From a virus, in IMG/VR virus record IMGVR_UViG_3300027759_000072, positions 16,415 through 80,414 of that record: DNA of 64,000 bases. One strand, given 5' to 3'. Made by a program: the position numbers and the translations under genes. Shown here one piece after another: positions 1-64,000 of this stretch; within the stretch, counting starts at the first letter, position 1; the number at the start of each line of letters is the position of its first letter. Below the pieces are notes generated by a model. That model was not told the DNA's origin. It did no database searches and worked only from the letters and a program-made list of their open reading frames with translations.

Positions 1-3000
1 ATACTCGTTATCGATTAAACGATCTAGTTCGATACGGCGGAACAATTTATAGATGTAATTTTGGTCATACTAGTTCATCTACTACATCGTTCCCAGGCGG
101 CCTTGAATCTCATCAAGCATACTGGGATGCAGTCCTGTATGCCAATGATTGGAAGACTGACTGGGCTCCTTTGACTCGTTACAAACTAAGTGATGTAGTT
201 CGATACGGCGGGATTATTTATAAGTGTACTGATGCACACATTAGCGGAGCAACTGCAACTGTTGGTATAGATCCTGACATTTTAAAATGGGAAATTGTAC
301 ACACTGGAATAGATTACAAATTTACGTGGCAGGCACTGACACGATACAAGTTGAACGATGTAGTAAAACAAGGACCAGATTTATATATCTGTATTGTTGC
401 ACACCAATCGACTAGTACTTTTGATACAGCAAGTTTTAAAATTTGGGTTCCAGGCTTAGAATTTGCAAATGCATGGTTAAATTCAATAGCTTACGATAAA
501 GGCGATGTTGTTACATATGGTGGATATCAGTATACAAGCAATGTTCAAAATAATATTAATAATATTCCGTCAACCGACCTAATCAGTTGGACACTAGTAG
601 TTAAAAATTACAACATAATGGGCGATTGGACCTCGGTTGGTAATTATCGCACTGGCGACCTTATTCGAAGAGATGGATATTTGTATGTTGCGATCATGGA
701 TAGCGTAAGTATTGAACCTACAGATACTAGTAAATGGGAATTAGTAAATCCAGGTATGTACTGGCGCGGCGGCTGGGCCGCAGATCAAGTATATGTAGTC
801 GGCGACGTTGTTACTTATTATTCAACTTCTTATATTTGTCTTGTTAAACATACTTCTGGTGCAATATTAGCTCCAGCACAAGATACCACAAACATATATT
901 GGGTTATATATGTTCGAGGTGATCAGTTTGAAACATTACAATATCAAGGTGATATTCAAACCTATAACAACAGTCAGTGGACCGCAACTCCTATTGGTGG
1001 TGAAGGAAATTTATTAAAGACTAGAACACTCAGTACTAACAATTACCTGCCGATCCCGTCATGGGATAATTGGGGAATTATTGGAAAGGTCTATTACGTG
1101 TCACCTACCGGAGTTGACACTGCATCATACGGTACAACAATATCTACTCCGTGGAAAACTGTAAAATATGCGTGTAGTCAAGTTGCTGGACCTGCCACAA
1201 TTTTTATTAAAACTGGTACATACGGTGAAACATTGCCAATCAGGGTACCAGCAGGTGTTGCTCTAGTAGGCGATGAACTTCGCGGAACAGTAATCCAACC
1301 AGCAAAAATTATTAACTGTATTGCTACTGCATCAAGTAGCGCAACAGGAATAATTACATTAAACACTACTGTTGGTATATCAGCAAACGATCCTATTCAG
1401 TTTGTAGTTGAAACATTAATTACTACAGCTCTTGCCACAGTTGCCTCAACTAATAAAATTACGTTAGCGTATGTTGCTAATTTATATGTAAATGAAACTA
1501 TTGTGTTTAACGGTGCAAGTCTTGGTGGGCTGGTTTCAGGCCAAGTATATTATATTAAAACATACGACTCGGCAACACAAACTATTACAATTAGTGCAAG
1601 TTATAACGGCCCGACGTTTGCAGTAACCGATGCTCAAGGAGCAATGGCTGTTATAGCAGGTGGATTTGCTGGACTAACAATTGGCCAAACATACTATGTT
1701 ATTGGTTCAACTATAACTCCAACAAGTTTTAAAATTTCTAACATTAACGGCGGTACAGCCGCAGTTAGTTTATCTGAGTCAACTAGTCAAACAGTTAATG
1801 TGTATGGCGGAGATGCAATTAAAAATATGTTCTTAGTTGCAAATGCAACTGGTATTCGAAACATGACCTTAACTGGTTTACTTGGCGGATTAGGTAGCCC
1901 TAATAGTTACGGAACAAGACGCCCAACAGCGGGAGCTTACGTATCACTGGATCCAGGCACTGGCCCAAATGATACATCAGTGCAAATTACTACAAAATCT
2001 CCTTATGCCCAAAACGTATCAATGTTTGGACAAGGATGTGTTGGCGTAAAGATTGATGGAACATTACACAACGGTGGTAATAAATCTATTGTTGCTAACG
2101 ACTTTACAACAATTTTATCTGCTGGAATTGGTGCTTGGTGTACTGGAACAGGATCATTAACAGAATTAGTATCAGTGTTCTCATATTACGGCCATTGCGG
2201 TTACCTAGCAGAAGACGGCGGACGTATTCGTGCTACTAACGGTAACACATCTTATGGAAATTTTGGTTGCGTTGCCGAAGGATATGATACAACAGAAAGT
2301 CCAATCACTGCAACTGTAAATAACAGAAATCAACAAGCTCAGATTGCTGCCGCGTTTATTGGTGAAGCAACTAACAAAATTTTAAAATTTGAATATTCTA
2401 ATGCTGGGCAAGAATATACTGGTGTAACTTATGCGTTTGGCGGATCAGGAACCGGCGCAATTGCAGTCGGTGACGAGTTCCGCGATGGTGGAGTATATGA
2501 AGTTAGAATTTTAGGTAGCGATTTTGCCGCAGGTGGATTAGGATATATCACCGCAGTTAACCAAGCACAGGCTGGAAATACTCAAACAATTACCATTGCA
2601 AGTAACGATCAAAATACGTTTGCTACTTACTATGGTATGAGATTAATAGTTACATCTGGTACTGGTGTTGGACAATACGGATACATTGCAGGCTACGATG
2701 CTGTTGGTAAAATTGCAACCATTGCCAATGAAAGTGTTACACAACAAACATCGTCGTCTACCTCCGCTATAGATAATACAATTAATGTACCAACAACCGC
2801 TGGATTTACTCCCGGCAGTGCAATTGTTTTTGTTCCTACTCAACAAAATACTACTGCTTTCCAGACTATTCGTACTATTGCTACAATGACTACTGCTTAT
2901 ATTGCAGGCAACACATTATATGTTGTTTCAATGGGTGCCGGAGCCGTTGCAGTTGGTATGACCTTGACTGGGGCTGGGGTAACTAGCGGCACATACATCA

Positions 3001-5507
3001 CAGCTAATAATGCCGGAACCGGTAGCGGAAGTACTTGGCAAATTAGTGTAGCACAAGTAGTTGGTAGTCAAGCAGTACCAATTACAATTACTGGAACTAA
3101 TAATTTAATAACCCTAACCTCCTCTGCAGGAATGGTTATTGGAGAACAAATTGTGTTTTCCGGAACAACATTTGGCGGAATTGTAAGTGGAACAACGTAT
3201 TATATTATTAATGCAATTATAGGAAATCAAATTACTATTAGTGATACCTATCAAGGTCCAGTAAAAACATTAACTAACGGTTCGGGACAAATGGCCACAG
3301 TAGCTGGCGGAATGTTAGGCGGCTTAACAGCAGGACAAATTTATTATGTAATTGCAACAAACTATTCAGCAACAAAGTTTTCAATATCTACAAGTTTTGG
3401 CGGAACAATTCAATCAGTAACTACACAAACTTATGGAACAAAGATGGATGTACATGCAGTAGGATGGCAAAATATTGTTAGCGGCACCCCGGCGGTTGCC
3501 TTATTAGATTCAACCAGCGTATATTCAATTGAGCCATGTGTTAGATTTAGCCAACCAAGCTATTCTTCAAGCGCGGTAACATTACCTACTACTGGCTGGG
3601 TATCAGTTACATACGGCAACGGAAAATATATTGCAATGACCTCAACAGGAGCAACTGCAAATTCATTAAATGGAACAGCTTGGACTACAGGTACTGCCTT
3701 GCCCACCGGAACGTATGCAAAACTAAAATTTGTCGGCGGATTTTTCTATGCAATAACTTCTAATAGTAGCAGTATAGCATATTCTATTGATGGTACATCT
3801 TGGACTTCGGGTAACACTACATTAGGTGGCGGCCACGCTGATATTGCATGGGGTAATAATAATTATATTGCTTTACAAACTACAAGTAGTGCAGTTGCTT
3901 CAAGCTCTATTAATGGATCAACATGGAGCGCAGTAACATTACCTACTACTGCTAGTTGGAAATCTATTGCATACAGTAACATTGGTGTGTGGGTTGCTAT
4001 TGCAGGAAGTAGTAATATTGCCACATACTCATTAGACAACGGAACAACGTGGCTTACAACATATTCTACAGACGGCGGCATAACGCAGACTAACGTTCAG
4101 CTACCAACTTCGTCAAACTGGATTTCTGTTATATGGGGAAATGGTAGATTTGTTGCAATTTCCACTGGAGGAAGTGCAGCCGCATACTCATTCGATGGCA
4201 AACTTTGGACAGCTAGCACAATGCCTGTAACAGCATCCTGGCAACAAATTACATACGGCCAAGGAACTTTTATAGTAGTCGGCAACGGGACTTCGACCGC
4301 GCTATCTAGTCCTGACGGTATTGTATGGACTCAACGTACCTTATCATCGTCTGGATCGTGGGCAAGCGTTGCATTTGGTAATACTAACTCAACTCCACTA
4401 TTTTCCGTAGTATCTTCGTCGGCTAGCGGATTAGCCGTGGCATGCGGAGCTCAGGCGTTTGGTCGAGCTACTGTAGCTTCTAATAAAATTAGTGCTATTA
4501 AACTGTTAGAGCCCGGCAGTGGATATATTTCAGCTACACTAGGGGTTACTGATCCTAATCCAACATCATTTGTTACAACACTAGCGCGAATAGGTAACAA
4601 GGTCTTGGGAAATCCAACTTTTGTTAATCGAGGTACAGGATACAGGACATCGACAACAGTTATAACAGTTCAATCAGGAGACGGCTATGCTGATATATAT
4701 CAACCTAGCAAATTCTTAACAGTTTCTAACTTAGGATTTTTACCAACTCCAGGCGCCGCTTTAACAATCAACGGTAACCCTAATCAGTATCGAATTGTTC
4801 TTATTACCGACTTAGGTGCAAATAAAGCGCAATTCCAAATAAGTCCTCCGTTGACTATTTTATTAGCACCTGAGCATAATACAAGTATCAATATTCGACA
4901 AAAATATAGCCAGTGCCGTATTACAGGACATGACTTCTTGTTAATTGGTACTGGAAATAAAGAAACGACGAATTATCCAAATGTTGATGTTAATACAGCA
5001 CTTCCATACCAGCAAATTGCTGAAAATAACGGAGGACGAGTATTCCAAACTTCAACAGACCAAGACGGCAACTTTAAAGTTGGTAACTTGTTTGCGGTAC
5101 AACAAGCATCTGGTATTGTTACAATTTCAGCAGATCAGTTGAGTTTAACAGGTCTACAAACACTGTCACTTGGCGGATTCCAGTTAGGAACAAACTCTGT
5201 AGTAATTACACAGTTTAGTACTGATAGTTATTTTACAGCAAATAGTGATAGTATTGTCCCGACTCAGAGAGCAATCAAAGCCTATATTGCTAGAAACATT
5301 GCAGGTGGTGGTGCAAATGCACAAGCAGGCGCAATTGTTGCAGGTACATTTGGTGTTGGTGGTCCTAATAGGATTTACTCGTCAACCCAGCAACAACTAT
5401 TTGTTAGAAACTCTATGAGAATGACAAAAGGTATTAACGGAACTATGTTAGCTAAAAGCTTCTTTGCACACGGATTTTCCGTTGGCGGCAGCGATGCAGG
5501 AAAGTAA
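1..5507 (+). CDS. Giant modular tail fibre / virion structural protein (5' truncated by window edge)
   Basis: The reading frame is open from the left edge (first full codon at position 3). The TTG at 171 is internal, because the preceding codons already encode the same repeat (TRYRLNDLVRYGG). N-terminal part: several copies of a W..TRYK.ND.V.YGG..Y.C..GH module resembling CBM5/12 carbohydrate-binding domains. Then a right-handed beta-helix-like region (STPWKTVKYA, GTYGETLPIRVPAGV) and the [14 protein letters not shown] block. At about nt 3590-4380 there are BNR/beta-propeller-like repeats (W.SV.YGNG.F.A). The C-terminus has [27 protein letters not shown] and NSDSIVPTQRAIKAYI, a block I associate with T4-like cyanophage fibres. 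By inference it binds cell-surface glycan. Paralogue of the next gene. The end is firm; the true start lies outside the window. Confidence 0.85.
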   Translation, partial: TRYRLNDLVRYGGTIYRCNFGHTSSSTTSFPGGLESHQAYWDAVLYANDWKTDWAPLTRYKLSDVVRYGGIIYKCTDAHISGATATVGIDPDILKWEIVHTGIDYKFTWQALTRYKLNDVVKQGPDLYICIVAHQSTSTFDTASFKIWVPGLEFANAWLNSIAYDKGDVVTYGGYQYTSNVQNNINNIPSTDLISWTLVVKNYNIMGDWTSVGNYRTGDLIRRDGYLYVAIMDSVSIEPTDTSKWELVNPGMYWRGGWAADQVYVVGDVVTYYSTSYICLVKHTSGAILAPAQDTTNIYWVIYVRGDQFETLQYQGDIQTYNNSQWTATPIGGEGNLLKTRTLSTNNYLPIPSWDNWGIIGKVYYVSPTGVDTASYGTTISTPWKTVKYACSQVAGPATIFIKTGTYGETLPIRVPAGVALVGDELRGTVIQPAKIINCIATASSSATGIITLNTTVGISANDPIQFVVETLITTALATVASTNKITLAYVANLYVNETIVFNGASLGGLVSGQVYYIKTYDSATQTITISASYNGPTFAVTDAQGAMAVIAGGFAGLTIGQTYYVIGSTITPTSFKISNINGGTAAVSLSESTSQTVNVYGGDAIKNMFLVANATGIRNMTLTGLLGGLGSPNSYGTRRPTAGAYVSLDPGTGPNDTSVQITTKSPYAQNVSMFGQGCVGVKIDGTLHNGGNKSIVANDFTTILSAGIGAWCTGTGSLTELVSVFSYYGHCGYLAEDGGRIRATNGNTSYGNFGCVAEGYDTTESPITATVNNRNQQAQIAAAFIGEATNKILKFEYSNAGQEYTGVTYAFGGSGTGAIAVGDEFRDGGVYEVRILGSDFAAGGLGYITAVNQAQAGNTQTITIASNDQNTFATYYGMRLIVTSGTGVGQYGYIAGYDAVGKIATIANESVTQQTSSSTSAIDNTINVPTTAGFTPGSAIVFVPTQQNTTAFQTIRTIATMTTAYIAGNTLYVVSMGAGAVAVGMTLTGAGVTSGTYITANNAGTGSGSTWQISVAQVVGSQAVPITITGTNNLITLTSSAGMVIGEQIVFSGTTFGGIVSGTTYYIINAIIGNQITISDTYQGPVKTLTNGSGQMATVAGGMLGGLTAGQIYYVIATNYSATKFSISTSFGGTIQSVTTQTYGTKMDVHAVGWQNIVSGTPAVALLDSTSVYSIEPCVRFSQPSYSSSAVTLPTTGWVSVTYGNGKYIAMTSTGATANSLNGTAWTTGTALPTGTYAKLKFVGGFFYAITSNSSSIAYSIDGTSWTSGNTTLGGGHADIAWGNNNYIALQTTSSAVASSSINGSTWSAVTLPTTASWKSIAYSNIGVWVAIAGSSNIATYSLDNGTTWLTTYSTDGGITQTNVQLPTSSNWISVIWGNGRFVAISTGGSAAAYSFDGKLWTASTMPVTASWQQITYGQGTFIVVGNGTSTALSSPDGIVWTQRTLSSSGSWASVAFGNTNSTPLFSVVSSSASGLAVACGAQAFGRATVASNKISAIKLLEPGSGYISATLGVTDPNPTSFVTTLARIGNKVLGNPTFVNRGTGYRTSTTVITVQSGDGYADIYQPSKFLTVSNLGFLPTPGAALTINGNPNQYRIVLITDLGANKAQFQISPPLTILLAPEHNTSINIRQKYSQCRITGHDFLLIGTGNKETTNYPNVDVNTALPYQQIAENNGGRVFQTSTDQDGNFKVGNLFAVQQASGIVTISADQLSLTGLQTLSLGGFQLGTNSVVITQFSTDSYFTANSDSIVPTQRAIKAYIARNIAGGGANAQAGAIVAGTFGVGGPNRIYSSTQQQLFVRNSMRMTKGINGTMLAKSFFAHGFSVGGSDAGK

Positions 5508-5527
5508 AAAAGCAATATTAACAAATG

Positions 5528-5535
5528 AATAAATA
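5528..5535 (+). promoter_or_regulatory. Candidate T4-type late promoter
   Basis: AATAAATA octamer matching the T4 late -10 consensus TATAAATA at 7 of 8 positions. It sits 26 nt before the ATG of the 2894-aa fibre gene, in a 54-nt intergenic gap. A GGAG ribosome-binding site follows at about 5552. Confidence 0.55.
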
Positions 5536-5561
5536 CAATATAATGAAAATCGGAGCATTGA

Positions 5562-8500
5562 ATGGCTGAATTTAAACTAGGTAGAATCCGCTTTGTTTGG
5601 AAAAACAACTGGAGTGCATCTACAACATACGTAAAAGACGATGTTGTAAGATACGGTGGTAAGACGTTTGTTTGCGTAGCAGGACATACTGCCAATGCAG
5701 ATTTCTACGTCGACCTAAACCATGGTCCGACACGTTGGAACCAAATTGCTGACGGCACAAGCTGGAAGGGCGATTGGGATACTGATACATATTACAAGAT
5801 TAACGACCTAGTACGATTTGGCGGCAGAGTTTACTTATGTAACACCGGACATCAAAGCAATGTACTAGCAACATCTGGTACTAGCCCAGAAGTAACTGCG
5901 GGCTTGGAAGCAGATCAAAATAAATGGGATTTATTTGCCGCAAGTTTAGACTGGAAGAACGACTGGACTACCGGTACTCGATACAAAACAGATGACGTTG
6001 TTAGATACGGTGGTATCAGTTATATCTGTAATACTGGGCATACAAGTTCAGCTACTAACAATACTGACTCTGATGGTCTCGAACAAGACCTAAGTAAATG
6101 GGATATTTACGCCAAAGGATTTGATTGGATTGGCCAGTGGACTATTAATACACGTTACAAACAAAACGATGTTATTTTATACGGTGGCATCACTTACGTA
6201 TGTAATACAGGCCATCAATCTGCCGCCACTCTTGCATCAGGTTTAGAAGCAGATCAGGGGCTATGGGATCCGTTCCATAAAGGTATTAAATATTTAGGTT
6301 ACTGGTCATCAGGCGCCAGCGTTACTGGATATATTTCTGGAACAACATTAACTGTTAGTGCAGTATCATCTGGACATTTATCTATTGGTCAAGTATTATC
6401 TGGTGCTGGAGTAACCTCTGGAACTACTATTACTGAATTGTTAACTGGTACATTCCCAGGAACTACCGGAACATATACTGTAAACTTTTCACAAACAACA
6501 GGCAGTGTTGGAGCACAAATTACAATCACAGGTGCCGCTGTTCGCTATCGCAAAAACGATATTGTAAAATTTGGAGCAGACCTTTGGATTTGTACAACTG
6601 ACCATACATCTTCCGGTACATTTGCAGAAGCAAACTGGGTTATATTTGTTGGCGGATTAGAATTTGAAAATAGTTGGTCAAGCTCAGAAGTTTACCAACC
6701 AGGTGACATAGTATCCTATGGTGGATATGCATACGTAGCTAAAACAAATAATACTAATAAAACTCCTACTGCTTATATTTCTGATTGGGATTTATTTACT
6801 ACTGGATTTAGTTTCCAGGGCGACTGGTCAAATGCAACTGCATATAAAGTTGGCCAGGTAGTAAGACTAAACGGTTACACCTATGTAGCAATCCTTGACC
6901 ACACCGGCAATACCCCACCAAACCTAACCTACTGGTCACGCTTAAATAGTGGTGTTAAATGGGCGGCAACGGGCCAAACATTTACAGGCCTAAGTGGCAC
7001 AAACATTGTCGGTACAGGCACTAGCGCAACATTCGATGTTGCGTTGTCTAACACAAAATATACAGTTACAGTCAATGCTACAGGATCTGGATATGCAACT
7101 AGTAACACTATTAAAATATTAGGTACTCAAGTTGGCGGTATTACTCCAGCTAATGATATTATTATCACAGTCACTGCACCTAGTGGGGCTATAACCGCAG
7201 TGTCAGTTGCTGGGGTTGCAGTATCATGGAAAACTGGTGTTGATTATGTATTAGGTGATGCAGTACTGATGGGTGTTAACACTTATATTTGTATATTAGC
7301 TCATACCGGATCAAACGGCAACCGCCCTGATAACGACACAACAGGTACTTACTGGAACGTAATGTCAGTTGGTTCGATTACTTCTATATTGACAACCCAA
7401 GGTGATACAATTTATTATGGCGGTGCTGGCCCAACTCGCCTACCAATCGGCACTGATGGACAAGTACTACGTGTAAACAACAATACTCCGGCATGGTCTT
7501 ATTTTGGTGTTATTAATAATGTAGTGTATGTTGCATTGAACGGTGTTGACGTTCTTGGAAACGGCCAAGGGTTAACTATGGATAAACCCTGGAGAACTGT
7601 TCGCTATGCGGCAAAACAAGTTGAGGACGGCTATTTGAATCCCAATGCTGCCGCATTACTAGCTAAAAATAAACAATTTATAACTAAAGAGGTTAATAAT
7701 TTTGTTCAGTATACAAATACTACAACAGTAGCATCTGCATCAACAACAGTATTCACATGTAATTCAACTGCAGGTTTATATGTTGGCATGCCAATTAGCT
7801 TTACGGGAACAACTGGCGGTGTAACTGCCGGCGTAACCTACTACATATTTGATATTCCTAACACTACAACATTTGGTATTAAAAATAATTATGCAGATGT
7901 AACTCGTAGAACATTAACTGCTGGTTCAGGCTCAATGACTGGTTCGTATGTGTATAGTTCATCTAAGACAGAACGCGATGCAGGTATTATTCTTGATGCA
8001 TTGATTTTTGATATAAGTCATAGCGGAACATTTAAAACAACATCTGCGGCATTAGCATATTTTACCAGTGCAGGTAATGCTTATATTAGCGGTGTTTATG
8101 CATATGATATTACTGCGTTTGTTGGCGCACTAAATTATCTAGTAACTGTTTCAAATAAGGTACTAGTTAATTCTGCACCTGTAGCAAATTATCAAACACT
8201 AAACGGAGTATTACTGGCTAACCAAGCAGAGCAAATTATAGATACTAGCCTAACTTCTGAGTCAGGTACTACGACTACACTGACAACCTTAGTGTCAATT
8301 ATTACAACAGGACTAAGCGCAGGAACAACATCGGCAATTCCATCTGTAATTAATCCAGGAACAACAATTAGTGTTAAGACAGGAACATATTTAGAAATTT
8401 TACCTATAGTTGTTCCAAGAAATACTGCGGTAGTTGGTGATGAACTTCGTTCAAGTGTAATACAGCCAGCAGGTGCAGTTACAAACTTAGTAAACGACAA

Positions 8501-11500
8501 ACCAAAAACGATTTCAGTATTGACTCGCATGAAAGCGATCATTCCAACGCTTGTTGCTAACGGTACAGTTACTCCTACTACAGGAAACACAACCGCTCAA
8601 GTTACTACATTGCCCGTGGGTGATGTTGGTAGTACTGCGGCAGTTTCGTCAGTATTAACTAACGGCGCAACTATTAGAAATATTTTACAAAATACAATCA
8701 CAGCGGCGCCAGCATTTACATTTACAAATCCAACAGGATATAACGTTGGATTCTTAACAGGATACGGTGATGGTAAGGCACAGGTTGTTCAAAACTATCA
8801 ATATATTAAAACTTATATCAGCCAGTATTTGTTTAACAATTATCTATCAGTATACAATGCAATTAACGTAGCAACCTGCCAACGTGATATTGGTTACTTG
8901 TTAGATGCATTACAATATGATATGACCTATGGCGGCAATACCCAGACATTAATTGCTGGTAGTTCATATTTTACAAGTTCTGCGTTAAATATTGCGTCAA
9001 CAGAAAAGACAGCAACATTAGCCGCATACACAACTTTAAAAACAATGATTTCAAACATTGTTTTAAAGACTACACCTACAGTTAACAGTCCTAACACTAC
9101 ATTTAGTACAACTGGTTACATCAGTGGAACTACATTAACTATCAGTTCAGCAGTTACTGGAACTATCATGGTTGGACATGTTCTAACTATGGTTGGATCT
9201 ACAGCCGGTACTTATATTACTGGTTACATTGCTGGCGGCGCTGGTTCCGGTTCAACATGGACAGTTAGTGCCAGCCAAACAGTTGGTTCGAGCGGAAGCC
9301 CGGTTGCAGTAAGTGGTGCTAACCCAACACAAACCACAGCTGGCACAGCAGGTTCAGCAGGTGCGGCAACATTTGCACAAGCTCGTATCCAAGATATAAT
9401 TGACTGGATTACTAATGGTACAGCACCTGCAACTGTCGCACCAACAGCGGCCATTGCGTTGTCTTCAACCGCATTACAAAACGGATACAATGCATTGCAA
9501 GCGGCACGATCAGAAATTCAAGCTGATACAGTAGCATGGGTCCAGAAGTTCTATCAATCAATGAACTTTAACTCGGCAACGTGTTCACGAGATACAGGAT
9601 ATATTGTTGACGCATTAAGTTACGACCTAGTGTTTGGTACAAACTTTAACTCTGTTAAAGCCGGTATGGCATATTACAGAGCAACAACTAGTGCTCAGTA
9701 TGTTATTAATAATCAGTTAACAGCAGAAATTGGTGCTGTTAATTTTATTGCACAAAAAGCTAGACAAATTGCAGCCTACGGCAGTGCCACACAGATCGGT
9801 ACAATTATTGACGATATGATTCTATCAATTGCTGGTACTATAACAACAACTGCTTCAGCTACCGCTGTTGGTGGAAATATTACAGTTGGATCGACTGCAG
9901 GTATGGTGGTAGGAATGCCAATTGTGTTTAACGGCTCAACAGGCGGCATCAGTGTTAATCAGACTTATTGGATTATTTCTATTGTTGACGCAACTACAAT
10001 TCAAGTAACATCGACCTTTGGCAGTGCAACTCCAATTACTTTAACAAATACTTCTAGTTTATTAACTGCTACCGCAGGTGGTGGATTTGAATACGCTGGT
10101 ACAAACACATATAATAATGTGTTAAGTACTATTAAGGGTGTTGAAATTTTAAGAGCTAATACAGCATTCTTAGCTAACGAAGCAACGGCTTGGGTAACTC
10201 AAAGTTACGGCGGCACAGTAACAACTACAACTCAATCAACCGGCAGATTTACAACAAGTTCTGCACACAATTTCACTATAGGTGATCCTGTAACATTTAC
10301 AGGCGGTTCGTTGCTCGGAGGTGTAATATTAGGCAGTACTTACTATGTATTAACAGTGCCGTCGGGAACAGAATTTACTGTAGCTAGCACATCGGTCGGC
10401 ACAAGTCCGTTAATTATTAATAACGGATCAGGATCAATGACTGTTCGATACCAGTTTAGTCAGGCAGCATGCCAACGCGATATGACAGAATATGTCAACG
10501 GCTGGATATATGACATAAATTATCTTGGTAATTATAAGTCTTTACGATCTATTGTTAGCTATAAAAATGCAGTTAGCGGCTCTATTCAGTCTGACATGTT
10601 CTATCTACGTAATTCAACGGGGTTACGTAACATGACAGTTACCGGATTAACCGGTACTATAGGCGCACCTAATATATATGGAACCCGTAGACCAACAGCA
10701 GGTGCCTATTCTAGCTTAGATCCAGGATATGGCCCAACAGATTATAATGCTTGGATTTCAACTCGCTCACCCTATACTCAAAACTTAACATTATTTGGTA
10801 CTGGTTGTATAGGAATGAAAATTGATTCATCACTACATGCAGGCGGAAATAAATCTATTGTTGCTAACGACTATACTACTATTATCAGCGATGGTATTGG
10901 AGTATGGTGTACTGGTTCAAATGCATTAACAGAACTTGTTTCTGTGTTTGCCTACTATTCATATGCAGGCTACTTAGCAGAGCTTGGCGGCAAAATGCGA
11001 GCTACTAACGGTAATAACTCATATGGCACATATGGTTCGTTAGCTGAAGGTGTTGATACTTACGAAACTCCAATTTATGCATCGGTAAACAATCGTTACA
11101 CACATGCACAAATTGGTCTTGCATTAACTGACAGCGTTAATCAAATCTATCGACTTGAGTTTACTAATGCAGGAACAAATTATTCAACTGCTAGTTATGT
11201 GGGAAATATTGGTGGAACAGGTTTTGGAGCCACAGCAGTAGGTGATGAATTCCGTGACGGCGCAGTATTTGAAGGAAGATTGTTAAGTAACGGTGCTAAT
11301 TATGCATCTATTACTAACGTGGCACAGGGCGGAACGGCGCTAGGAATTACACTGGCAGCAACTGATTCGGCAATTAGTGCAGCCTATGTTGGTATGCGAG
11401 TAATGGTCACTGGTGGTTCAGGTGTTGGCCAACAAGGTTACTTTATAAATTATAACTCAGGTACTAAGTTTGGCTCAGTTGCCAAAGAAAGCTTCCCTTA

Positions 11501-14246
11501 CACTACTGTAACAGCGACAACAACATCGTCTACGACATTTGTAAGTTCGGGAATTAGTGGCACAACATTAACAGTATCTGCTGTCAGCGTAGGAACAATT
11601 GTTCCAGGTATGTTTGTTACAGGTGGAACAACCACAGCTGGTACATATATTGTTGCTAACTTAACAGGTACAGGAACAACTGCAAGTACTTGGCAAGTTA
11701 GTATTAGCCAAACAACTAGTGGTGCAACTACTGGTACACAAAATACGCTAACCTTGTCTAGAGCAACTCCTGCGTACAATACTATGCCAGTTATATTAAG
11801 CTCGGCAATTGGCGGGTTATTAGCATTTACAACATATTATGCTATAGGCGTTATTCCTGGCGGCACAACTATCAGCGTAGGTACACTATCAAGTTCAACA
11901 ACTGCTCAAACAGTGTCGGCTACAACAGGCCAAAGTGTGTTAATTCATCAACCGGGATGGGATCATATAGTACCAGGTACAACCATTTCATCTTCATTAG
12001 ATTTAACCACAGCATATATCATTGAACCAAGAGTGGTATTTACCAGTCCAACATATACTGCTACTGCTACTACTTCAACAAGTGGCACATGGGCCGATAT
12101 GGCCTACGGCGATTGGATTACTACCTTCAGCAGTATTACTGTTAGTGGCGGCACAGGATCTAGTGCTACATTTAACGTAGTAAAATCTGGACTTGCTTAT
12201 ACTGTATCAGTAAGTGGTGCAGGAACAGGATATACTGTAGGTGACACATTAACAATCTTAGGTACTAACCTAGGCGGAACAAGTGCAAATAATGTTGTAC
12301 TTACAGTTAATAATGTTAGTTCACCTGCAGGAGCTATCCAAAACTTTACATATGATGGCGTAGGATCTGGTGGATACTTTGTTGCAATTCCGACAAGTGG
12401 CACAGGCACACAAATTAGTGCTAATGGAACCACATTTATAGCAGGCGGAGCCATTGCAAGTGCATCATGGACTGCAATTGCTTATGGTGCAGGACGGTGG
12501 GTAGCAGTATCTAATGGTACAGCTACAGCAAACACAACCGACCCAACAGTAGCATGGACAACTGGCGGACTTCTTACAAACGCTAACTGGTCAGCAATTA
12601 CCTACGGTAACGGACAGTTTATGGCGGTTGCTAGTGGAACAGCAACAGCGGCCTATAGTACTAACGGTACAAGTTGGTCAAATACTGCGGCATTGCCTGC
12701 AAATACAACATGGACCGGCGTTGCTTATGGTAACGGCGTTTATGTAGCAATTGCCAGCGGCGGCACACAGGCTGCTTCAAGTTCAGATGGACTATCATGG
12801 ACCACTCGTTCACTACCAACATCAGCAACTTGGTCTAGTGTTGCATTTGGCGATGGCACATTTGTTGCAGTTGCATCAGGTAGCACAATTTCTGCATACA
12901 GTAAAGACGGTATAACATGGGTACAATCTGCACAAGGAACAATCCAAGCTAGTAACTGGTCTAAAGTTAGATACGGTGCTGGATTATTTGTTGCTATTGC
13001 AGGAACAACATCAACTGCTACTATTGTAACTTCTGACAATGGATATACATGGTATCAACAAGCTCTAAGCACAGCCGCTACTTGGACTGCGCTTGCCTAC
13101 GGTAATCCAACACGAACACCGCAGTGGGCGTTTGTACGTACTACATCATTAGTCGCTAATAGTGTAGTAATGGGCGCGACAACACAAGCTCGCGTTAAGG
13201 TATCTAACGGTGCAATTAGTGAAGTTAGAATTATAGAGCCAGGCAGTGGTTATGCTGTAGCGCCAACTATGACTTTAATTGATCCTAACTATACTTCGGC
13301 AGCAACTTGGCAGATTCGTATTGGTAACGGAGCATTGGCTAGCCCAACGTTTACAAACAGAGGTAGCCAGTATGCTACTGCTACAGCAACAGTAACTGGT
13401 AACGGGTACGCAGACATATATCAAACAGGATATTATGTCAACGTATATAATTTACCAAGTTCACCAACACCTGGATCAAATGTACAATTTGCACTTAATG
13501 GAACTTATTATAAACTAGTTGCAGTAAATAACTTCTTAGGTACCGATAGAAATAGTTATCAGGGATGGACTGCGGCAGGCGGCTCAACTCCATATAGTGC
13601 TCGTTTCCAAATAAGTCCAGCATTAACAGCTTCTAATAATCCTACTCACGGTACATTGATTACCTTGAGATTAAAATACAGTCAAGTTCGTTTAACTGGA
13701 CATGACTTTTTAAGTATTGGAACGGGTAACACCACTACTACTAACTATCCAGGAACCCCGACACAGCCAGCTATTCCAGCTAATGAAACAGTAGGTAACG
13801 GTGGTGGTCGCGTGTTCTACACAAGTACAGACCAAGACGGTAACTTCCGCGTTGGTACTTTGTTTAGTGTTCAGCAAGCAACGGGTGTAGCAAGTATTAA
13901 TGCTGACGCATTTAATCTAGCAGGTTTGAACTCACTAACACTGGGTTCTGTGGCACTAGGCGGATCTGGAGCAACTATTACTAGTTTCTCAACAGACCAG
14001 TATTTTACAGCCAACAGTGACAACATTGTTCCAACGCAAAAAGCTATTAAATCATATATTAGTAGCCAAATTGGTGGCGGATCAAGTGCATTGAACGTAA
14101 ATACACTAACGGCTGGTGTTATCTACATTGCTGGTAATAGTATTAGTACTACTACTGGTGTGCAGATTAACGTAACAGCAACAATGAACTTCACTGGCGG
14201 AATTAACGGGTTGCCAGTAGCAATGGACTTCTTACTTTTAGGATAA
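5562..14246 (+). CDS. Giant modular tail fibre protein, 2894 aa
   Basis: Virion adhesion protein built like its upstream neighbour. Residues ~1-470: tandem W..TRYK..DVVRYGG..Y.C..GH modules (CBM5/12-like). Further along are GTTLTVS...GSTWTVS.SQT modules and four copies of a C-x-RD-x-GY..DA..YD motif or its relics (near residues 802, 1105, 1340, 1636). A beta-helix-like stretch ([18 protein letters not shown], ~950) and [16 protein letters not shown] / [14 protein letters not shown] (~1700-1770) follow. BNR/propeller-like W..VAYGNG.YVA repeats lie at ~2170-2515. The C-terminal block has [27 protein letters not shown] and [16 protein letters not shown]. Start ATG has GGAG 7 nt upstream. Fibre role follows from family resemblance; receptor specificity is unknown. 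Confidence 0.87.
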
Positions 14247-14260
14247 CGGAGAAATAAATT

Positions 14261-14581
14261 ATGGCAACAGGAAGATTAGGTACTGCAAACCTTTCGGCAG
14301 CAACAAACGCTACACTATACACATGCCCTGCAACAACGTTTGCAGTGGTAACAGTGTCTATTTGTAATAGATCTAACTCGGCAGTTACTTGTAGGGTATC
14401 ACTATCTACAACAACAACTCCAGCTAACGACGAATATTTAGAATACGACACTGAAATTCTACCAAAAGGTGTACTTGAAAGAACAGGTATAGTAGTAGAT
14501 GCTGGTAAAAACATAGTTGTGCAAACCAGCACAGCCAACTGTTCAGCAGTAGCAATGGGTATTGAGACCCCAACAGCATAA
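14261..14581 (+). CDS. Small tail/fibre-associated protein, 106 aa
   Basis: Compact beta-rich sequence without Cys clusters or a signal peptide. It carries an early Cys (YTCPATTFAVVTVSICNRS) and a C-terminal TANCSAVAMGIE. It lies 14 nt after the giant fibre with CGGAG before the ATG, so it is probably co-transcribed with it. Its layout resembles small head/tail decoration or fibre-cap proteins, but I do not recognise a family; the function is inferred only from position among adhesion genes. Confidence 0.7.
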   Translation: MATGRLGTANLSAATNATLYTCPATTFAVVTVSICNRSNSAVTCRVSLSTTTTPANDEYLEYDTEILPKGVLERTGIVVDAGKNIVVQTSTANCSAVAMGIETPTA

Positions 14582-14584
14582 ATA
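14577..14584 (+). promoter_or_regulatory. Candidate late promoter overlapping a stop codon
   Basis: CATAAATA octamer (7 of 8 to TATAAATA) overlapping the TAA stop of the 106-aa gene, 21 nt before the ATG at 14606. It would allow separate late expression of the Cys-rich adhesin cluster. Confidence 0.5.
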
Positions 14585-14605
14585 CACTGATAAAGGAACA
14601 TTGAA

Positions 14606-14932
14606 ATGGGAAGATATATTACAACAACAGGAACTGCTGGCACAGTAACTAGAATTAATGCTGGTACTGCTTACACAGCAATAGTTAATGATCGTATACT
14701 ATGCACTGCTGGCGGCCAAACAATTACATTGCCCGTTAGTACAAGCTGTATCGACGGCGACACGGTGCAAGTTATTGACGCATTTGGCAATTCGTCTGGT
14801 AGCAACATAACTATTGCAAGGAACGGGCCAGCTAATATTCAACTATTAGCAGAGAATTTAACAATCAACGTTAATAACTCTACAACTACATTAGTGTATT
14901 CAACAGCATTGGGTTGGTTAATTATTAAATAA
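14606..14932 (+). CDS. Small structural protein, 108 aa
   Basis: Sequence pattern TAYTAIVNDRILCTAGGQTITLP...DGDTVQVIDAFGNSSGSNITIARNG resembles the short beta-solenoid/beta-sandwich units found at the tips of phage tail fibres. No enzyme motif is visible. AAAGGA precedes the ATG. It lies between the giant fibre and the Cys-rich paralogues, so a distal-fibre or tip role is plausible but inferred. Confidence 0.7.
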   Translation: MGRYITTTGTAGTVTRINAGTAYTAIVNDRILCTAGGQTITLPVSTSCIDGDTVQVIDAFGNSSGSNITIARNGPANIQLLAENLTINVNNSTTTLVYSTALGWLIIK

Positions 14933-14945
14933 TAAGAGAGTTACA

Positions 14946-15716
14946 ATGTCAACATTACGAGATTTAATACTTACTACGCCAATTAGCTCTAGTTATAAAC
15001 AACAGCAACTTGCTGTGTTTAACGGACGAGAAGGTACTAGTGCGCAGGATGGCGGAAGATGCTGTTGCTGGTTAATTCCTTCAGGAACCACTTGGGCCAC
15101 GTTTGAAATGTGGGGAGCAGGTGGTGATGGTGGCGGAGCATGTTGCTGTATGGGGCCGTATCGTAATCCTGGAACAGGCCAATATGCTAAAAAAACGTTG
15201 GCAGTAAATTCAGCTAATTCATTTTTTATTATTTGTGCCGCTGGATCAGGATGCTGTAGTCAGCAGTGTTGCGGTGGTTGCGGATTCCCAAGTTTTGTAC
15301 TTTGCTGTACATTAGCAACATCGTCTTGCGCCGGTGGCGGCTCAGGCGGATGTACAGTATGTCATCGAATGGGTGGTCAGGCATGTACAGGTATTTGCGT
15401 ACCAGGTTGCTGGCAAGGATGTCAGGGTGGTGGCTACGACCTAGCACTGCCAAGTGTATCCAACGGTGACATGCAGAACAACTTCTGTACAAGTGCGGCA
15501 CTTCCATATACACAAACAGGTTTAAAATATACTCCAAATATGCGTCACGGAGCTGACTCTTGTGGAGTTGGTATGACAGTATCAGGATGTTACTATTATC
15601 ATGGACAAATGACAACATGGCCAGGCGGCCCGGGCGCATCAGGCCAAGCCTGCGGTGGTCCTTGCTGTTGGGGCGGCTGGGGCACCGGCGGATTAGTTTT
15701 AATAACATACGGTTAA
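14946..15716 (+). CDS. Cys/Gly-rich adhesin-like protein 1, 256 aa
   Basis: First of three paralogues sharing MS.LR.L at the N-terminus, then GG.CC.W..P.G.TW..FE.WG.GG.GG...CCC, a Cys-studded Gly-rich centre, and a C-terminal GPG/GGG..G..GLV.ITYG. I count about 27 Cys in 256 residues, including CCC twice. The VP.GTTW..FE.WGGGG framework matches glycine-rich domains known from phage tail tips (compare T4-like gp38 polyglycine adhesins). By inference it is a receptor-binding tip protein. The adjacent chaperone-like genes support this. No signal peptide or membrane segment. A 159-aa antisense frame here is a shadow. Confidence 0.75.
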   Translation: MSTLRDLILTTPISSSYKQQQLAVFNGREGTSAQDGGRCCCWLIPSGTTWATFEMWGAGGDGGGACCCMGPYRNPGTGQYAKKTLAVNSANSFFIICAAGSGCCSQQCCGGCGFPSFVLCCTLATSSCAGGGSGGCTVCHRMGGQACTGICVPGCWQGCQGGGYDLALPSVSNGDMQNNFCTSAALPYTQTGLKYTPNMRHGADSCGVGMTVSGCYYYHGQMTTWPGGPGASGQACGGPCCWGGWGTGGLVLITYG

Positions 15717-15729
15717 AAGGGTAAAAAAA

Positions 15730-16413
15730 ATGCCAGAAATTACAAGAATTGAAAACAAAACATTTGAGTACGATTTACCAGATGAATACTTACATTTAAC
15801 AAATGATTTACAACGCAAGGGCACTTGGTCTTATTCAGGCCCGCGTTACTTGTGGATATTTGCAGATGCAACTACTAAAAAAATTATCAGCCGCTTTCAC
15901 TATACAGAACGCGACAATGGTGCAGATGTACCAACACCAGCTGGCCAAATTAAAGTGTTAGTAGATGCAGAGGTTAATCCACTTATCTCAGCTATGATAC
16001 ATAACGAACATAATTATGCTACTCTTCCACAGAAAGTAGATATATTACCAGACGGTAGCACATACAGTACTCCTGATCCACAAGCACCTGATCATACTTA
16101 TGAACTCAACGAAATTAAGTGGAACGAAGAAACAGCAGAATTTGAATTTACATATCCAGATTGCTGGAAAAAACCGCATACTACGTGGGATGATTTAATT
16201 AAGTGGCGTAATCAATTGCTATCAACTACTGATACTAGAATTCAAAAAGCCATGCCCGATAAAATTGCAATGTGGGAAGAATATCGTCAAATATTAAGAG
16301 ATATCCCTGCTGTATTTGCCGGCGTTGATCCGTGGAAGGTTCCGTTTCCGTCAGATCCTGAAAGAGAAGAATTACCTCCAACTGATCCACCGATTAATCA
16401 ACCGGGGGTATAA
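15730..16413 (+). CDS. Tail fibre assembly chaperone-like protein 1, 227 aa
   Basis: The N-terminus (FEYDLPDEYLHL) is shared with the 340-aa protein at 17938. The centre contains W.DLIKWRNQLLSTTD and then W.EYRQILRDIPAVF. The W..YRQ.LRDIP signature is typical of phage tail-fibre assembly chaperones, which fold or trimerise adhesins. It lies directly between two Cys/Gly-rich adhesin-like genes, as expected of a dedicated chaperone. The C-terminus is Pro-rich. Not a mobile-element gene; function inferred from signature and context. Confidence 0.65.
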   Translation: MPEITRIENKTFEYDLPDEYLHLTNDLQRKGTWSYSGPRYLWIFADATTKKIISRFHYTERDNGADVPTPAGQIKVLVDAEVNPLISAMIHNEHNYATLPQKVDILPDGSTYSTPDPQAPDHTYELNEIKWNEETAEFEFTYPDCWKKPHTTWDDLIKWRNQLLSTTDTRIQKAMPDKIAMWEEYRQILRDIPAVFAGVDPWKVPFPSDPEREELPPTDPPINQPGV

Positions 16414-16416
16414 TCG

Positions 16417-17169
16417 ATGTCAAATTTAAGAGATTTATTTCCTGACTCAAGATTTCTACAAAGCGTAACAGTCAACAATCCGTATAACGTTGTTTATGTC
16501 TATCCTGCTGACAATGCAACGCCGTCAAACGGCGGCAAATGTTGCCTATGGGTAGTTCCAGCAAACGCTACTTGGGCAAAATTTGAACTCTGGGGTGGTG
16601 GTGGTGGTGGTGGTGGTGCATGTTGTTGCCAACATGCACAAATGGGTGGTGGTGCCGGAACATATGCTCGTAAAACTATTCGAGTAGTACCTGGACAATC
16701 ATATACTATATGTGCCGCGGGTACTACAAATTGTACTCCTGATTGTCGAGGAGCCAAAGGTTTTGATTCATATGCGTGTAACCCAAGTGCAACATATCCA
16801 CTATGCTTGTGTGCGCAAGGCGGCTCTGGTGGATTTACACAGTGTTTTGTAGCAAACAACGGATGTTATCACTGTATCAGTTGTATTTGCGGCTGTGCTT
16901 GCGGGCATGATTTTGCTCTTTGCGGCCCTACCGGTGCCGCACATAACACAAGTTGTGGTTTTTCAGCGTTCCATTATACTCCTGAACCAACATATATTGG
17001 TGGCGGACTACGTGTATCACAAGATCATTGTCGTATTGCTTGCGGAACATTTATGAACGGTTGCGGATCGTTCCCAGGTGGTGGCGGCGGAACAGCTAAC
17101 ACCCACGACGGATCATGCCAGTATGGCAGTCTTGGTGCTGGCGGACTTGTAATTATCACATACAAATAA
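16417..17169 (+). CDS. Cys/Gly-rich adhesin-like protein 2, 250 aa
   Basis: Paralogue of the 256-aa protein: MSNLRDLF N-terminus, NGGKCCLWVVP, an eight-Gly run at nt 16593-16617, CCC, GGGAGTYARKT, then a striking Cys stretch (CYHCISCICGCACGHD), ending GAGGLVIITYK. About 24 Cys. It begins 3 nt after the preceding chaperone-like gene. Presumably a tail-tip adhesin. The Cys spacing is dense enough for disulfides or metal binding; nothing in the sequence decides between these. Confidence 0.75.
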   Translation: MSNLRDLFPDSRFLQSVTVNNPYNVVYVYPADNATPSNGGKCCLWVVPANATWAKFELWGGGGGGGGACCCQHAQMGGGAGTYARKTIRVVPGQSYTICAAGTTNCTPDCRGAKGFDSYACNPSATYPLCLCAQGGSGGFTQCFVANNGCYHCISCICGCACGHDFALCGPTGAAHNTSCGFSAFHYTPEPTYIGGGLRVSQDHCRIACGTFMNGCGSFPGGGGGTANTHDGSCQYGSLGAGGLVIITYK

Positions 17170-17178
17170 GGATAAAGA

Positions 17179-17931
17179 ATGTCAAATTTAAGATCACTAC
17201 TGTATACGGTAACTGCTACGGTAACTAGTACAAATTTCCCTCAAGAATTTATTGTTTATAATGAATGCGCCAGTATTAACGCATTAAATGGCGGAAAATG
17301 CTGTCTATGGACTGTTCCAGCAGGAACAACTTTTGTTACATTTGAAATGTGGGGTGGCGGCGGATCAGGTGGTAATAGCTGTTGTTGTACTACGGGCTTT
17401 GGTGGTGGTGCAGGCGCATACTCAATAAAAACAGTTTATGCTACTACCGGCACTCTAGCGGGATGTCAATATACAATCTGTGCCGGTAGTTCAAGCGGTT
17501 GTTCACAATCAACTGCTGGTTGTAGTGGATTTACATCATATGTAAATGGTTACGGATTAAGTAACTTCTGTGCCGCAGGCGGCGGCCAGGGTTGTACAGA
17601 TTGCTGGAGATATTGGAGTTGCTATACTGGTTGTAGAATTCAATATTGTTGTTCTTGTGCTAACGGTGGAGATTTAAATATTCCCGGATATCAAGGATCT
17701 GCTAAACTAACACAATACTGCGGAATGCATGCGGCAGGCCAAGCGCCATATGCCCCAGCAACTGCTTCAGGCCCTAGTGTCACAGGACATGGTTGCCAGT
17801 GGGGTGGCGGACAAAGTTGGGGTTGTACTATGATTCCGGGCGGCGGCGGCCCAAGTGCAGTTGCATCGGCAAACGTTTGCTGTTATAGTGCAATTGGCGC
17901 AAACGGATTTGTTTCAGTAACATACGGATAA
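17179..17931 (+). CDS. Cys/Gly-rich adhesin-like protein 3, 250 aa
   Basis: Third paralogue: MSNLRSLL, NGGKCCLWTVP, FEMWGGGGSGG, CCC, GGGAGAYSIKT, CRIQYCCSCANGGD, and C-terminal PGGGG..ANVCCYSAIGANGFVSVTYG. About 23 Cys. It lies 9 nt after paralogue 2 with AAGGA-type spacing before the ATG, so the pair looks like a recent tandem duplication followed by divergence in the central Cys-rich loops. Presumed tail-tip receptor-binding protein. Confidence 0.75.
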   Translation: MSNLRSLLYTVTATVTSTNFPQEFIVYNECASINALNGGKCCLWTVPAGTTFVTFEMWGGGGSGGNSCCCTTGFGGGAGAYSIKTVYATTGTLAGCQYTICAGSSSGCSQSTAGCSGFTSYVNGYGLSNFCAAGGGQGCTDCWRYWSCYTGCRIQYCCSCANGGDLNIPGYQGSAKLTQYCGMHAAGQAPYAPATASGPSVTGHGCQWGGGQSWGCTMIPGGGGPSAVASANVCCYSAIGANGFVSVTYG

Positions 17932-17937
17932 TTTAAA

Positions 17938-18960
17938 ATGGCAAATATTATTACTAAAGTTTTTACATATAACTTACCCGATGATTATCTAAGTCAAGAA
18001 AGAACATTAGGTAAGACAGCAGAATGGACTTATATTGGTCCAGACGAAGTGTGTCTAGTTGTAAAATCAGAGACAAACAAGTATGCTGGTAAATTTTTAA
18101 CACACGATCATGATAAGGATAACATTCCGGTTGCACTTGATGAGTATCACGTACATGTCAATTGCGAAGAAAATCCATTGCTATGCGCTTTAGCACATTG
18201 CGAAATTGAAAAACCAGATTATGCAGATTTAGATCAGCATGAGGAATTATTACCAGACGGATTAACATACAAACGTCCGTTGCATCCACCACCAGATCAC
18301 ACCCACGATATTCAGGACATTGAGTTTACACCAGACGGTGTTCCTCCAAGTGTATCTACTTTTCCGTGGAAGGGTAATCACTCAGATTGGGATCGTCTAA
18401 GATTGTGGCGTAATAATTTGTTAATGATATCTGATGATAAAGTACACGAATACGTACCTGCTAGGGTTAGAGAGCCTTGGGAAGAGCATCGTCAACTGTT
18501 ACGTGATATGCCGCAAATTCACGGCGCATCTAATGTGCATACTTTTTTAGATTTGTCTGCATCCGCACCGCTTAATACTCCAGGGCAAACTTCAATTAAA
18601 GTAGTTAGCACTGCTAGTATTAATATTGGTGACGATATTGGTGTTCGTGGTTGGCCTACTACTGATATTTTCAGTGATCATACTCGTGTAGTTAGTGTAG
18701 ACCCAGTTAATAAAGTTGTTGAATTAGATAAGCCGTTAGTATTAGCACCTACAGCAGGTTACAACGATGAAGTGGCATTTAGTCCGTGTCCGGGAACCGA
18801 ACCACACAAGATTGGGGCATATACAGCACCAGACGGTACAGGCGGAGTAGATGGTACAAACGGTCACCCAGACTTTGATCCAGCAGATCCTACTAAGCCG
18901 TTGGGAAATCCATTAGCCCACATTGATGGAAATGTATTCAACTCAAGTAGCCCACAGTGA
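17938..18960 (+). CDS. Tail fibre assembly chaperone-like protein 2 with C-terminal extension, 340 aa
   Basis: Residues 1-~200 are homologous to the 227-aa protein at 15730: YNLPDDYLSQ, LLPDGLTY, DRLRLWRNNLLM.SDD, W.EHRQLLRDMPQI. An extra ~140 residues follow. They start TFLDLSASAPLNTPGQTSIKV and contain INIGDDIGVRGWP..D.F..HTRVVSVD..NKVVELDKPLV, a small beta domain of the type found in fibre proteins. The chaperone may therefore carry a fibre-like tail domain. Last gene of the adhesion operon, followed by a strong terminator. Confidence 0.62.
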   Translation: MANIITKVFTYNLPDDYLSQERTLGKTAEWTYIGPDEVCLVVKSETNKYAGKFLTHDHDKDNIPVALDEYHVHVNCEENPLLCALAHCEIEKPDYADLDQHEELLPDGLTYKRPLHPPPDHTHDIQDIEFTPDGVPPSVSTFPWKGNHSDWDRLRLWRNNLLMISDDKVHEYVPARVREPWEEHRQLLRDMPQIHGASNVHTFLDLSASAPLNTPGQTSIKVVSTASINIGDDIGVRGWPTTDIFSDHTRVVSVDPVNKVVELDKPLVLAPTAGYNDEVAFSPCPGTEPHKIGAYTAPDGTGGVDGTNGHPDFDPADPTKPLGNPLAHIDGNVFNSSSPQ

Positions 18961-18983
18961 TGGGAATGTATTTTAAGTACAAT

Positions 18984-19009
18984 AAAAAAGCACCCTAGGG
19001 TGCTTTTTT
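18984..19009. terminator. Bidirectional rho-independent terminator
   Basis: A perfect 26-bp palindrome: six A, GCACCC, TAGGGTGC, six T. It reads as a GC stem with a U-tract on both strands. It sits in the 50-nt gap between the convergent genes ending at 18960 (+) and 19011 (-). Confidence 0.92.
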
Positions 19010-19010
19010 G

Positions 19011-20819
19011 TTAGTTAGCTACTTTAATTAATTTACTGTATTCTGGCAAATACAAATATTCAATGTCACATCTAGATAATGTATCAATTGCATCATCTAA
19101 TGTTTCTACTAACGGATCACCACCTAGGTTAAAGCTGGTATTAAACAAGATAGGTACTCCTGTACGACTATGGAATACTTTGATCAAATCATAATAGTGT
19201 TTGTTCTGTTCTTCTGTAACTGTTTGAATACGACAAGTTCCATCTATGTGAATAATAGCAGGAATCTTTTCTTCGATGCCAGGTTGGCAGTTAACAGCAT
19301 ACATCATATAAGGACTATCTTCCATACCTCGTAAATCAAACCATTCATGCACATGATCCTGCATAATAGAACCTGCAAACGGTCGGAAATATTCTCTATT
19401 TTTAACTTGGTTTACAAAATCCTTGCCGTCAATATACGTGGGATTAAACAATATACTACGATTACCTAATGCACGTGGCCCGTTTTCACTACGACCTTGG
19501 AACATACTAACAATGTTTTTATTCAATAATAATTCAACTACGTCTTCGTGTGTTGCATCTGTGATCTCAACACCGTGCGACTCAACATATTTTTGTAAAT
19601 ATGCATCGGTATAATTATATTGAAATCCTAAATATAGTCTATTTTTAGTATAATCAATGTCACCTGCTGGAACTAAATTCTTATACATCATAATAGCGGC
19701 GCCGATAGCAGTGCCAGCATCGTTACTAATTGGCTCGACATAAATGTTAATACCGTCATCCTTTAATGCTTCTAAATAATGATAGTTAGCAACACAATTT
19801 AAACCATAGCCACCGCTAATAACAACATTCTTTTGTCCAGTCATTGCAACTGCTTTACGAATTAACTTTACAACTTGAGCTTGGGTTTGAGTTTGGCAAG
19901 CATATGCTAAATCTCTACGATTTTGTAGTAGTGTTACATCACCGCCATCACCGTAATCTTTAAGAGCATCATATAATCCAATGTTAACTACCGCGCCATT
20001 AGGGTAAGTAGGAATAATTATATTTCTATTTGGCAATGGAGCAATTGTTGTCTCGTCAAATAGTGGCGGAATAGCGTCGTTAGGGCCACCGTATGGAAAT
20101 AGTCCCATAGTTTTGCCAGCTTCGATTGGCGCCCACCCGCAGTATTGTGTTACCGCTTCGTATACTTTAGTAATACCAGCACGATCAGTTACTAATGCTT
20201 CGTGCGTTTGTCCCGGTTCTTGGTAAATGCTACTATCAAATTCTGTAGCAAGAACACCAGGATGTGGCCCACGTGTGCCAATATGCTTATAAACAGTCTT
20301 AAACCATGCTGGATATTGACAATCGAAAACTGATTCAGTTTCCCATCCAGTCCACTGGTGATCATCATTGCTAATTTGCAATGGTACAAATGTACCAGCG
20401 CCGTCAACAATAACACCCACTGCTTCTTTAAATCCACTGCGATAAAATGCACATGCGGCATGTAATTTATGATGTACTGAACTCATGTCAATAACTTGTG
20501 GATGTTTAAATGGATTTTCTTTCCGACTAATTAATCCTAATTTTCTTGCAAGTCCGGTATAGACATCTTCGCCTGAAAAATCAACTTTACCAGCAGTTTC
20601 TGATAAAGACTGTGTATGTGCAATAGCAATATAGTCTAACTTATCAGTATATTCAAGAATTTTAAGCATAGCGGCATATGGCCCACCGTCATACTTCGCT
20701 CTAGATAGGCGCTCTTCTTCTATACTAAAAATGATTTCACCGTTTTTTAACAAGCATACACTACTATTATGCCCACGGGTAATACCTGCAATCCATATAT
20801 CTTTTCTAAGTTCTTTCAT
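19011..20819 (-). CDS. Carbamoyltransferase (NodU/CmcH/TobZ family), 602 aa
   Basis: Transfers a carbamoyl group from carbamoyl phosphate, via carbamoyl-AMP, to a hydroxyl of a sugar or small molecule (family knowledge). Visible motifs: N-terminal GITRGHNSSVCLLKNGEI and EEERLSRAKYDG; HHKLHAACAFYRSGF; VDGAGTF; GGYGLNCVAN; EPISNDAGTAIGAA; GRSENGPRALGNRSI; FRPFAGSIM; NTSFNLGGDPLVET. The length is full for the family, with both the Kae1-like and C-terminal domains. Third gene of the minus-strand cassette; AAAGGA lies before the ATG. It may decorate a glycan or a modified nucleotide; the neighbouring GT9-like and SGNH-like genes favour a glycan. The substrate is not visible. Confidence 0.9.
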   Translation of the reverse strand: MKELRKDIWIAGITRGHNSSVCLLKNGEIIFSIEEERLSRAKYDGGPYAAMLKILEYTDKLDYIAIAHTQSLSETAGKVDFSGEDVYTGLARKLGLISRKENPFKHPQVIDMSSVHHKLHAACAFYRSGFKEAVGVIVDGAGTFVPLQISNDDHQWTGWETESVFDCQYPAWFKTVYKHIGTRGPHPGVLATEFDSSIYQEPGQTHEALVTDRAGITKVYEAVTQYCGWAPIEAGKTMGLFPYGGPNDAIPPLFDETTIAPLPNRNIIIPTYPNGAVVNIGLYDALKDYGDGGDVTLLQNRRDLAYACQTQTQAQVVKLIRKAVAMTGQKNVVISGGYGLNCVANYHYLEALKDDGINIYVEPISNDAGTAIGAAIMMYKNLVPAGDIDYTKNRLYLGFQYNYTDAYLQKYVESHGVEITDATHEDVVELLLNKNIVSMFQGRSENGPRALGNRSILFNPTYIDGKDFVNQVKNREYFRPFAGSIMQDHVHEWFDLRGMEDSPYMMYAVNCQPGIEEKIPAIIHIDGTCRIQTVTEEQNKHYYDLIKVFHSRTGVPILFNTSFNLGGDPLVETLDDAIDTLSRCDIEYLYLPEYSKLIKVAN

Positions 20820-20828
20820 GTTTATCCT

Positions 20829-21749
20829 TTAAAATCCTAACGGGCTTCCTGGCCAATTCATTTTATCAATTGCCGCTTGAGGGAATCCCTGTTTTCTTGC
20901 TAATGCATATTCAAATGCTGACTTATCATACTTAAATTTTTTATGTACTATATTAATACCATCTACTAAGTCTTGTGCTAGTGCTAGTGTAACATCTTTT
21001 ATACCTAATTTGCTACCTAATTCTTGCTCTAACCATAATCTATGTTGGGCGACACTGGGGTGTATATCAAGGAAATGGACATTTGTTTTATCTAAAAAGT
21101 CAAAAGTTAATTCAACATGTGATTGACAGAATAGTTCTAAAGGCATTAACCAGTGATCTTTGTGATCTTGCCATATCGATTTGTCATATATTTTAAGAGT
21201 GGGTACCATTTCCCATGCAGTGTATGAACCTTGAGATTTGTGCTTATCAATAAGAGGACTGCGCTCTCCGTATGTAGTATTAACTCGCATATCTGAACCC
21301 ATATTACGAATATCACTCATGCTGGTCATGTACCATTGGCAACCTGTAGATTTTAACAATGCCTGAGATAACACAATATTGTTAAGTGTATGCATTAAAA
21401 ATGCAGGTTCGTAAAAAAAGGTGTCGATCCATTTTTTATCATAGAGTTTATCATTATGATAGTTAAAAATACTACCATAGGTTTTCCACCCTCGTGTACG
21501 ATTTAATACTGGTTCTTGATGCCACCAATCATTTCGTAAATGACCAGACCATTGTACAATAACTAGGTCATCGGCAGTAAATGTATTTTTAGCATGACAT
21601 TCTGCAAGTCGTTCGGCAATAGCACGATTGCCAAGCCCAGGTAGTCCCCAGTTTTCAATGTGACCATATTCAAGTTCCAGCATGTTAGCCCAAGTTGGCC
21701 AACTATAACATGTATAACTACAACCAAAAACAAATACCCGTTTGGCCAT
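20829..21749 (-). CDS. SGNH/GDSL-like hydrolase or acyltransferase, 306 aa
   Basis: N-terminal VFVFGCSYTCYSWP fits the block I nucleophile region (Ser in GCSYT). GLPGLGNRAIAERL gives the block II Gly. VIVQWSGHLRNDWW follows as a block III-like strand. A later FLDIHPSVAQHRLW supplies the D-x-H-P block V catalytic pair. Members hydrolyse or transfer acyl groups, often on polysaccharides. Its ATG is 1 nt from the stop of the upstream GT9-like gene, indicating translational coupling. The nearby carbamoyltransferase suggests a shared glycan substrate (inference). Confidence 0.62.
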   Translation of the reverse strand: MAKRVFVFGCSYTCYSWPTWANMLELEYGHIENWGLPGLGNRAIAERLAECHAKNTFTADDLVIVQWSGHLRNDWWHQEPVLNRTRGWKTYGSIFNYHNDKLYDKKWIDTFFYEPAFLMHTLNNIVLSQALLKSTGCQWYMTSMSDIRNMGSDMRVNTTYGERSPLIDKHKSQGSYTAWEMVPTLKIYDKSIWQDHKDHWLMPLELFCQSHVELTFDFLDKTNVHFLDIHPSVAQHRLWLEQELGSKLGIKDVTLALAQDLVDGINIVHKKFKYDKSAFEYALARKQGFPQAAIDKMNWPGSPLGF

Positions 21750-21750
21750 A

Positions 21751-22752
21751 TTAGTGTCCGCAAGCAGGAGCCGCAGGGGTAGTAGCTGTTATTGGTTGAG
21801 CCTTATTAGTATTATTAAACTTTTTAACGCCGTCAACTACTGATTTTACAATAGCTTCTTCGACTTTGTCATTCATTAACATAATACCGTCGTTACCTCG
21901 ATCTGCAACTTCGTCCATGGTAATACGTATTGGACTGTATCGACGAATACTACCACCCATATCTAATACATCAAACTTTTCGTAATCTGGAAATGACACA
22001 TTAATTGCAAACGTAGATCCTACTACAATTGTAGCAGGCTTATCTAGTGCGTATGCTAGGTGTTGCCCCACAGAATCACAACCTAAGAAGTAATCTGCAT
22101 TGGCAATAACCCCAGCCCACTGGCGCAAATTAATACCTTGAGGATGTGCTACGGGATCTTTACATCCATGTTTTTGGAAATCAATGCCCAGTTCACTCAT
22201 AAGAATCACAGCATATTTTTTCTGTAGTTCTTTAACAATATTAATAACACTTTGACCTTCAAAACTGCGAGCAGACGGATCAAAAATAACATTGTTTTGT
22301 GACTGTACGCCCCGACCAAACGGCTGGAACACTATTACTTTATCTTTCTTGGTCTTTTCTTTAACTTCAGCCAGTACATTAAAACCAGTAAACATTTCTT
22401 CGTTGGAAAGTTTCATAGTTGGCTTTGGTAAGTCTCTTATACCTTTATTATTAATTGCAATATCATATGCCTGTGCAATTGAACATTTTTGATTGTAGTA
22501 TTCCCAAACTCTGTATGGTTCTGGACTGACTAAATCCATATTAATTAGCTTGTCTTCAAAGAGGTTTTTGTGCCAATGGTCGTAGGCTCGTTCGTGTAAA
22601 ATTGGATGACCCTTATAAAAATCTGTTGGGCCTTCGCAAACAATGATAAAATCGTTGCCGTGTTCTTCAGCATACTTTTCAAGTGCAGGGATTGAACATA
22701 CTACTCTGCCAGCGCCACCGTTGATAAAAAATGCTTTTGCTCGTTGGGTCAT
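21751..22752 (-). CDS. Glycosyltransferase family 9 (heptosyltransferase)-like protein, 333 aa
   Basis: N-terminal FFINGGAGRVVCSIPALEKYA is a GT-B-like opening. The C-terminal half contains VFQPFGRG, LRQWAGVIANADYFLGCDSVGQHLAYAL split over the expected donor site, then P.TIVVGST, the order seen in GT9 ADP-heptose transferases. First gene of a minus-strand cassette with the SGNH-like and carbamoyltransferase genes. AGGAC precedes the ATG. The acceptor is unknown. The tail (residues after ~310) is Ala/Pro/Thr-rich. No membrane segment is seen, so it would act in the cytoplasm. Confidence 0.6.
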   Translation of the reverse strand: MTQRAKAFFINGGAGRVVCSIPALEKYAEEHGNDFIIVCEGPTDFYKGHPILHERAYDHWHKNLFEDKLINMDLVSPEPYRVWEYYNQKCSIAQAYDIAINNKGIRDLPKPTMKLSNEEMFTGFNVLAEVKEKTKKDKVIVFQPFGRGVQSQNNVIFDPSARSFEGQSVINIVKELQKKYAVILMSELGIDFQKHGCKDPVAHPQGINLRQWAGVIANADYFLGCDSVGQHLAYALDKPATIVVGSTFAINVSFPDYEKFDVLDMGGSIRRYSPIRITMDEVADRGNDGIMLMNDKVEEAIVKSVVDGVKKFNNTNKAQPITATTPAAPACGH

Positions 22753-22819
22753 AAACCGTCCTATAATAATATACTATAATTTAGCAGATTTTAGAAAGGA
22801 AAGCAAGAGTTTTGAGTCA

Positions 22820-22827
22820 GCTAAATA
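22820..22827 (+). promoter_or_regulatory. Possible late promoter
   Basis: GCTAAATA, a weaker match to TATAAATA, 19 nt before the ATG at 22847 in the divergent region between the minus-strand cassette and the structural genes. The same GCTAAATA variant occurs before gp13 (36375). Confidence 0.4.
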
Positions 22828-22846
22828 TACTATAAAGAGACTAATA

Positions 22847-23809
22847 ATGAGCAATTTATCTTCATTTTTTACCACTAGTGCGAAGGGTATTTTAAAATTT
22901 TTAAGAAAGCCTGCCCTAACCTATAAGGGTGATTGGGTACAAGTATTTCCAAATACCGTACTTGATAGTTGGCACGTCGGTGAATTTTCAACAGCCTCTT
23001 ATCTACTTACAGTAGAACACAACTCAAACAAAAAAGAAGTGATGCACATAAATGTAGTAGCAAGACCAGATCAAGCTAGCTACAACGTATATGGAAGAAC
23101 TAGCATTGATGACGAATTAATCACGTTGGATGCCTCTGTAACCAATAGTATTTTTTCATTAAAAGCTAGCCCAACTGACCCGATATTTTTAGGTGTAAAA
23201 GTTACAATGCTGGCATTCTACGGTGAAACAATTAATCCATTAACTCCGCCGTTGGCTGTTTCGACGGGCCCAGGTTATACTGCCGGTACTGGTGGAAATA
23301 CAGAAGGTGGCGGCAGTGGATCAACATACGTTTTGCCAACAGCTGGAGTAGGTAGTGGTGGTGTATTAGGCGGCGTTAAAGTTGACGGAACAAGCATTAC
23401 TATCAGCGGCGGAGTAATATCATCTACTGCGGCTGTTAGTAGATCTGCAGTATCGACTACTGTGAGTTTAGCATCTGGAGCAAGTACAACAGCAAACGTA
23501 GCAATAGCAAAAGGCTATCTGCTTTATAGTATACAAACGTCTTCGGCAGCATGGGTAACTTTGTACACTAGTTCGGCAGCTAGGACATCAGATGCATCTA
23601 GAACAATTTCAACAGATCCCTTACCAGGCGCCGGTGTAGTAGCAGAAGTTATTACTGCTAGTGCAGACCTAGTATTCATGAGCCCAGCAGTTGCCGGATA
23701 TAATGCAGAATCACCAGTAACTACTAGTGCTTATTTAAAAATTTATAACAACGGTGGTACAACATCTGCAATAACAGTTACATTAACCTATGTTGTACAA
23801 GAGGTGTAA
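22847..23809 (+). CDS. Virion structural protein, 320 aa
   Basis: I chose ATG 22847 (MSNLSSFFTTSAKGILKFL) over the longer frame from 22643, because that extension runs antisense through the GT9-like gene and this start lies behind a late-promoter-like octamer. Residues ~1-130 form a beta-rich domain (TYKGDWVQVFPNTVLDSW). A Gly/Ser/Thr linker with LPTAGVGSGGVLGGVKVDG follows, a motif of phage fibre shafts. The C-terminal domain (~200-320) has YLLYSIQTSSAAWVTLYTS and AYLKIYNNGGTTSAITVTLTY, a jelly-roll-like tip. Probably a short fibre or fibre accessory; no family is recognised with certainty. Confidence 0.72.
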   Translation: MSNLSSFFTTSAKGILKFLRKPALTYKGDWVQVFPNTVLDSWHVGEFSTASYLLTVEHNSNKKEVMHINVVARPDQASYNVYGRTSIDDELITLDASVTNSIFSLKASPTDPIFLGVKVTMLAFYGETINPLTPPLAVSTGPGYTAGTGGNTEGGGSGSTYVLPTAGVGSGGVLGGVKVDGTSITISGGVISSTAAVSRSAVSTTVSLASGASTTANVAIAKGYLLYSIQTSSAAWVTLYTSSAARTSDASRTISTDPLPGAGVVAEVITASADLVFMSPAVAGYNAESPVTTSAYLKIYNNGGTTSAITVTLTYVVQEV

Positions 23810-23828
23810 AATTATGTGCATGATACCG

Positions 23829-23836
23829 AATAAATA
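23829..23836 (+). promoter_or_regulatory. Candidate late promoter
   Basis: AATAAATA octamer, 28 nt before the ATG at 23864 in the 54-nt gap between structural genes. Confidence 0.55.
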
Positions 23837-23863
23837 TAGATATAATCACGAACTGGAACAACA

Positions 23864-24346
23864 ATGGGTGTAATACAAAAACAACTAACGTCAACTTCGG
23901 GTTTTAGAAGCCCGGGGTTTTCTGTCGACGGCTCCGGTAATTTTTCGGTAACTACCCTTGACGCTACGGGCACACTAAAGATCAACGGCTCTGATGTATT
24001 AAGTACAACTACACTAGCTAGTTCAGTTGTTAACAGTAGTTTAACTAGTGTTGGTACGTTAACTGGACTTAGTGTAGATGCAGGATCAGATATTAATATT
24101 TTATCAGATACACTTATTAACTTAACAGCACCATTAATTGAAATTAACTCCAATAGCCTTACTATAACACCGTCTGGTGCTATAACACTTACTTCAGGCA
24201 CAACTGGAACTTTAGATAATATTAGCATTGGTGTAGATACTCCGGCAACTGGAACTTTTACCACATTGACTGCAACGACTGACTTATATGTTGGTACACA
24301 AAACATCAAAGCCTTGGCAGCGGCTCTGGCAGTAGCCCTTTCATAA
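23864..24346 (+). CDS. Fibre-shaft-like structural protein, 160 aa
   Basis: The sequence is a run of short beta repeats: SGNFSVTTLDATGTLKINGSDV, TLINLTAPLIEINSNSLTI, GTLDNISIGVDTPATGTFTTLTATTDLYVG (each shown in part). This is typical of triple-beta fibre shafts and of marine phage structural proteins placed just before a giant baseplate/fibre gene. The C-terminus is a short Ala-rich helix (ALAAALAVAL). Exact role unknown. Confidence 0.7.
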   Translation: MGVIQKQLTSTSGFRSPGFSVDGSGNFSVTTLDATGTLKINGSDVLSTTTLASSVVNSSLTSVGTLTGLSVDAGSDINILSDTLINLTAPLIEINSNSLTITPSGAITLTSGTTGTLDNISIGVDTPATGTFTTLTATTDLYVGTQNIKALAAALAVALS

Positions 24347-24349
24347 ATA
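24342..24349 (+). promoter_or_regulatory. Candidate late promoter
   Basis: CATAAATA octamer, 18 nt before the ATG of the 2619-aa gene and overlapping the stop codon of the preceding one. GGAGA follows at 24358. Confidence 0.55.
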
Positions 24350-24367
24350 CAAGACTTGGAGATATAA

Positions 24368-27300
24368 ATGTCAAAGAAAAGAATAGCAAATTATGTATTT
24401 CAACCGGGAGTGTCAAACGCAAGTAATGCGTACCCCAATGCATATTCTTTGTTAGATGCTAATTTAGATTTTATTAAAAAAGAAGCAAACGCTTATATTG
24501 CACAACAAGTTATTGTTGATAGTGCCAACAATCTTTATCCTAAAGCTGTTACTCTACTAACAAATAATAAACTGTTTATCATTGACGAAGTGAGTGCATG
24601 GACTACTGCCCAAGTTGCCGCTGCCAGTGCTGGCGGAACATTTTATAACTATACCTACGGAACTACAGAAATTGAAAAATGTAAGCGAGATATGGGATAC
24701 CTTATCGATGCTATTATCTATGATATTAGATACGGCGGGAACGAACGTCTAACTTTTGTAGCAAGCCAATATTATCTAAGCGGAGTTATTCAAATTATAG
24801 CTCCTGCGGTAGAAGTTGCAATCCAAACACGCTTGTGGAATATTATTATAGGGTTTGTACTAAATGCCATTACACTAAGTCCGGTTAGCGTAGGAAATAC
24901 ACGGATTCAATATACCACAGGCGGTGCCGCCGAAGCAGGCGCAATAGCACAAATGGCCGGCTGTCAAAATACCATTAGTAATGTTATCAATGGTGGTTTA
25001 TCAACATTACCTACAACAGTATATTCAGTATATAATTTCCCAGGATATACGTATGATGGACCAAAGTGCGAGCGCGACATAGGATATGTTGTTAAGGCAT
25101 ACACACACGATTTAAGATACGGTGGAAATGTTCGTACAAGATTAATGAGTAGCAAGTATTGGAACGGAGAAATACCGCAAGTTGACGGCGATCGAAAACC
25201 AGAGATTGCTACCCATACTTTCATCCGTAATTTAATTAACAATGTAATATTTGACGGCGGCAAGTGTGCCAGAGACATTGGATACTTACTAGATGGCGTA
25301 AGATATGATGTTGCCTTAGGCACAAATTATAACCAAGTATTTTTAGGTCTAGCAGAATACAATTCTTTAGAAACTAGTAGTAATGTTATTACTAGTATAC
25401 TGGCAGCAGGTAATGCCGTTTCAAATCTAACTGCGGTATCTTCTGATGCTACTGCTCTTAGCAGATCGAATACTTTCTTTGCTGAAGTGGTTAATATCAT
25501 ACAAAACGGTCGTACAGCGGCAGATCCATTGGTATTTCCTAATCCAACCAGCGCAACTGCAAGTCAAATAGCTGCCAAAGATAAAATTATTGCCAATAGA
25601 GAGTTCTTAGCGGCAGAAGTTAACGCATGGGTGGCAGCAACATATCCGGCAGCTGATCACGATCCTGCAAAGTGTACTAGAGATGTACACTATGCAGTTG
25701 ATGCAATTTGCTATGATATTTTATATGACAGCAATCAAGCTACATATTCTCAATCAAAATTCTTTTTCTATAGTTTTGCAGACGGCTCCCCAGGAATCCT
25801 TGCTTCACATAAGGCAGTAACTGTTGCAGCCTATGGAAGATTAAAGGCAATTATTGGCCAAGTGGTTCAAGGACAAACTGTTACTAAAACAACAACTGGA
25901 GCTAGTCCCAATACTGAAACACAAATTACTACCGGTAACAATGCCAATGCTGGCACAGCAACATCATGCCAGGGTCTAGTTCAAATTACTGCAGATGTTA
26001 TTAATTCTGGTTCAAAAGCAGCCGCCCTTGCATATCTTACTAGCATAGTCGAAACGTTTCCAGATGTAACATGGGCTACTGCCGGATTACAAACAGCTAA
26101 GACAGCTATTGAAACTAATAAGGCTGATATTATTGACCTTGTTACAAGTTATACTGCTTTACAAAACACTGAACCAAGAGTATTATTAAGCGGCATTGCT
26201 GGTGAAGCTGGCAGTCGTGCAAGAATCACTACACTATCTGGAGTTGTTACTTCTGTTATTCAAAATGGTCTAAGTAGTTTACCTGCAGTTCAAGGCGGCG
26301 TGACTAGTATTAAATTACAAGGTTACTACCCACTTGATAAACTATTATTAATTACCAACAGTGTAAACAATCAAATTATTTACAATTTTAGTGACGGTAA
26401 TTTAGGAGCAACTGCAACGTTTGATTCACCCCATAATAGTAATGGAGTTGATCAAGATGATGACTATCCAGCATATATTAATGTTACCGATTACATCACT
26501 GTATTAGAATTACAAGCCGATACAAGTACCTGTTCTAGTACAGACGATATACAAATTTTTATTGAAGCAGAAGAACAAAAAACTAGACCGTATGACTTTG
26601 GCACAGACGCTATTGAACGTATGCGTGTTGCACAGCCACAGTCCATGCTTGACGCTGACTTTGAGTACGGCTTACAGCCAACTAAGTGGCAAGCGATTGG
26701 CGTTGCTCGTGGATACCCATCAGTATATGAAATTCCAGGATCTGACACCGCAGTAGTAACTGTAGTAACAGATGCGTCTGCAGGCACTGCCGGTATCGGC
26801 AACTCATTAATCACAGTTACTACATCAGGAGCACACGGATTTAGTGCAGGTACTCCTATTACTATTCGTGCATTAGCAAATACCATTAGCGGATTTAGTC
26901 GTGCAGAGGGCACGTTTATTGTAATTTCAATAGGTAGCCCAACCACATTTTCATACTACTCAACAGCTAAAGTAGGAACAAGCAATGGCCAAGTTCTTGC
27001 AACAACCTATACGCAATTACGTAAAGGTGCGTTTTATACAGGCGCAAGTATTGGACAACCGGTTGTTAGTGTGTTTAGTAACGGTATTACCGGATCATTT
27101 ACAACAAAATATATAACTACATCAGGCACTGATCAAATTGCAGTTACTGGCGCATTACCTTCACTTGGTGCTCCAATTACTGCTACTGGAATTAATCCAG
27201 GTACCCAGATAACGGGTACTGTTGGTACTGGTGGTATAGTAACAGCAAGTGTTAGCATTCCGGCAGCGATTGGCGATACATCTGTTTCTTTTGTAGATAC

Positions 27301-30300
27301 AGCTGGAATATTAGAAGGAATGGCTATTGACAATGGCACTGGCACTGCTGTTTTTGTAAGCGGCATAATTGGCAATACTATTATATTTACACAACCGTTG
27401 ACTTCAGTAAGGGGCGGTGCAACACAAACCTATTTAAATAAAACAGGAACAAATATTATTCCAGCAGGAGCTGGTGCAGTTTTCAGTGTTGATCGAGTAG
27501 CTGGAAATTATTCAAATATTACAGTAACTAGTCCCGGCACCAACTATGTACTAAATTCAAGAATTAAATTGTTAGGCTCTGACTTAGGCGGCACAACACC
27601 TGCAAACGATTTAATCCTTAAGATTACTTCTATAACTAACTTAGATACCTTTTCAACTGTTAGTGGAACTGCTAGTGCATCGGGAACTGGCGCGGCATTT
27701 GACATTCTAATTAGCCCTACTAATGTATATTCTCTAGCTATTCATTCAAATGGAACTGGCTATGCTGTTGGCGAAACTGTTACACTACTAGGTACTAACT
27801 TAGGTGGTACTGCCCCAGCTAATAATGCTGTGGTCACTGTGACCACAGTTACAAGAACATATACTGGAGTATTACAAACATCTGCCACGGGAACTCCGGG
27901 CACAGGTGCTCAATTTACTGTAGTACGCACTGGAGCCCTATACGCACTAACAGTTACCACTCCGGGTACAGGTTACACTCCTGGAGATGTTATTACTATC
28001 GCAGGTACAAGTTTGGGTGGCACAACACCTGCAAATAATTTAACAATTACTGTTGTTGATGTTGATCTTAGTAACGGTATTAACTTGTTTAATAATCTAA
28101 CAGGCTCTGGTGCAGGCGTTGGATCAATTTATGCGGCTTCGATTACAGGTACTGGAAATTTTGTAGGCGGACTAATTAACGTTGTAGATGTTGTTTCGGG
28201 TACCAGTGTTAGTGGAGAGAGATCATACTCTGCACTAGCATTTGATACAACTAGTGCATCTGGCATTAATGCAACATTTGATGTTAGCACGTTGAGCGGT
28301 ACGTATGATGTTATTATTAATAATCCAGGTTCAACTTTTTCATTCGGTGAAATTATTAAAATTTACGGTACTCAACTTGGAGGAACAACTCCAGGAAATG
28401 ACCTAACATTAACTGTTACTAGCGCAGATTCTTTTGGCGGCGGCATTCTTGCATTTAATACAGCAGGAACTCCATCATCTGTTGATGCGGCATTTACTAG
28501 TTTGTCAGCAACTAAAATTGCTCCAGGTATAAATGCATCTTTTGATATTACTCGAGCAGGCGGAGCATACACTACTGCGGTACCTAATATAGCTGGTACT
28601 GGATACGAAATTAATGACAAAATTCTATTTGCTGGTGCAAACTTTGATGGCGCAACACCAACAAACAATGTAACCGTTACAGTTACTAGTACCGCCGCTG
28701 GAATAGTGACATCTGCTACTGCAAGTGGAACTGCTGTTCTTGGTGCTGCCGTTGACTTTTATTCAGCGGTATCGTTAAGTGAATCTACAATAGCAAGTAT
28801 ACCAGATGCAACAAGTATTAGCACAAGTGCTATTGCAACATTACAATTAACATTTTCCTCAGCTCACGGACTGGTACCAGGCGCAACTGTACTAGTTGAT
28901 ATAACATCATCCGGCACTAATCATGCACTGGCCAAAGGACCTTTTTATGTAGAAAGTGTCCCAAGCTCAACCGTTGTTCGATACACTGCTAGGACAACCG
29001 GTACTATTGATACTGGAACTAGTTTAGTAGGTACTGTTTATTCAAGACCGGACAGTTACTTTATTCATAGGCCGTATGACGGTGGTGTACAGTTAGGTAC
29101 TGGTGGCCCACAGCATGGCGCACAAGCAATTCGTATGAGTAAGAAATATATTCGTTACCAATCTGGTAAAGGTATTATGTATACTACGGGCGCACTATTT
29201 GCGCCAAGCTATAGTTTGCAATCAGCAGGTGCTACAGGGACAGCAGTTGGTTCTTACATTACGTTTACAACTGACGACGTTGATCACGGGTGCCAAGTTG
29301 GCGGCCGAGTTAGAATCATTGGCGTTGACACAGCTGGCTACAACGGCGAATATACAATCACTGACATTGTTACAGAACGTCAATTTAAAGTTCAAGCACA
29401 AACAACATTAGCTAATGTATATGCTACAATTACTACTGCGGCACAGATGTCAATCCTTGGGTGGCACGGTGCAACGGTCCGCGCTGGAACATATGACGAT
29501 CAAAACGGTATGTTCTGGCAATACGATGGAACACAATTAGCTGTTGGTCGTCGTTCAAGTACCTTACAGTTAGCTGGCGTGGCAAGTATTGCTAAAGACA
29601 GCAACGTATTAACTGGTGTAAACACACGTTTCCGTGATCAATGTAAAGCAGGCGACCGCATTGTTATTAAAGGCATGACTCACGTTGTATCTAACGTATA
29701 TAGTCAAACATCAATGTCAGTTACTCCTGACTATCGCGGCGCAAGCAATTGCGTAAGCGGTAAACTTTGTCTAGTGCAAGATTTAATTATTAACCAAAGC
29801 GAATTTAATTTAGATCGGTTAGACGGTACCGGGCCGAGCGGCTATAATCTTGACATTACAAAAATGCAGATGATCGGTATGCAATGGTCATGGTACGGCG
29901 CTGGATTTATTGACTACATGTTACGTGGCTCAGACGGTAATTACGTATTCTGCCATCGTATTCGTAACTCAAACGTAAACACAGAAGCCTACATGCGCAC
30001 TGGTAACATGCCGGTGCGTTACGAAGTTATTAATGAAGGTGCAATTGGAAAATTGCGGCAGTCAGTAACTGCTACTCAAACAACACTCCCATTGTACGAT
30101 GCAAGTGCATTTCCTAATGAATCAGGCGTAGTCTATGTTGATAACGAACTAATAGTGTTTACTGGCAAATCAGGCAACTCATTAATTGGATGTACTAGAG
30201 CAGGCCCAATGACTAACTTTGTCGGCGGTGCCCAGCGTACATTCCGTGCAGGTACTGCAACAGTTCATGAAGTTAACACTGGTGTGATTTTAGTCAGCAA

Positions 30301-32227
30301 TACTATTAGTCCAATTATTAGTCACTGGGGTAGTGCAATGTTAACAGACGGACGCTTTGACGAAGATCGCGGATATTTGTTTAACTATGCGTCTACCGGT
30401 ATTCAAGTATCAACTACAAAACAAACTGCATTCTTGATTCGACTAGCACCAAGTGTGTCAAACGCTATTATTGGCGACTTAGGTGATAGAGAACTTATTA
30501 ATCGTGCGCAGTTGTTGTTAAAAGCAATCGAAGTGACATCAGATACAGGTACTGGTGGTCTAGTTGTTGAAGGTATTTTAAATCCACAAAACTATCCAGT
30601 AGATCCAACGGCAATTTCTTGGGCAGGGCTAGCAGGAAGTTCAGCAGGTGGTCAACCAAGTTTTGCGCAAGTAGCCCCTGGTGGTTCTGTATCATGGGCT
30701 GGCGGCGCAACCACTGCCACTAGTACTGCCACAACTACTGCGGCATTAACTGGAACAGCAACAGTACCAAGCAACGCAGCCTTTGCAAGTGCAATTGGTT
30801 CAAACATACTTTACTTAGATAAGGCCAGCTGGGATACCTTAGGAGCCACTACCGGATTCTCAGTTGCGGCAAGTGAAACAAAATATCCAAGCGGAACAAC
30901 AGTTTCAACCGTAACTGAAAACCCATCCCCAATTGCAACAACATTAGGTCTTATTACTGGAACTGTAACAGTTCCTAATAATGCTATTTTTAATCAAGGC
31001 GGTGGCGCCACCGCAAGTAATTGTTCAATTAGTGGAACAACACTAACTGTATCAGGTATAGTTACAGGATACATTAGTTCAAACACTACAATAACTGGCG
31101 GAACAACAGCCGCAAGTACTCGAATTACTGCCCAGCTATCTGGGACATCAGGCGGTGTAGGCACATATCAAGTTAGTATTAGTCAATTTGTAGGTGCATT
31201 TGCCGGTACAATTAGCGGTAGTAATGTTTTATTTGTCACCCAAGCTAGCTGGGGAGCTCTTAATGGAATTGTAACCTCGGCAATATATAGTGCCGACTAC
31301 CCGGTAGGTACTACTGTTACCAACGTTGCAGGTCCAGCAATTGCGGCTGGCTTATCATATTATACATTAACAATGAGCCAAAACGCAACATCGTCGCACT
31401 TGGCTACTTCGACTACTACATTCTTTGTAACTGGTCAAGCATCATCTCTTGCAACAACATTAAACTTTACGCAATCTAGTTGGACTGGATTACCAATTGG
31501 ATCAGCGGTAGTTGGTAATACTGTTAATGACCTTGCTAAGTTTGCTAACGGGACTTCAATTTCAAATATTAGTGCTGTAAAAACTTTTGCAGGTGTTAAC
31601 TATTATACAGTGACGTTTAATACTGGATTGTTGGCAGCACAGGCATCCAGTGTTGCGGTAACATTTACATTTACTCCGTACTATACATTAACATTGAGTA
31701 AAACGGCAACTAGTACTATTACCGCCGCTTCTACAATAGCATTTACACCAGCGGTGATTGCAACTAATACTTCGTTCTTGTATTTTACAAAAGCAAGTTG
31801 GGAAACATTAGTTGCTACTTATGGTGCAACTGCTGGTACTGAAATCGTTGATCCAACTAAGTTTCCGTCTGGTACAAAAGTTGCAAGCATTGGCGCACTA
31901 TCATCATTTGCCAGCGTACAATATTATCGTATAAACTTTACACAAAGTTCAATTATAGCCATTTCAAACGGTAGCACAATTACATTCCAGTTCGGTCTAC
32001 CGCCTTACGCACAACCGGGTGAAACTGTATTTTCGTTTATTGCGGCTCCGGGTACTACTAGCTCACTAGATTTGTCAGAGTTGAAAGAGTTGACTAATAC
32101 TACATTAGGTGGCAGAGGAACATATCCAAATGGCCCAGACGTATTAGCCATTAACGTATATCGTGCTTCGGGTGCTGGAAATATTCCGACTAACTTGGTT
32201 GTGCGTTGGGGTGAAGCACAGGCTTAA
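24368..32227 (+). CDS. Giant virion structural (baseplate/fibre) protein, 2619 aa
   Basis: Residues ~1-640: mostly helical region with four C-x-RD-x-GY..DA..YD..GN motifs (near 103, 232, 298, 434). Residues ~745-780: ERMRVAQPQSMLDADFEYGL, a block I associate with cyanophage structural proteins. Residues ~1030-1445: about five ~55-aa repeats (GTGY..GD.I.I.GT.LGG..PANN..TV). Residues ~1560-1990 hold a conserved-looking core: DGGVQLGTGGPQHGAQAIRM, GWHGATVRAGTYDDQNGMFW, QMIGMQWSWYGAGFIDYML, HRIRNSNVNTEAYMRTGNMP. Then FDEDRGYLFNYA and RAQLLLKAIEV, followed by Thr/Ser-rich repeats to the C-terminus. It ends convergently with the Nudix gene. A baseplate-proximal structural role is likely; the T4 equivalent is unclear. 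Confidence 0.82.
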   Translation: MSKKRIANYVFQPGVSNASNAYPNAYSLLDANLDFIKKEANAYIAQQVIVDSANNLYPKAVTLLTNNKLFIIDEVSAWTTAQVAAASAGGTFYNYTYGTTEIEKCKRDMGYLIDAIIYDIRYGGNERLTFVASQYYLSGVIQIIAPAVEVAIQTRLWNIIIGFVLNAITLSPVSVGNTRIQYTTGGAAEAGAIAQMAGCQNTISNVINGGLSTLPTTVYSVYNFPGYTYDGPKCERDIGYVVKAYTHDLRYGGNVRTRLMSSKYWNGEIPQVDGDRKPEIATHTFIRNLINNVIFDGGKCARDIGYLLDGVRYDVALGTNYNQVFLGLAEYNSLETSSNVITSILAAGNAVSNLTAVSSDATALSRSNTFFAEVVNIIQNGRTAADPLVFPNPTSATASQIAAKDKIIANREFLAAEVNAWVAATYPAADHDPAKCTRDVHYAVDAICYDILYDSNQATYSQSKFFFYSFADGSPGILASHKAVTVAAYGRLKAIIGQVVQGQTVTKTTTGASPNTETQITTGNNANAGTATSCQGLVQITADVINSGSKAAALAYLTSIVETFPDVTWATAGLQTAKTAIETNKADIIDLVTSYTALQNTEPRVLLSGIAGEAGSRARITTLSGVVTSVIQNGLSSLPAVQGGVTSIKLQGYYPLDKLLLITNSVNNQIIYNFSDGNLGATATFDSPHNSNGVDQDDDYPAYINVTDYITVLELQADTSTCSSTDDIQIFIEAEEQKTRPYDFGTDAIERMRVAQPQSMLDADFEYGLQPTKWQAIGVARGYPSVYEIPGSDTAVVTVVTDASAGTAGIGNSLITVTTSGAHGFSAGTPITIRALANTISGFSRAEGTFIVISIGSPTTFSYYSTAKVGTSNGQVLATTYTQLRKGAFYTGASIGQPVVSVFSNGITGSFTTKYITTSGTDQIAVTGALPSLGAPITATGINPGTQITGTVGTGGIVTASVSIPAAIGDTSVSFVDTAGILEGMAIDNGTGTAVFVSGIIGNTIIFTQPLTSVRGGATQTYLNKTGTNIIPAGAGAVFSVDRVAGNYSNITVTSPGTNYVLNSRIKLLGSDLGGTTPANDLILKITSITNLDTFSTVSGTASASGTGAAFDILISPTNVYSLAIHSNGTGYAVGETVTLLGTNLGGTAPANNAVVTVTTVTRTYTGVLQTSATGTPGTGAQFTVVRTGALYALTVTTPGTGYTPGDVITIAGTSLGGTTPANNLTITVVDVDLSNGINLFNNLTGSGAGVGSIYAASITGTGNFVGGLINVVDVVSGTSVSGERSYSALAFDTTSASGINATFDVSTLSGTYDVIINNPGSTFSFGEIIKIYGTQLGGTTPGNDLTLTVTSADSFGGGILAFNTAGTPSSVDAAFTSLSATKIAPGINASFDITRAGGAYTTAVPNIAGTGYEINDKILFAGANFDGATPTNNVTVTVTSTAAGIVTSATASGTAVLGAAVDFYSAVSLSESTIASIPDATSISTSAIATLQLTFSSAHGLVPGATVLVDITSSGTNHALAKGPFYVESVPSSTVVRYTARTTGTIDTGTSLVGTVYSRPDSYFIHRPYDGGVQLGTGGPQHGAQAIRMSKKYIRYQSGKGIMYTTGALFAPSYSLQSAGATGTAVGSYITFTTDDVDHGCQVGGRVRIIGVDTAGYNGEYTITDIVTERQFKVQAQTTLANVYATITTAAQMSILGWHGATVRAGTYDDQNGMFWQYDGTQLAVGRRSSTLQLAGVASIAKDSNVLTGVNTRFRDQCKAGDRIVIKGMTHVVSNVYSQTSMSVTPDYRGASNCVSGKLCLVQDLIINQSEFNLDRLDGTGPSGYNLDITKMQMIGMQWSWYGAGFIDYMLRGSDGNYVFCHRIRNSNVNTEAYMRTGNMPVRYEVINEGAIGKLRQSVTATQTTLPLYDASAFPNESGVVYVDNELIVFTGKSGNSLIGCTRAGPMTNFVGGAQRTFRAGTATVHEVNTGVILVSNTISPIISHWGSAMLTDGRFDEDRGYLFNYASTGIQVSTTKQTAFLIRLAPSVSNAIIGDLGDRELINRAQLLLKAIEVTSDTGTGGLVVEGILNPQNYPVDPTAISWAGLAGSSAGGQPSFAQVAPGGSVSWAGGATTATSTATTTAALTGTATVPSNAAFASAIGSNILYLDKASWDTLGATTGFSVAASETKYPSGTTVSTVTENPSPIATTLGLITGTVTVPNNAIFNQGGGATASNCSISGTTLTVSGIVTGYISSNTTITGGTTAASTRITAQLSGTSGGVGTYQVSISQFVGAFAGTISGSNVLFVTQASWGALNGIVTSAIYSADYPVGTTVTNVAGPAIAAGLSYYTLTMSQNATSSHLATSTTTFFVTGQASSLATTLNFTQSSWTGLPIGSAVVGNTVNDLAKFANGTSISNISAVKTFAGVNYYTVTFNTGLLAAQASSVAVTFTFTPYYTLTLSKTATSTITAASTIAFTPAVIATNTSFLYFTKASWETLVATYGATAGTEIVDPTKFPSGTKVASIGALSSFASVQYYRINFTQSSIIAISNGSTITFQFGLPPYAQPGETVFSFIAAPGTTSSLDLSELKELTNTTLGGRGTYPNGPDVLAINVYRASGAGNIPTNLVVRWGEAQA
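27466..28690 (+). repeat. Protein-level tandem repeats (GTGY..GD / LGG..PANN units)
   Basis: About five imperfect units of 50-60 codons inside the 2619-aa gene. Each reads F.V.....Y...V...GTGY..GD.I.I.GT.LGG..P.NN..+TV, e.g. [16 protein letters not shown] and ITIAGTSLGGTTPANN. Related single units occur in the 2894-aa fibre near nt 7024-7180 and 12150-12320. Confidence 0.75.
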
Positions 32228-32667
32228 ACAATATCGATGATATCGATGATAGTTTGAATCTTAGTCTGTATAATTTTATTACGCAGACTAAGACTTAGCC
32301 CACTATGTACTGGTTTAGGTAATGAGTTTAGGTCAAACCATCCCCATGCAGTATGCTCATCACTTAAGATAGGAATAAATTCGTTGTCAATGATGCAGAA
32401 GTAGGTATGGAAATTAAAAACAGCATCGTTAGATACAAATGTTTCTAATGGTAGGGTTTTAATAATAGCAGGTATTGAACCAATTTCTTCAGCAATTTCA
32501 CGCTGTAAACCTTGCCAGGGATTTTCACCTTCGTTAGTAGTACCGCCTACAAGCCCCCAGGTGCCCTCGTGTTTACCTTGCGCTTTCTGTAATAATAATA
32601 CCCTACCGGCATTCCTAGAATAAAATAGCGCACCGCTACAAACAATTTTATCTTTTGTTACTGTCAC
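32224..32667 (-). CDS. Nudix hydrolase, 147 aa
   Basis: Carries a complete Nudix box, G-x5-E-x7-RE-I-x-EE-x-G, seen as GTTNEGE followed by REIAEEIG, preceded by GTWGLVGG. Nudix enzymes cleave nucleoside diphosphates linked to other moieties; the substrate cannot be read here. It starts with GTG immediately after the stop of the 2OG-oxygenase gene (TAAGTG), so it is translationally coupled as the last gene of the gp14-gp15-oxygenase operon. Its TAA stop overlaps that of the convergent 2619-aa gene by 2 nt (TTAA). Confidence 0.92.
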   Translation of the reverse strand: MTVTKDKIVCSGALFYSRNAGRVLLLQKAQGKHEGTWGLVGGTTNEGENPWQGLQREIAEEIGSIPAIIKTLPLETFVSNDAVFNFHTYFCIIDNEFIPILSDEHTAWGWFDLNSLPKPVHSGLSLSLRNKIIQTKIQTIIDIIDIV

Positions 32668-33324
32668 TTATTCTTTTATCCTAAAATCAAAATTAATAAT
32701 ACATCTGCTTCTAACAGTTAATGGAGAATTACCAGCATGATAATATTGTCCATCAAAATATAGACCTGATCCTTTTTTAGGAGTGTTAGTAAAAATAGGC
32801 AGGAGGTCTGGTTGATTTTTATTTAATACAACTGGGTTTCCATCATGTTCGTATTTTTTATTAAAGATAACAGTATCACCATCGCTATTGTTAACATAGT
32901 ACACTAGGGTTCTAAATTTTTGAGTTGATCCAATGTCAACGTGGGGAGCATTAAACATGCCTTCTTTATGCCCAGGAAATTGTGGAGTAAGACGAAGACG
33001 AATTCTAATAACCTCAACCACTTCAATACCTAATTTTAATTCTAAAAATCTAAGTATTGTTCTAAAGAACTCGTAATATTGTGACTGGACACGACCGTCT
33101 GAAAAACAAACATGCGCAAAGGCAAATGCGTCTGACACCCTAGGGTCTTCAAACGGCAATCCTGCATCTTTGTATCTATCTTCTGGAAATAACGAAATTG
33201 CCTCGGTCCAAAACCACGGCATTAGCTCAATAGTTTTTTGAATCTCGTTTTGGAACGCTTCTGGTAAAAAGTCATCTACAACTTGTGCAATATGACTTAT
33301 ATCTGTTAAAGTTCTATTCTCCAT
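32668..33324 (-). CDS. 2OG-Fe(II) oxygenase (prolyl-4-hydroxylase-like fold), 218 aa
   Basis: Double-stranded beta-helix with Fe ligands H-x-D in APHVDIGS (~127-129), then LVYYVNNSDGDTVIF, a distal His in YYHAGN (~196) and the 2-oxoglutarate-binding Arg in RSRCIINF (~205). These enzymes hydroxylate protein, nucleic acid or small-molecule substrates using Fe(II) and 2-oxoglutarate. The start overlaps the end of gp15 by 19 nt, so it is co-translated with structural genes. It shares SDGDTVIF with the oxygenase at 59927, indicating paralogy. Substrate unknown. Confidence 0.85.
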   Translation of the reverse strand: MENRTLTDISHIAQVVDDFLPEAFQNEIQKTIELMPWFWTEAISLFPEDRYKDAGLPFEDPRVSDAFAFAHVCFSDGRVQSQYYEFFRTILRFLELKLGIEVVEVIRIRLRLTPQFPGHKEGMFNAPHVDIGSTQKFRTLVYYVNNSDGDTVIFNKKYEHDGNPVVLNKNQPDLLPIFTNTPKKGSGLYFDGQYYHAGNSPLTVRSRCIINFDFRIKE

Positions 33325-34796
33325 CGTCCTGCCCTATATTCACCTTCGAATGACTTGGTCCACATGACGCCATGCCATGCATACTGTACTCCAGTGTATA
33401 TATTCGTTTGATAGAGCAAAACTTGAGATTTGTGAGTGCTATCAAATATTACGCTCCATTGATTGCCGTCCCACTCGATGATGTCGTTGGCCTTAGCTAT
33501 AAAATCGTTGTCTGCGGTTGATTTCCATGCATCCGGGCCGTCTTCGTTGCCTTCTGCACCTATATCTTCTATAATTAAAAACCTATCCCCAGCTACTACA
33601 TTTTGCATACCGTGCCCCGGCCATACTTTCTGGGGATCAATGATAGCGTCAAATGTACCCGGACTTGCCGGCCTGTTGCTTGACCCAGGATCATACTCTG
33701 AGTCAATATATTGTATTCTACCGTCACTATCAATTCCATAATTTTTTGGGTATGTATCAGGATCCCAGTTAATTGCAAGTATTGTAGGATCAAGTTGATT
33801 AACAGCAATTGTGCCAACAACTTCAGTGCCATCTTGCTGTACTAAAAATATTCTACTAGATCCAGCTTTGAGTTTTCCGGGATATTCTGCAAATAGCAAA
33901 TCCCAACTTAAGGGCGGACCTTGCCGCACAGGAATTTCTAATGTAAGTCCTGCCGGAACAACATTTTCATTTTTACCTAATAATAATGCTTTACCGTTGT
34001 ATACTTGTATGTGATAATTTGAAATTGTAATTCTATCTGATGACAACATTGAACCTAATGTTACTTCTGAACCGCCAAGAGGATTACCTAAACCGTCTAC
34101 ATACATATCATCATCAACTTCTGCACGTTCGTAAATACTAGCAATAATATTTGTAATAACACCAAGGTGCTTAACTTTAACCGGCGGACTAATCCAGATA
34201 GGTGTTTCTAAAGTCATTGTAGCAACGTCAATTGGTGTATCTGTTCCTACTGGAATAGATTTATTACTCCAGGTTAACGATGCTAATTCTAAAACAGTAA
34301 GGCTAGTCCAGTCTATGTAGTTGTCGCTAGTTTGTAATTCAAGACTAGGATTAAACAATACAAGAATTTGTTCAAGTATTTGTAATTTTTGATCAGTGCT
34401 AGTTGACCAAATATCAACCTTCATAGTTAATTTAAACGGAGTAGGCATTAACCGTTCTACTGTATAGTTTTTACCTTCTTGCGTTGTGTAACTATCTGGA
34501 TCTGTAGAAGTATCAATTTCTCGTTCTCTAAAATGCATTTTCCCTACATAGGAAGAATCACTTAGTCTAGTACGATCAATGTCCAATCCAGATATATAAA
34601 CACTAATTCTTGGAGCACTATTCACTGAATTTTCTGAATTATTGCGCATAATACTAGCTACTTGACGATCAGCATCACCATACATAACTGGTACGCGAAC
34701 TAAACTACCATCACCGTACTTAACTACAAAGTTACTAAGTACACGAATAGTTTGTGTAATGTAACGTCTAATTTGACCATCATAAAAATGTTGCAT
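33306..34796 (-). CDS. gp15: Tail sheath stabiliser/terminator (T4 gp15-like), 496 aa
   Basis: The N-terminal half follows T4 gp15: FYDGQIRRYI (T4 FYNSSFRRYA), LVRVPVMYGDADRQVASI (T4 FIRVPITYASKEHF), PRISVYISGLDID, and PTPFKLTMKVDIWS...KLQILEQILVLFNPSLE (T4 PSPIKMIYELSIF..IVEQILPYFQP). gp15 caps the contracted-tail end and joins the tail to the neck. This protein is about twice the T4 length (272 aa). The extra C-terminal ~220 residues include GDRFLIIEDIG and NDIIEWDGNQWSVIFD, resembling aquatic T4-like relatives as I remember them. The start overlaps the gp14 stop (TAATG). Confidence 0.85.
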   Translation of the reverse strand: MQHFYDGQIRRYITQTIRVLSNFVVKYGDGSLVRVPVMYGDADRQVASIMRNNSENSVNSAPRISVYISGLDIDRTRLSDSSYVGKMHFREREIDTSTDPDSYTTQEGKNYTVERLMPTPFKLTMKVDIWSTSTDQKLQILEQILVLFNPSLELQTSDNYIDWTSLTVLELASLTWSNKSIPVGTDTPIDVATMTLETPIWISPPVKVKHLGVITNIIASIYERAEVDDDMYVDGLGNPLGGSEVTLGSMLSSDRITISNYHIQVYNGKALLLGKNENVVPAGLTLEIPVRQGPPLSWDLLFAEYPGKLKAGSSRIFLVQQDGTEVVGTIAVNQLDPTILAINWDPDTYPKNYGIDSDGRIQYIDSEYDPGSSNRPASPGTFDAIIDPQKVWPGHGMQNVVAGDRFLIIEDIGAEGNEDGPDAWKSTADNDFIAKANDIIEWDGNQWSVIFDSTHKSQVLLYQTNIYTGVQYAWHGVMWTKSFEGEYRAGRWRIEL

Positions 34797-36358
34797 TATA
34801 GATCCGCCTTAGGTCGAAGAGCTTTACTAAGACTCTGTCTTACTTCTTCTCTATTATTGTATAAACCAACACTCCAAATTCCAGTCTCGGGTATTACAAT
34901 TTGATCACCGTTTATAATCGGCAACGTGATTCTAACTTTATCACTTACCACTAGTGTAACTGGGTTGGTATATGAATATGATGACAGTATATTTGAATAG
35001 TCGGCTGTTGAGAACCCTAGAATAACAACTGATAATTTTAATCGAATATACGGTGCTGTTGCATAATCAATAATAGTATCTATAACAATATCACCACGCT
35101 CTAAGGCAACTGAATCAATAATACTAGTTGGTTCATTATAAATGTATTCAGTATTATTAATAAATCCGGTTTTCAAAGTTTGACGATTACTGTCATTAGT
35201 CATTGACATGCGCACAGCATCTTCAATTTTTGTCCAACGACTACCATTGAATCGAAATAATCTGTTTGGTAAAAAATCAGTACGCAAAAAGAAATCATCA
35301 GTAACGGCTCCTTCGGGAAATTGAATTCCATGACCAAAATCGTGACCGTTTACCGGGAACCCATCACCAACTAGATATCCAGTGTAGCCTGTTCTAACCG
35401 GCCTAGCACTACTTTCTTGTGCGGTAATAGTACTATTACTAGCATCAAAATTAGTAGCATCAGCAGTATTTAAAATTGGTTTGCCATCTGTTCCAACAGC
35501 TAGTGTATAAAATTGTCTAGTCTCATATCCGCTCTTGGGAGCATCAACTTCTGCTTGTTGCAAGATTCTATCATTAATTTCTAATTCTTTTGCGCGAGTA
35601 CTTAAAATACTTTCTAACGTATTGTTGTATTCACTAAAGAAACTAGTGTTTGGTGGAACATTGCCTGTGGTATCTGCTGTAACAGTATATAGTGTTCCAT
35701 TATATCTAATAATTTCACCAGCATGATATGTAACTTCAGGATCATAATCCCCAGCAAATTTATCAAGGTCGGCACCTGCTGGCATGTTAAGAATATCAGC
35801 AAATTGTTGATTGTTTGTAAGTTTCTTAAGTTTTAATCTGTATAAATGAGGATACCATGTAGCTGAGAATCCCTCGCTAGCCCGCCCCACGTCTTCAATT
35901 ACAAAGTATCTAGGAAGACTTATATCTGCATCACCAAGCGCAAACTGATCTCTTAAATGTGGTAATTCAACTACGTCACCACTCATAGGTTTACGACCAA
36001 TATATTTGATAAAATCGTTAATATGCACTGTCATGAATACAGTGTCTTGGTCTAAGAATAAACCAAACTGACTTAGGTTAAAGTCGATATTTGCAACATT
36101 ATACAGGCCACGAATACGATAAATTTCTGTACCATATTTTCTATCACGGTTTTCTAAGAACAACAAATCTTGAATATTTGCCACGTTTTGAGTGGTATAA
36201 ATTGGTTGATCTAAGGTACCGTTAGTGGGATTTTTAGGCCCTAGGTATTTGTGCAAATATACATCAGTACCGCCAACCTGAAACATTTCAGAAATTTGGC
36301 GATCTATAAATTTATAGTCCTGCCCTCGTTCGGGCTTATACAGTGAGAGTCTTGGCAT
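34796..36358 (-). CDS. gp14: Neck protein (T4 gp14-like), 520 aa
   Basis: Start set at ATG 36358 (MPRLSLYKPERGQDYKFID) rather than 36418, since the extension overlaps the divergent gp13 gene and its promoter. gp14 characters: ISEMFQVGGTDVYLHKYLGP near the N-terminus, FGLFLDQDTVFMTVHINDF, GRKPMSGDVVELPHL (T4: KEPKEGDLIYFPM), FVIEDVGRASEGFSATWYPHLYRLKL. About twice T4 length. The C-terminal half has GDGFPVNGHDFGHGIQFPEG and FFLRTDFLPNRLFRFNGSRW. It acts with gp13 and gp15 in the head-tail connector. A late octamer ends 4 nt before the ATG. Confidence 0.82.
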   Translation of the reverse strand: MPRLSLYKPERGQDYKFIDRQISEMFQVGGTDVYLHKYLGPKNPTNGTLDQPIYTTQNVANIQDLLFLENRDRKYGTEIYRIRGLYNVANIDFNLSQFGLFLDQDTVFMTVHINDFIKYIGRKPMSGDVVELPHLRDQFALGDADISLPRYFVIEDVGRASEGFSATWYPHLYRLKLKKLTNNQQFADILNMPAGADLDKFAGDYDPEVTYHAGEIIRYNGTLYTVTADTTGNVPPNTSFFSEYNNTLESILSTRAKELEINDRILQQAEVDAPKSGYETRQFYTLAVGTDGKPILNTADATNFDASNSTITAQESSARPVRTGYTGYLVGDGFPVNGHDFGHGIQFPEGAVTDDFFLRTDFLPNRLFRFNGSRWTKIEDAVRMSMTNDSNRQTLKTGFINNTEYIYNEPTSIIDSVALERGDIVIDTIIDYATAPYIRLKLSVVILGFSTADYSNILSSYSYTNPVTLVVSDKVRITLPIINGDQIVIPETGIWSVGLYNNREEVRQSLSKALRPKADL

Positions 36359-36362
36359 ATGA

Positions 36363-36370
36363 TATTTATC
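36363..36370 (-). promoter_or_regulatory. Late promoter for gp14 operon
   Basis: GATAAATA on the minus strand, 7 of 8 to TATAAATA, ending 4 nt before the gp14 ATG. A start site the usual 6-7 nt after the octamer would fall at or inside the start codon. Confidence 0.6.
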
Positions 36371-36374
36371 GTTA

Positions 36375-36382
36375 GCTAAATA
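36375..36382 (+). promoter_or_regulatory. Late promoter for gp13
   Basis: GCTAAATA on the plus strand, 17 nt before the gp13 ATG and back-to-back with the gp14 promoter (4 nt between octamers). TGGAGAG at 36387 is the ribosome-binding site. Confidence 0.5.
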
Positions 36383-36399
36383 TGAATGGAGAGTAAAAA

Positions 36400-37170
36400 A
36401 TGTCAGATTCCACCTCATTAATTGAACGTAACAAAGTGTTTGAGTATGTTAAAGACATGCTAGGCGACGGCATGATCGAAGTAGAGCTAGATCCTAAACA
36501 TTACGAAACGGCACTTAATCGTGCTATAACACGTTTTAGACAACGTAGCAGTAATGCTGTTGAAGAAAGCTATATGTTCTTAGAACTTATACAAGATCAA
36601 AACGAGTATAGGCTTCCTGATGAAGTTGTAGAAGTACAAAGCATTTTTAGACGTGCAATTGGTAGCCGTAGTGGTTTGGGTGCAGGCGGAACATTGTTCG
36701 AGCCGTTCAACTTGGCGTACACAAACACCTACTTGCTATCAGGCACTATGATGGGTGGACTAGCAACCTACGAGTTATTTGCTGGATACCAAAAGTTAGT
36801 AGGGCGTATGTTTGGTAGCTATATCGAATTTAAATGGAAATCGCAAAGCCATATTTTAACTATCTTACAACGCCCGTTTGCTCAAGGTGAACAAATTTTA
36901 ATTCGATGTCATAATTATCGCCCAGATTGGGTATTGCTAACTGATATCTATGCAAAGCAGTGGTTATACGATTATACTCTAGCAGTTTGTAAACTAATGC
37001 TAGGTGAAGCACGTAGCAAATTTGCCAGTATTGCTGGCCCTGGCGGTGGCGGTATTACAATGAACGGTACGGCTTTGCTATCAGCTGGCAAAGAAGAACT
37101 AACCGCCCTGGACAAAGAAATTGACAATATGGTTTCGGGCGGAACTCCGTTAACATTTGTAATTGGCTAA
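36400..37170 (+). CDS. gp13: Neck protein (T4 gp13-like), 256 aa
   Basis: The N-terminus (VFEYVKDMLGDGMIEVELDPKHY then ALNRAITRFRQRSSNAVEESY, read in sequence) matches the T4-type gp13 head-completion/neck family, which forms the collar ring between portal and gp14. YRLPDEVVEVQSIFRRAIG and LTDIYAKQWLYDYTLAVCK are further family-like blocks. The length is near T4 gp13 (309 aa). It is transcribed divergently from gp14, unlike the collinear 13-14-15 order of T4. Confidence 0.88.
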   Translation: MSDSTSLIERNKVFEYVKDMLGDGMIEVELDPKHYETALNRAITRFRQRSSNAVEESYMFLELIQDQNEYRLPDEVVEVQSIFRRAIGSRSGLGAGGTLFEPFNLAYTNTYLLSGTMMGGLATYELFAGYQKLVGRMFGSYIEFKWKSQSHILTILQRPFAQGEQILIRCHNYRPDWVLLTDIYAKQWLYDYTLAVCKLMLGEARSKFASIAGPGGGGITMNGTALLSAGKEELTALDKEIDNMVSGGTPLTFVIG

Positions 37171-37178
37171 TAAATAAT

Positions 37179-37207
37179 TTGACCCCTGTGCAAAAGTGTT
37201 ATATACT
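37179..37207 (+). promoter_or_regulatory. Sigma70-type early promoter for gp1
   Basis: TTGACC (37179-37184), 17-nt spacer, TATACT (37202-37207), 23 nt before the gp1 ATG: 5/6 matches in each hexamer with ideal spacing. It is embedded in a nested inverted repeat. Confidence 0.75.
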
Positions 37208-37224
37208 AACACAACTTACAGGGG
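37183..37224. promoter_or_regulatory. Nested inverted repeat over the gp1 promoter (possible operator or leader hairpin)
   Basis: Outer arms CCCCTGT (37183-37189) and ACAGGGG (37218-37224). Inner arms GTGTTA (37196-37201) and TAACAC (37207-37212) flank TATAC, i.e. the -10 element. The outer left arm overlaps the -35 and the right arm overlaps the ribosome-binding region (AGGGGA). A repressor dimer site is one explanation; function not shown. Confidence 0.6.
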
Positions 37225-37230
37225 ATTCTT

Positions 37231-37911
37231 ATGATTATTGGCGTATGCGGATTTATTGGCAGTGGTAAAGATACTATTGCAGACTATCTAACTAACTTCC
37301 ATGGTTTCCGACGAGAAAGCTTCGCCAACAGTTTAAAAGATGCAGTAGCCCACGTATTTGGTTGGGACCGTACTATGCTAGAAGGGCGCACAAAAATGGC
37401 CCGTGAATGGCGAGAACAAGTTGATCCATGGTGGGCAGAACGTTTGATGATGCCTAACCTTACTCCACGTTGGGTGTTACAATTCTGGGGAACTGAAGTT
37501 TGTAGGCATGGATTTCACGACGATATCTGGATTGCCAGCGTAGAAAACAAACTCCGTAATAGCAAGGACGATATTGTCATTTCAGACTGTCGTTTTCCTA
37601 ACGAAATCAAATCAATTAAAAATGCCGGCGGCATTGTTATTTGTGTAAAACGTGGTGATGATCCAGTTTGGTATCAAGATGCGTGTGATATGAATGCCGG
37701 CGATCGTTGTATGAATTATATGATAGCAAAAACTCGTATGCAAAACCTAGGTATTCATGCTAGCGAAACAGCCTGGGTTGGCACTAAATTTGATGCGGTA
37801 TTAACTAACGATAGTACAATAGATGAGTTGTTTGCTAAAGTTAAAGATCTGGTACAAGATCCCCTTGTCGCCAGCGAACACCTTCCTTATGCAGGACTCG
37901 AGCACAGTTAG
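37231..37911 (+). CDS. gp1: Deoxynucleoside monophosphate kinase (T4 gp1-like), 226 aa
   Basis: Phosphorylates dNMPs to dNDPs for phage DNA synthesis (family knowledge). The P-loop GFIGSGKDT lies at residues 7-15. Then RRESFANSLKDAVAHVFGW, a typical dNMP-kinase stretch, RWVLQFWGTEVCR, and ISDCRFPNEI, the Asp-containing strand before the substrate Arg. C-terminal HASETAWVG matches dNMP kinases of T4-like phages. It has its own sigma70-type promoter between late structural genes, fitting early expression. The last 71 nt overlap the convergent HNH-like gene. Confidence 0.92.
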   Translation: MIIGVCGFIGSGKDTIADYLTNFHGFRRESFANSLKDAVAHVFGWDRTMLEGRTKMAREWREQVDPWWAERLMMPNLTPRWVLQFWGTEVCRHGFHDDIWIASVENKLRNSKDDIVISDCRFPNEIKSIKNAGGIVICVKRGDDPVWYQDACDMNAGDRCMNYMIAKTRMQNLGIHASETAWVGTKFDAVLTNDSTIDELFAKVKDLVQDPLVASEHLPYAGLEHS

Positions 37912-38176
37912 AACAAACTGTTTTTAGATTAGCAGGACGGCAATTATCAAGATTGCCGTCCACGTGAAATACACTAAAAACTTCTTGGTGTGGTGATTTA
38001 AATCCGCATTTGTCACAGACTGGTTTTATCTTATAACCAGCCCTAGACCATCTTGGTATTCCGTGATATGTTCCGTGTGCTAAACATTGTTCACACAAAC
38101 TACGGTAATAGATTTTGTTGTTTTTTTTATAATTAACAGCACAAGGCCTTTGGCCACATATACATAACGGTCTCAT
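37841..38176 (-). CDS. Zinc-ribbon/HNH endonuclease-like protein, 111 aa
   Basis: Start set at ATG 38176 (MRPLCICGQRPCAVNYKKN); the longer frame to 38236 lacks support. Two Cys pairs: C-I-C..RPC with LCEQC, and CDKCGF with CSNC. Between them VFHVDGNLDNCRPANLKTVC gives the H..DG...N....L.T.C arrangement of HNH-type beta-beta-alpha-metal folds. The C-terminus is WRQGDLVPDL. Small proteins of this kind occur in many T4-like phages; whether this is an active nicking enzyme is unknown. It runs antisense between gp1 and gp18 and overlaps the gp1 end by 71 nt. Confidence 0.72.
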   Translation of the reverse strand: MRPLCICGQRPCAVNYKKNNKIYYRSLCEQCLAHGTYHGIPRWSRAGYKIKPVCDKCGFKSPHQEVFSVFHVDGNLDNCRPANLKTVCSNCARVLHKEGVRWRQGDLVPDL

Positions 38177-38180
38177 ACTG

Positions 38181-38188
38181 TATTTAAA
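38181..38188 (-). promoter_or_regulatory. Possible late promoter for the HNH-like gene
   Basis: Minus-strand TTTAAATA, 6-7 of 8 to the late consensus, with 4 nt between its end and the ATG at 38176. The surrounding DNA is A/T-rich, so chance is possible. Confidence 0.4.
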
Positions 38189-38249
38189 AAAACTAAACCT
38201 TTTTGACCCCTTTTTTGAATGGTATAACAAGTACAAAAAGTCAAAATCC

Positions 38250-38257
38250 TATAAATA
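38250..38257 (+). promoter_or_regulatory. Consensus T4 late promoter for gp18
   Basis: Perfect TATAAATA, 33 nt before the tail sheath ATG, followed by TTGGAGATC as ribosome-binding site (GGAGA at 38279). The best late promoter in the window, in front of one of the most abundant virion proteins. Confidence 0.85.
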
Positions 38258-38290
38258 CATGTAGAAATAGTATTCATTGGAGATCAACAA

Positions 38291-41200
38291 ATGGCTCAAT
38301 TAAGTTCACCAGGCGTAGCAGTTACAGTAATAGACGAATCGTTCTATACACCGTCTGCACCTGGCACAACCCCTTTAATTATCGTCGCTTCTGCCGAAGG
38401 CAAGCAAAATGGTTCAGCAACAGGAACCGCACTTGGTACAGTAACAGCAAATGCTGGCAAGGTTTATTTACTAACAAGCCAGAAAGATTTAGCAGATACT
38501 TTTGGTACACCAGTATTTAAAACTGATGCTAATAACAATCCTATTCATGCTGGTGAACAGAACGAATACGGATTACAAGCCGCATATAGTTATTTAGGTG
38601 TAAGTAATCGTGCTTTTGTAGTACGTGCAGATATTGACACTACCCAGCTAGATGCTAGCGCAGAACCGCCAGCAGGCGAACCAGAAAATAATACTTACTG
38701 GTTTGAAACTGACGCAACAAACTACGGTATTTTCCAGTGGAACAGCGATAGCCAATCAGTATCCGGCGGTCAAACATTTACTGTACAATATCCAATAGTA
38801 ATTACAAACGCATCAAAATTATCATCTGGTGCTGGCAGTGCTCCTAAGGCTAGTATCGGCGCAGCCGGTGATTATGCTATTGATGCTACAACAACATCCA
38901 TTACATTATATTTTAAAAACACTAGCGGTGAATGGCATGAAGTTGGATCAGACTTATGGGCTAAGAGTTGGGCAACTGTACGTGGTACAGCATCTAACCC
39001 AACACTAAATGCCGGTTCTATTATAATCAATGGTAGTACTGTAAACATTGGCGCCGCAACTGTTTTAGGTGACGGCGTAAGTGCCGGCCTTGTTAAAAAC
39101 ATCAATGATGCAAGCATTCTAGGTGTTACAGCAGCCAAGGTAAACGGTAGATTAGAACTTTATTCTACAGGCAATGGCAATAATATTGTTATTAGCGGTT
39201 CTGGAACCGGCATAACTAGCGTACTTTACCAACTTGGATTAATTAGTCAAGCTTCACAATCAGGTGCAACATTAACATTTAAAGCCCCTGCATTGAATAT
39301 TAAGCCACATACTGATATTCCTAATTTTAAGAGAACTACAGAAGTGTACAATAACGGTAATGCAACTGGTTCAGTTTGGGTTAAGACAACAACTCCTAAC
39401 TTAGGTGCAAACTGGAAGGTACGTTATTACAATTCAGCTTCGGCAGCTTGGGTTGACTCAAGGGCTCCATTATATGCAGACAATGCTACAGCCCTTGCAA
39501 AATTAGACCCAACCGGCGGCGGCATTAATTTAGCATTGAATTCATTATATGTTAAGTTTGACGATGCAGAACAAGGTACAAATGGTGCCGGCGATATCAT
39601 GGCTAACTTTAAGTTGTTCTATCGCAACGGTGTTGGCGCTACAACTCTTAAAACTACAAGTTTCATAAGTGGTGGATTTGCCGAAGACGACGTTATAAAC
39701 TTTACAATTAGCGAATCTTTAAAAGGCAGTACAGAATTATCTGGTCCAAGTTTAGCGATTACATTTACAGCACTGGGCGATAGCACAGACGGTGAAACAC
39801 TAGCTGAAGAAATTGGTCTAGCAGGATTAACTAATATACTTGCAGAATACGATGCAACATCGGGTATTGTAACAATTAGCCACAAATTAGGCGGTGATTT
39901 TAGAATTACAGATAACGGAGCCACACTAGACTCGATTATGGCCGTAGGCACTACTGCACATTTATATGATGATCCAAGCGGTGATGCAACTTATCAAGTA
40001 TCATTATGGTCTTCAACTATTGCTGGCGTGGGATTTGCAGTAGCAACCCCAACTGAGCCAACAACACTTCCAGCCGATGGACGTTTATGGTACAACTCAA
40101 TGATTGACGAAGTGGACATTATGATCCATAACGGTACAACATGGGTTGGGTATGCCAACTTTGACCAAACAGCAGTAGGTGGCCCAGCAACAGATCCAGC
40201 AGGTCCATTTGTACGTGCTAGTAAGCCAACAGCGGCTGATCGTACAGACGGCGAAACTGAACTAGCCCACGGTGATATTTGGGTCGACACTAGTGATTTA
40301 GAAAATTTCCCAAAGATCTACAAATTCAACTATGTAACTAAGAAATGGGTGGCAGTTGATAATTCTGATCAAACAACAGAAGATGGAATTTTATTTGCTG
40401 ATGCACGTTGGTCAGGTGCAGGCAACGATATTGAATCGGACTCAATTGCTAATCTATTGACATATAATTTCTTAGACTTTGACGCTCCGGATCCTGCACT
40501 ATATCCAAAAGGTATGTTGTTATGGAACCTACGCAGAAGCGGTTTCAACGTTAAGCGTTTTGTACGTGATTATATTGACACAACTGAAACTAACTATAGA
40601 ATTGGTGGCGCCGGTGGCGATCCGATGACAGAATACTATCCACACCGTTGGGTAAGTGAAGCTGGCAATCAAGAAGATGGCAGTGGTACATTTGGTCGCA
40701 AGGCACAGCGTAAAGTTGTTGTACAAGCACTACAAGCATTAGTTAACAGCAACCAACAAATCCGTGATGAAGAATCACGTGTGTTTAACTTAATTGCTTG
40801 CCCAGGATATCCAGAACTAATTGGTGAAATGGTCAGCTTGAACTACGATCGTGGTCTAACAGCATTCGTAGTTGGAGATACACCTGCTCGTTTAACACCA
40901 GATGCTACAACATTAAGCAACTGGGGTAATAACTTAGCAGGAGCGTTAGAAGATAACGATGGTGGTTTAGTTAGCTTTGACGAGTATTTAGGTTGTTTCT
41001 ATCCATGGGGTTTCACAAGTGATAACTTAGGTAACAACGTAGTTATTCCTCCAAGCCACATGATGCTACGCACTATTGCACTAAGCGATAACGTTTCTTA
41101 TCCATGGTTTGCACCGGCAGGAACACGTCGAGGCGGTATTACTAACGCAACAGCAGTTGGTTATATCACTAGCGAAGGTGAATTCCAATCAGTTGCATTG

Positions 41201-41641
41201 AATAACGGCCAGCGTGATACGCTAGCAAGTGTTAAGGTTAATCCATTAACATTCATTACAGGAACAGGTCTTGTTAACTACGGACAATACACTCGCGCTA
41301 AGAATGCAAGTAGTTTAGATCGTATTAACGTAGCACGTTTAGTAATTTACTTACGTAGACAGTTTGCGCAGTTGGCAAAACCATATGTATTTGAACCAAA
41401 CGACAAAATTACACGAGACGAAATTAAACAAGCCGCAGAAAGCCTATTGTTAGAATTAGTAGGACAACGTGCATTGTATGATTACCTAGTAGTGTGTGAC
41501 GAATCAAACAACACACCATCTAGAATCGATCGTAGTGAACTATATCTAGACATTGCAATTGAGCCAGTAAAAGCAGTGGAGTTTATTTACATTCCATTAC
41601 GCTTGAAGAATACTGGTGAGATCAAAGGCCTAGGCAAATAA
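38291..41641 (+). CDS. gp18: Tail sheath protein (T4 gp18-like), 1116 aa
   Basis: Contractile sheath subunit. The N-terminus (SSPGVAVTVIDESFYTPSAPGTTPLIIVASAEG) and SQKDLADTFGTPVFKTDANNNPIHAGEQNEYGLQAAYSYL (each in parts) match sheath N-termini. The C-terminal third holds the contractile-sheath core: QALQALVNSNQQIRDEESRVF, FNLIACPGYPELIGEM, ALSDNVSYPWFAPAGTRRGG, NPLTFITGTGLVNYGQYT. It is much longer than T4 gp18 (658 aa). The insert (~130-720) contains NTYWFETDATNYGIFQWN, ADGRLWYNSMIDEVDIMIHN and HGDIWVDTSDLENFPKIYKF, i.e. surface domains. Followed by the tail tube gene. Confidence 0.95.
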   Translation: MAQLSSPGVAVTVIDESFYTPSAPGTTPLIIVASAEGKQNGSATGTALGTVTANAGKVYLLTSQKDLADTFGTPVFKTDANNNPIHAGEQNEYGLQAAYSYLGVSNRAFVVRADIDTTQLDASAEPPAGEPENNTYWFETDATNYGIFQWNSDSQSVSGGQTFTVQYPIVITNASKLSSGAGSAPKASIGAAGDYAIDATTTSITLYFKNTSGEWHEVGSDLWAKSWATVRGTASNPTLNAGSIIINGSTVNIGAATVLGDGVSAGLVKNINDASILGVTAAKVNGRLELYSTGNGNNIVISGSGTGITSVLYQLGLISQASQSGATLTFKAPALNIKPHTDIPNFKRTTEVYNNGNATGSVWVKTTTPNLGANWKVRYYNSASAAWVDSRAPLYADNATALAKLDPTGGGINLALNSLYVKFDDAEQGTNGAGDIMANFKLFYRNGVGATTLKTTSFISGGFAEDDVINFTISESLKGSTELSGPSLAITFTALGDSTDGETLAEEIGLAGLTNILAEYDATSGIVTISHKLGGDFRITDNGATLDSIMAVGTTAHLYDDPSGDATYQVSLWSSTIAGVGFAVATPTEPTTLPADGRLWYNSMIDEVDIMIHNGTTWVGYANFDQTAVGGPATDPAGPFVRASKPTAADRTDGETELAHGDIWVDTSDLENFPKIYKFNYVTKKWVAVDNSDQTTEDGILFADARWSGAGNDIESDSIANLLTYNFLDFDAPDPALYPKGMLLWNLRRSGFNVKRFVRDYIDTTETNYRIGGAGGDPMTEYYPHRWVSEAGNQEDGSGTFGRKAQRKVVVQALQALVNSNQQIRDEESRVFNLIACPGYPELIGEMVSLNYDRGLTAFVVGDTPARLTPDATTLSNWGNNLAGALEDNDGGLVSFDEYLGCFYPWGFTSDNLGNNVVIPPSHMMLRTIALSDNVSYPWFAPAGTRRGGITNATAVGYITSEGEFQSVALNNGQRDTLASVKVNPLTFITGTGLVNYGQYTRAKNASSLDRINVARLVIYLRRQFAQLAKPYVFEPNDKITRDEIKQAAESLLLELVGQRALYDYLVVCDESNNTPSRIDRSELYLDIAIEPVKAVEFIYIPLRLKNTGEIKGLGK

Positions 41642-41656
41642 ACGGAGCATAAGAAT

Positions 41657-42295
41657 ATGTCAATTGCATCATTATCGAGATTTACAGTACCGTTAGCTTC
41701 AGGACAATCAGCAGCCTCACAAGGTATGTTGATGCCAAAGCTAAAATATCGCTTTAGAATTATGTTTGAAAACTTTGGCGTTTCATCAGGTACTACAGAA
41801 CTAACCAAACAAGTTGCTACAGCAGTTCGACCAACTGTCACGTTTGCTAACCAAACTATTGGTGTTTATAACTCAACTGTTAACTTTGCCGGCAAACCAG
41901 TATGGTCATCTATGGCTATCAAATTACGTGATGATGTAACTGGTGCTGTAAGCAAACTAGTTGGTGAACAGCTACAAAAGCAGTTTGATTTCTTTGAACA
42001 AAGTTCAGCGGCGTCAGGCGGTGACTATAAGTTTACTATGCGTGTTGAAATGTTAGACGGCGGCAACGGCGCAACAACTCCACAAGTTTTAGAAACTTGG
42101 GAATGTTACGGTTGCTACATACAAGTGTCAAACTACGAAGCATTAGACTATACTGTACAGACACAAGCAGAAATTACTTTAACAATTCAGCCAGACAACT
42201 GTGTACAAATTGGCGCTACTGCTGGAGTTGGTACACCTAACTTCAAACAAACACGTAGCACAAACATTACCGGCGGCGGCGGCCAGATCGGTTAA
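41657..42295 (+). CDS. gp19: Tail tube protein (T4 gp19-like), 212 aa
   Basis: Forms the inner tube through which DNA passes. The order sheath-then-tube and PKLKYRFRIMFENFG, VATAVRPTVTFANQTIGVYNS, VNFAGKPVWSSMAIKLRDDVTGAV and the WECYGCYIQVSNYEALDYT block (read in sequence) fit gp19-type tubes. CGGAG ribosome-binding site 12 nt before the ATG. Followed by a strong terminator. Slightly longer than T4 gp19 (163 aa). Confidence 0.92.
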   Translation: MSIASLSRFTVPLASGQSAASQGMLMPKLKYRFRIMFENFGVSSGTTELTKQVATAVRPTVTFANQTIGVYNSTVNFAGKPVWSSMAIKLRDDVTGAVSKLVGEQLQKQFDFFEQSSAASGGDYKFTMRVEMLDGGNGATTPQVLETWECYGCYIQVSNYEALDYTVQTQAEITLTIQPDNCVQIGATAGVGTPNFKQTRSTNITGGGGQIG

Positions 42296-42300
42296 TAATT

Positions 42301-42323
42301 AGCCCACATGATGTGGGCTTTTT
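42301..42323 (+). terminator. Rho-independent terminator after the tube gene
   Basis: Stem AGCCCACAT / ATGTGGGCT with a one-base centre, followed by TTTTT. It ends the highly expressed gp18-gp19 unit. Confidence 0.9.
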
Positions 42324-42358
42324 ATTGACTGTGTATTAACTGCGTAGTTTATTATTTA

Positions 42359-42366
42359 AATAAATA
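42359..42366 (+). promoter_or_regulatory. Candidate late promoter, close to start codon
   Basis: AATAAATA octamer ending 5 nt before the ATG at 42372. A weak sigma70-like pair (TTGACT at 42325, N17, TTTATT) lies just upstream, so dual early/late control is possible. Confidence 0.5.
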
Positions 42367-42371
42367 TTGTT

Positions 42372-43370
42372 ATGGCATTCATACCTAGTCAACATTTAAA
42401 TCTTACTGAGGCAACTCAGTTGCGTGATCAACAACACGCGGCTCGTTTGTTCTCCGATGACGGTTTTAGATTATTACCTAAAACTAAATTTCTATACCAT
42501 GTAGCGTTTAATATAAATCCTGCGGCGTTGAAGAGTATTGATCTTATACAGCGCCACAGAAATGAAATTAACATGTTAGTTAAAAGTGTAGACTTACCTT
42601 ACTATACTATTAGTACTGAAACGTTAAATCAATATAATAGAAAGAAAAATGTGATGACAGGTCACAAGTATAATAATTTAAACATTAAATTCCATGACGA
42701 TAATATGGGGCTAATAAATCAACTGTGGCAAAATTATTACAGCTATTATTTTGCTGATTCAACCCAAGCACAAAATGCTGGCGCATATAATAGAACAGCT
42801 ACAAAAAATTCTAATTACATTTCTGGTAACTACGGGTTTGATAACGGCAGTATCCTACCGTTTTTTAATTATATAACCATTTATCAATTAGCAAGACACG
42901 AATACGTTAGTTACAAATTAATTAATCCTATTTTTGCCAGCTGGAATCATAATCCATTAGATTCTGCTCAAGGAACACAAGTTAACGACAATACTGCCGT
43001 AATTCAATACGAGGCAGTGGCTTATGGGTCAGGACAGATATCTGCAGGTGATCCAGAAGGCTTTGGAATAGAGCACTATGATACAACACCTAGCCCGTTA
43101 CAAGGCGGTGCAGGATTAACAACAGCAAGTCCGTCTTTTGTAAGCAACGGCGCTGTACAAAACAACGGACAAGCCTTTTTAGATAACTTAACATCAACTG
43201 TCAATGGTTATCAAAATACAAAAGAGCCTGGCACCCAAGGTACCCCGGGACTATTGTCTAACTTAGTAAAATCTGCCCAGCAGGGCGTGAGCGGCATACA
43301 GGGTATTGCATTTCCAGTAGCAAATGCAATAACTAATACAATTGCCGCATTACCAGTTAAATTAGGTTAA
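42372..43370 (+). CDS. Tail-tube-fold structural protein (gp54/gp48-like?), 332 aa
   Basis: The stretch INMLVKSVDLPYYTISTETL, then NQYNRKKNVMTGHKYNNLNI, then KFHDDNMGLINQLW (each at most 20 residues) has the pattern of tube-fold proteins, where a V.LP strand precedes a Y....K.......Y.....F.DD hairpin. Its length is close to T4 gp54 (320 aa), the tube initiator on the baseplate, and to gp48 (364 aa). It lies directly after gp19. The C-terminal 100 residues are Gln/Asn/Gly-rich and low complexity. I propose a baseplate-tube junction role; the exact orthologue is not certain. Confidence 0.6.
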   Translation: MAFIPSQHLNLTEATQLRDQQHAARLFSDDGFRLLPKTKFLYHVAFNINPAALKSIDLIQRHRNEINMLVKSVDLPYYTISTETLNQYNRKKNVMTGHKYNNLNIKFHDDNMGLINQLWQNYYSYYFADSTQAQNAGAYNRTATKNSNYISGNYGFDNGSILPFFNYITIYQLARHEYVSYKLINPIFASWNHNPLDSAQGTQVNDNTAVIQYEAVAYGSGQISAGDPEGFGIEHYDTTPSPLQGGAGLTTASPSFVSNGAVQNNGQAFLDNLTSTVNGYQNTKEPGTQGTPGLLSNLVKSAQQGVSGIQGIAFPVANAITNTIAALPVKLG

Positions 43371-43374
43371 CAAT

Positions 43375-43746
43375 ATGCCATCTATAAATTTACCTTACAA
43401 CAACATAAATGACAGCAGTACAGAAGTTAAAAGTTTCTTTGACAAGTTCTTTGTTAATCAAATCAGCTTTCCAAGTAACCAAATTGATGCAATTGTAGGC
43501 TTCTTTTTAAAACATGGATTTGATGCAGAAAGTGCTAGAAGTACAAGTATTGTATTATTAAATCAAGCTAGAGTTGATAATGTAAACGTATTTGAATTAG
43601 TTGATTCATTAAAAAAATTAACTGAGATTCAATTAAGCCAAGTAGTTGCACAGGTACTAAATGCTTATAGAGAAAAAACTAGTTTACTAGGTTATAGAAT
43701 TGCACCATTAGTTGATACCTACGAATCACGAAACATATTAATTTAA
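43375..43746 (+). CDS. Conserved small structural-region protein, 123 aa
   Basis: Helical protein with FFDKFFVNQISFPSNQIDAI, VGFFLKHGFDAESARSTSIV and LGYRIAP. I recall similar short proteins in aquatic T4-like phages at this position (between tube-like and gp4 genes), annotated only as hypothetical or structural. Starts 4 nt after the preceding stop. No enzymatic motif. Confidence 0.7.
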   Translation: MPSINLPYNNINDSSTEVKSFFDKFFVNQISFPSNQIDAIVGFFLKHGFDAESARSTSIVLLNQARVDNVNVFELVDSLKKLTEIQLSQVVAQVLNAYREKTSLLGYRIAPLVDTYESRNILI

Positions 43747-43747
43747 T

Positions 43748-44179
43748 ATGGCTTCAAAATTTGCGCAAGGTAAATTCACAATGACTCGACCTGACAAGTA
43801 TGTTGGTACAAAGATGCCAACGTACCGATCAAGTTGGGAATGGAGTTTTATGAGATTTTGTGATACAAACAAAAGTGTACAAAAATGGGCTAGCGAAGCA
43901 ATCAGTATACCTTACAGAGACCCGCTCACTAATAGAAATACAATATATGTGCCAGACTTTTTTATACAGTATGTAGATAAGAAAGGCAAGATGATTGTTG
44001 AATTAATCGAAATTAAACCAGCTAGTCAAACAATTTTAGAGCGTGTTGGGAAAAACAAATACAACCAAGCACAGTTCGTTAAGAATCAGGCAAAGTGGGC
44101 GGCCGCGTCACTTTGGTGTCGTCAACAAGGTATAAAATTCCGTATACTTAACGAAAATGATTTATTCCAGCAGACTTAA
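43748..44179 (+). CDS. gp4: Head completion protein (T4 gp4-like), 143 aa
   Basis: Parallels T4 gp4: TYRSSWEWSFMRFCDTNKSV (T4 TYRSNWEKFFFEWLDKNPEI), WASEAISIPYRDPLTNRNTI then YVPDFFI (T4 WGSETAVIPYF..RRYFMDIW), VELIEIKPASQT (T4 FIEIKPKKET), and C-terminal WAAASLWCRQQGIKFRILNE (T4 WKAAQSLAEKRGIKFRILTE). E, D and EIK residues are arranged like a PD-(D/E)xK/TnsA-type nuclease fold. Needed to finish heads before tail joining. One nt separates it from the preceding gene. Confidence 0.9.
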   Translation: MASKFAQGKFTMTRPDKYVGTKMPTYRSSWEWSFMRFCDTNKSVQKWASEAISIPYRDPLTNRNTIYVPDFFIQYVDKKGKMIVELIEIKPASQTILERVGKNKYNQAQFVKNQAKWAAASLWCRQQGIKFRILNENDLFQQT

Positions 44180-44196
44180 TTGGCATAAGTAATTGC

Positions 44197-45108
44197 ATGC
44201 CACATCAAGATCGCTCATCCATATCGTGTTTTAAACAAATCAATCCAGAATTTCAATATAAGATTATTAAATGGTACGAAGTTGGAATCCTTGGCATAGG
44301 TACAGGCGGAAATCCGTTTTTTGATCTCTCTGATATTATTAACGTCGACTCTACCCAAGCTAGAGACGTTGAACAAGAGCTATTACAAATTATAAAAAAT
44401 CCTAAAGTATCTCATCACGCATACAACAGCACATACGTGCCTGAAGATATTAACAATCAAAAATATTTAACTTACTATGTATGGAGAGCTGAACAATACA
44501 TTCCCGAAAATATTAGAGCTTCTTTAAAAACAAATATAGAAATAACCTCTTATGTATACAATACTGGTTTAGCAAAGCCTAGTTGGAATAATATGACGTT
44601 TATTATGAGGCCAAATCTTAATTCTAGAAATGCATCGGGGGCTGTTGACTTTACAAAAATTCAGTCTAACGGAGAAAGGATTGAAAACACTCCATTGCTT
44701 GACAATTGGATTAAATCGTGGAACATTTTTGATGAGATAGGAAGAATTGTAATTTTTGAAAATTCTAAAAACAATCCAGTTTGTATACACCGAGATAGTG
44801 GATTATTACCTAGTAAGATGCATCATATTTCAATTCAATTTACTAAAAACAGGCCTGCTTTTGTATACGATGAGATAAAGAAAGAAAAAATCTATTATAA
44901 TTGCCCAGTGTATACATTTAATGCCGCTGATAATCACGGTGTAGATACTGAAAGCGAAAATAAATTTACATTAAGAATAGACGGTGTGTTTAATTCAGAG
45001 TTTTGTAAAAAATTAGGATTAATAGACGGATATATTTGGACCTCACAATATAAGAGCGGATCTAAACTTAAAGATATACAGATTTTTGAACCTGACGAAC
45101 GGCCCTAA
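44197..45108 (+). CDS. Putative 2OG-Fe(II)/cupin-type oxygenase, 303 aa
   Basis: The C-terminal half has VCIHRDSG (H-x-D, ~195), HHISIQFTKNRPAFVYDE, then YTFNAADNHGVDTESE (distal His ~247) and FTLRIDGVF (Arg ~260). This H-x-D...H...R order resembles aspartyl/asparaginyl-hydroxylase-like beta-helix enzymes. The N-terminal half (FKQINPEFQYKIIKWYEVGI) is not recognised. It has no clear ribosome-binding site and lies between gp4 and the small terminase gene, where an enzyme is unexpected. Substrate unknown; the oxygenase call is moderate. Confidence 0.5.
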   Translation: MPHQDRSSISCFKQINPEFQYKIIKWYEVGILGIGTGGNPFFDLSDIINVDSTQARDVEQELLQIIKNPKVSHHAYNSTYVPEDINNQKYLTYYVWRAEQYIPENIRASLKTNIEITSYVYNTGLAKPSWNNMTFIMRPNLNSRNASGAVDFTKIQSNGERIENTPLLDNWIKSWNIFDEIGRIVIFENSKNNPVCIHRDSGLLPSKMHHISIQFTKNRPAFVYDEIKKEKIYYNCPVYTFNAADNHGVDTESENKFTLRIDGVFNSEFCKKLGLIDGYIWTSQYKSGSKLKDIQIFEPDERP

Positions 45109-45123
45109 CTGATAAGTATTAGT

Positions 45124-45612
45124 ATGAAAAAACTTGAAGAAATTTTAAATCTGCCAGCTAGTAAAGAACTTATCAAAGCAGAAGAAAAGAAAAAGCAAAA
45201 AGATATGGCCGCAAAGCCAGAAACTTTTTTACGTAGTATGGAAGAATTTGACAAAATATCTGCTAGTTTACCACAAGTTAAAGGACTGGGAGATATTGCT
45301 GATGCAGAATTAGATGCACTTGCTCAACGTGCTACCGATGCATATGATGACCTAATGGACTTGGGCATGAACGTAGAAGCACGTTATTCAAGCAGGATTT
45401 TTGAAGTAGCAGGCGGCATGCTTAAGAACGCTATTGATGCAAAATCAGCTAAAATTGACAAAAAACTTAAGATAATTGAGCTTCAATTAAAAAAGCAAAA
45501 GTTAGATCAGGATGCTATTGGCGGAGAAGATCCCGGAATTAACATCAACGGTGAAGGATTTATTGTTACTGATCGTAATAGTTTAATTGAAAAATTAAAG
45601 AATATGAAATAA
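45124..45612 (+). CDS. gp16: Terminase small subunit (T4 gp16-like), 162 aa
   Basis: Length is nearly identical to T4 gp16 (164 aa). The central helical region ARYSSRIFEVAGGMLKNAID then KIDKKLKIIELQLKKQKL forms the oligomerising coiled coil. The C-terminal GFIVTDRNSLIEKLKN parallels T4 NATVFMGSPTELMDEIGD. gp16 regulates cutting and the gp17 motor. Position upstream of gp17, as in T4, supports the call, although two other genes intervene here. Similarity is weak at residue level. Confidence 0.75.
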   Translation: MKKLEEILNLPASKELIKAEEKKKQKDMAAKPETFLRSMEEFDKISASLPQVKGLGDIADAELDALAQRATDAYDDLMDLGMNVEARYSSRIFEVAGGMLKNAIDAKSAKIDKKLKIIELQLKKQKLDQDAIGGEDPGININGEGFIVTDRNSLIEKLKNMK

Positions 45613-45615
45613 ATA
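45608..45615 (+). promoter_or_regulatory. Candidate late promoter
   Basis: AATAAATA overlapping the gp16 stop codon, 18 nt before the ATG at 45634; AGGAA follows as ribosome-binding site. Confidence 0.5.
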
Positions 45616-45633
45616 TAGTAACAGGAATGTACA

Positions 45634-46245
45634 ATGAAATCATTTAAAGAATACCTAACAGAAAGCAAAAAAGTTTACGAATTTAAAATAAGATTTGCTG
45701 GCGAAATTAAACCAGAAAGTCTTAAAAAAATTAAAATGGCTTTAGAGCAATATAAACTTGAAAATTGCTCAGCACCTCGCAGAACCCCGATTCAAGAAAG
45801 TCCAATTGACTTCCCATCTTTAAAGAATACCAATGTTACTATTTTTGATGTTACATTAGCATATCCTACAACTAGTTTACAAGTTAAAAATGCTATTGCT
45901 AGTGCTGGATTCACTGATAGTAAAATTAGTGTAAGAAATTTAAAAGAAGAAGAAGAAGACGAACTTAATCATGAACATGACAACAAGTCAGGTGAAACAC
46001 TATTAGGTAAAGATTACGAAGCAAATAATGATGGACAATCTTTAGTTGGTGAAAAACAAAAGATGGCATTATTAAAAGAATTAAGCAAATCTAAACATAC
46101 CGGCAAAGAATATACCGGAGTCAACGATCAACTACTAGCAAAATCTGCACACAGAGAGTATGCTAAAGAGTCAAAGACTACAAAGAAAACAACAAGTACC
46201 GTAGGCAGCAAGAAAGTTAAATTGCCCACTACTAAAGGATTATAA
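45634..46245 (+). CDS. Probable internal head protein with T4-type capsid targeting sequence, 203 aa
   Basis: N-terminus MKSFKEYLTES closely matches the targeting peptide of T4 internal proteins (MKTYQEFIAEA), which gp21 protease cuts after (L/I)-x-E; here L-T-E. The remainder has a small alpha/beta domain (VYEFKIRFAGEIKPESLKKI then VTIFDVTLAYPTTSLQVKNA then IASAGF), then a charged, Lys-rich tail ending STVGSKKVKLPTTKGL. Probably packaged with the DNA, and possibly ejected. Position next to terminase genes fits a head gene. Confidence 0.65.
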   Translation: MKSFKEYLTESKKVYEFKIRFAGEIKPESLKKIKMALEQYKLENCSAPRRTPIQESPIDFPSLKNTNVTIFDVTLAYPTTSLQVKNAIASAGFTDSKISVRNLKEEEEDELNHEHDNKSGETLLGKDYEANNDGQSLVGEKQKMALLKELSKSKHTGKEYTGVNDQLLAKSAHREYAKESKTTKKTTSTVGSKKVKLPTTKGL

Positions 46246-46246
46246 T

Positions 46247-46864
46247 ATGAACTTTCAAGACCTACTAACAAAAATTAAAAACATTGATGAAGGTAAATCA
46301 ATGGAAGAGTGCGGAATGCCATTACCGGGTATTTCAATTGGAGGACCTAGGCCAGAGCAAGCTGATTCAGTAACAATGAATGTCAGCATGAATGGCAGTG
46401 GCGCAGGTGGTATCCGTGATTTAATGGGCATTTTAAAAAACATCGAAGACAGAGACCATAGTATAAGCCCAGCTGATATGCACGGCGATGACGAAATTAT
46501 CATCGGCAGTACTAGCAAGTTTGATTCTCAAATGCAAGATCTAGAAGACGGATATGCTAACGAACCAAATCCTACAACTACCGGTACAAATATAATTGAC
46601 GGCGACGATTTAGCCAGTGACGGTAGAGAAGCACATAAAGTTAACGGTGGTGGGAACCCGATGCACGAATCATTAGTTGAAAAATTATCAGCTATGTACA
46701 ACGACATTAAAGAAGCTAAAGAAGATAAATTTGATGCACTAAAACATGTTAAGGATCCTACCAAAGGTGAGAAGACAGCAGCCAAAGATGTCAAACGTGG
46801 TAGCTATGCTGACCGTGCGGCCATGTTAAAATCAGCAGAAGCTGATGGTCGGCTAAAAGGCTAA
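46247..46864 (+). CDS. Head-associated conserved protein, 205 aa
   Basis: Acidic, low-complexity protein with MNFQDLLTKIKNIDEGKSM at the N-terminus (possible I-D-E prohead-protease site), then DRDHSISPADMHGDDEIIIG, GYANEPNPTTTGTN and a basic C-terminus (KRGSYADRAAMLKSAEADGR). I recall related proteins with a GYANEP-like motif in aquatic T4-like phages without assigned function. It starts 1 nt after the previous stop. A prohead core or internal protein is likely; this is inference. Confidence 0.6.
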   Translation: MNFQDLLTKIKNIDEGKSMEECGMPLPGISIGGPRPEQADSVTMNVSMNGSGAGGIRDLMGILKNIEDRDHSISPADMHGDDEIIIGSTSKFDSQMQDLEDGYANEPNPTTTGTNIIDGDDLASDGREAHKVNGGGNPMHESLVEKLSAMYNDIKEAKEDKFDALKHVKDPTKGEKTAAKDVKRGSYADRAAMLKSAEADGRLKG

Positions 46865-46880
46865 CTATTTTCTAGTATCC

Positions 46881-46908
46881 AAAAAAGGGCCTTTATGGCC
46901 CTTTTTTT
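46881..46908. terminator. Rho-independent terminator before gp17
   Basis: AAAAAAGGGCC, loop TTTAT, GGCCCTTTTTTT: a strong GC stem with A/T tracts on both sides, so it can act on both strands. It isolates the gp17 unit. Confidence 0.92.
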
Positions 46909-46909
46909 A

Positions 46910-46917
46910 TGTAAATA
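46910..46917 (+). promoter_or_regulatory. Candidate late promoter for gp17, close to start codon
   Basis: TGTAAATA, 6 of 8 to TATAAATA, directly after the terminator U-tract and 5 nt before the ATG at 46923. Confidence 0.4.
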
Positions 46918-46922
46918 AGCAT

Positions 46923-48515
46923 ATGGCAAAATCACTCGACGGCGTCTTAACCAAAAAAGCGCACACAAAAGAAAAGTTTAGCGAAGACCAAGTTACGCAC
47001 TTATTGAAGTGTGCTGACCCCGATTACGGCTATTTGCACTTTGCCCAGAACTTTTTTCATATCCAGCATCCTGTAAGAGGTAAAATGAAATTTCAGCCTT
47101 TTGAATACCAGGAACGATTGTTGGGCAGTTATCACGATTTTCGATTCAATATCAATATGCTACCCCGTCAGAGCGGCAAGACAACATGCGCATCAGCATA
47201 CTTGCTATGGTACGCTATGTTTCATCCTGATCAAACAATTCTAGTCGCCGCGCACAAATACACAGGCGCCCAGGAAATTATGCAACGTATTCGTTATGGA
47301 TACGAATTATGCGAAGATTTCATACGCTGTGGTGTTGTTAGTTATAACAAACAAAGTATAGAATTTGACAACGGATCACGAATTGTTGCGCAGACAACAA
47401 CAGGTACAACAGGTCGTGGTATGTCTATATCATTACTATATTGCGATGAGTTTGCATTTGTGCAACCGAACATTGCGGAAGAGTTTTGGACTTCAATATC
47501 CCCTACACTAGCAACTGGTGGCCGTGCAATTATTACAAGCACACCAAATTCAGACGAAGATACATTTGCTACTATATGGAAAGAATCAAAAGATTTGTTT
47601 GATGTGTTTGGCAACGAACGTACTGATGGATTAGGCCGTAATGGATTCCACGGATTTCGAGCTGAATGGCACGAACACCCTGATAGAGATGATAAATGGA
47701 AAGAAGTTGAAATGGGTCGTATCGGTGAAGAAAAGTTCCGTCGAGAATATGGTTGTGAGTTTTTAATCTTTGATGAAACATTAATTAGTTCTATTAAACT
47801 AGCAGAACTGGTAGGAAGAGAGCCGCAGTTTAAAACAGGACAAGTTCGCTGGTATAAGAAGCCAACGCCGGGAAACATTTATCTTATTGGCCTAGATCCT
47901 AGTTTAGGAACAGGAGGCGACTTTGCGGGTATACAGGTATTTGAGTTACCTAGCATGATTCAATGTGCTGAATGGCAACATAATTTAACTATTGTACAAG
48001 ATCAAGTTAAATTATTTAGAGATGTAATTAGATACATTAAAGAAGAAATTGGCGAAGAATACAACGATAATATCTACTGGAGTGTTGAAAATAACACAAT
48101 CGGCGAGGCGGCCCTAGTTGTTATTGCTAACCTAGGTGAAGAAACATTTCCCGGATTATTCCTAAGCGAGCCTGTTCGAAAAGGGCATGTACGTAAATTC
48201 CGCAAAGGATTTAATACTACCCATGGCAACAAAATATCAGCTTGTAGTCGTTTAAAGTACTTTATTGAAGAAAATAAAATGACAATACACAGCAAAACCC
48301 TATTAAGTGAACTTAAAACATTCATTGCTTTGGGTGTTACGTTTAAAGCTAAAGACGGACAGCATGACGACTTAGTATCTGCACTACTGCTGATTGTACG
48401 TATGACTGTAATTTTAGCCGAATGGGATCCGGGAGTTTTTGAAAAACTTACAATAGAAGCAACAGCCGACGAAGATTGGGAAGCACCGTTGCCTATATTC
48501 ATTTCTAGTAACTAA
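46923..48515 (+). CDS. gp17: Terminase large subunit (T4 gp17-like), 530 aa
   Basis: DNA-packaging motor ATPase and headful nuclease. Walker A LPRQSGKTT at ~80-88, Walker B LLYCDEFAFV with the catalytic Glu at ~173-178, coupling motif ITSTPNSDED. The RNase H-like nuclease domain follows: IGLDPSLGTGGDFAGI (first Asp ~324), WSVENNTIGEAA (Glu) and GQHDDLVSALLL (last Asp pair ~480). Length is slightly under T4 gp17 (610 aa). It has its own terminator-flanked position and a late octamer next to the start. Headful packaging, hence a circularly permuted genome, is expected from the family. Confidence 0.97.
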   Translation: MAKSLDGVLTKKAHTKEKFSEDQVTHLLKCADPDYGYLHFAQNFFHIQHPVRGKMKFQPFEYQERLLGSYHDFRFNINMLPRQSGKTTCASAYLLWYAMFHPDQTILVAAHKYTGAQEIMQRIRYGYELCEDFIRCGVVSYNKQSIEFDNGSRIVAQTTTGTTGRGMSISLLYCDEFAFVQPNIAEEFWTSISPTLATGGRAIITSTPNSDEDTFATIWKESKDLFDVFGNERTDGLGRNGFHGFRAEWHEHPDRDDKWKEVEMGRIGEEKFRREYGCEFLIFDETLISSIKLAELVGREPQFKTGQVRWYKKPTPGNIYLIGLDPSLGTGGDFAGIQVFELPSMIQCAEWQHNLTIVQDQVKLFRDVIRYIKEEIGEEYNDNIYWSVENNTIGEAALVVIANLGEETFPGLFLSEPVRKGHVRKFRKGFNTTHGNKISACSRLKYFIEENKMTIHSKTLLSELKTFIALGVTFKAKDGQHDDLVSALLLIVRMTVILAEWDPGVFEKLTIEATADEDWEAPLPIFISSN

Positions 48516-48516
48516 G

Positions 48517-48524
48517 CATAAATA
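48517..48524 (+). promoter_or_regulatory. Candidate late promoter, close to start codon
   Basis: CATAAATA octamer in the 13-nt gap after gp17, ending 4 nt before the ATG at 48529. No ribosome-binding site can fit between it and the start codon. Confidence 0.5.
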
Positions 48525-48528
48525 TAAC

Positions 48529-51174
48529 ATGGACGCAAATTTAGATAAGATCGCTAAAGATTTGTATGGAAAGATACAAACACGTTTCCCCAACATCAAG
48601 ATTGGGGACGAAAATGCCGCTGTATTAAGCAAAAAAGAAGATATTCCTAAAGCTCGATTTTTTGAATTCGAGTACACCGAAGACGGTGAACCTTTGGGAA
48701 CTATTGCTATTACATTAGATGCCGATGACGGAATTGTGGTGCAAGTAAGTGGAGATTTAGTCAACGATGACGACGATACTACACATCATAATGCTTATAA
48801 ATTCATCCGTAGTTTTAGACAATTTGCTAAAGATAGACTCTTAAATTTTGATGTACAAAACATTGGAAAGAGTAATATGGATAAACGAGATTACGAGTTT
48901 CAAGCAAAACGTAAGGAAGAACCAGTTATGCCTCAAGAACCAGTTATGGAAAGTAAAATGTACGGCAATGCTAGAATGAGCTACCAAGATCTAGGGGAAG
49001 CGAGACTAGTGGTTAAGCATACACAACCAATCAATTTAGATTTGGCTGCTGGCCGCACTATGCACATTGACAGTATATATGTTGAAAACAATCAAGGCGA
49101 ACGGTTCCGTTATCCTTACAAACATTTAAATGGTGCTCGTGCATTGGCAGAACATATTAAAGCTGGTGGTAATCCATACGATGCTATTGGTAAACATATT
49201 TGCAATTTGTCAGAAGAGCTTGCAAGTCTGCGTAAGTTTAAAGGATATGTTAATCGCCAAGAACAAATCAGCGAAGCAATGGGTAATGTAACAGAGCGTG
49301 TTATTGAGCGTATTGAAGAAATTAAAGAAACTATTCACAAATTACAACGCCCGGCATATTACCAATCATTTGTAGAAGCATTTGAAGAACAAGAAGAACA
49401 AATGATTCCCGAAGCAGTTGCAAACGATCTAATCGATCGTTTGACTATCCGAACATTTAACGAAGAACTAAAAGCAGTATTTCCATACATTTATAAGTTT
49501 GTTGACGAGTCCGAGTTGCCTGTGTTAGAACTCAATGCTGAAGATTTAGTTGATGAATCATTTAAAACTGAGACTGCAATAAAAACAGATTGGCATCACC
49601 GTTATAAAGAACATAAAAAACGTCATGATGATTATTTTAACAGTGACACACCCGATGAAGATTCTGCTTCAAAAGCAGGTAAATCAGCTAGACATGCGGC
49701 CAAACAACACGAAATAGAAACAGGCAAAAAGATTCCCGGTGCAGAAGAGTTTGACGTATATGAAAGTTTAAATCTCGAGTTAGCATACGAAAACTTTATG
49801 AATAATATTATTCGTGAAGATAAAGATGAAATTTTTAGTCCTAATAAAGATGCACAAAACGCCGCCATTGAAAAATTAAATCAAATTCTTTCTAAAGAAT
49901 TAAAAGGTGGCCCAGAAGGTGTTAATGCAATTGAAAGTTTACGTGGCCTAATTGACGACGTAGAATTTTTAAATTCATTACGTGATATTGATCCAGATTT
50001 AGATGTACGTCCTTTAGTACAGCAATTTATTTTACAAAGAGATCCAGACATTGCAACACGTATACATTTTGATGGCGGCAATCCTGAAGTACAACAACCT
50101 CCTGCTCCTGCGGCAGCACCGGCTCCGGCCCCAGTTCCAGCGGCAACTGAACCTGCTCCTGCATTACCAGGCGGTCCAGAAGCGGTAGCAGATGGCGGCG
50201 CATTAGGTGCAACACCCCCAGCAACAGAACCAACACCTCTACCAGAAAGCGAAGATCCACCGTTTGATCCTGATCCTCCTAGAAAGAATCCTATTGCTAA
50301 AGCCGGTAAGCATGGATTAGGACACAGTACTGCTAAACATCTAGCACATCAAGGTATGGCCAAAGCAATTAAGAAAGCTAAAGACGCAGGCGCAACTCTT
50401 GATACTAAAATGGATCTTGGATCTAGAGAAATTACATTACACGATGCTATTAAAGAATCTGGCATGAGTCCAGAAGACTTTGGATTTGACGGCGAGATAG
50501 TAGACGGTCTTCATGAGATGATGAAATTTATCTCTGGATTCTACAATAAAGAAAACGGTACATTCCCACTTGGCGCTGAAAGAATTAAAATTAAATTAAA
50601 GAAACAGTTTGAAGACGGTGCATTTGGGGAAGTTAACCCAGAAGAGTTAACAAGAGTCATGAAATTTATTGACATGAAAGATCCTGGTAGCGCACACAAT
50701 CAACATGTTGATATTATTCGTTTAGCAGGCGTACCAAATCATAATATTGAAGTTGACGAAGCAGGCGCAGACCCTCGTTTAGACCAGCTCAATGCGTTGA
50801 TTGCTAAATTACAAGGCCCGCATTCATCGAACACTAATACATCTACTAACTCATCTACTAGCACAGGCACAATTAACGGTCAACCTGCATCTTATGATGA
50901 TGTAATGGGCAAATTTAACGACATGGCTAATTCATCAGGTGATCTAGGAACTAAATTTAACGACATGGCTAAAAACATGAAACTTAAATTTGGAGATGAA
51001 GAATTAGATTTTAATAATCCAGATGATATGGCTAAAAAAATTCAAAAATTGGTTGGCGGTCAATTTACGAATGCTCAACAAGGTATGCCCAACCAGAACA
51101 TCCAATTCCCAGGAGGACAAATGAATCCTGCGGAGTTAATGAAATCAATACTATCAAAATTACCAAAGAATTAA
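48529..51174 (+). CDS. Large internal/head-associated protein, 881 aa
   Basis: Charged, largely helical protein. Residues 1-~115 form an alpha/beta domain (KIAKDLYGKIQTRFPNIKIG, VQVSGDLVNDDDDTTHHNAY). At ~150, MSYQDLGEARL looks like an internal copy of the T4 internal-protein targeting signal with an L-G-E cleavage site. Coiled-coil-like helices follow (VTERVIERIEEIKETIHKLQ), and a Pro/Ala linker at ~523-568. The C-terminus has repeated GKFNDMANSSGDLGTKFNDM. Together with its neighbours it may be processed and packaged. No catalytic motif found; family not recognised. Confidence 0.65.
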   Translation: MDANLDKIAKDLYGKIQTRFPNIKIGDENAAVLSKKEDIPKARFFEFEYTEDGEPLGTIAITLDADDGIVVQVSGDLVNDDDDTTHHNAYKFIRSFRQFAKDRLLNFDVQNIGKSNMDKRDYEFQAKRKEEPVMPQEPVMESKMYGNARMSYQDLGEARLVVKHTQPINLDLAAGRTMHIDSIYVENNQGERFRYPYKHLNGARALAEHIKAGGNPYDAIGKHICNLSEELASLRKFKGYVNRQEQISEAMGNVTERVIERIEEIKETIHKLQRPAYYQSFVEAFEEQEEQMIPEAVANDLIDRLTIRTFNEELKAVFPYIYKFVDESELPVLELNAEDLVDESFKTETAIKTDWHHRYKEHKKRHDDYFNSDTPDEDSASKAGKSARHAAKQHEIETGKKIPGAEEFDVYESLNLELAYENFMNNIIREDKDEIFSPNKDAQNAAIEKLNQILSKELKGGPEGVNAIESLRGLIDDVEFLNSLRDIDPDLDVRPLVQQFILQRDPDIATRIHFDGGNPEVQQPPAPAAAPAPAPVPAATEPAPALPGGPEAVADGGALGATPPATEPTPLPESEDPPFDPDPPRKNPIAKAGKHGLGHSTAKHLAHQGMAKAIKKAKDAGATLDTKMDLGSREITLHDAIKESGMSPEDFGFDGEIVDGLHEMMKFISGFYNKENGTFPLGAERIKIKLKKQFEDGAFGEVNPEELTRVMKFIDMKDPGSAHNQHVDIIRLAGVPNHNIEVDEAGADPRLDQLNALIAKLQGPHSSNTNTSTNSSTSTGTINGQPASYDDVMGKFNDMANSSGDLGTKFNDMAKNMKLKFGDEELDFNNPDDMAKKIQKLVGGQFTNAQQGMPNQNIQFPGGQMNPAELMKSILSKLPKN

Positions 51175-51183
51175 GGAAAAATT

Positions 51184-51972
51184 ATGAATACATTTAAAGG
51201 TTTAAGACATTATATTGATATTGTCAATGAAGCAAACGTAGTATCTGGATCTGGGGTTCCTGTAACAAGCGGCTCCGGTGCTCCTGTAACTACTGGCACT
51301 CCTGCTCCTGTGGCAGCACCAGCTGGGCCGGCAAATCCATGGACTAACGATCCTGCTAAGGCAGCGGCTTGGTCTAAGCTAACACCAGAAGACCAAAAAT
51401 GGTTAGGTGGTGCTGATCCTACTGATAAATTTATTCTTGCTCGTGCTCCTAAGAAAGGCGCGGCAGCTCCTGCGGCAGCTCCTGCGGCAGCTCCTGCGGC
51501 AGCTCCTGCGGCAGCTCCTGCGGCACCAGCACAGTCTCCAGAACAATTGGCAGCGGCACAAAAAGCTAACGGTGTTGATCCTGCAACCGGTCAGAACGTA
51601 ACAATGCCAAATGGTATTAATCCAGAAACAGGCGCCCCAACTACAGTAACAGCTGGTGCTCCTGCGGCACAACAGGCAGCTAGACCTAGAGTTCCAGCTA
51701 AGTCTGATCCGGCAGTGTTAAAAATTCAGCAAGACTTAATTGCTAAAGGCGCAAAAATTAAAGCTGACGGTGTTATGGGTCCAGCTACTCAGGCAGCTCA
51801 GAAACAATTTGGCGGCCAAGGCACAAGGCCAACACCAGCACCTGATTATTCAAACGGAAACCCAATGGTGACGCAAAGTGGCATGGATTTTTCAGCAGGT
51901 AATTTTGAAGAATCTGTTACGTACAGAGAAGATCAAACATTAGCACGTATTGTAGAACTAGCAAGGAAATAA
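51184..51972 (+). CDS. Probable internal protein with peptidoglycan-binding domain, 262 aa
   Basis: The N-terminus MNTFKGLRHYIDIVNEANV resembles the T4 internal-protein targeting peptide (cleavage expected near V-N-E). Next is a conserved block PWTNDPAKAAAWSKLTPEDQ, KWLGGADPTDKFILARAP shared with the next gene, then an (APAA)n linker. At ~173-212, VLKIQQDLIAKGAKIKADGV then MGPATQAAQKQF is a typical PG_binding_1 repeat, which binds peptidoglycan. It may be delivered with the genome or attached inside the virion. Tandem paralogue of the 355-aa protein downstream. Confidence 0.7.
   Translation: MNTFKGLRHYIDIVNEANVVSGSGVPVTSGSGAPVTTGTPAPVAAPAGPANPWTNDPAKAAAWSKLTPEDQKWLGGADPTDKFILARAPKKGAAAPAAAPAAAPAAAPAAAPAAPAQSPEQLAAAQKANGVDPATGQNVTMPNGINPETGAPTTVTAGAPAAQQAARPRVPAKSDPAVLKIQQDLIAKGAKIKADGVMGPATQAAQKQFGGQGTRPTPAPDYSNGNPMVTQSGMDFSAGNFEESVTYREDQTLARIVELARK
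51460..51519 (+). repeat. Five tandem copies of a 12-bp repeat
   Basis: Unit GCGGCAGCTCCT repeated five times without change, encoding Ala-Ala-Ala-Pro units of the linker in the 262-aa protein. In-frame copy-number change would alter linker length only. Confidence 0.92.
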
Positions 51973-51973
51973 T

Positions 51974-53041
51974 ATGAAATCGTTACGCGAATATATTGAT
52001 ATAATTAAAGAAGCTGATGGTGTAACTAATCCATGGCCGGCTGGAACTCCACATGCGGCAGCATGGGATACTATGAGTCCGGAAGATAAAAAATGGCTAG
52101 GTGGTGCTGATCCAACTGACAAATATATTTTAGCTCGTGCTCCAAACGGCGGCAAACCAGTTGCTAAACCTGTTCCGGTAGCGGCACCTGCTCCAGCGGC
52201 AGTTGCAACACCAGTTGCCGAGCCCGCACCAGCGGCACCAGCACAACAACAAGCGGCAAACCCAACCCCTGCACCAAAACCTGTAGCACCATCGGATTCC
52301 AAAGTATTAACATTACAAAACAAATTAATTGGTCTTGGCGCAAAGATTAAAGCTGACGGTGTTATGGGCCCACAAACTCAAGCGGCTATGAAAGAATATG
52401 GTTTAGACATTAACGGTAATCCTGTAAAAGACGCAAAGACTGGACAACCTGTCACTAATGATAAAACTGCTAATGCAATTATTCAACGTGGAGGAGTTGC
52501 TCCTGCTGAGATTACAAAAGATATGACTGTAGCACAACAAGTTCGTAGTGATCTTGAAGCACAACGAGCAAATACTATAACCCGAGATAATAGTGTGCCA
52601 GTAAGTACACGAGCAGACGGTCAACAAGTTTATACAACGCAATCTGGAAAACAAGTTGCGCTTAATAGTCTAGAAGCCAAGCGTGCCGAACGGCAAGCAG
52701 AATATCAAGCACAGACTCAAGCGTTCAATGCTAAACAAGCTGAAGAAAAAGCCGCCAAAGCGGCCGCCGCATCAGGCCAAGGACCAAAACCAGTAACTGC
52801 GACTACCCCAGCGGCACCAGTACAACAAGCGGCACCAGTACAACAAGCGGCGACGGCTCAAGCAACCAATCCGTCAACACCTGCAACAGGTAATGTTCCG
52901 CCGCGCCCTGCCAACCCTGCGCAAAAGGCAGCATGGGCAAGACAGTACGCTCAAACACATAATCCTGACGGAACACCATTACAAGAAGGTATTGGGTATG
53001 ACGAATTGGACAGACTTGTTAGTTTAGTACATTATCGTTAA
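51974..53041 (+). CDS. Probable internal protein with peptidoglycan-binding domain, 355 aa
   Basis: Paralogue of the preceding gene. N-terminus MKSLREYIDIIKEADGV matches the internal-protein targeting pattern, with cleavage expected after I-K-E. Then NPWPAGTPHAAAWDTMSPED, KKWLGGADPTDKYILARAP, an Ala/Pro linker, and at ~107-143 a PG_binding_1 repeat (VLTLQNKLIGLGAKIKADGV then MGPQTQAAMKEYG). The remaining ~200 residues are Gln/Ala-rich and coiled-coil-like, with a second Ala/Pro linker. AAGGAA precedes the ATG; 1 nt separates the genes. A late octamer and a terminator follow. Confidence 0.7.
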   Translation: MKSLREYIDIIKEADGVTNPWPAGTPHAAAWDTMSPEDKKWLGGADPTDKYILARAPNGGKPVAKPVPVAAPAPAAVATPVAEPAPAAPAQQQAANPTPAPKPVAPSDSKVLTLQNKLIGLGAKIKADGVMGPQTQAAMKEYGLDINGNPVKDAKTGQPVTNDKTANAIIQRGGVAPAEITKDMTVAQQVRSDLEAQRANTITRDNSVPVSTRADGQQVYTTQSGKQVALNSLEAKRAERQAEYQAQTQAFNAKQAEEKAAKAAAASGQGPKPVTATTPAAPVQQAAPVQQAATAQATNPSTPATGNVPPRPANPAQKAAWARQYAQTHNPDGTPLQEGIGYDELDRLVSLVHYR

Positions 53042-53084
53042 TTGGCGAAATATACTCACATTTAAGCAAGAAATCTCTTGCAAT

Positions 53085-53092
53085 GATAAATA
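53085..53092 (+). promoter_or_regulatory. Possible late promoter upstream of gp32
   Basis: GATAAATA, 7 of 8 to the consensus, but it sits directly against the following terminator stem, so transcripts from it would have to read through to reach gp32. T4 gene 32 also has several promoters of different classes. Confidence 0.35.
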
Positions 53093-53125
53093 AAAGCGTA
53101 TACAATAACATGTATGCGCTTTTTG
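53092..53125 (+). terminator. Rho-independent terminator
   Basis: Stem AAAAGCGTATAC / GTATGCGCTTTTT (one G-U pair) with an 8-nt loop and a U-tract. It ends the packaging/internal-protein operon. Confidence 0.85.
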
Positions 53126-53196
53126 TTTTAAGGTAGATCCGTAAAACAAACTAAGGCAAATGAAGTAAACAAAGGCTTATATAAAGGAGAACTATT

Positions 53197-54162
53197 ATGG
53201 CAACTTTGGCAGAAATTAGAGCAAAACTTAAGGCATCTGAATCAAAAGGTTCAGGAGAACGAACAGGCGGAGATAATTCAATTTATCCGTTCTGGAATTT
53301 AAAAGAAGGCGAGGAATCCGTTCTGCGATTCTTACCCGATGGTAACACTGACAACACATTTTTCTGGGTTGAACGTGCAATGATCAAACTACCATTCGCC
53401 GGCATCAAGGGTGAAACAGAAAGCAAACAAACTATTGTTCAAGTACCATGCGTAGAAATGTATGGCGATACTTGCCCAATCCTATCTGAAGTACGTGCTT
53501 GGTTTAAAGATCCAGCATTGGAAGATATGGGTCGTAAATATTGGAAGAAACGTAGTTACATTTTCCAAGGATTTGTAACTGAAGACGGTTTGAAAGAAAA
53601 AGAAACTCCAGAAAATCCAATCCGTAGATTTATTATTGGTCCTCAGATCTTTACATCAATCCGTGCGGCATTGGTTGATCCCGAGTTGGAAGATTTGCCA
53701 ACTGACTTTATACATGGCTTAGACTATCGTATGAAGAAAGGTTCAAAAGGCGGATACGCTGACTACTCAACATCAAGTTGGGCACGTCGTGAGCGTCCAC
53801 TAAGCGATTCTGAACAAGCGGCAATCAAACAACACGGATTGTTTAACTTGGCAGACTTTCTACCTAAGAAGCCAACCGATGTTGAGTTGAAAGTCATGAA
53901 AGAAATGTTTGAAGCATCAGTTGATGGTGAAGCATATGACATGGAACGTTGGGGACAATACTTCAAACCAGCTGGTATGAGTCAGAACACTGGTGATCCA
54001 AATAAATCAACTCCTAAAGCAACACCAGTTGCTAGCGATGACCACGACGAACCTGCTCCAACGCCAAAGGCAGCACCTGCTCCGGCGCCACAAGCAGAAT
54101 CAACAGGCGGTGACAGCCGTGCCCAAGACATCTTGGCAATGATTCGCAATCGTCAAAAGTAA
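53197..54162 (+). CDS. gp32: Single-stranded DNA-binding protein (T4 gp32-like), 321 aa
   Basis: Coats ssDNA in replication and recombination. N-terminal self-association segment MATLAEIRAKLKA, then the OB-fold core: SIYPFWNLKEGEESVLRFLP, WVERAMIKLPFAGI, KYWKKRSYIFQGFV, RRFIIGPQIFTSIRAAL. The C-terminus is an acidic/Pro-rich linker ending DSRAQDILAMIRNRQK. The T4 zinc ligands are only partly kept: VPCVEMYGDTCPIL has two Cys, no equivalent His, and Leu at the last position. AAAGGAG precedes the ATG, after an A-rich leader (AAAACAAACTAAGG) that might support autogenous control as in T4 (inference). Confidence 0.92.
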   Translation: MATLAEIRAKLKASESKGSGERTGGDNSIYPFWNLKEGEESVLRFLPDGNTDNTFFWVERAMIKLPFAGIKGETESKQTIVQVPCVEMYGDTCPILSEVRAWFKDPALEDMGRKYWKKRSYIFQGFVTEDGLKEKETPENPIRRFIIGPQIFTSIRAALVDPELEDLPTDFIHGLDYRMKKGSKGGYADYSTSSWARRERPLSDSEQAAIKQHGLFNLADFLPKKPTDVELKVMKEMFEASVDGEAYDMERWGQYFKPAGMSQNTGDPNKSTPKATPVASDDHDEPAPTPKAAPAPAPQAESTGGDSRAQDILAMIRNRQK

Positions 54163-54167
54163 TAGGT

Positions 54168-54187
54168 AAGGGGACTTCGGTCCCCTT
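54168..54187 (+). terminator. Stable C(UUCG)G tetraloop hairpin between gp32 and uvsX
   Basis: Eight-bp stem AAGGGGAC / GTCCCCTT closed by a TTCG tetraloop. It lacks a long U-tract, so it may be a weak terminator or a 3' mRNA-stabilising hairpin that leaves some read-through into uvsX. Confidence 0.75.
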
Positions 54188-54212
54188 AAATCATCAATAG
54201 GAGAATTAACTT

Positions 54213-55271
54213 ATGGCTACAAAAGCCTTCGATTTATCAAAATTTCGTAAGACACTGACCAAAAGTATTGAAGGTCTAGGTGTAGGATTTAATGATCCTA
54301 CAGATTGGGTTAGCACAGGCAACTTTACGCTTAACTATCTAATTAGTGGAGATTTCCACAAAGGTATCCCGCTTGGCAAGGTTACTGTGTTTGCAGGCGA
54401 ATCTGGCGCAGGTAAGAGTTTTATCTGTTCAGGTAATCTAGTGCGTAACGCACAAGCACAGGGCATTTATGTTATCTTAATTGATACAGAAAATGCGCTA
54501 GACGAAACATGGCTACACGCACTTGGCGTAGATACTAGCGAAGACAAACTTCTTAAACTCAACATGGCAATGATTGATGATGTGGCTAAAACCATTCATG
54601 AATTCATGAAAGAGTACAAAGAAATGGCAGAGCGTCCTAAAGTCTTATTTGTCATAGACTCATTGGGTATGTTGCTTACCCCTACCGACATTAATCAGTT
54701 CCAAGCTGGTGACATGAAGGGAGACATGGGCCGTAAACCTAAAGCATTAACCTCATTAGTTCGTAACTGTGTTAATATGTTTGGTAGTTACAACGTAGGC
54801 ATGGTTTGTACAAATCACACATACGCAAGTCAAGACATGTTTGATCCAGATGACAAGATTTCAGGTGGACAAGGATTTGTTTACGCAAGTAGTATTGTGG
54901 TTGCTATGAAAAAACTCAAACTTAAAGAAGATGAGGATGGCAATAAAGTAACAGATGTAATGGGTATTCGTGCAAGTTGTAAAATTATGAAAACTCGTTA
55001 TAGCAAGCCTTTTGAAACTGTACAAATTAAAATCCCATATGAAACCGGCATGAATCCTTATTCGGGAATGGTTGATATGTGCGAAAAAGCCGGCTTGCTA
55101 AAGCAAGAGGGTAACAGACTCAAGTGGGTTGATCCAGAGACAGGTGAGGAATTCAAATTCTACCGAAAAGAATGGAAAGATGATAAATTAGATATGTTAA
55201 TGGCAAAATTTCATATCAAACCTTTAACAACAACTACCATTCCTGAGGAGATAGACGAGAATGTTGAATGA
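54213..55271 (+). CDS. uvsX: RecA-like recombinase UvsX, 352 aa
   Basis: Strand-exchange ATPase of T4-like phages. Walker A GESGAGKS at ~63-70, a Glu-containing segment LIDTENALDETW, Walker B VLFVIDSLGML at ~145-155, then the DNA-binding loop region QAGDMKGDMGRKPKALTSLV and GMVCTNHTYAS. The C-terminus is acidic (EEIDENVE). Length is similar to T4 UvsX (391 aa). Its end overlaps the next gene by 11 nt; TAGGAG lies 11 nt upstream of the ATG. Works with gp32 and the UvsY-like protein encoded nearby. Confidence 0.96.
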   Translation: MATKAFDLSKFRKTLTKSIEGLGVGFNDPTDWVSTGNFTLNYLISGDFHKGIPLGKVTVFAGESGAGKSFICSGNLVRNAQAQGIYVILIDTENALDETWLHALGVDTSEDKLLKLNMAMIDDVAKTIHEFMKEYKEMAERPKVLFVIDSLGMLLTPTDINQFQAGDMKGDMGRKPKALTSLVRNCVNMFGSYNVGMVCTNHTYASQDMFDPDDKISGGQGFVYASSIVVAMKKLKLKEDEDGNKVTDVMGIRASCKIMKTRYSKPFETVQIKIPYETGMNPYSGMVDMCEKAGLLKQEGNRLKWVDPETGEEFKFYRKEWKDDKLDMLMAKFHIKPLTTTTIPEEIDENVE

Positions 55272-55503
55272 AACACAAATTGGTGATGTATGGTTACTAT
55301 TCGCTGACTTTATTGATAAAAAAAATCACGAAGCAATAGCAGAACGTTACGTAGACTTGTTAGCAGATTTTGGAGTTCCTGATAAAGTACTTTCAGCCGC
55401 TAGTGGAGTTGATAGCACATTAGATGCCGCTATTGATTACTATCTTGACGAGGAAGATCCTGGTGACGACGAAGATGACAATTATAAAGAATTGGAGTTT
55501 TAA
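55261..55503 (+). CDS. Small acidic protein, 80 aa
   Basis: Overlaps uvsX by 11 nt and the next gene by 1 nt, so it is translationally coupled to both. N-terminal helices (VWLLFADFIDKKNHEAIAER, YVDLLADFGVPDKVLSAASG), then a strongly acidic C-terminus (DEEDPGDDEDDNYKELEF). I recall such a gene following uvsX in cyanophage-type genomes, unassigned. It may act in the recombination complex; no motif supports a specific role. Confidence 0.7.
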   Translation: MLNETQIGDVWLLFADFIDKKNHEAIAERYVDLLADFGVPDKVLSAASGVDSTLDAAIDYYLDEEDPGDDEDDNYKELEF

Positions 55504-55958
55504 TGAGCTGGTATGTTAAGGTAAGTAAGGATATTAGCTACATTCCAGATGCTGTAGATTACTATAACGCTGAACTTGTAGATGCTAGGGACGAATGTAA
55601 AATTACAGGTAATGTAGAACGTGCGGCCGCTAGTATGCCAGGCGTTGTAGAACAGCGATTTGGCCAACTTCAAGAAATTGAAGCAATCCTTGAATATCTT
55701 AACATTGAACTCCGACGATTAAAGAGTCAGCACTTTCGCAAATACTTAGAAAACTATCAACGTGCTCTAAGTAGTAGAGATTGTGAAAAATTTGTTGAAG
55801 GTGAAGCAGATGTAATTGACTTTGAAAAAATTATCAACGAGTTTGCTTTACTTCGCAACAAATGGTTAGGCATTACCAAGGCTCTTGACCAGAAACAATG
55901 GCAACTTACTAATATTGTAAAATTACGTGTTGCTGGCATGGAAGACGCTACACTATAA
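55503..55958 (+). CDS. uvsY: Probable recombination mediator UvsY, 151 aa
   Basis: Small, mostly helical, mixed-charge protein. Blocks FGQLQEIEAILEYLNIELRR, YLENYQRALSSRDCEKFVEG, EADVIDFEKIINEFALLRNK, WLGITKALDQKQWQLTNIVK and LRVAGMEDA are read in order. The length is close to T4 UvsY (137 aa), and the pattern of a Tyr/Gly segment before a V-D anchored pair of C-terminal helices is similar. UvsY loads UvsX onto gp32-coated DNA. The position in the uvsX operon supports the call; sequence similarity to T4 itself is low. Confidence 0.65.
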   Translation: MSWYVKVSKDISYIPDAVDYYNAELVDARDECKITGNVERAAASMPGVVEQRFGQLQEIEAILEYLNIELRRLKSQHFRKYLENYQRALSSRDCEKFVEGEADVIDFEKIINEFALLRNKWLGITKALDQKQWQLTNIVKLRVAGMEDATL

Positions 55959-55982
55959 TCAATTTGTCCAAAAGGTGAACTG

Positions 55983-56015
55983 TAGGCCTTAAATAATATT
56001 GAGGCCTATTTTTTT
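55983..56015 (+). terminator. Rho-independent terminator after uvsY
   Basis: TAGGCCT (55983-55989) pairs with AGGCCTA (56002-56008), followed by seven T. The loop is A/T-rich (12 nt). Confidence 0.88.
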
Positions 56016-56026
56016 CACTAAAATAT

Positions 56027-56055
56027 TTGACTTTATAACATAAGGTGTGTATAAT
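56027..56055 (+). promoter_or_regulatory. Strong sigma70-type early promoter
   Basis: TTGACT (56027-56032), exactly 17 nt, TATAAT (56050-56055): 5/6 and 6/6 matches. The ATG at 56063 is only 7 nt after the -10, which predicts a leaderless or nearly leaderless transcript. Confidence 0.85.
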
Positions 56056-56062
56056 AAACAAC

Positions 56063-57250
56063 ATGACTACTGTTGATAATTTACTATTACAAATTGTAAA
56101 CCATTCTTCTCCTACTATAGAAGAAATACTTACAACTAGAGATGCTAGGGTATTGCGTAGCTTATCTACGGCGGTTACTACACATACGTTCATTACTGAA
56201 AATCAATCAAAGCTGTTATTAAAAATTATTATTGAACACATTGAAAAAATTAGAATTTTAGTTGAAGATGTTGAGGATATAATAAAAACTCCCATCTGGT
56301 CTAAATCTTTTAGGGTTGTTGAAAGCTATAAAAAATTGTATATTTCTCAATCAAGTGAAAACTTGCACATCAATATAGAATTTACGTTTTCTAGTAGTTT
56401 GCGTAATACTATCAGCGCACTACAAAAACAAATTTCCGGTCTAGTCCAGGTACATCCCGGAAAATTATATCAAGCCGACCTTACTGAAAATAATATTGTA
56501 GAATTAATCTCTGCACTAGAACCCCTTGGTTTTGAAATTGAAGAAAAATTAGAAAATTATTACAAAATCATAAAATCTTGGTCAGAAAATGAAATTAAGG
56601 ATCAGTATAAAATTGATACTATCATCTATCCCAACTTCCAAAAAGTGATTACCGCGGACCTTGGTATTGAAACAGCAATTGATACAAACATCATAAATGA
56701 CCGAAGTATTAGGTACCAATATTTCACCGAAAAATCACCAAAAAAACCAGAAAATTTGACCGAAATATTAGCTAACAGAACTAGCACAAGATGCTGGGCG
56801 AATCGAAAAGAAATTAATTTAATAGACATATTGGAAAGTTTAGAAAAATTAAAAAGATTTCCACTAATGGTTATCTTTGATATTGCTGATCCTGAAAAAT
56901 GCTTGGAAGAATTAAAAAATTTAAACCAATCATTGGAAAAATTTGGAATTTTTGAAAGTATTGGAATTTATTTTAGATTGAGTAATATTGGTACTGGAAA
57001 AGATTTTAATCAGCTAATTGCAACGAAATCTTACAACTGCCAACTGGACAGTGACACAAAAATTATTGGTGTTGCTAATGGAAAAATTCCAAAATTTCTC
57101 CTAAAAACACCATGGCGTCCTATGAGTGTTATTTCAATAGGTAAAATTTTACAAAATAATAAAACATCAACATATACTAATAAATGTGACCTTATTATCA
57201 ATTGGACTGACAACGAACCTATAATCGAAACGAGGGCGACATGGGAGTAA
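56063..57250 (+). CDS. Unrecognised conserved-position protein between uvsY and uvsW, 395 aa
   Basis: Start set at ATG 56063 (MTTVDNLLLQIVNHSSPTIE); the track-style start at 56045 lies inside the -10 element. The N-terminal ~140 residues are helical and charged. The C-terminal half reads TSTRCWANRKEINLIDILES, PLMVIFDIADPEKCLEELKN, IYFRLSNIGTGKDFNQLIAT, LLKTPWRPMSVISIGK: an alpha/beta arrangement that might be an inactive nucleotide-binding or nuclease-like fold, but no catalytic motif is clear. Its end overlaps uvsW by 10 nt, so it is coupled to the helicase. Probably a replication or recombination factor; the family is not known to me. Confidence 0.65.
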   Translation: MTTVDNLLLQIVNHSSPTIEEILTTRDARVLRSLSTAVTTHTFITENQSKLLLKIIIEHIEKIRILVEDVEDIIKTPIWSKSFRVVESYKKLYISQSSENLHINIEFTFSSSLRNTISALQKQISGLVQVHPGKLYQADLTENNIVELISALEPLGFEIEEKLENYYKIIKSWSENEIKDQYKIDTIIYPNFQKVITADLGIETAIDTNIINDRSIRYQYFTEKSPKKPENLTEILANRTSTRCWANRKEINLIDILESLEKLKRFPLMVIFDIADPEKCLEELKNLNQSLEKFGIFESIGIYFRLSNIGTGKDFNQLIATKSYNCQLDSDTKIIGVANGKIPKFLLKTPWRPMSVISIGKILQNNKTSTYTNKCDLIINWTDNEPIIETRATWE

Positions 57251-58710
57251 AATTAATCATTCGAGACGAGGTTAACATTAAATTTGAAGGGCTACCATTA
57301 GATGCTCGGAAAAAGTTAGCCAACACTTTTAAGTATGAAAATCCAGCCGCTCGATATCATCCTGCTTATAAATTAGGTCGGTGGGATGGAATGGTTAGTA
57401 TGTTTGGACTAGGCGGCAATGGTTACCTAAGCCAGCTAGAAAAGTGTTTAGAAGTATTGGCCAGTGTAAAAGTGTCAATCGACGATGTTGAAGATTTACG
57501 TACTACTGGTAAAATTGAGTTTACTGAAATAACAAATAATTACTGGGCAGACATGGGTAAAGTTTGGCCTGTTGGACATAGATTTGCTGGACAACCTATT
57601 ACATTACGTGATGACCAGGTTGAAGTTGTTAACCGCTTTTTTACTAACACGCAAGCACTTCAAGAAGTAGCAACTGGTGCAGGTAAAACTATTATGACTG
57701 CAACGCTAAGTCATTGTGCTGAAAAATATGGACGCACAATCGTAATTGTTCCTAATAAAGATCTTGTTACTCAAACAGAAGAAGACTATATTAATGTAGG
57801 ATTAGACGTCGGTGTTTATTATGGTGACCGTAAAGACTTAGGTAAAACACATACTATCTGTACTTGGCAAAGTCTCAATATTCTTGATAAGAAATCTAAA
57901 AATTGGTCTGAAGACATTGCACTAACTTTGGCAGAATTTTTAGACGGTGTACAAACTGTAATAGTTGACGAAGTACACATGGCAAAAGCGGAAGTTTTAA
58001 AAAATCTACTAACACAGAATTTACAAAATGCTCCAATCCGTTGGGGACTAACTGGCACTATACCTAAAGACAACTACGAAGCTCAACCTATCTTTGCTAG
58101 TATTGGCCCAGTTGTTGGTGGCATTAAAGCCCACCAATTACAAGACATGGGAATTCTTAGCAATCTACATGTTAACGTAGTTCAAATGATAGATTTGCCA
58201 GAATTTAAGAGTTATGCAGAAGAATTAAAATATCTTGTTACAAACAAAGATAGATTAGAATATATTGCAAAATTAGTTAAGGGGCTTTCAGATTCCGGCA
58301 ACACATTAGTCTTAGTTAATAGAATTGATTCTGGCAAACAGTTAATAGATTTAATAGATGGAGCCGTTTTTATTTCAGGCGAAGTAAAAGGCACAAAACG
58401 TAAAGAGGAATACAAAGACCATGCGACAAATGATAATAAAGTTACGGTCGCGACCTATGGTGTCGCGGCTGTTGGCATTAATATACCTCGTATCTTTAAC
58501 CTGGTTCTTTTGGAGCCTGGCAAATCGTTTGTTAGAGTTATTCAATCAATAGGTCGTGGCATTCGTAAAGCAGATGATAAAGATTTTGTACAAATCTGGG
58601 ACATCACTAGTACTTGTAAATTTGCAAAAAGGCATCTTACTACAAGAAAGAAATATTATAAGGAAGCCAAATATCCTTTTACAATAGACAAGGTTGATTG
58701 GCAAAAATAA
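57241..58710 (+). CDS. uvsW: DNA/RNA helicase UvsW, 489 aa
   Basis: SF2 helicase that unwinds R-loops and branched DNA and favours the switch to recombination-dependent replication (T4 knowledge). N-terminal UvsW domain (KFEGLPLDARKKLANTFKYE, HPAYKLGRWDGMVSMFG), motif I ATGAGKT at ~144-150, motif II DEVH at ~243, motif III LTGTIP, motif VI QSIGRGIRKADD at ~435. Length matches T4 UvsW (503 aa). GAGGG precedes the ATG inside the overlapping upstream gene. Confidence 0.95.
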   Translation: MGVKLIIRDEVNIKFEGLPLDARKKLANTFKYENPAARYHPAYKLGRWDGMVSMFGLGGNGYLSQLEKCLEVLASVKVSIDDVEDLRTTGKIEFTEITNNYWADMGKVWPVGHRFAGQPITLRDDQVEVVNRFFTNTQALQEVATGAGKTIMTATLSHCAEKYGRTIVIVPNKDLVTQTEEDYINVGLDVGVYYGDRKDLGKTHTICTWQSLNILDKKSKNWSEDIALTLAEFLDGVQTVIVDEVHMAKAEVLKNLLTQNLQNAPIRWGLTGTIPKDNYEAQPIFASIGPVVGGIKAHQLQDMGILSNLHVNVVQMIDLPEFKSYAEELKYLVTNKDRLEYIAKLVKGLSDSGNTLVLVNRIDSGKQLIDLIDGAVFISGEVKGTKRKEEYKDHATNDNKVTVATYGVAAVGINIPRIFNLVLLEPGKSFVRVIQSIGRGIRKADDKDFVQIWDITSTCKFAKRHLTTRKKYYKEAKYPFTIDKVDWQK

Positions 58711-58712
58711 TT

Positions 58713-59417
58713 ATGTTTTTTAATAAGAAAAAAAAGATAATCTTAGAAGTATACGCACCCGTAGGAAAATTAGCGGAGTTATTTCCTCCAGTAAGAACTG
58801 AGGATGCTATTCCAAAATGGTTTCAAAATTTGCCAGCAAAAACAGACGAAGGATTGACTACTAAACACTGTCCTGGTATAAGAGATTTATTTTCAAAAGG
58901 AATTATTATTCCTGCGTGGGCTGATTATAGTATTACACTTGGCCCACAGGGCATGACCGATATGTCATGCGGTATGCCGCCATTAGGTAATGCACCGTTA
59001 GGTTCTCATCCTATCGACTTTCAAGCACACGGCGCTTGGCCAAATCACATTAATTTAAAATTCAATAGTCCCTGGGTATTCTGGTGTTCAGAACCAATAG
59101 ACTGGTTATGGGTACAGCCAGTTTTGTGGCAAAAGACTCCACAAGAATTGTCGTTAGTTCCCGGAATAACTGAGTTTAAACATCAATCAATGGCTAATGT
59201 TCTTACCCTGGCTGAATTACCAAAAGAATCAAAGACAATTTCAATAAAAGCGGGAACCCCACTGGCACAGCTAGTCCCACTTACTGACAGAGAGTGGGAA
59301 TTAAAAGTCGCTGTAATCACACCAGAAATATACACTAAGAAGATTGCGCAGTGGGATTTTTCACTTGCTAAACATGCACAGTATCAACAAAGAAGAAACA
59401 TTTTAAATGGAAAGTAA
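58713..59417 (+). CDS. Uncharacterised protein, 234 aa
   Basis: Start placed at ATG 58713 (MFFNKKKKIILEVYAPVGKL) after the uvsW stop instead of TTG 58698. Features: IPKWFQNLPAK, a CPGIRDLFSKGIIIPAWADY stretch, GPQGMTDMSCGMPPLGNAP, FNSPWVFWCSEPIDWLWVQP, then PGITEFKHQSMANVLTLAEL and PLAQLVPLTDREW. The P.WF..LP...T...CPGI...F..G..IP pattern resembles a small family sometimes labelled DUF6065, which I cannot confirm. No membrane segment or catalytic motif. Confidence 0.6.
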   Translation: MFFNKKKKIILEVYAPVGKLAELFPPVRTEDAIPKWFQNLPAKTDEGLTTKHCPGIRDLFSKGIIIPAWADYSITLGPQGMTDMSCGMPPLGNAPLGSHPIDFQAHGAWPNHINLKFNSPWVFWCSEPIDWLWVQPVLWQKTPQELSLVPGITEFKHQSMANVLTLAELPKESKTISIKAGTPLAQLVPLTDREWELKVAVITPEIYTKKIAQWDFSLAKHAQYQQRRNILNGK

Positions 59418-59418
59418 T

Positions 59419-59925
59419 ATGCAAATTTTAACATTAGAGAATCAAACATTCTCATTAAACAATTTACCCGACGAGGTAGATGAAAACACGAGATTTGCTG
59501 TATTAGATAACAGTGATCCAAAAGAACCCGATTTCTTTTTTATGCCTTTAATTTTCCTAGAAAGTTTTAATGCGCCAGCAATGGTATTACGTATTGGTGA
59601 AGACGAAGTAACTATGCCTATTGATTGGTGCATTGCAGTTGGTGATAGTTCAAGTGCTAACGATATTGAAATATTACCGTTAACTAGTTTAAACGATAGA
59701 GGATTCGAAGCATTAATTTTTAATCCGTTAAGCTCGTTCAGAGTGGAGTTTAAGAAGATTGAAATTGTAAATTTTTATAACGATGTTAAATGGTATTTTC
59801 CAAAGATGAAAAACGGACAACTATTAGCAGTTCCTACTAGGTTCGGAGACAAACCAAATTGTGCTTATTTTGTCAAAGAAATTAGCCGACAAAGTGAAAT
59901 TATACAACTGGATAAAATATTATAA
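59419..59925 (+). CDS. Conserved hypothetical protein, 168 aa
   Basis: Start chosen at ATG 59419 (MQILTLENQTFSLNN), which has GGAAAG 5 nt upstream; an earlier ATG at 59407 lies inside the previous gene. Blocks FFFMPLIFLESFNAPAMVLR, MPIDWCIAVGD, PLTSLNDRGFEALIFNP, VKWYFPKMKNGQLLAVPTRF, CAYFVKEISR recall a conserved unassigned protein of aquatic T4-like phages. Beta-rich; no catalytic residues identified. Confidence 0.65.
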   Translation: MQILTLENQTFSLNNLPDEVDENTRFAVLDNSDPKEPDFFFMPLIFLESFNAPAMVLRIGEDEVTMPIDWCIAVGDSSSANDIEILPLTSLNDRGFEALIFNPLSSFRVEFKKIEIVNFYNDVKWYFPKMKNGQLLAVPTRFGDKPNCAYFVKEISRQSEIIQLDKIL

Positions 59926-59926
59926 T

Positions 59927-60502
59927 ATGCAAAACGAAATTCTTATTATTGACGATGCCCTCTCAACATCTCTGCAAGAAGAACTAGAAAGTATTTTTTT
60001 AGGACCGTCTATTCCGTGGAGTTATGTTGCAGATCTTAAAGAATATGCTCCAGAAGATGTTGCTCCCGCGTCAGAAGCAGTTGACTATAAACAATTTGTA
60101 CATCTTGTATACCATTCTCCGGATAATATAGTTAAACCCTCTTTTCCGTTATTTGTATCACTATTATCTGCAATACCTGTAGAGATTGAAGGACTACTCC
60201 GTATCAAGGTTAATATGACTACAATAGATCCAACTCGCCCAAAAAATTCGTATGGGCCGGCACATGTCGATTTTACTCCCCCAGTGAAGAATTTAATTAC
60301 CTGCATTTACTATTTTAATGACAGTGACGGTGATACTGTTATCTTTACTCAAGTTGGCAACCGACTAATTGAAAGGCAACGAATTAGTCCAAAGCGAGGA
60401 AGACTAGTAGTGTTTGACGGCAATTTACATCATTCAGGCAATTGCCCAACTACCCCACACCCTAGAGTTGTTGCCAATATTAATTTTATACCAAGGAAGT
60501 GA
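59927..60502 (+). CDS. 2OG-Fe(II) oxygenase, 191 aa
   Basis: Start at ATG 59927 (MQNEILIIDDALSTSLQEEL), 1 nt after the previous stop. Fe ligands H-x-D in PAHVDFTPP (~113-115), ITCIYYFNDSDGDTVIF, distal His in LHHSGN (~168-170), 2OG-Arg in PRVVANINF (~179). It shares domain order and the SDGDTVIF strand with the oxygenase at 32668, so the two are paralogues serving different operons. Likely a hydroxylase; substrate unknown. Confidence 0.85.
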   Translation: MQNEILIIDDALSTSLQEELESIFLGPSIPWSYVADLKEYAPEDVAPASEAVDYKQFVHLVYHSPDNIVKPSFPLFVSLLSAIPVEIEGLLRIKVNMTTIDPTRPKNSYGPAHVDFTPPVKNLITCIYYFNDSDGDTVIFTQVGNRLIERQRISPKRGRLVVFDGNLHHSGNCPTTPHPRVVANINFIPRK

Positions 60503-60503
60503 T

Positions 60504-60794
60504 ATGGGTAATCTTAAACCGGGCATACCACTTATACATGAACGAGTAGGCAATGTGGTTTACACTCGAGAATTTGGAGCAGATCCTAGCACTAGGGAAG
60601 TAGCAGGATGGGACTACGATAAAGAAGATCCAAACTTTGATCCACGTACTAAAGACGGAAGACCGTTACATGATCACATAATGGAAGATCAGATGTGGGG
60701 CGAAATTCGGAGAGAAGCACGTACCAATGTGACTTTACAAAAAGCATTAGATCGTGCTATAATGATATACAAATTAAGTAAGGATAAAGTATGA
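60504..60794 (+). CDS. Conserved small protein, 96 aa
   Basis: Start at ATG 60504 (MGNLKPGIPLIHERVGNVVY), with AAGGAAG upstream; the longer frame from 60414 overlaps the oxygenase. Contains YTREFGADPSTREVAGWDYD, DGRPLHDHIMEDQMWGEIRR and a C-terminal helix ending YKLSKDKV. I recall close relatives in cyanophage-type genomes with no known role. Overlaps the next start by 4 nt (ATGA). Confidence 0.7.
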   Translation: MGNLKPGIPLIHERVGNVVYTREFGADPSTREVAGWDYDKEDPNFDPRTKDGRPLHDHIMEDQMWGEIRREARTNVTLQKALDRAIMIYKLSKDKV

Positions 60795-61444
60795 CAATTA
60801 AGGTAGCATATTTCCAACCGATCGTTGTAGCTATAGACGACATCCCACCAATAATGTTTAGTAAAATTTATAATTTGGCAGAAGCATTACACGGACATCC
60901 AGAGTTAGCAACTATAAATGATGCTGGCAATCCATTGATTAGTGTACGGGGAGGACAACAAATACAGGTATATCCTACTAATTTAGATCTTGATGTATCC
61001 TGGCTTATAGAGTATCTTGAAAAAGTATGCTTAGGATACATGGAGTTAATTACTGCGCAATCAAATACAGAAGAATTAAAGTATTGTAAACCTGTAATTA
61101 CTAGTATATGGACTATTCGCCAATGGCAAGATCAATATCAAGAGATGCATAGTCATCCAGGCGGCAACATCAGTGGTAATATGTATATTGATGTTCCAGA
61201 CTTTGATCCAGAAGGAAATCCAAGCGATGGACAAGTATTATTTAGGCTCCCAAATAGTAAAGATGTTACAAAATTTGTAATGACTGACACTTGGAAATAT
61301 AGTGCTAAATCAGGAACTTTAATTGTTTTTCCAAGCACGTTGCCACATACAGTCTATCCGTGGAAAGGTACTGGATATCGAACTGTTATGGCATTCGATG
61401 CTATTCTTAGACCTAAAGATGAGCTATTACCATCCAATGAGTGA
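60791..61444 (+). CDS. Putative 2OG-Fe(II) oxygenase (TIGR02466-like), 217 aa
   Basis: The core EMHSHPGGNISGNMYIDVP carries the first metal His residues (~119-121), followed by DGQVLFRLPN, SGTLIVFPSTLPHTVYPW (distal His ~186) and TGYRTVMAFD (2OG-binding Arg ~197). This H-x-H...G.L..FP..L.H.V.P...R pattern is that of a small phage/marine oxygenase family in which His replaces the usual Asp. Coupled by overlap to the genes on both sides. Confidence 0.75.
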   Translation: MTIKVAYFQPIVVAIDDIPPIMFSKIYNLAEALHGHPELATINDAGNPLISVRGGQQIQVYPTNLDLDVSWLIEYLEKVCLGYMELITAQSNTEELKYCKPVITSIWTIRQWQDQYQEMHSHPGGNISGNMYIDVPDFDPEGNPSDGQVLFRLPNSKDVTKFVMTDTWKYSAKSGTLIVFPSTLPHTVYPWKGTGYRTVMAFDAILRPKDELLPSNE

Positions 61445-61916
61445 AAAAATTGAACTAAAAGAAAAGATTCAAGCGGTTGACGAAAACGTCCGTGAGTTAT
61501 GGGATGCTATGGATGCCGATCAACAAAAAAGTCTTAAGCAAGAATTCTTTATCCTTAACAGATACATTAGTAGTGCCAAGGGTGAAAAACGAGAAGTGCA
61601 AGAGCACTATGTTCTTGCAGTTAACGAATACTTTAATAAACATTGGAATGAATTGCAAAAGCATCCTAAGTTGTTATGGTTGTTATTGTGTATGTGTAGT
61701 TACAATGGACAAAAGAAAGTATTTCACGAATGGATTGGCGCTAAAAAGAAAACTGGCAGTAATAGCAAAAAAACAAAGTTCCTTGCAGAAATTTATCCTA
61801 ATAAAAAAATGGACGAGATTGAATTGCTTTCTGCAATGGTAACTGATAAAGAAATAAAAGAACTTGCACGTAAGCACGGCATGGACGAAGCTACCATTGC
61901 TAAGAAATTAAAATGA
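61437..61916 (+). CDS. Uncharacterised helical protein, 159 aa
   Basis: Start at ATG 61437 (MSEKIELKEKIQAVDENVRE) overlapping the previous gene; the longer frame from 61323 is antisupported by that gene. Helical and charged; VNEYFNKHWNELQKHPKLLW then LLLCMCS, KVFHEWIGAKKK, and a C-terminal EIYPNKKMDEIELLSAMVTD, KEIKELARKHGMDEATIAKK. The C-terminus is faintly like clamp-loader small subunit gp62 (Y....DEI.LL...T..E+K), which is a guess only. Overlaps the next gene by 4 nt. Confidence 0.55.
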   Translation: MSEKIELKEKIQAVDENVRELWDAMDADQQKSLKQEFFILNRYISSAKGEKREVQEHYVLAVNEYFNKHWNELQKHPKLLWLLLCMCSYNGQKKVFHEWIGAKKKTGSNSKKTKFLAEIYPNKKMDEIELLSAMVTDKEIKELARKHGMDEATIAKKLK

Positions 61917-62605
61917 TAGCATTAGTTAGCCAACCGTTTATTTGTCAGTATTGTAAGAAAGGGTTTATACAGGAAAAAACTCTTATTGTACATGTTTGCG
62001 AACAAAAACGCAGGGCGTTGGCTAAAACAGAACGCCATGTAGTATTAGGCTATGACACTTATAATAAATTTTATAAAATTAGTCAAAATGCTAAAGGTGA
62101 TAAAACGTATGAAGAGTTTGCTAGAAGTCCTTATTATAATGCTTTTGTTAAGTTTGGCAGCTTTGTTAGCAATGTCAATCCTCTCTACCCAGATAAATTC
62201 ATTGACTATGTAGTAAAGTCAGGTGTTAAACTAGATCATTGGTGTCGTGAAGAGTTATATGAAACTTATGTGTTGCATTTAATTAAAACTGAACCTGTAG
62301 AAGTTGCATTAGAGCGTAGCATTGTTCACATGCAAAACTGGGGTGAAGCTAATAATGCGTTGTGGAATCATTACTTCTTATATGTTAGTTTAAGTCGTGC
62401 AACATATGATATTAAGGATGGTAAAATTAGTCCGTGGCTAATATTAAATTCGGCTAACGGAAAAGATATGCTAAAAAAGATGGGCGATGATCAATTATCA
62501 GCAATAAGTAATATTATTGATTTACAATTTTGGTTGAGTAAATTTAGAAAATTACCTGCGGATGTTGAATTAGTAAAACAAGTGGTTAAAGAGAGTACTA
62601 TATAA
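61913..62605 (+). CDS. Zinc-finger-containing protein of unknown function, 230 aa
   Basis: N-terminal C-x2-C...H-x-C finger (FICQYCKKGFIQEKTLIVHV, then C), like a C2H2/C2HC nucleic-acid-binding finger. Then KFYKISQNAKGDKTYEEFAR, SPYYNAFVKFGSFVSNVNPL, HMQNWGEANNALWNHYFLYV and a helical C-terminus. The stop overlaps the start of the polymerase-like gene (TAATG), and its start overlaps the gene upstream, so three genes are translationally coupled. A DNA-binding partner of the downstream protein is a reasonable guess; no family assigned. Confidence 0.6.
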   Translation: MIALVSQPFICQYCKKGFIQEKTLIVHVCEQKRRALAKTERHVVLGYDTYNKFYKISQNAKGDKTYEEFARSPYYNAFVKFGSFVSNVNPLYPDKFIDYVVKSGVKLDHWCREELYETYVLHLIKTEPVEVALERSIVHMQNWGEANNALWNHYFLYVSLSRATYDIKDGKISPWLILNSANGKDMLKKMGDDQLSAISNIIDLQFWLSKFRKLPADVELVKQVVKESTI

Positions 62606-63183
62606 TGCCAGATATTGATATTGATTTTGCAGATAGAACGTTAGCACTTGAAAAATTTAAGCACGTTGTCGCATCTATTGATGATAATGGAACTTTTAAA
62701 AAACATAATACTGGAATATATTGTACGTCTATGCCGTACAATCCAATTACTGGACTAAGTACAATAGATTACAAACAAGCAGAAGATAGAGGTTACTTTA
62801 AAATAGATTTCTTAAACGTGGGAGTCTATGAAGGTATGAAAGACAGAAAACATTTACTACAACTAATGGAGACTGAACCACTATGGGATTTACTGTTACA
62901 GGACGATTTCGTGAACTTGCTGTTCCATGTGAATGGGCATGGGTCTATTCTAAGGCAAATGGCACCAAAGTCTATAGAAGAATTGGCCGCAGTACTAGCG
63001 ATGATAAGACCAGCCAAACGTTATCTGATTGGGAAAGAATGGACTACGGTGATGACAGAAGTGTGGACGAAACCCGAAAATGACGAGTACTACTTTAAAA
63101 AAGCACATGCCATTGCTTATGCACATGTAGTAGTGGTGCAGATGAACTTAATTTGCGAAGGTATCAGTTACGGTTACAGTTAA
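62605..63183 (+). CDS. Miniature C-family (DnaE/PolC-like) DNA polymerase motif protein, 192 aa
   Basis: Carries the ordered landmarks of bacterial Pol III alpha: PDIDIDFADR at residues 2-11 (first catalytic pair, Asp5/Asp7; E. coli PDFDVDF), KKHNTGIY (~32-39; DnaE R..H..G), a GYFKIDFLNVGV stretch with Asp68 (third catalytic Asp; DnaE KFDFLGL), KSIEELAAVLAMIRPAKRYL (~122-141; DnaE EDI.A..AL.RPG), and FKKAHAIAYAHVVVVQMNL (~163-181; DnaE F.KSHA.AYA). It is about one sixth of DnaE length: PHP, thumb, beta-binding and OB domains are missing. Full catalytic ability is doubtful. Last gene of a coupled operon; its stop overlaps the convergent gene's stop. Confidence 0.7.
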   Translation: MPDIDIDFADRTLALEKFKHVVASIDDNGTFKKHNTGIYCTSMPYNPITGLSTIDYKQAEDRGYFKIDFLNVGVYEGMKDRKHLLQLMETEPLWDLLLQDDFVNLLFHVNGHGSILRQMAPKSIEELAAVLAMIRPAKRYLIGKEWTTVMTEVWTKPENDEYYFKKAHAIAYAHVVVVQMNLICEGISYGYS

Positions 63184-63554
63184 CGAGTTCTACGTACTAG
63201 CTGTACTGATTTACGTTTTACACGTTTTAGGGTTAAATTCATTAGGTTAACAACCGGCCCTAAAATAACACGCACATCTTTACTGTTAAATGTTTTAACA
63301 GCGTAGTGGAATGGTTGAATTTGTTCTCTACAAAAAATATTAATTGGAAATTGACGGTTTGATTCCCACCACCAAGTTTCGCCTACTTCTAAAAATATTG
63401 TGCGTTCTTCAGGAGTGCGTATAGCATTGAGATCATAGAAACTAGTTACAAACTGGTCTTGATTGATTATAATGCCCACGTATTCGTTTTCACCGTAATT
63501 TAACACGCTGATAAAGGGTAGATTTTGTTCTATGTTGTCTCTTAGTTTTGCCAT
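63180..63554 (-). CDS. Conserved hypothetical protein, 124 aa
   Basis: Start set at ATG 63554 (MAKLRDNIEQNLPFISVLNY); an upstream ATG at 63611 lies within the divergent structural gene. Blocks YVGIIINQDQFVTSFYDLNA, FLEVGETWWWESNRQFPINI, VRVILGPVVNLMNLTLKR recall a widely shared unassigned protein of aquatic T4-like phages (the ETWWWESNR motif is distinctive). Basic C-terminus. Its start codon lies inside the plus-strand late octamer of the next gene. Confidence 0.72.
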   Translation of the reverse strand: MAKLRDNIEQNLPFISVLNYGENEYVGIIINQDQFVTSFYDLNAIRTPEERTIFLEVGETWWWESNRQFPINIFCREQIQPFHYAVKTFNSKDVRVILGPVVNLMNLTLKRVKRKSVQLVRRTR

Positions 63555-63559
63555 AAATA
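63552..63559 (+). promoter_or_regulatory. Candidate late promoter
   Basis: CATAAATA, 21 nt before the ATG at 63581, with AAAGG between. The same bases contain the reverse-complement start codon of the minus-strand gene. Confidence 0.6.
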
Positions 63560-63580
63560 TAGTATTAAAGGTCCTGCCAG

Positions 63581-64000
63581 ATGCAAAAAATTTCAAGTTA
63601 TTTATACCCAAATAGGATTGAACTATTAGCCGATCTGGCTGGCTTTACTACGGAGTATACAAACGTGTATCAGAGAAATCTAAAAATATATAATGGTATA
63701 GATAATGTCGTTGAGTTTGACATTAAGAATGCCGATCAAAAGCGTATTGATTTATCAATACTATCTAATATAGAATTAAATGTTATGGACGCCAGTGGCA
63801 ATGCATTGCCTAATAGTCCATATCCTGTTACACCTATTCCTAGTATGAAAGGACTTGCTAAAGTTATTATACCGCAAGATGATCTTGCTGATCTAACAGA
63901 GCAATTCCTAGCATATAGTGTTACTGCTCTTAAAGACGGCAACGATACTATTCTGTATGCTGACAGCAGATTTGGTGCAGTTGGTAAAATTGAACTTGTT
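63581..64000 (+). CDS. Virion structural protein, N-terminal part (truncated by window edge)
   Basis: Open reading frame with no stop to the right edge (140 codons). Begins MQKISSYLYPNRIELLADLA, then GFTTEYTNVYQRNLKIYNGI and FDIKNADQKRIDLSILSNIE, an N-terminal type I associate with structural (tail/baseplate) proteins of T4-like cyanophages. AAAGG 10 nt before the ATG and a late octamer upstream support the start. Full length and C-terminal domains are outside the window. Confidence 0.75.
   Translation, partial: MQKISSYLYPNRIELLADLAGFTTEYTNVYQRNLKIYNGIDNVVEFDIKNADQKRIDLSILSNIELNVMDASGNALPNSPYPVTPIPSMKGLAKVIIPQDDLADLTEQFLAYSVTALKDGNDTILYADSRFGAVGKIELV

Follow-up and report, generated by a model that had tools for sequence, protein, structure and literature searches.

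The 192-aa protein encoded at 62605-63183 of the window, by which we mean the whole 64,000-nt stretch of DNA analysed (positions 16,415-80,414 of record IMGVR_UViG_3300027759_000072, itself a fragment of about 80 kb), is probably the C-terminal subunit of a two-subunit, minimal version of the Pol III alpha subunit (DnaE), working as a nucleotidyltransferase beside a family B replicase. It will be referred to as the C-half, and the product of the complementary gene found in its relatives as the N-half. We infer the physical assembly of the two halves, their catalysis and their biological role, and assembly is supported indirectly by the fact that the two halves are homologous to adjoining parts of DnaE. 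The C-half has an invariant active site, is under purifying selection, occurs jointly with its partner and a family B polymerase, and is encoded in a conserved operon.

The idea of a split minimal Pol III has already been published, on computational grounds, in 2021. According to Iyer et al., jumbo phages of group 2.2 possess, in addition to a family B polymerase, a “phage-specific minimal version” of the alpha subunit of Pol III that is divided between two proteins, an N-terminal one that binds NTP and a C-terminal one that binds Mg and template, whose genes lie far apart; assembly and cooperation of the two were proposed, and the pair was read as a model of ancestral Pol III (PMC7824862). 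Among open-licence papers, no experimental study of the split enzyme was found. The system reported here shares with that of group 2.2 the C-half family, the split point and (in relatives) the N-half, together with T4-like replication genes around the C-half and, again in relatives, a family B polymerase in the same genomes. It differs in that the window is a fragment from an uncultured lineage, in whose record the partner was not seen, and the closest named relatives of its C-half, from phages Atu_ph07 and Phosso, are about 52% identical. What is new is this abundant, divergent uncultured lineage, the exact cut site, the audit of motifs kept and lost and the co-occurrence test, as well as an occurrence in a 141-kb phage and a near-invariant operon with the Zn-finger and phrog_11758 genes.

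The genes and motifs concerned are the following, in window coordinates:

61323..61916, + strand: phrog_11758 protein
61913..62605, + strand: helical protein with a Zn-finger (CxxC...HxC), phrog_11058, translationally coupled to the C-half
62605..63183, + strand: C-half (phrog_11778, 192 aa), metal-binding palm and residual fingers of the putative split minimal Pol III alpha
62608..62628, + strand: PDIDIDF, residues 2-8, with the first two catalytic carboxylates D5 and D7 (E. coli DnaE D401 and D403)
62704..62715, + strand: HNTG, residues 34-37, equivalent of the conserved DnaE motif KHAxG (E. coli ~510-514)
62800..62814, + strand: KIDFL, residues 66-70, with the third catalytic carboxylate D68 (E. 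coli D555) and K66 (E. coli K553)
63004..63018, + strand: IRPAK, residues 134-138, equivalent of the fingers motif (L/F)(Y/F)RPGP
63094..63123, + strand: FKKAHAIAYA, residues 164-173, equivalent of the fingers motif F.KSHAAAYA
63180..63611, - strand: convergent gene with a phage-family match, phrog_11637

Conservation, content and fold of the C-half

At TAATG the start codon (ATG) of the C-half ORF and the stop codon of the Zn-finger gene before it overlap. Its best phage-family match is phrog_11778, annotated “DNA polymerase” (E=1.9e-66), followed by phrog_405, the full-length phage DnaE (E=4.6e-7). The profile search against C-family models suggested in the original prediction thus bore out the assignment through these two families, while the general models taken alone were marginal (Pfam DNA_pol3_finger, 14.6 bits with a cut-off of 22; NCBIfam TIGR00594, E=0.0038). 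Relatives are encoded on at least 557 viral-contig stretches and in 90 of the 50,697 phage records over which counts were made. No cellular members of the family were found, the five genome contigs that match weakly (~24-31% identical) being consistent with ordinary DnaE, and a plasmid search gave zero matches. In many GenBank records (Cronobacter phage GAP32, Pectobacterium phage CBB, Erwinia SNUABM phages) the protein is labelled “putative membrane protein” or hypothetical; the former label is probably a propagated misannotation, the homology being to the soluble Pol III core.

The catalytic motifs that had been recognized in this ORF from its sequence, in the order typical of a C-family polymerase, are all present as listed, and an alignment of 109 homologues, with identities down to ~40%, indicates how strictly they are kept. 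In the first part of the protein D3, D5, D7, H34, G37, K66 and D68 are identical in 109/109 sequences, so that PDIDIDF contains a third invariant aspartate besides the two catalytic ones; in the second part the same is true of R135, P136, K138, F164, K165 and H168. The median dN/dS of 0.094 (329 pairs) corresponds to strong purifying selection. Taken together, the invariant motifs and a dN/dS of ~0.09 exclude chance resemblance and decay. The reading of the gene as a functionless, decaying remnant of a captured host dnaE, which the large deletions relative to DnaE and the hypothetical or membrane protein labels might favour, is therefore scarcely credible, being also at odds with the number of metagenomic relatives and the conserved operon position.

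To define what of DnaE is retained, the family profile of the C-half was aligned to six full-length C-family polymerases by profile-profile comparison. E. coli DnaE residues 392-781 cover the C-half end to end and in order (prob 88.8, E=2.5e-6), and the two proteins have in common, in the same order, the three catalytic Asp and the KHxxG, K.DFL, RPxx and F.KxHA motifs. The C-half is far shorter than DnaE (192 aa vs ~1160 aa), and two internal blocks are missing. The distance from D7 to D68 is 61 residues in the C-half vs 152 in E. coli DnaE, and between the RP of RPAK and the H of FKKAHA there are 33 vs 121 residues. According to these alignments the thumb is gone, with about 90 residues missing, HNTG coming directly after the deletion, and the central fingers are gone as well, including the QEQ and LRRAMGKK region; the names thumb and central fingers for the missing blocks follow the DnaE structures. 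QEQ and LRRAMGKK-type patterns were found in 0/109 C-halves. The same patterns occur in 5/6 and 3/6 of the full-length comparators, respectively, and for this reason absence of the LRRAMGKK type is the weaker criterion. Since DnaE 392-781 fully accounts for the 192 aa, there is no PHP, clamp-binding, OB or tau-binding domain in the C-half, and the little finger that DnaE possesses is likewise lacking. Moreover, the chain starts at PDIDIDF and so is devoid of the Gly-Ser (GRGS) palm element, the loop that precedes this strand in DnaE.

The fold assignment agrees with these comparisons. An AlphaFold2 model of the C-half (pLDDT 91.3, pTM 0.80) searched with Foldseek against the PDB retrieved Pol III alpha chains at ranks 1-11 (top probability 1.00, query TM ~0.5), and the next match, with a probability of 0.05, was not credible. 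Pol III alpha being the only credible fold match, the search for a competing fold, by profiles or by structure, produced none.

The N-half and its co-occurrence with the C-half

The GRGS element absent from the C-half is supplied by phrog_11127, a family of 161-181 aa proteins. One member had been noted in the description of phage CBB as a truncated alpha subunit of 172 aa, CBB_328 (PMC5259590). This protein carries the sequence GLGRGSSVSSY, belongs to phrog_11127 and passes the Pfam DNA_pol3_alpha cut-off; its gene sits four genes before the clamp loader. The G.GRGS motif is present in 83/83 N-half sequences, the profile of the freshwater N-halves aligns to DnaE 285-392 (hhalign prob 95.4, E=1.7e-8), and a model of one N-half (AlphaFold, pLDDT 90.2) found only Pol III alpha matches in the PDB. 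The N-half ends at about residue 393 of E. coli DnaE and the C-half starts at about residue 399, with no overlap, so that the palm is divided cleanly, after the Gly-Ser helix and before the DxD strand. Since the part of the palm that binds the dNTP, the Gly-Ser half, comes from a second gene, we regard the C-half as one of the subunits of a split enzyme and not as a mini-polymerase complete in itself. The initial description of a “radically shrunken polymerase palm” thus holds insofar as the protein is a piece of C-family palm and fingers, and fails in that the palm is incomplete, its Gly-Ser half being encoded by a second, distant gene.

Neither N-half nor family B polymerase turned up in the ~80-kb record from which the window comes, as can be explained by the record being a fragment, and the pairing proposed here consequently rests on relatives. 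Of the records in a first panel, 11 exceed 200 kb, nine of them being named phages and two viral contigs, and C-half, N-half and family B polymerase were present together in 11/11 of these. By contrast, N-half and family B polymerase were seen in 0/9 first-panel records below 150 kb; for the N-half this is expected, because the partner gene lies far away. Two further near-complete records of 383 and 364 kb (G011 and G012) have all three genes, a 180-kb record (G013) has both halves, and a 212-kb fragment (G015) has the N-half alone. In G001, a near relative whose C-half is 84% identical to that of the window, the N-half lies ~184 kb away. The separation amounts to ~180 kb in G001, G011 and G012, the nearest relatives, and ranges from 11 to 224 kb overall. 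The two halves are therefore far apart and not co-transcribed, and this counts against the split-enzyme reading.

Two independent counts over the phage records, one for each half and with 87 records carrying the N-half, agree genus by genus. The sole organism with a C-half match and no N-half match at the count threshold was Alishewanella phage Slickus01, in which a profile search then located the N-half (E=5.3e-15); a family B polymerase is also present. The genome of Slickus01 (OQ508957.1) is complete and circular, with 141,644 bp and the halves at L269:6875-7486 and L270:1486-1998, meaning that possession of the split enzyme does not require a genome larger than 200 kb. To our knowledge, an occurrence in a phage below jumbo size was not part of the 2021 paper of Iyer et al., which treated jumbo phages. 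A small ORF that separates the Zn-finger gene from the C-half in Slickus01 was considered as the N-half and discarded, since it has no family match and the N-half sits elsewhere. Across 15 genomes the pairwise divergences of the two halves are correlated (Mantel r=0.89, 0/5000 permutations), which is compatible with a shared complex, yet would be expected for any two vertically inherited genes.

Genomic neighbourhood

Genes in the window follow the order terminase, SSB (gp32 type), UvsX, UvsY, helicase, several others, phrog_11758, phrog_11058, C-half and the convergent gene. The order around the C-half is similar in named phages, where primase and DnaB-type helicase genes follow. This gene content is in agreement with the T4-like phage that had been recognized from the sequence, and the placement of the C-half behind a Zn-finger gene in a coupled operon was likewise confirmed, as phrog_11058 precedes the C-half, with the TAATG overlap in the window, in 105/106 loci. 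The Zn motif is kept in 118/118 relatives of phrog_11058, which is a candidate third subunit or DNA-binding partner of the C-half. By-eye resemblance had hinted at a divergent T4 gp59 helicase loader, and this identity was rejected (hhalign prob 0.1), the gp59 Pfam model giving nothing above its cut-off in these phages. The phrog_11758 protein, whose gene is located upstream of the C-half in all loci that extend far enough (103/103), also failed as gp59 (prob 1.0 on a scale of 100); the real start of this gene is probably near 61437 (MSEKIELKEK). On the other side, a gene of comparable length in convergent orientation comes after the C-half in 10/10 annotated phages inspected, the comparison being of size and orientation.

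Other genes of the region deserve mention. A 401-aa protein with no PHROG match is encoded between UvsY and the helicase (56045-57250), at the place occupied in RaK2-like phages by a DnaQ-type exonuclease (RNase_T in CBB). Further along, at 59861-60502 and 60791-61444, are two adjoining 2OG-Fe(II) oxygenase-like genes; phrog_274 (“DNA endonuclease V”) matches both of them, and this label consequently looks doubtful.

Proposed function and alternative readings

In the mechanism considered here, the C-half would most likely bind the phrog_11127 protein as its N-terminal subunit, so that both rebuild one Pol-beta-type nucleotidyltransferase palm, with the three Mg-binding Asp coming from the C-half and the GxGRGS loop of the partner holding the dNTP triphosphate. 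The remaining fingers motifs (RPAK and FKKAHA) would hold template and nucleotide. Without thumb and central fingers, the enzyme is expected to be weakly processive, adding one or a few nucleotides, and could act in repair or in synthesis primed by recombination, alongside the UvsX/UvsY/UvsW/SSB machinery, genome replication being left to the family B polymerase.

Given that both halves together lack PHP, thumb and central fingers, DNA polymerase activity is uncertain, and judging from these losses the assembled enzyme may prove poor or unconventional as a polymerase. The stronger proposal, that this is the smallest C-family polymerase known, a thumbless enzyme made of ~170 and ~190 aa chains that serves a large class of T4-like phages as a dedicated second DNA polymerase next to the family B replicase, with the Zn-finger protein as a third subunit that binds DNA, is tentative and rather doubtful. 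The halves could instead assemble into a nucleotidyltransferase that performs no template-directed extension, such as a terminal transferase or a protein- or end-nucleotidylating enzyme. Loss of the thumb and central fingers in all homologues, combined with an invariant metal site and Gly-Ser loop, would suit such an activity, as would the full-size family B replicase that these phages already possess. Still, RP.K and FKKxHA are kept in 109/109 sequences, suggesting that contacts with nucleotide and template continue to matter, and the neighbourhood is one of recombination and replication genes, with no indication of a non-DNA substrate; this alternative is accordingly regarded as unlikely.

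A further option, raised in the original prediction, is a protein that mimics host Pol III as a decoy or regulator; it would imitate the alpha subunit and interfere with the replisome of the host. Resemblance to host DnaE and a size far too small for a replicase acting alone are in line with that option, which is nevertheless quite improbable. A decoy has no need of metal-binding residues that are invariant in 109/109 homologues, and the parts of DnaE that bind clamp, tau and epsilon (C-terminal region and PHP) are absent. In addition, another gene, encoding just the part of the palm that the C-half lacks, has been retained along with it in phages whose hosts range from Alphaproteobacteria to Enterobacteria. 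The two-subunit nucleotidyltransferase described above is the preferred reading. If active when assembled, the pair would serve as a pared-down model for the core of the bacterial replicative polymerase, revealing what can be dispensed with, and would raise the question of why phages that already own a full family B replicase retain another catalytic module, of bacterial type. Because the pair is small, has sharp boundaries and is carried by isolated phages that grow on laboratory strains of E. coli and P. aeruginosa, for example Escherichia phage 121Q and the PAO1 phage Cassandra, the proposal is directly testable.

C-family polymerases encoded in more than one ORF are also known from split or intron-interrupted dnaE genes of phages and plasmids, for example gp30/HNH/gp32 of Thomasclavelia phage TR-TP2. 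Pieces of that type are adjacent and large, with a homing endonuclease gene between them, whereas the halves described here are minimal, unlinked and conserved as two genes. Pol III alpha genes seemingly interrupted by HNH homing-endonuclease ORFs were encountered at L151:4047-8672 (TR-TP2) and in the plasmid matches H265 and H266, and HNH interruption looks like a separate route to split C-family polymerases.
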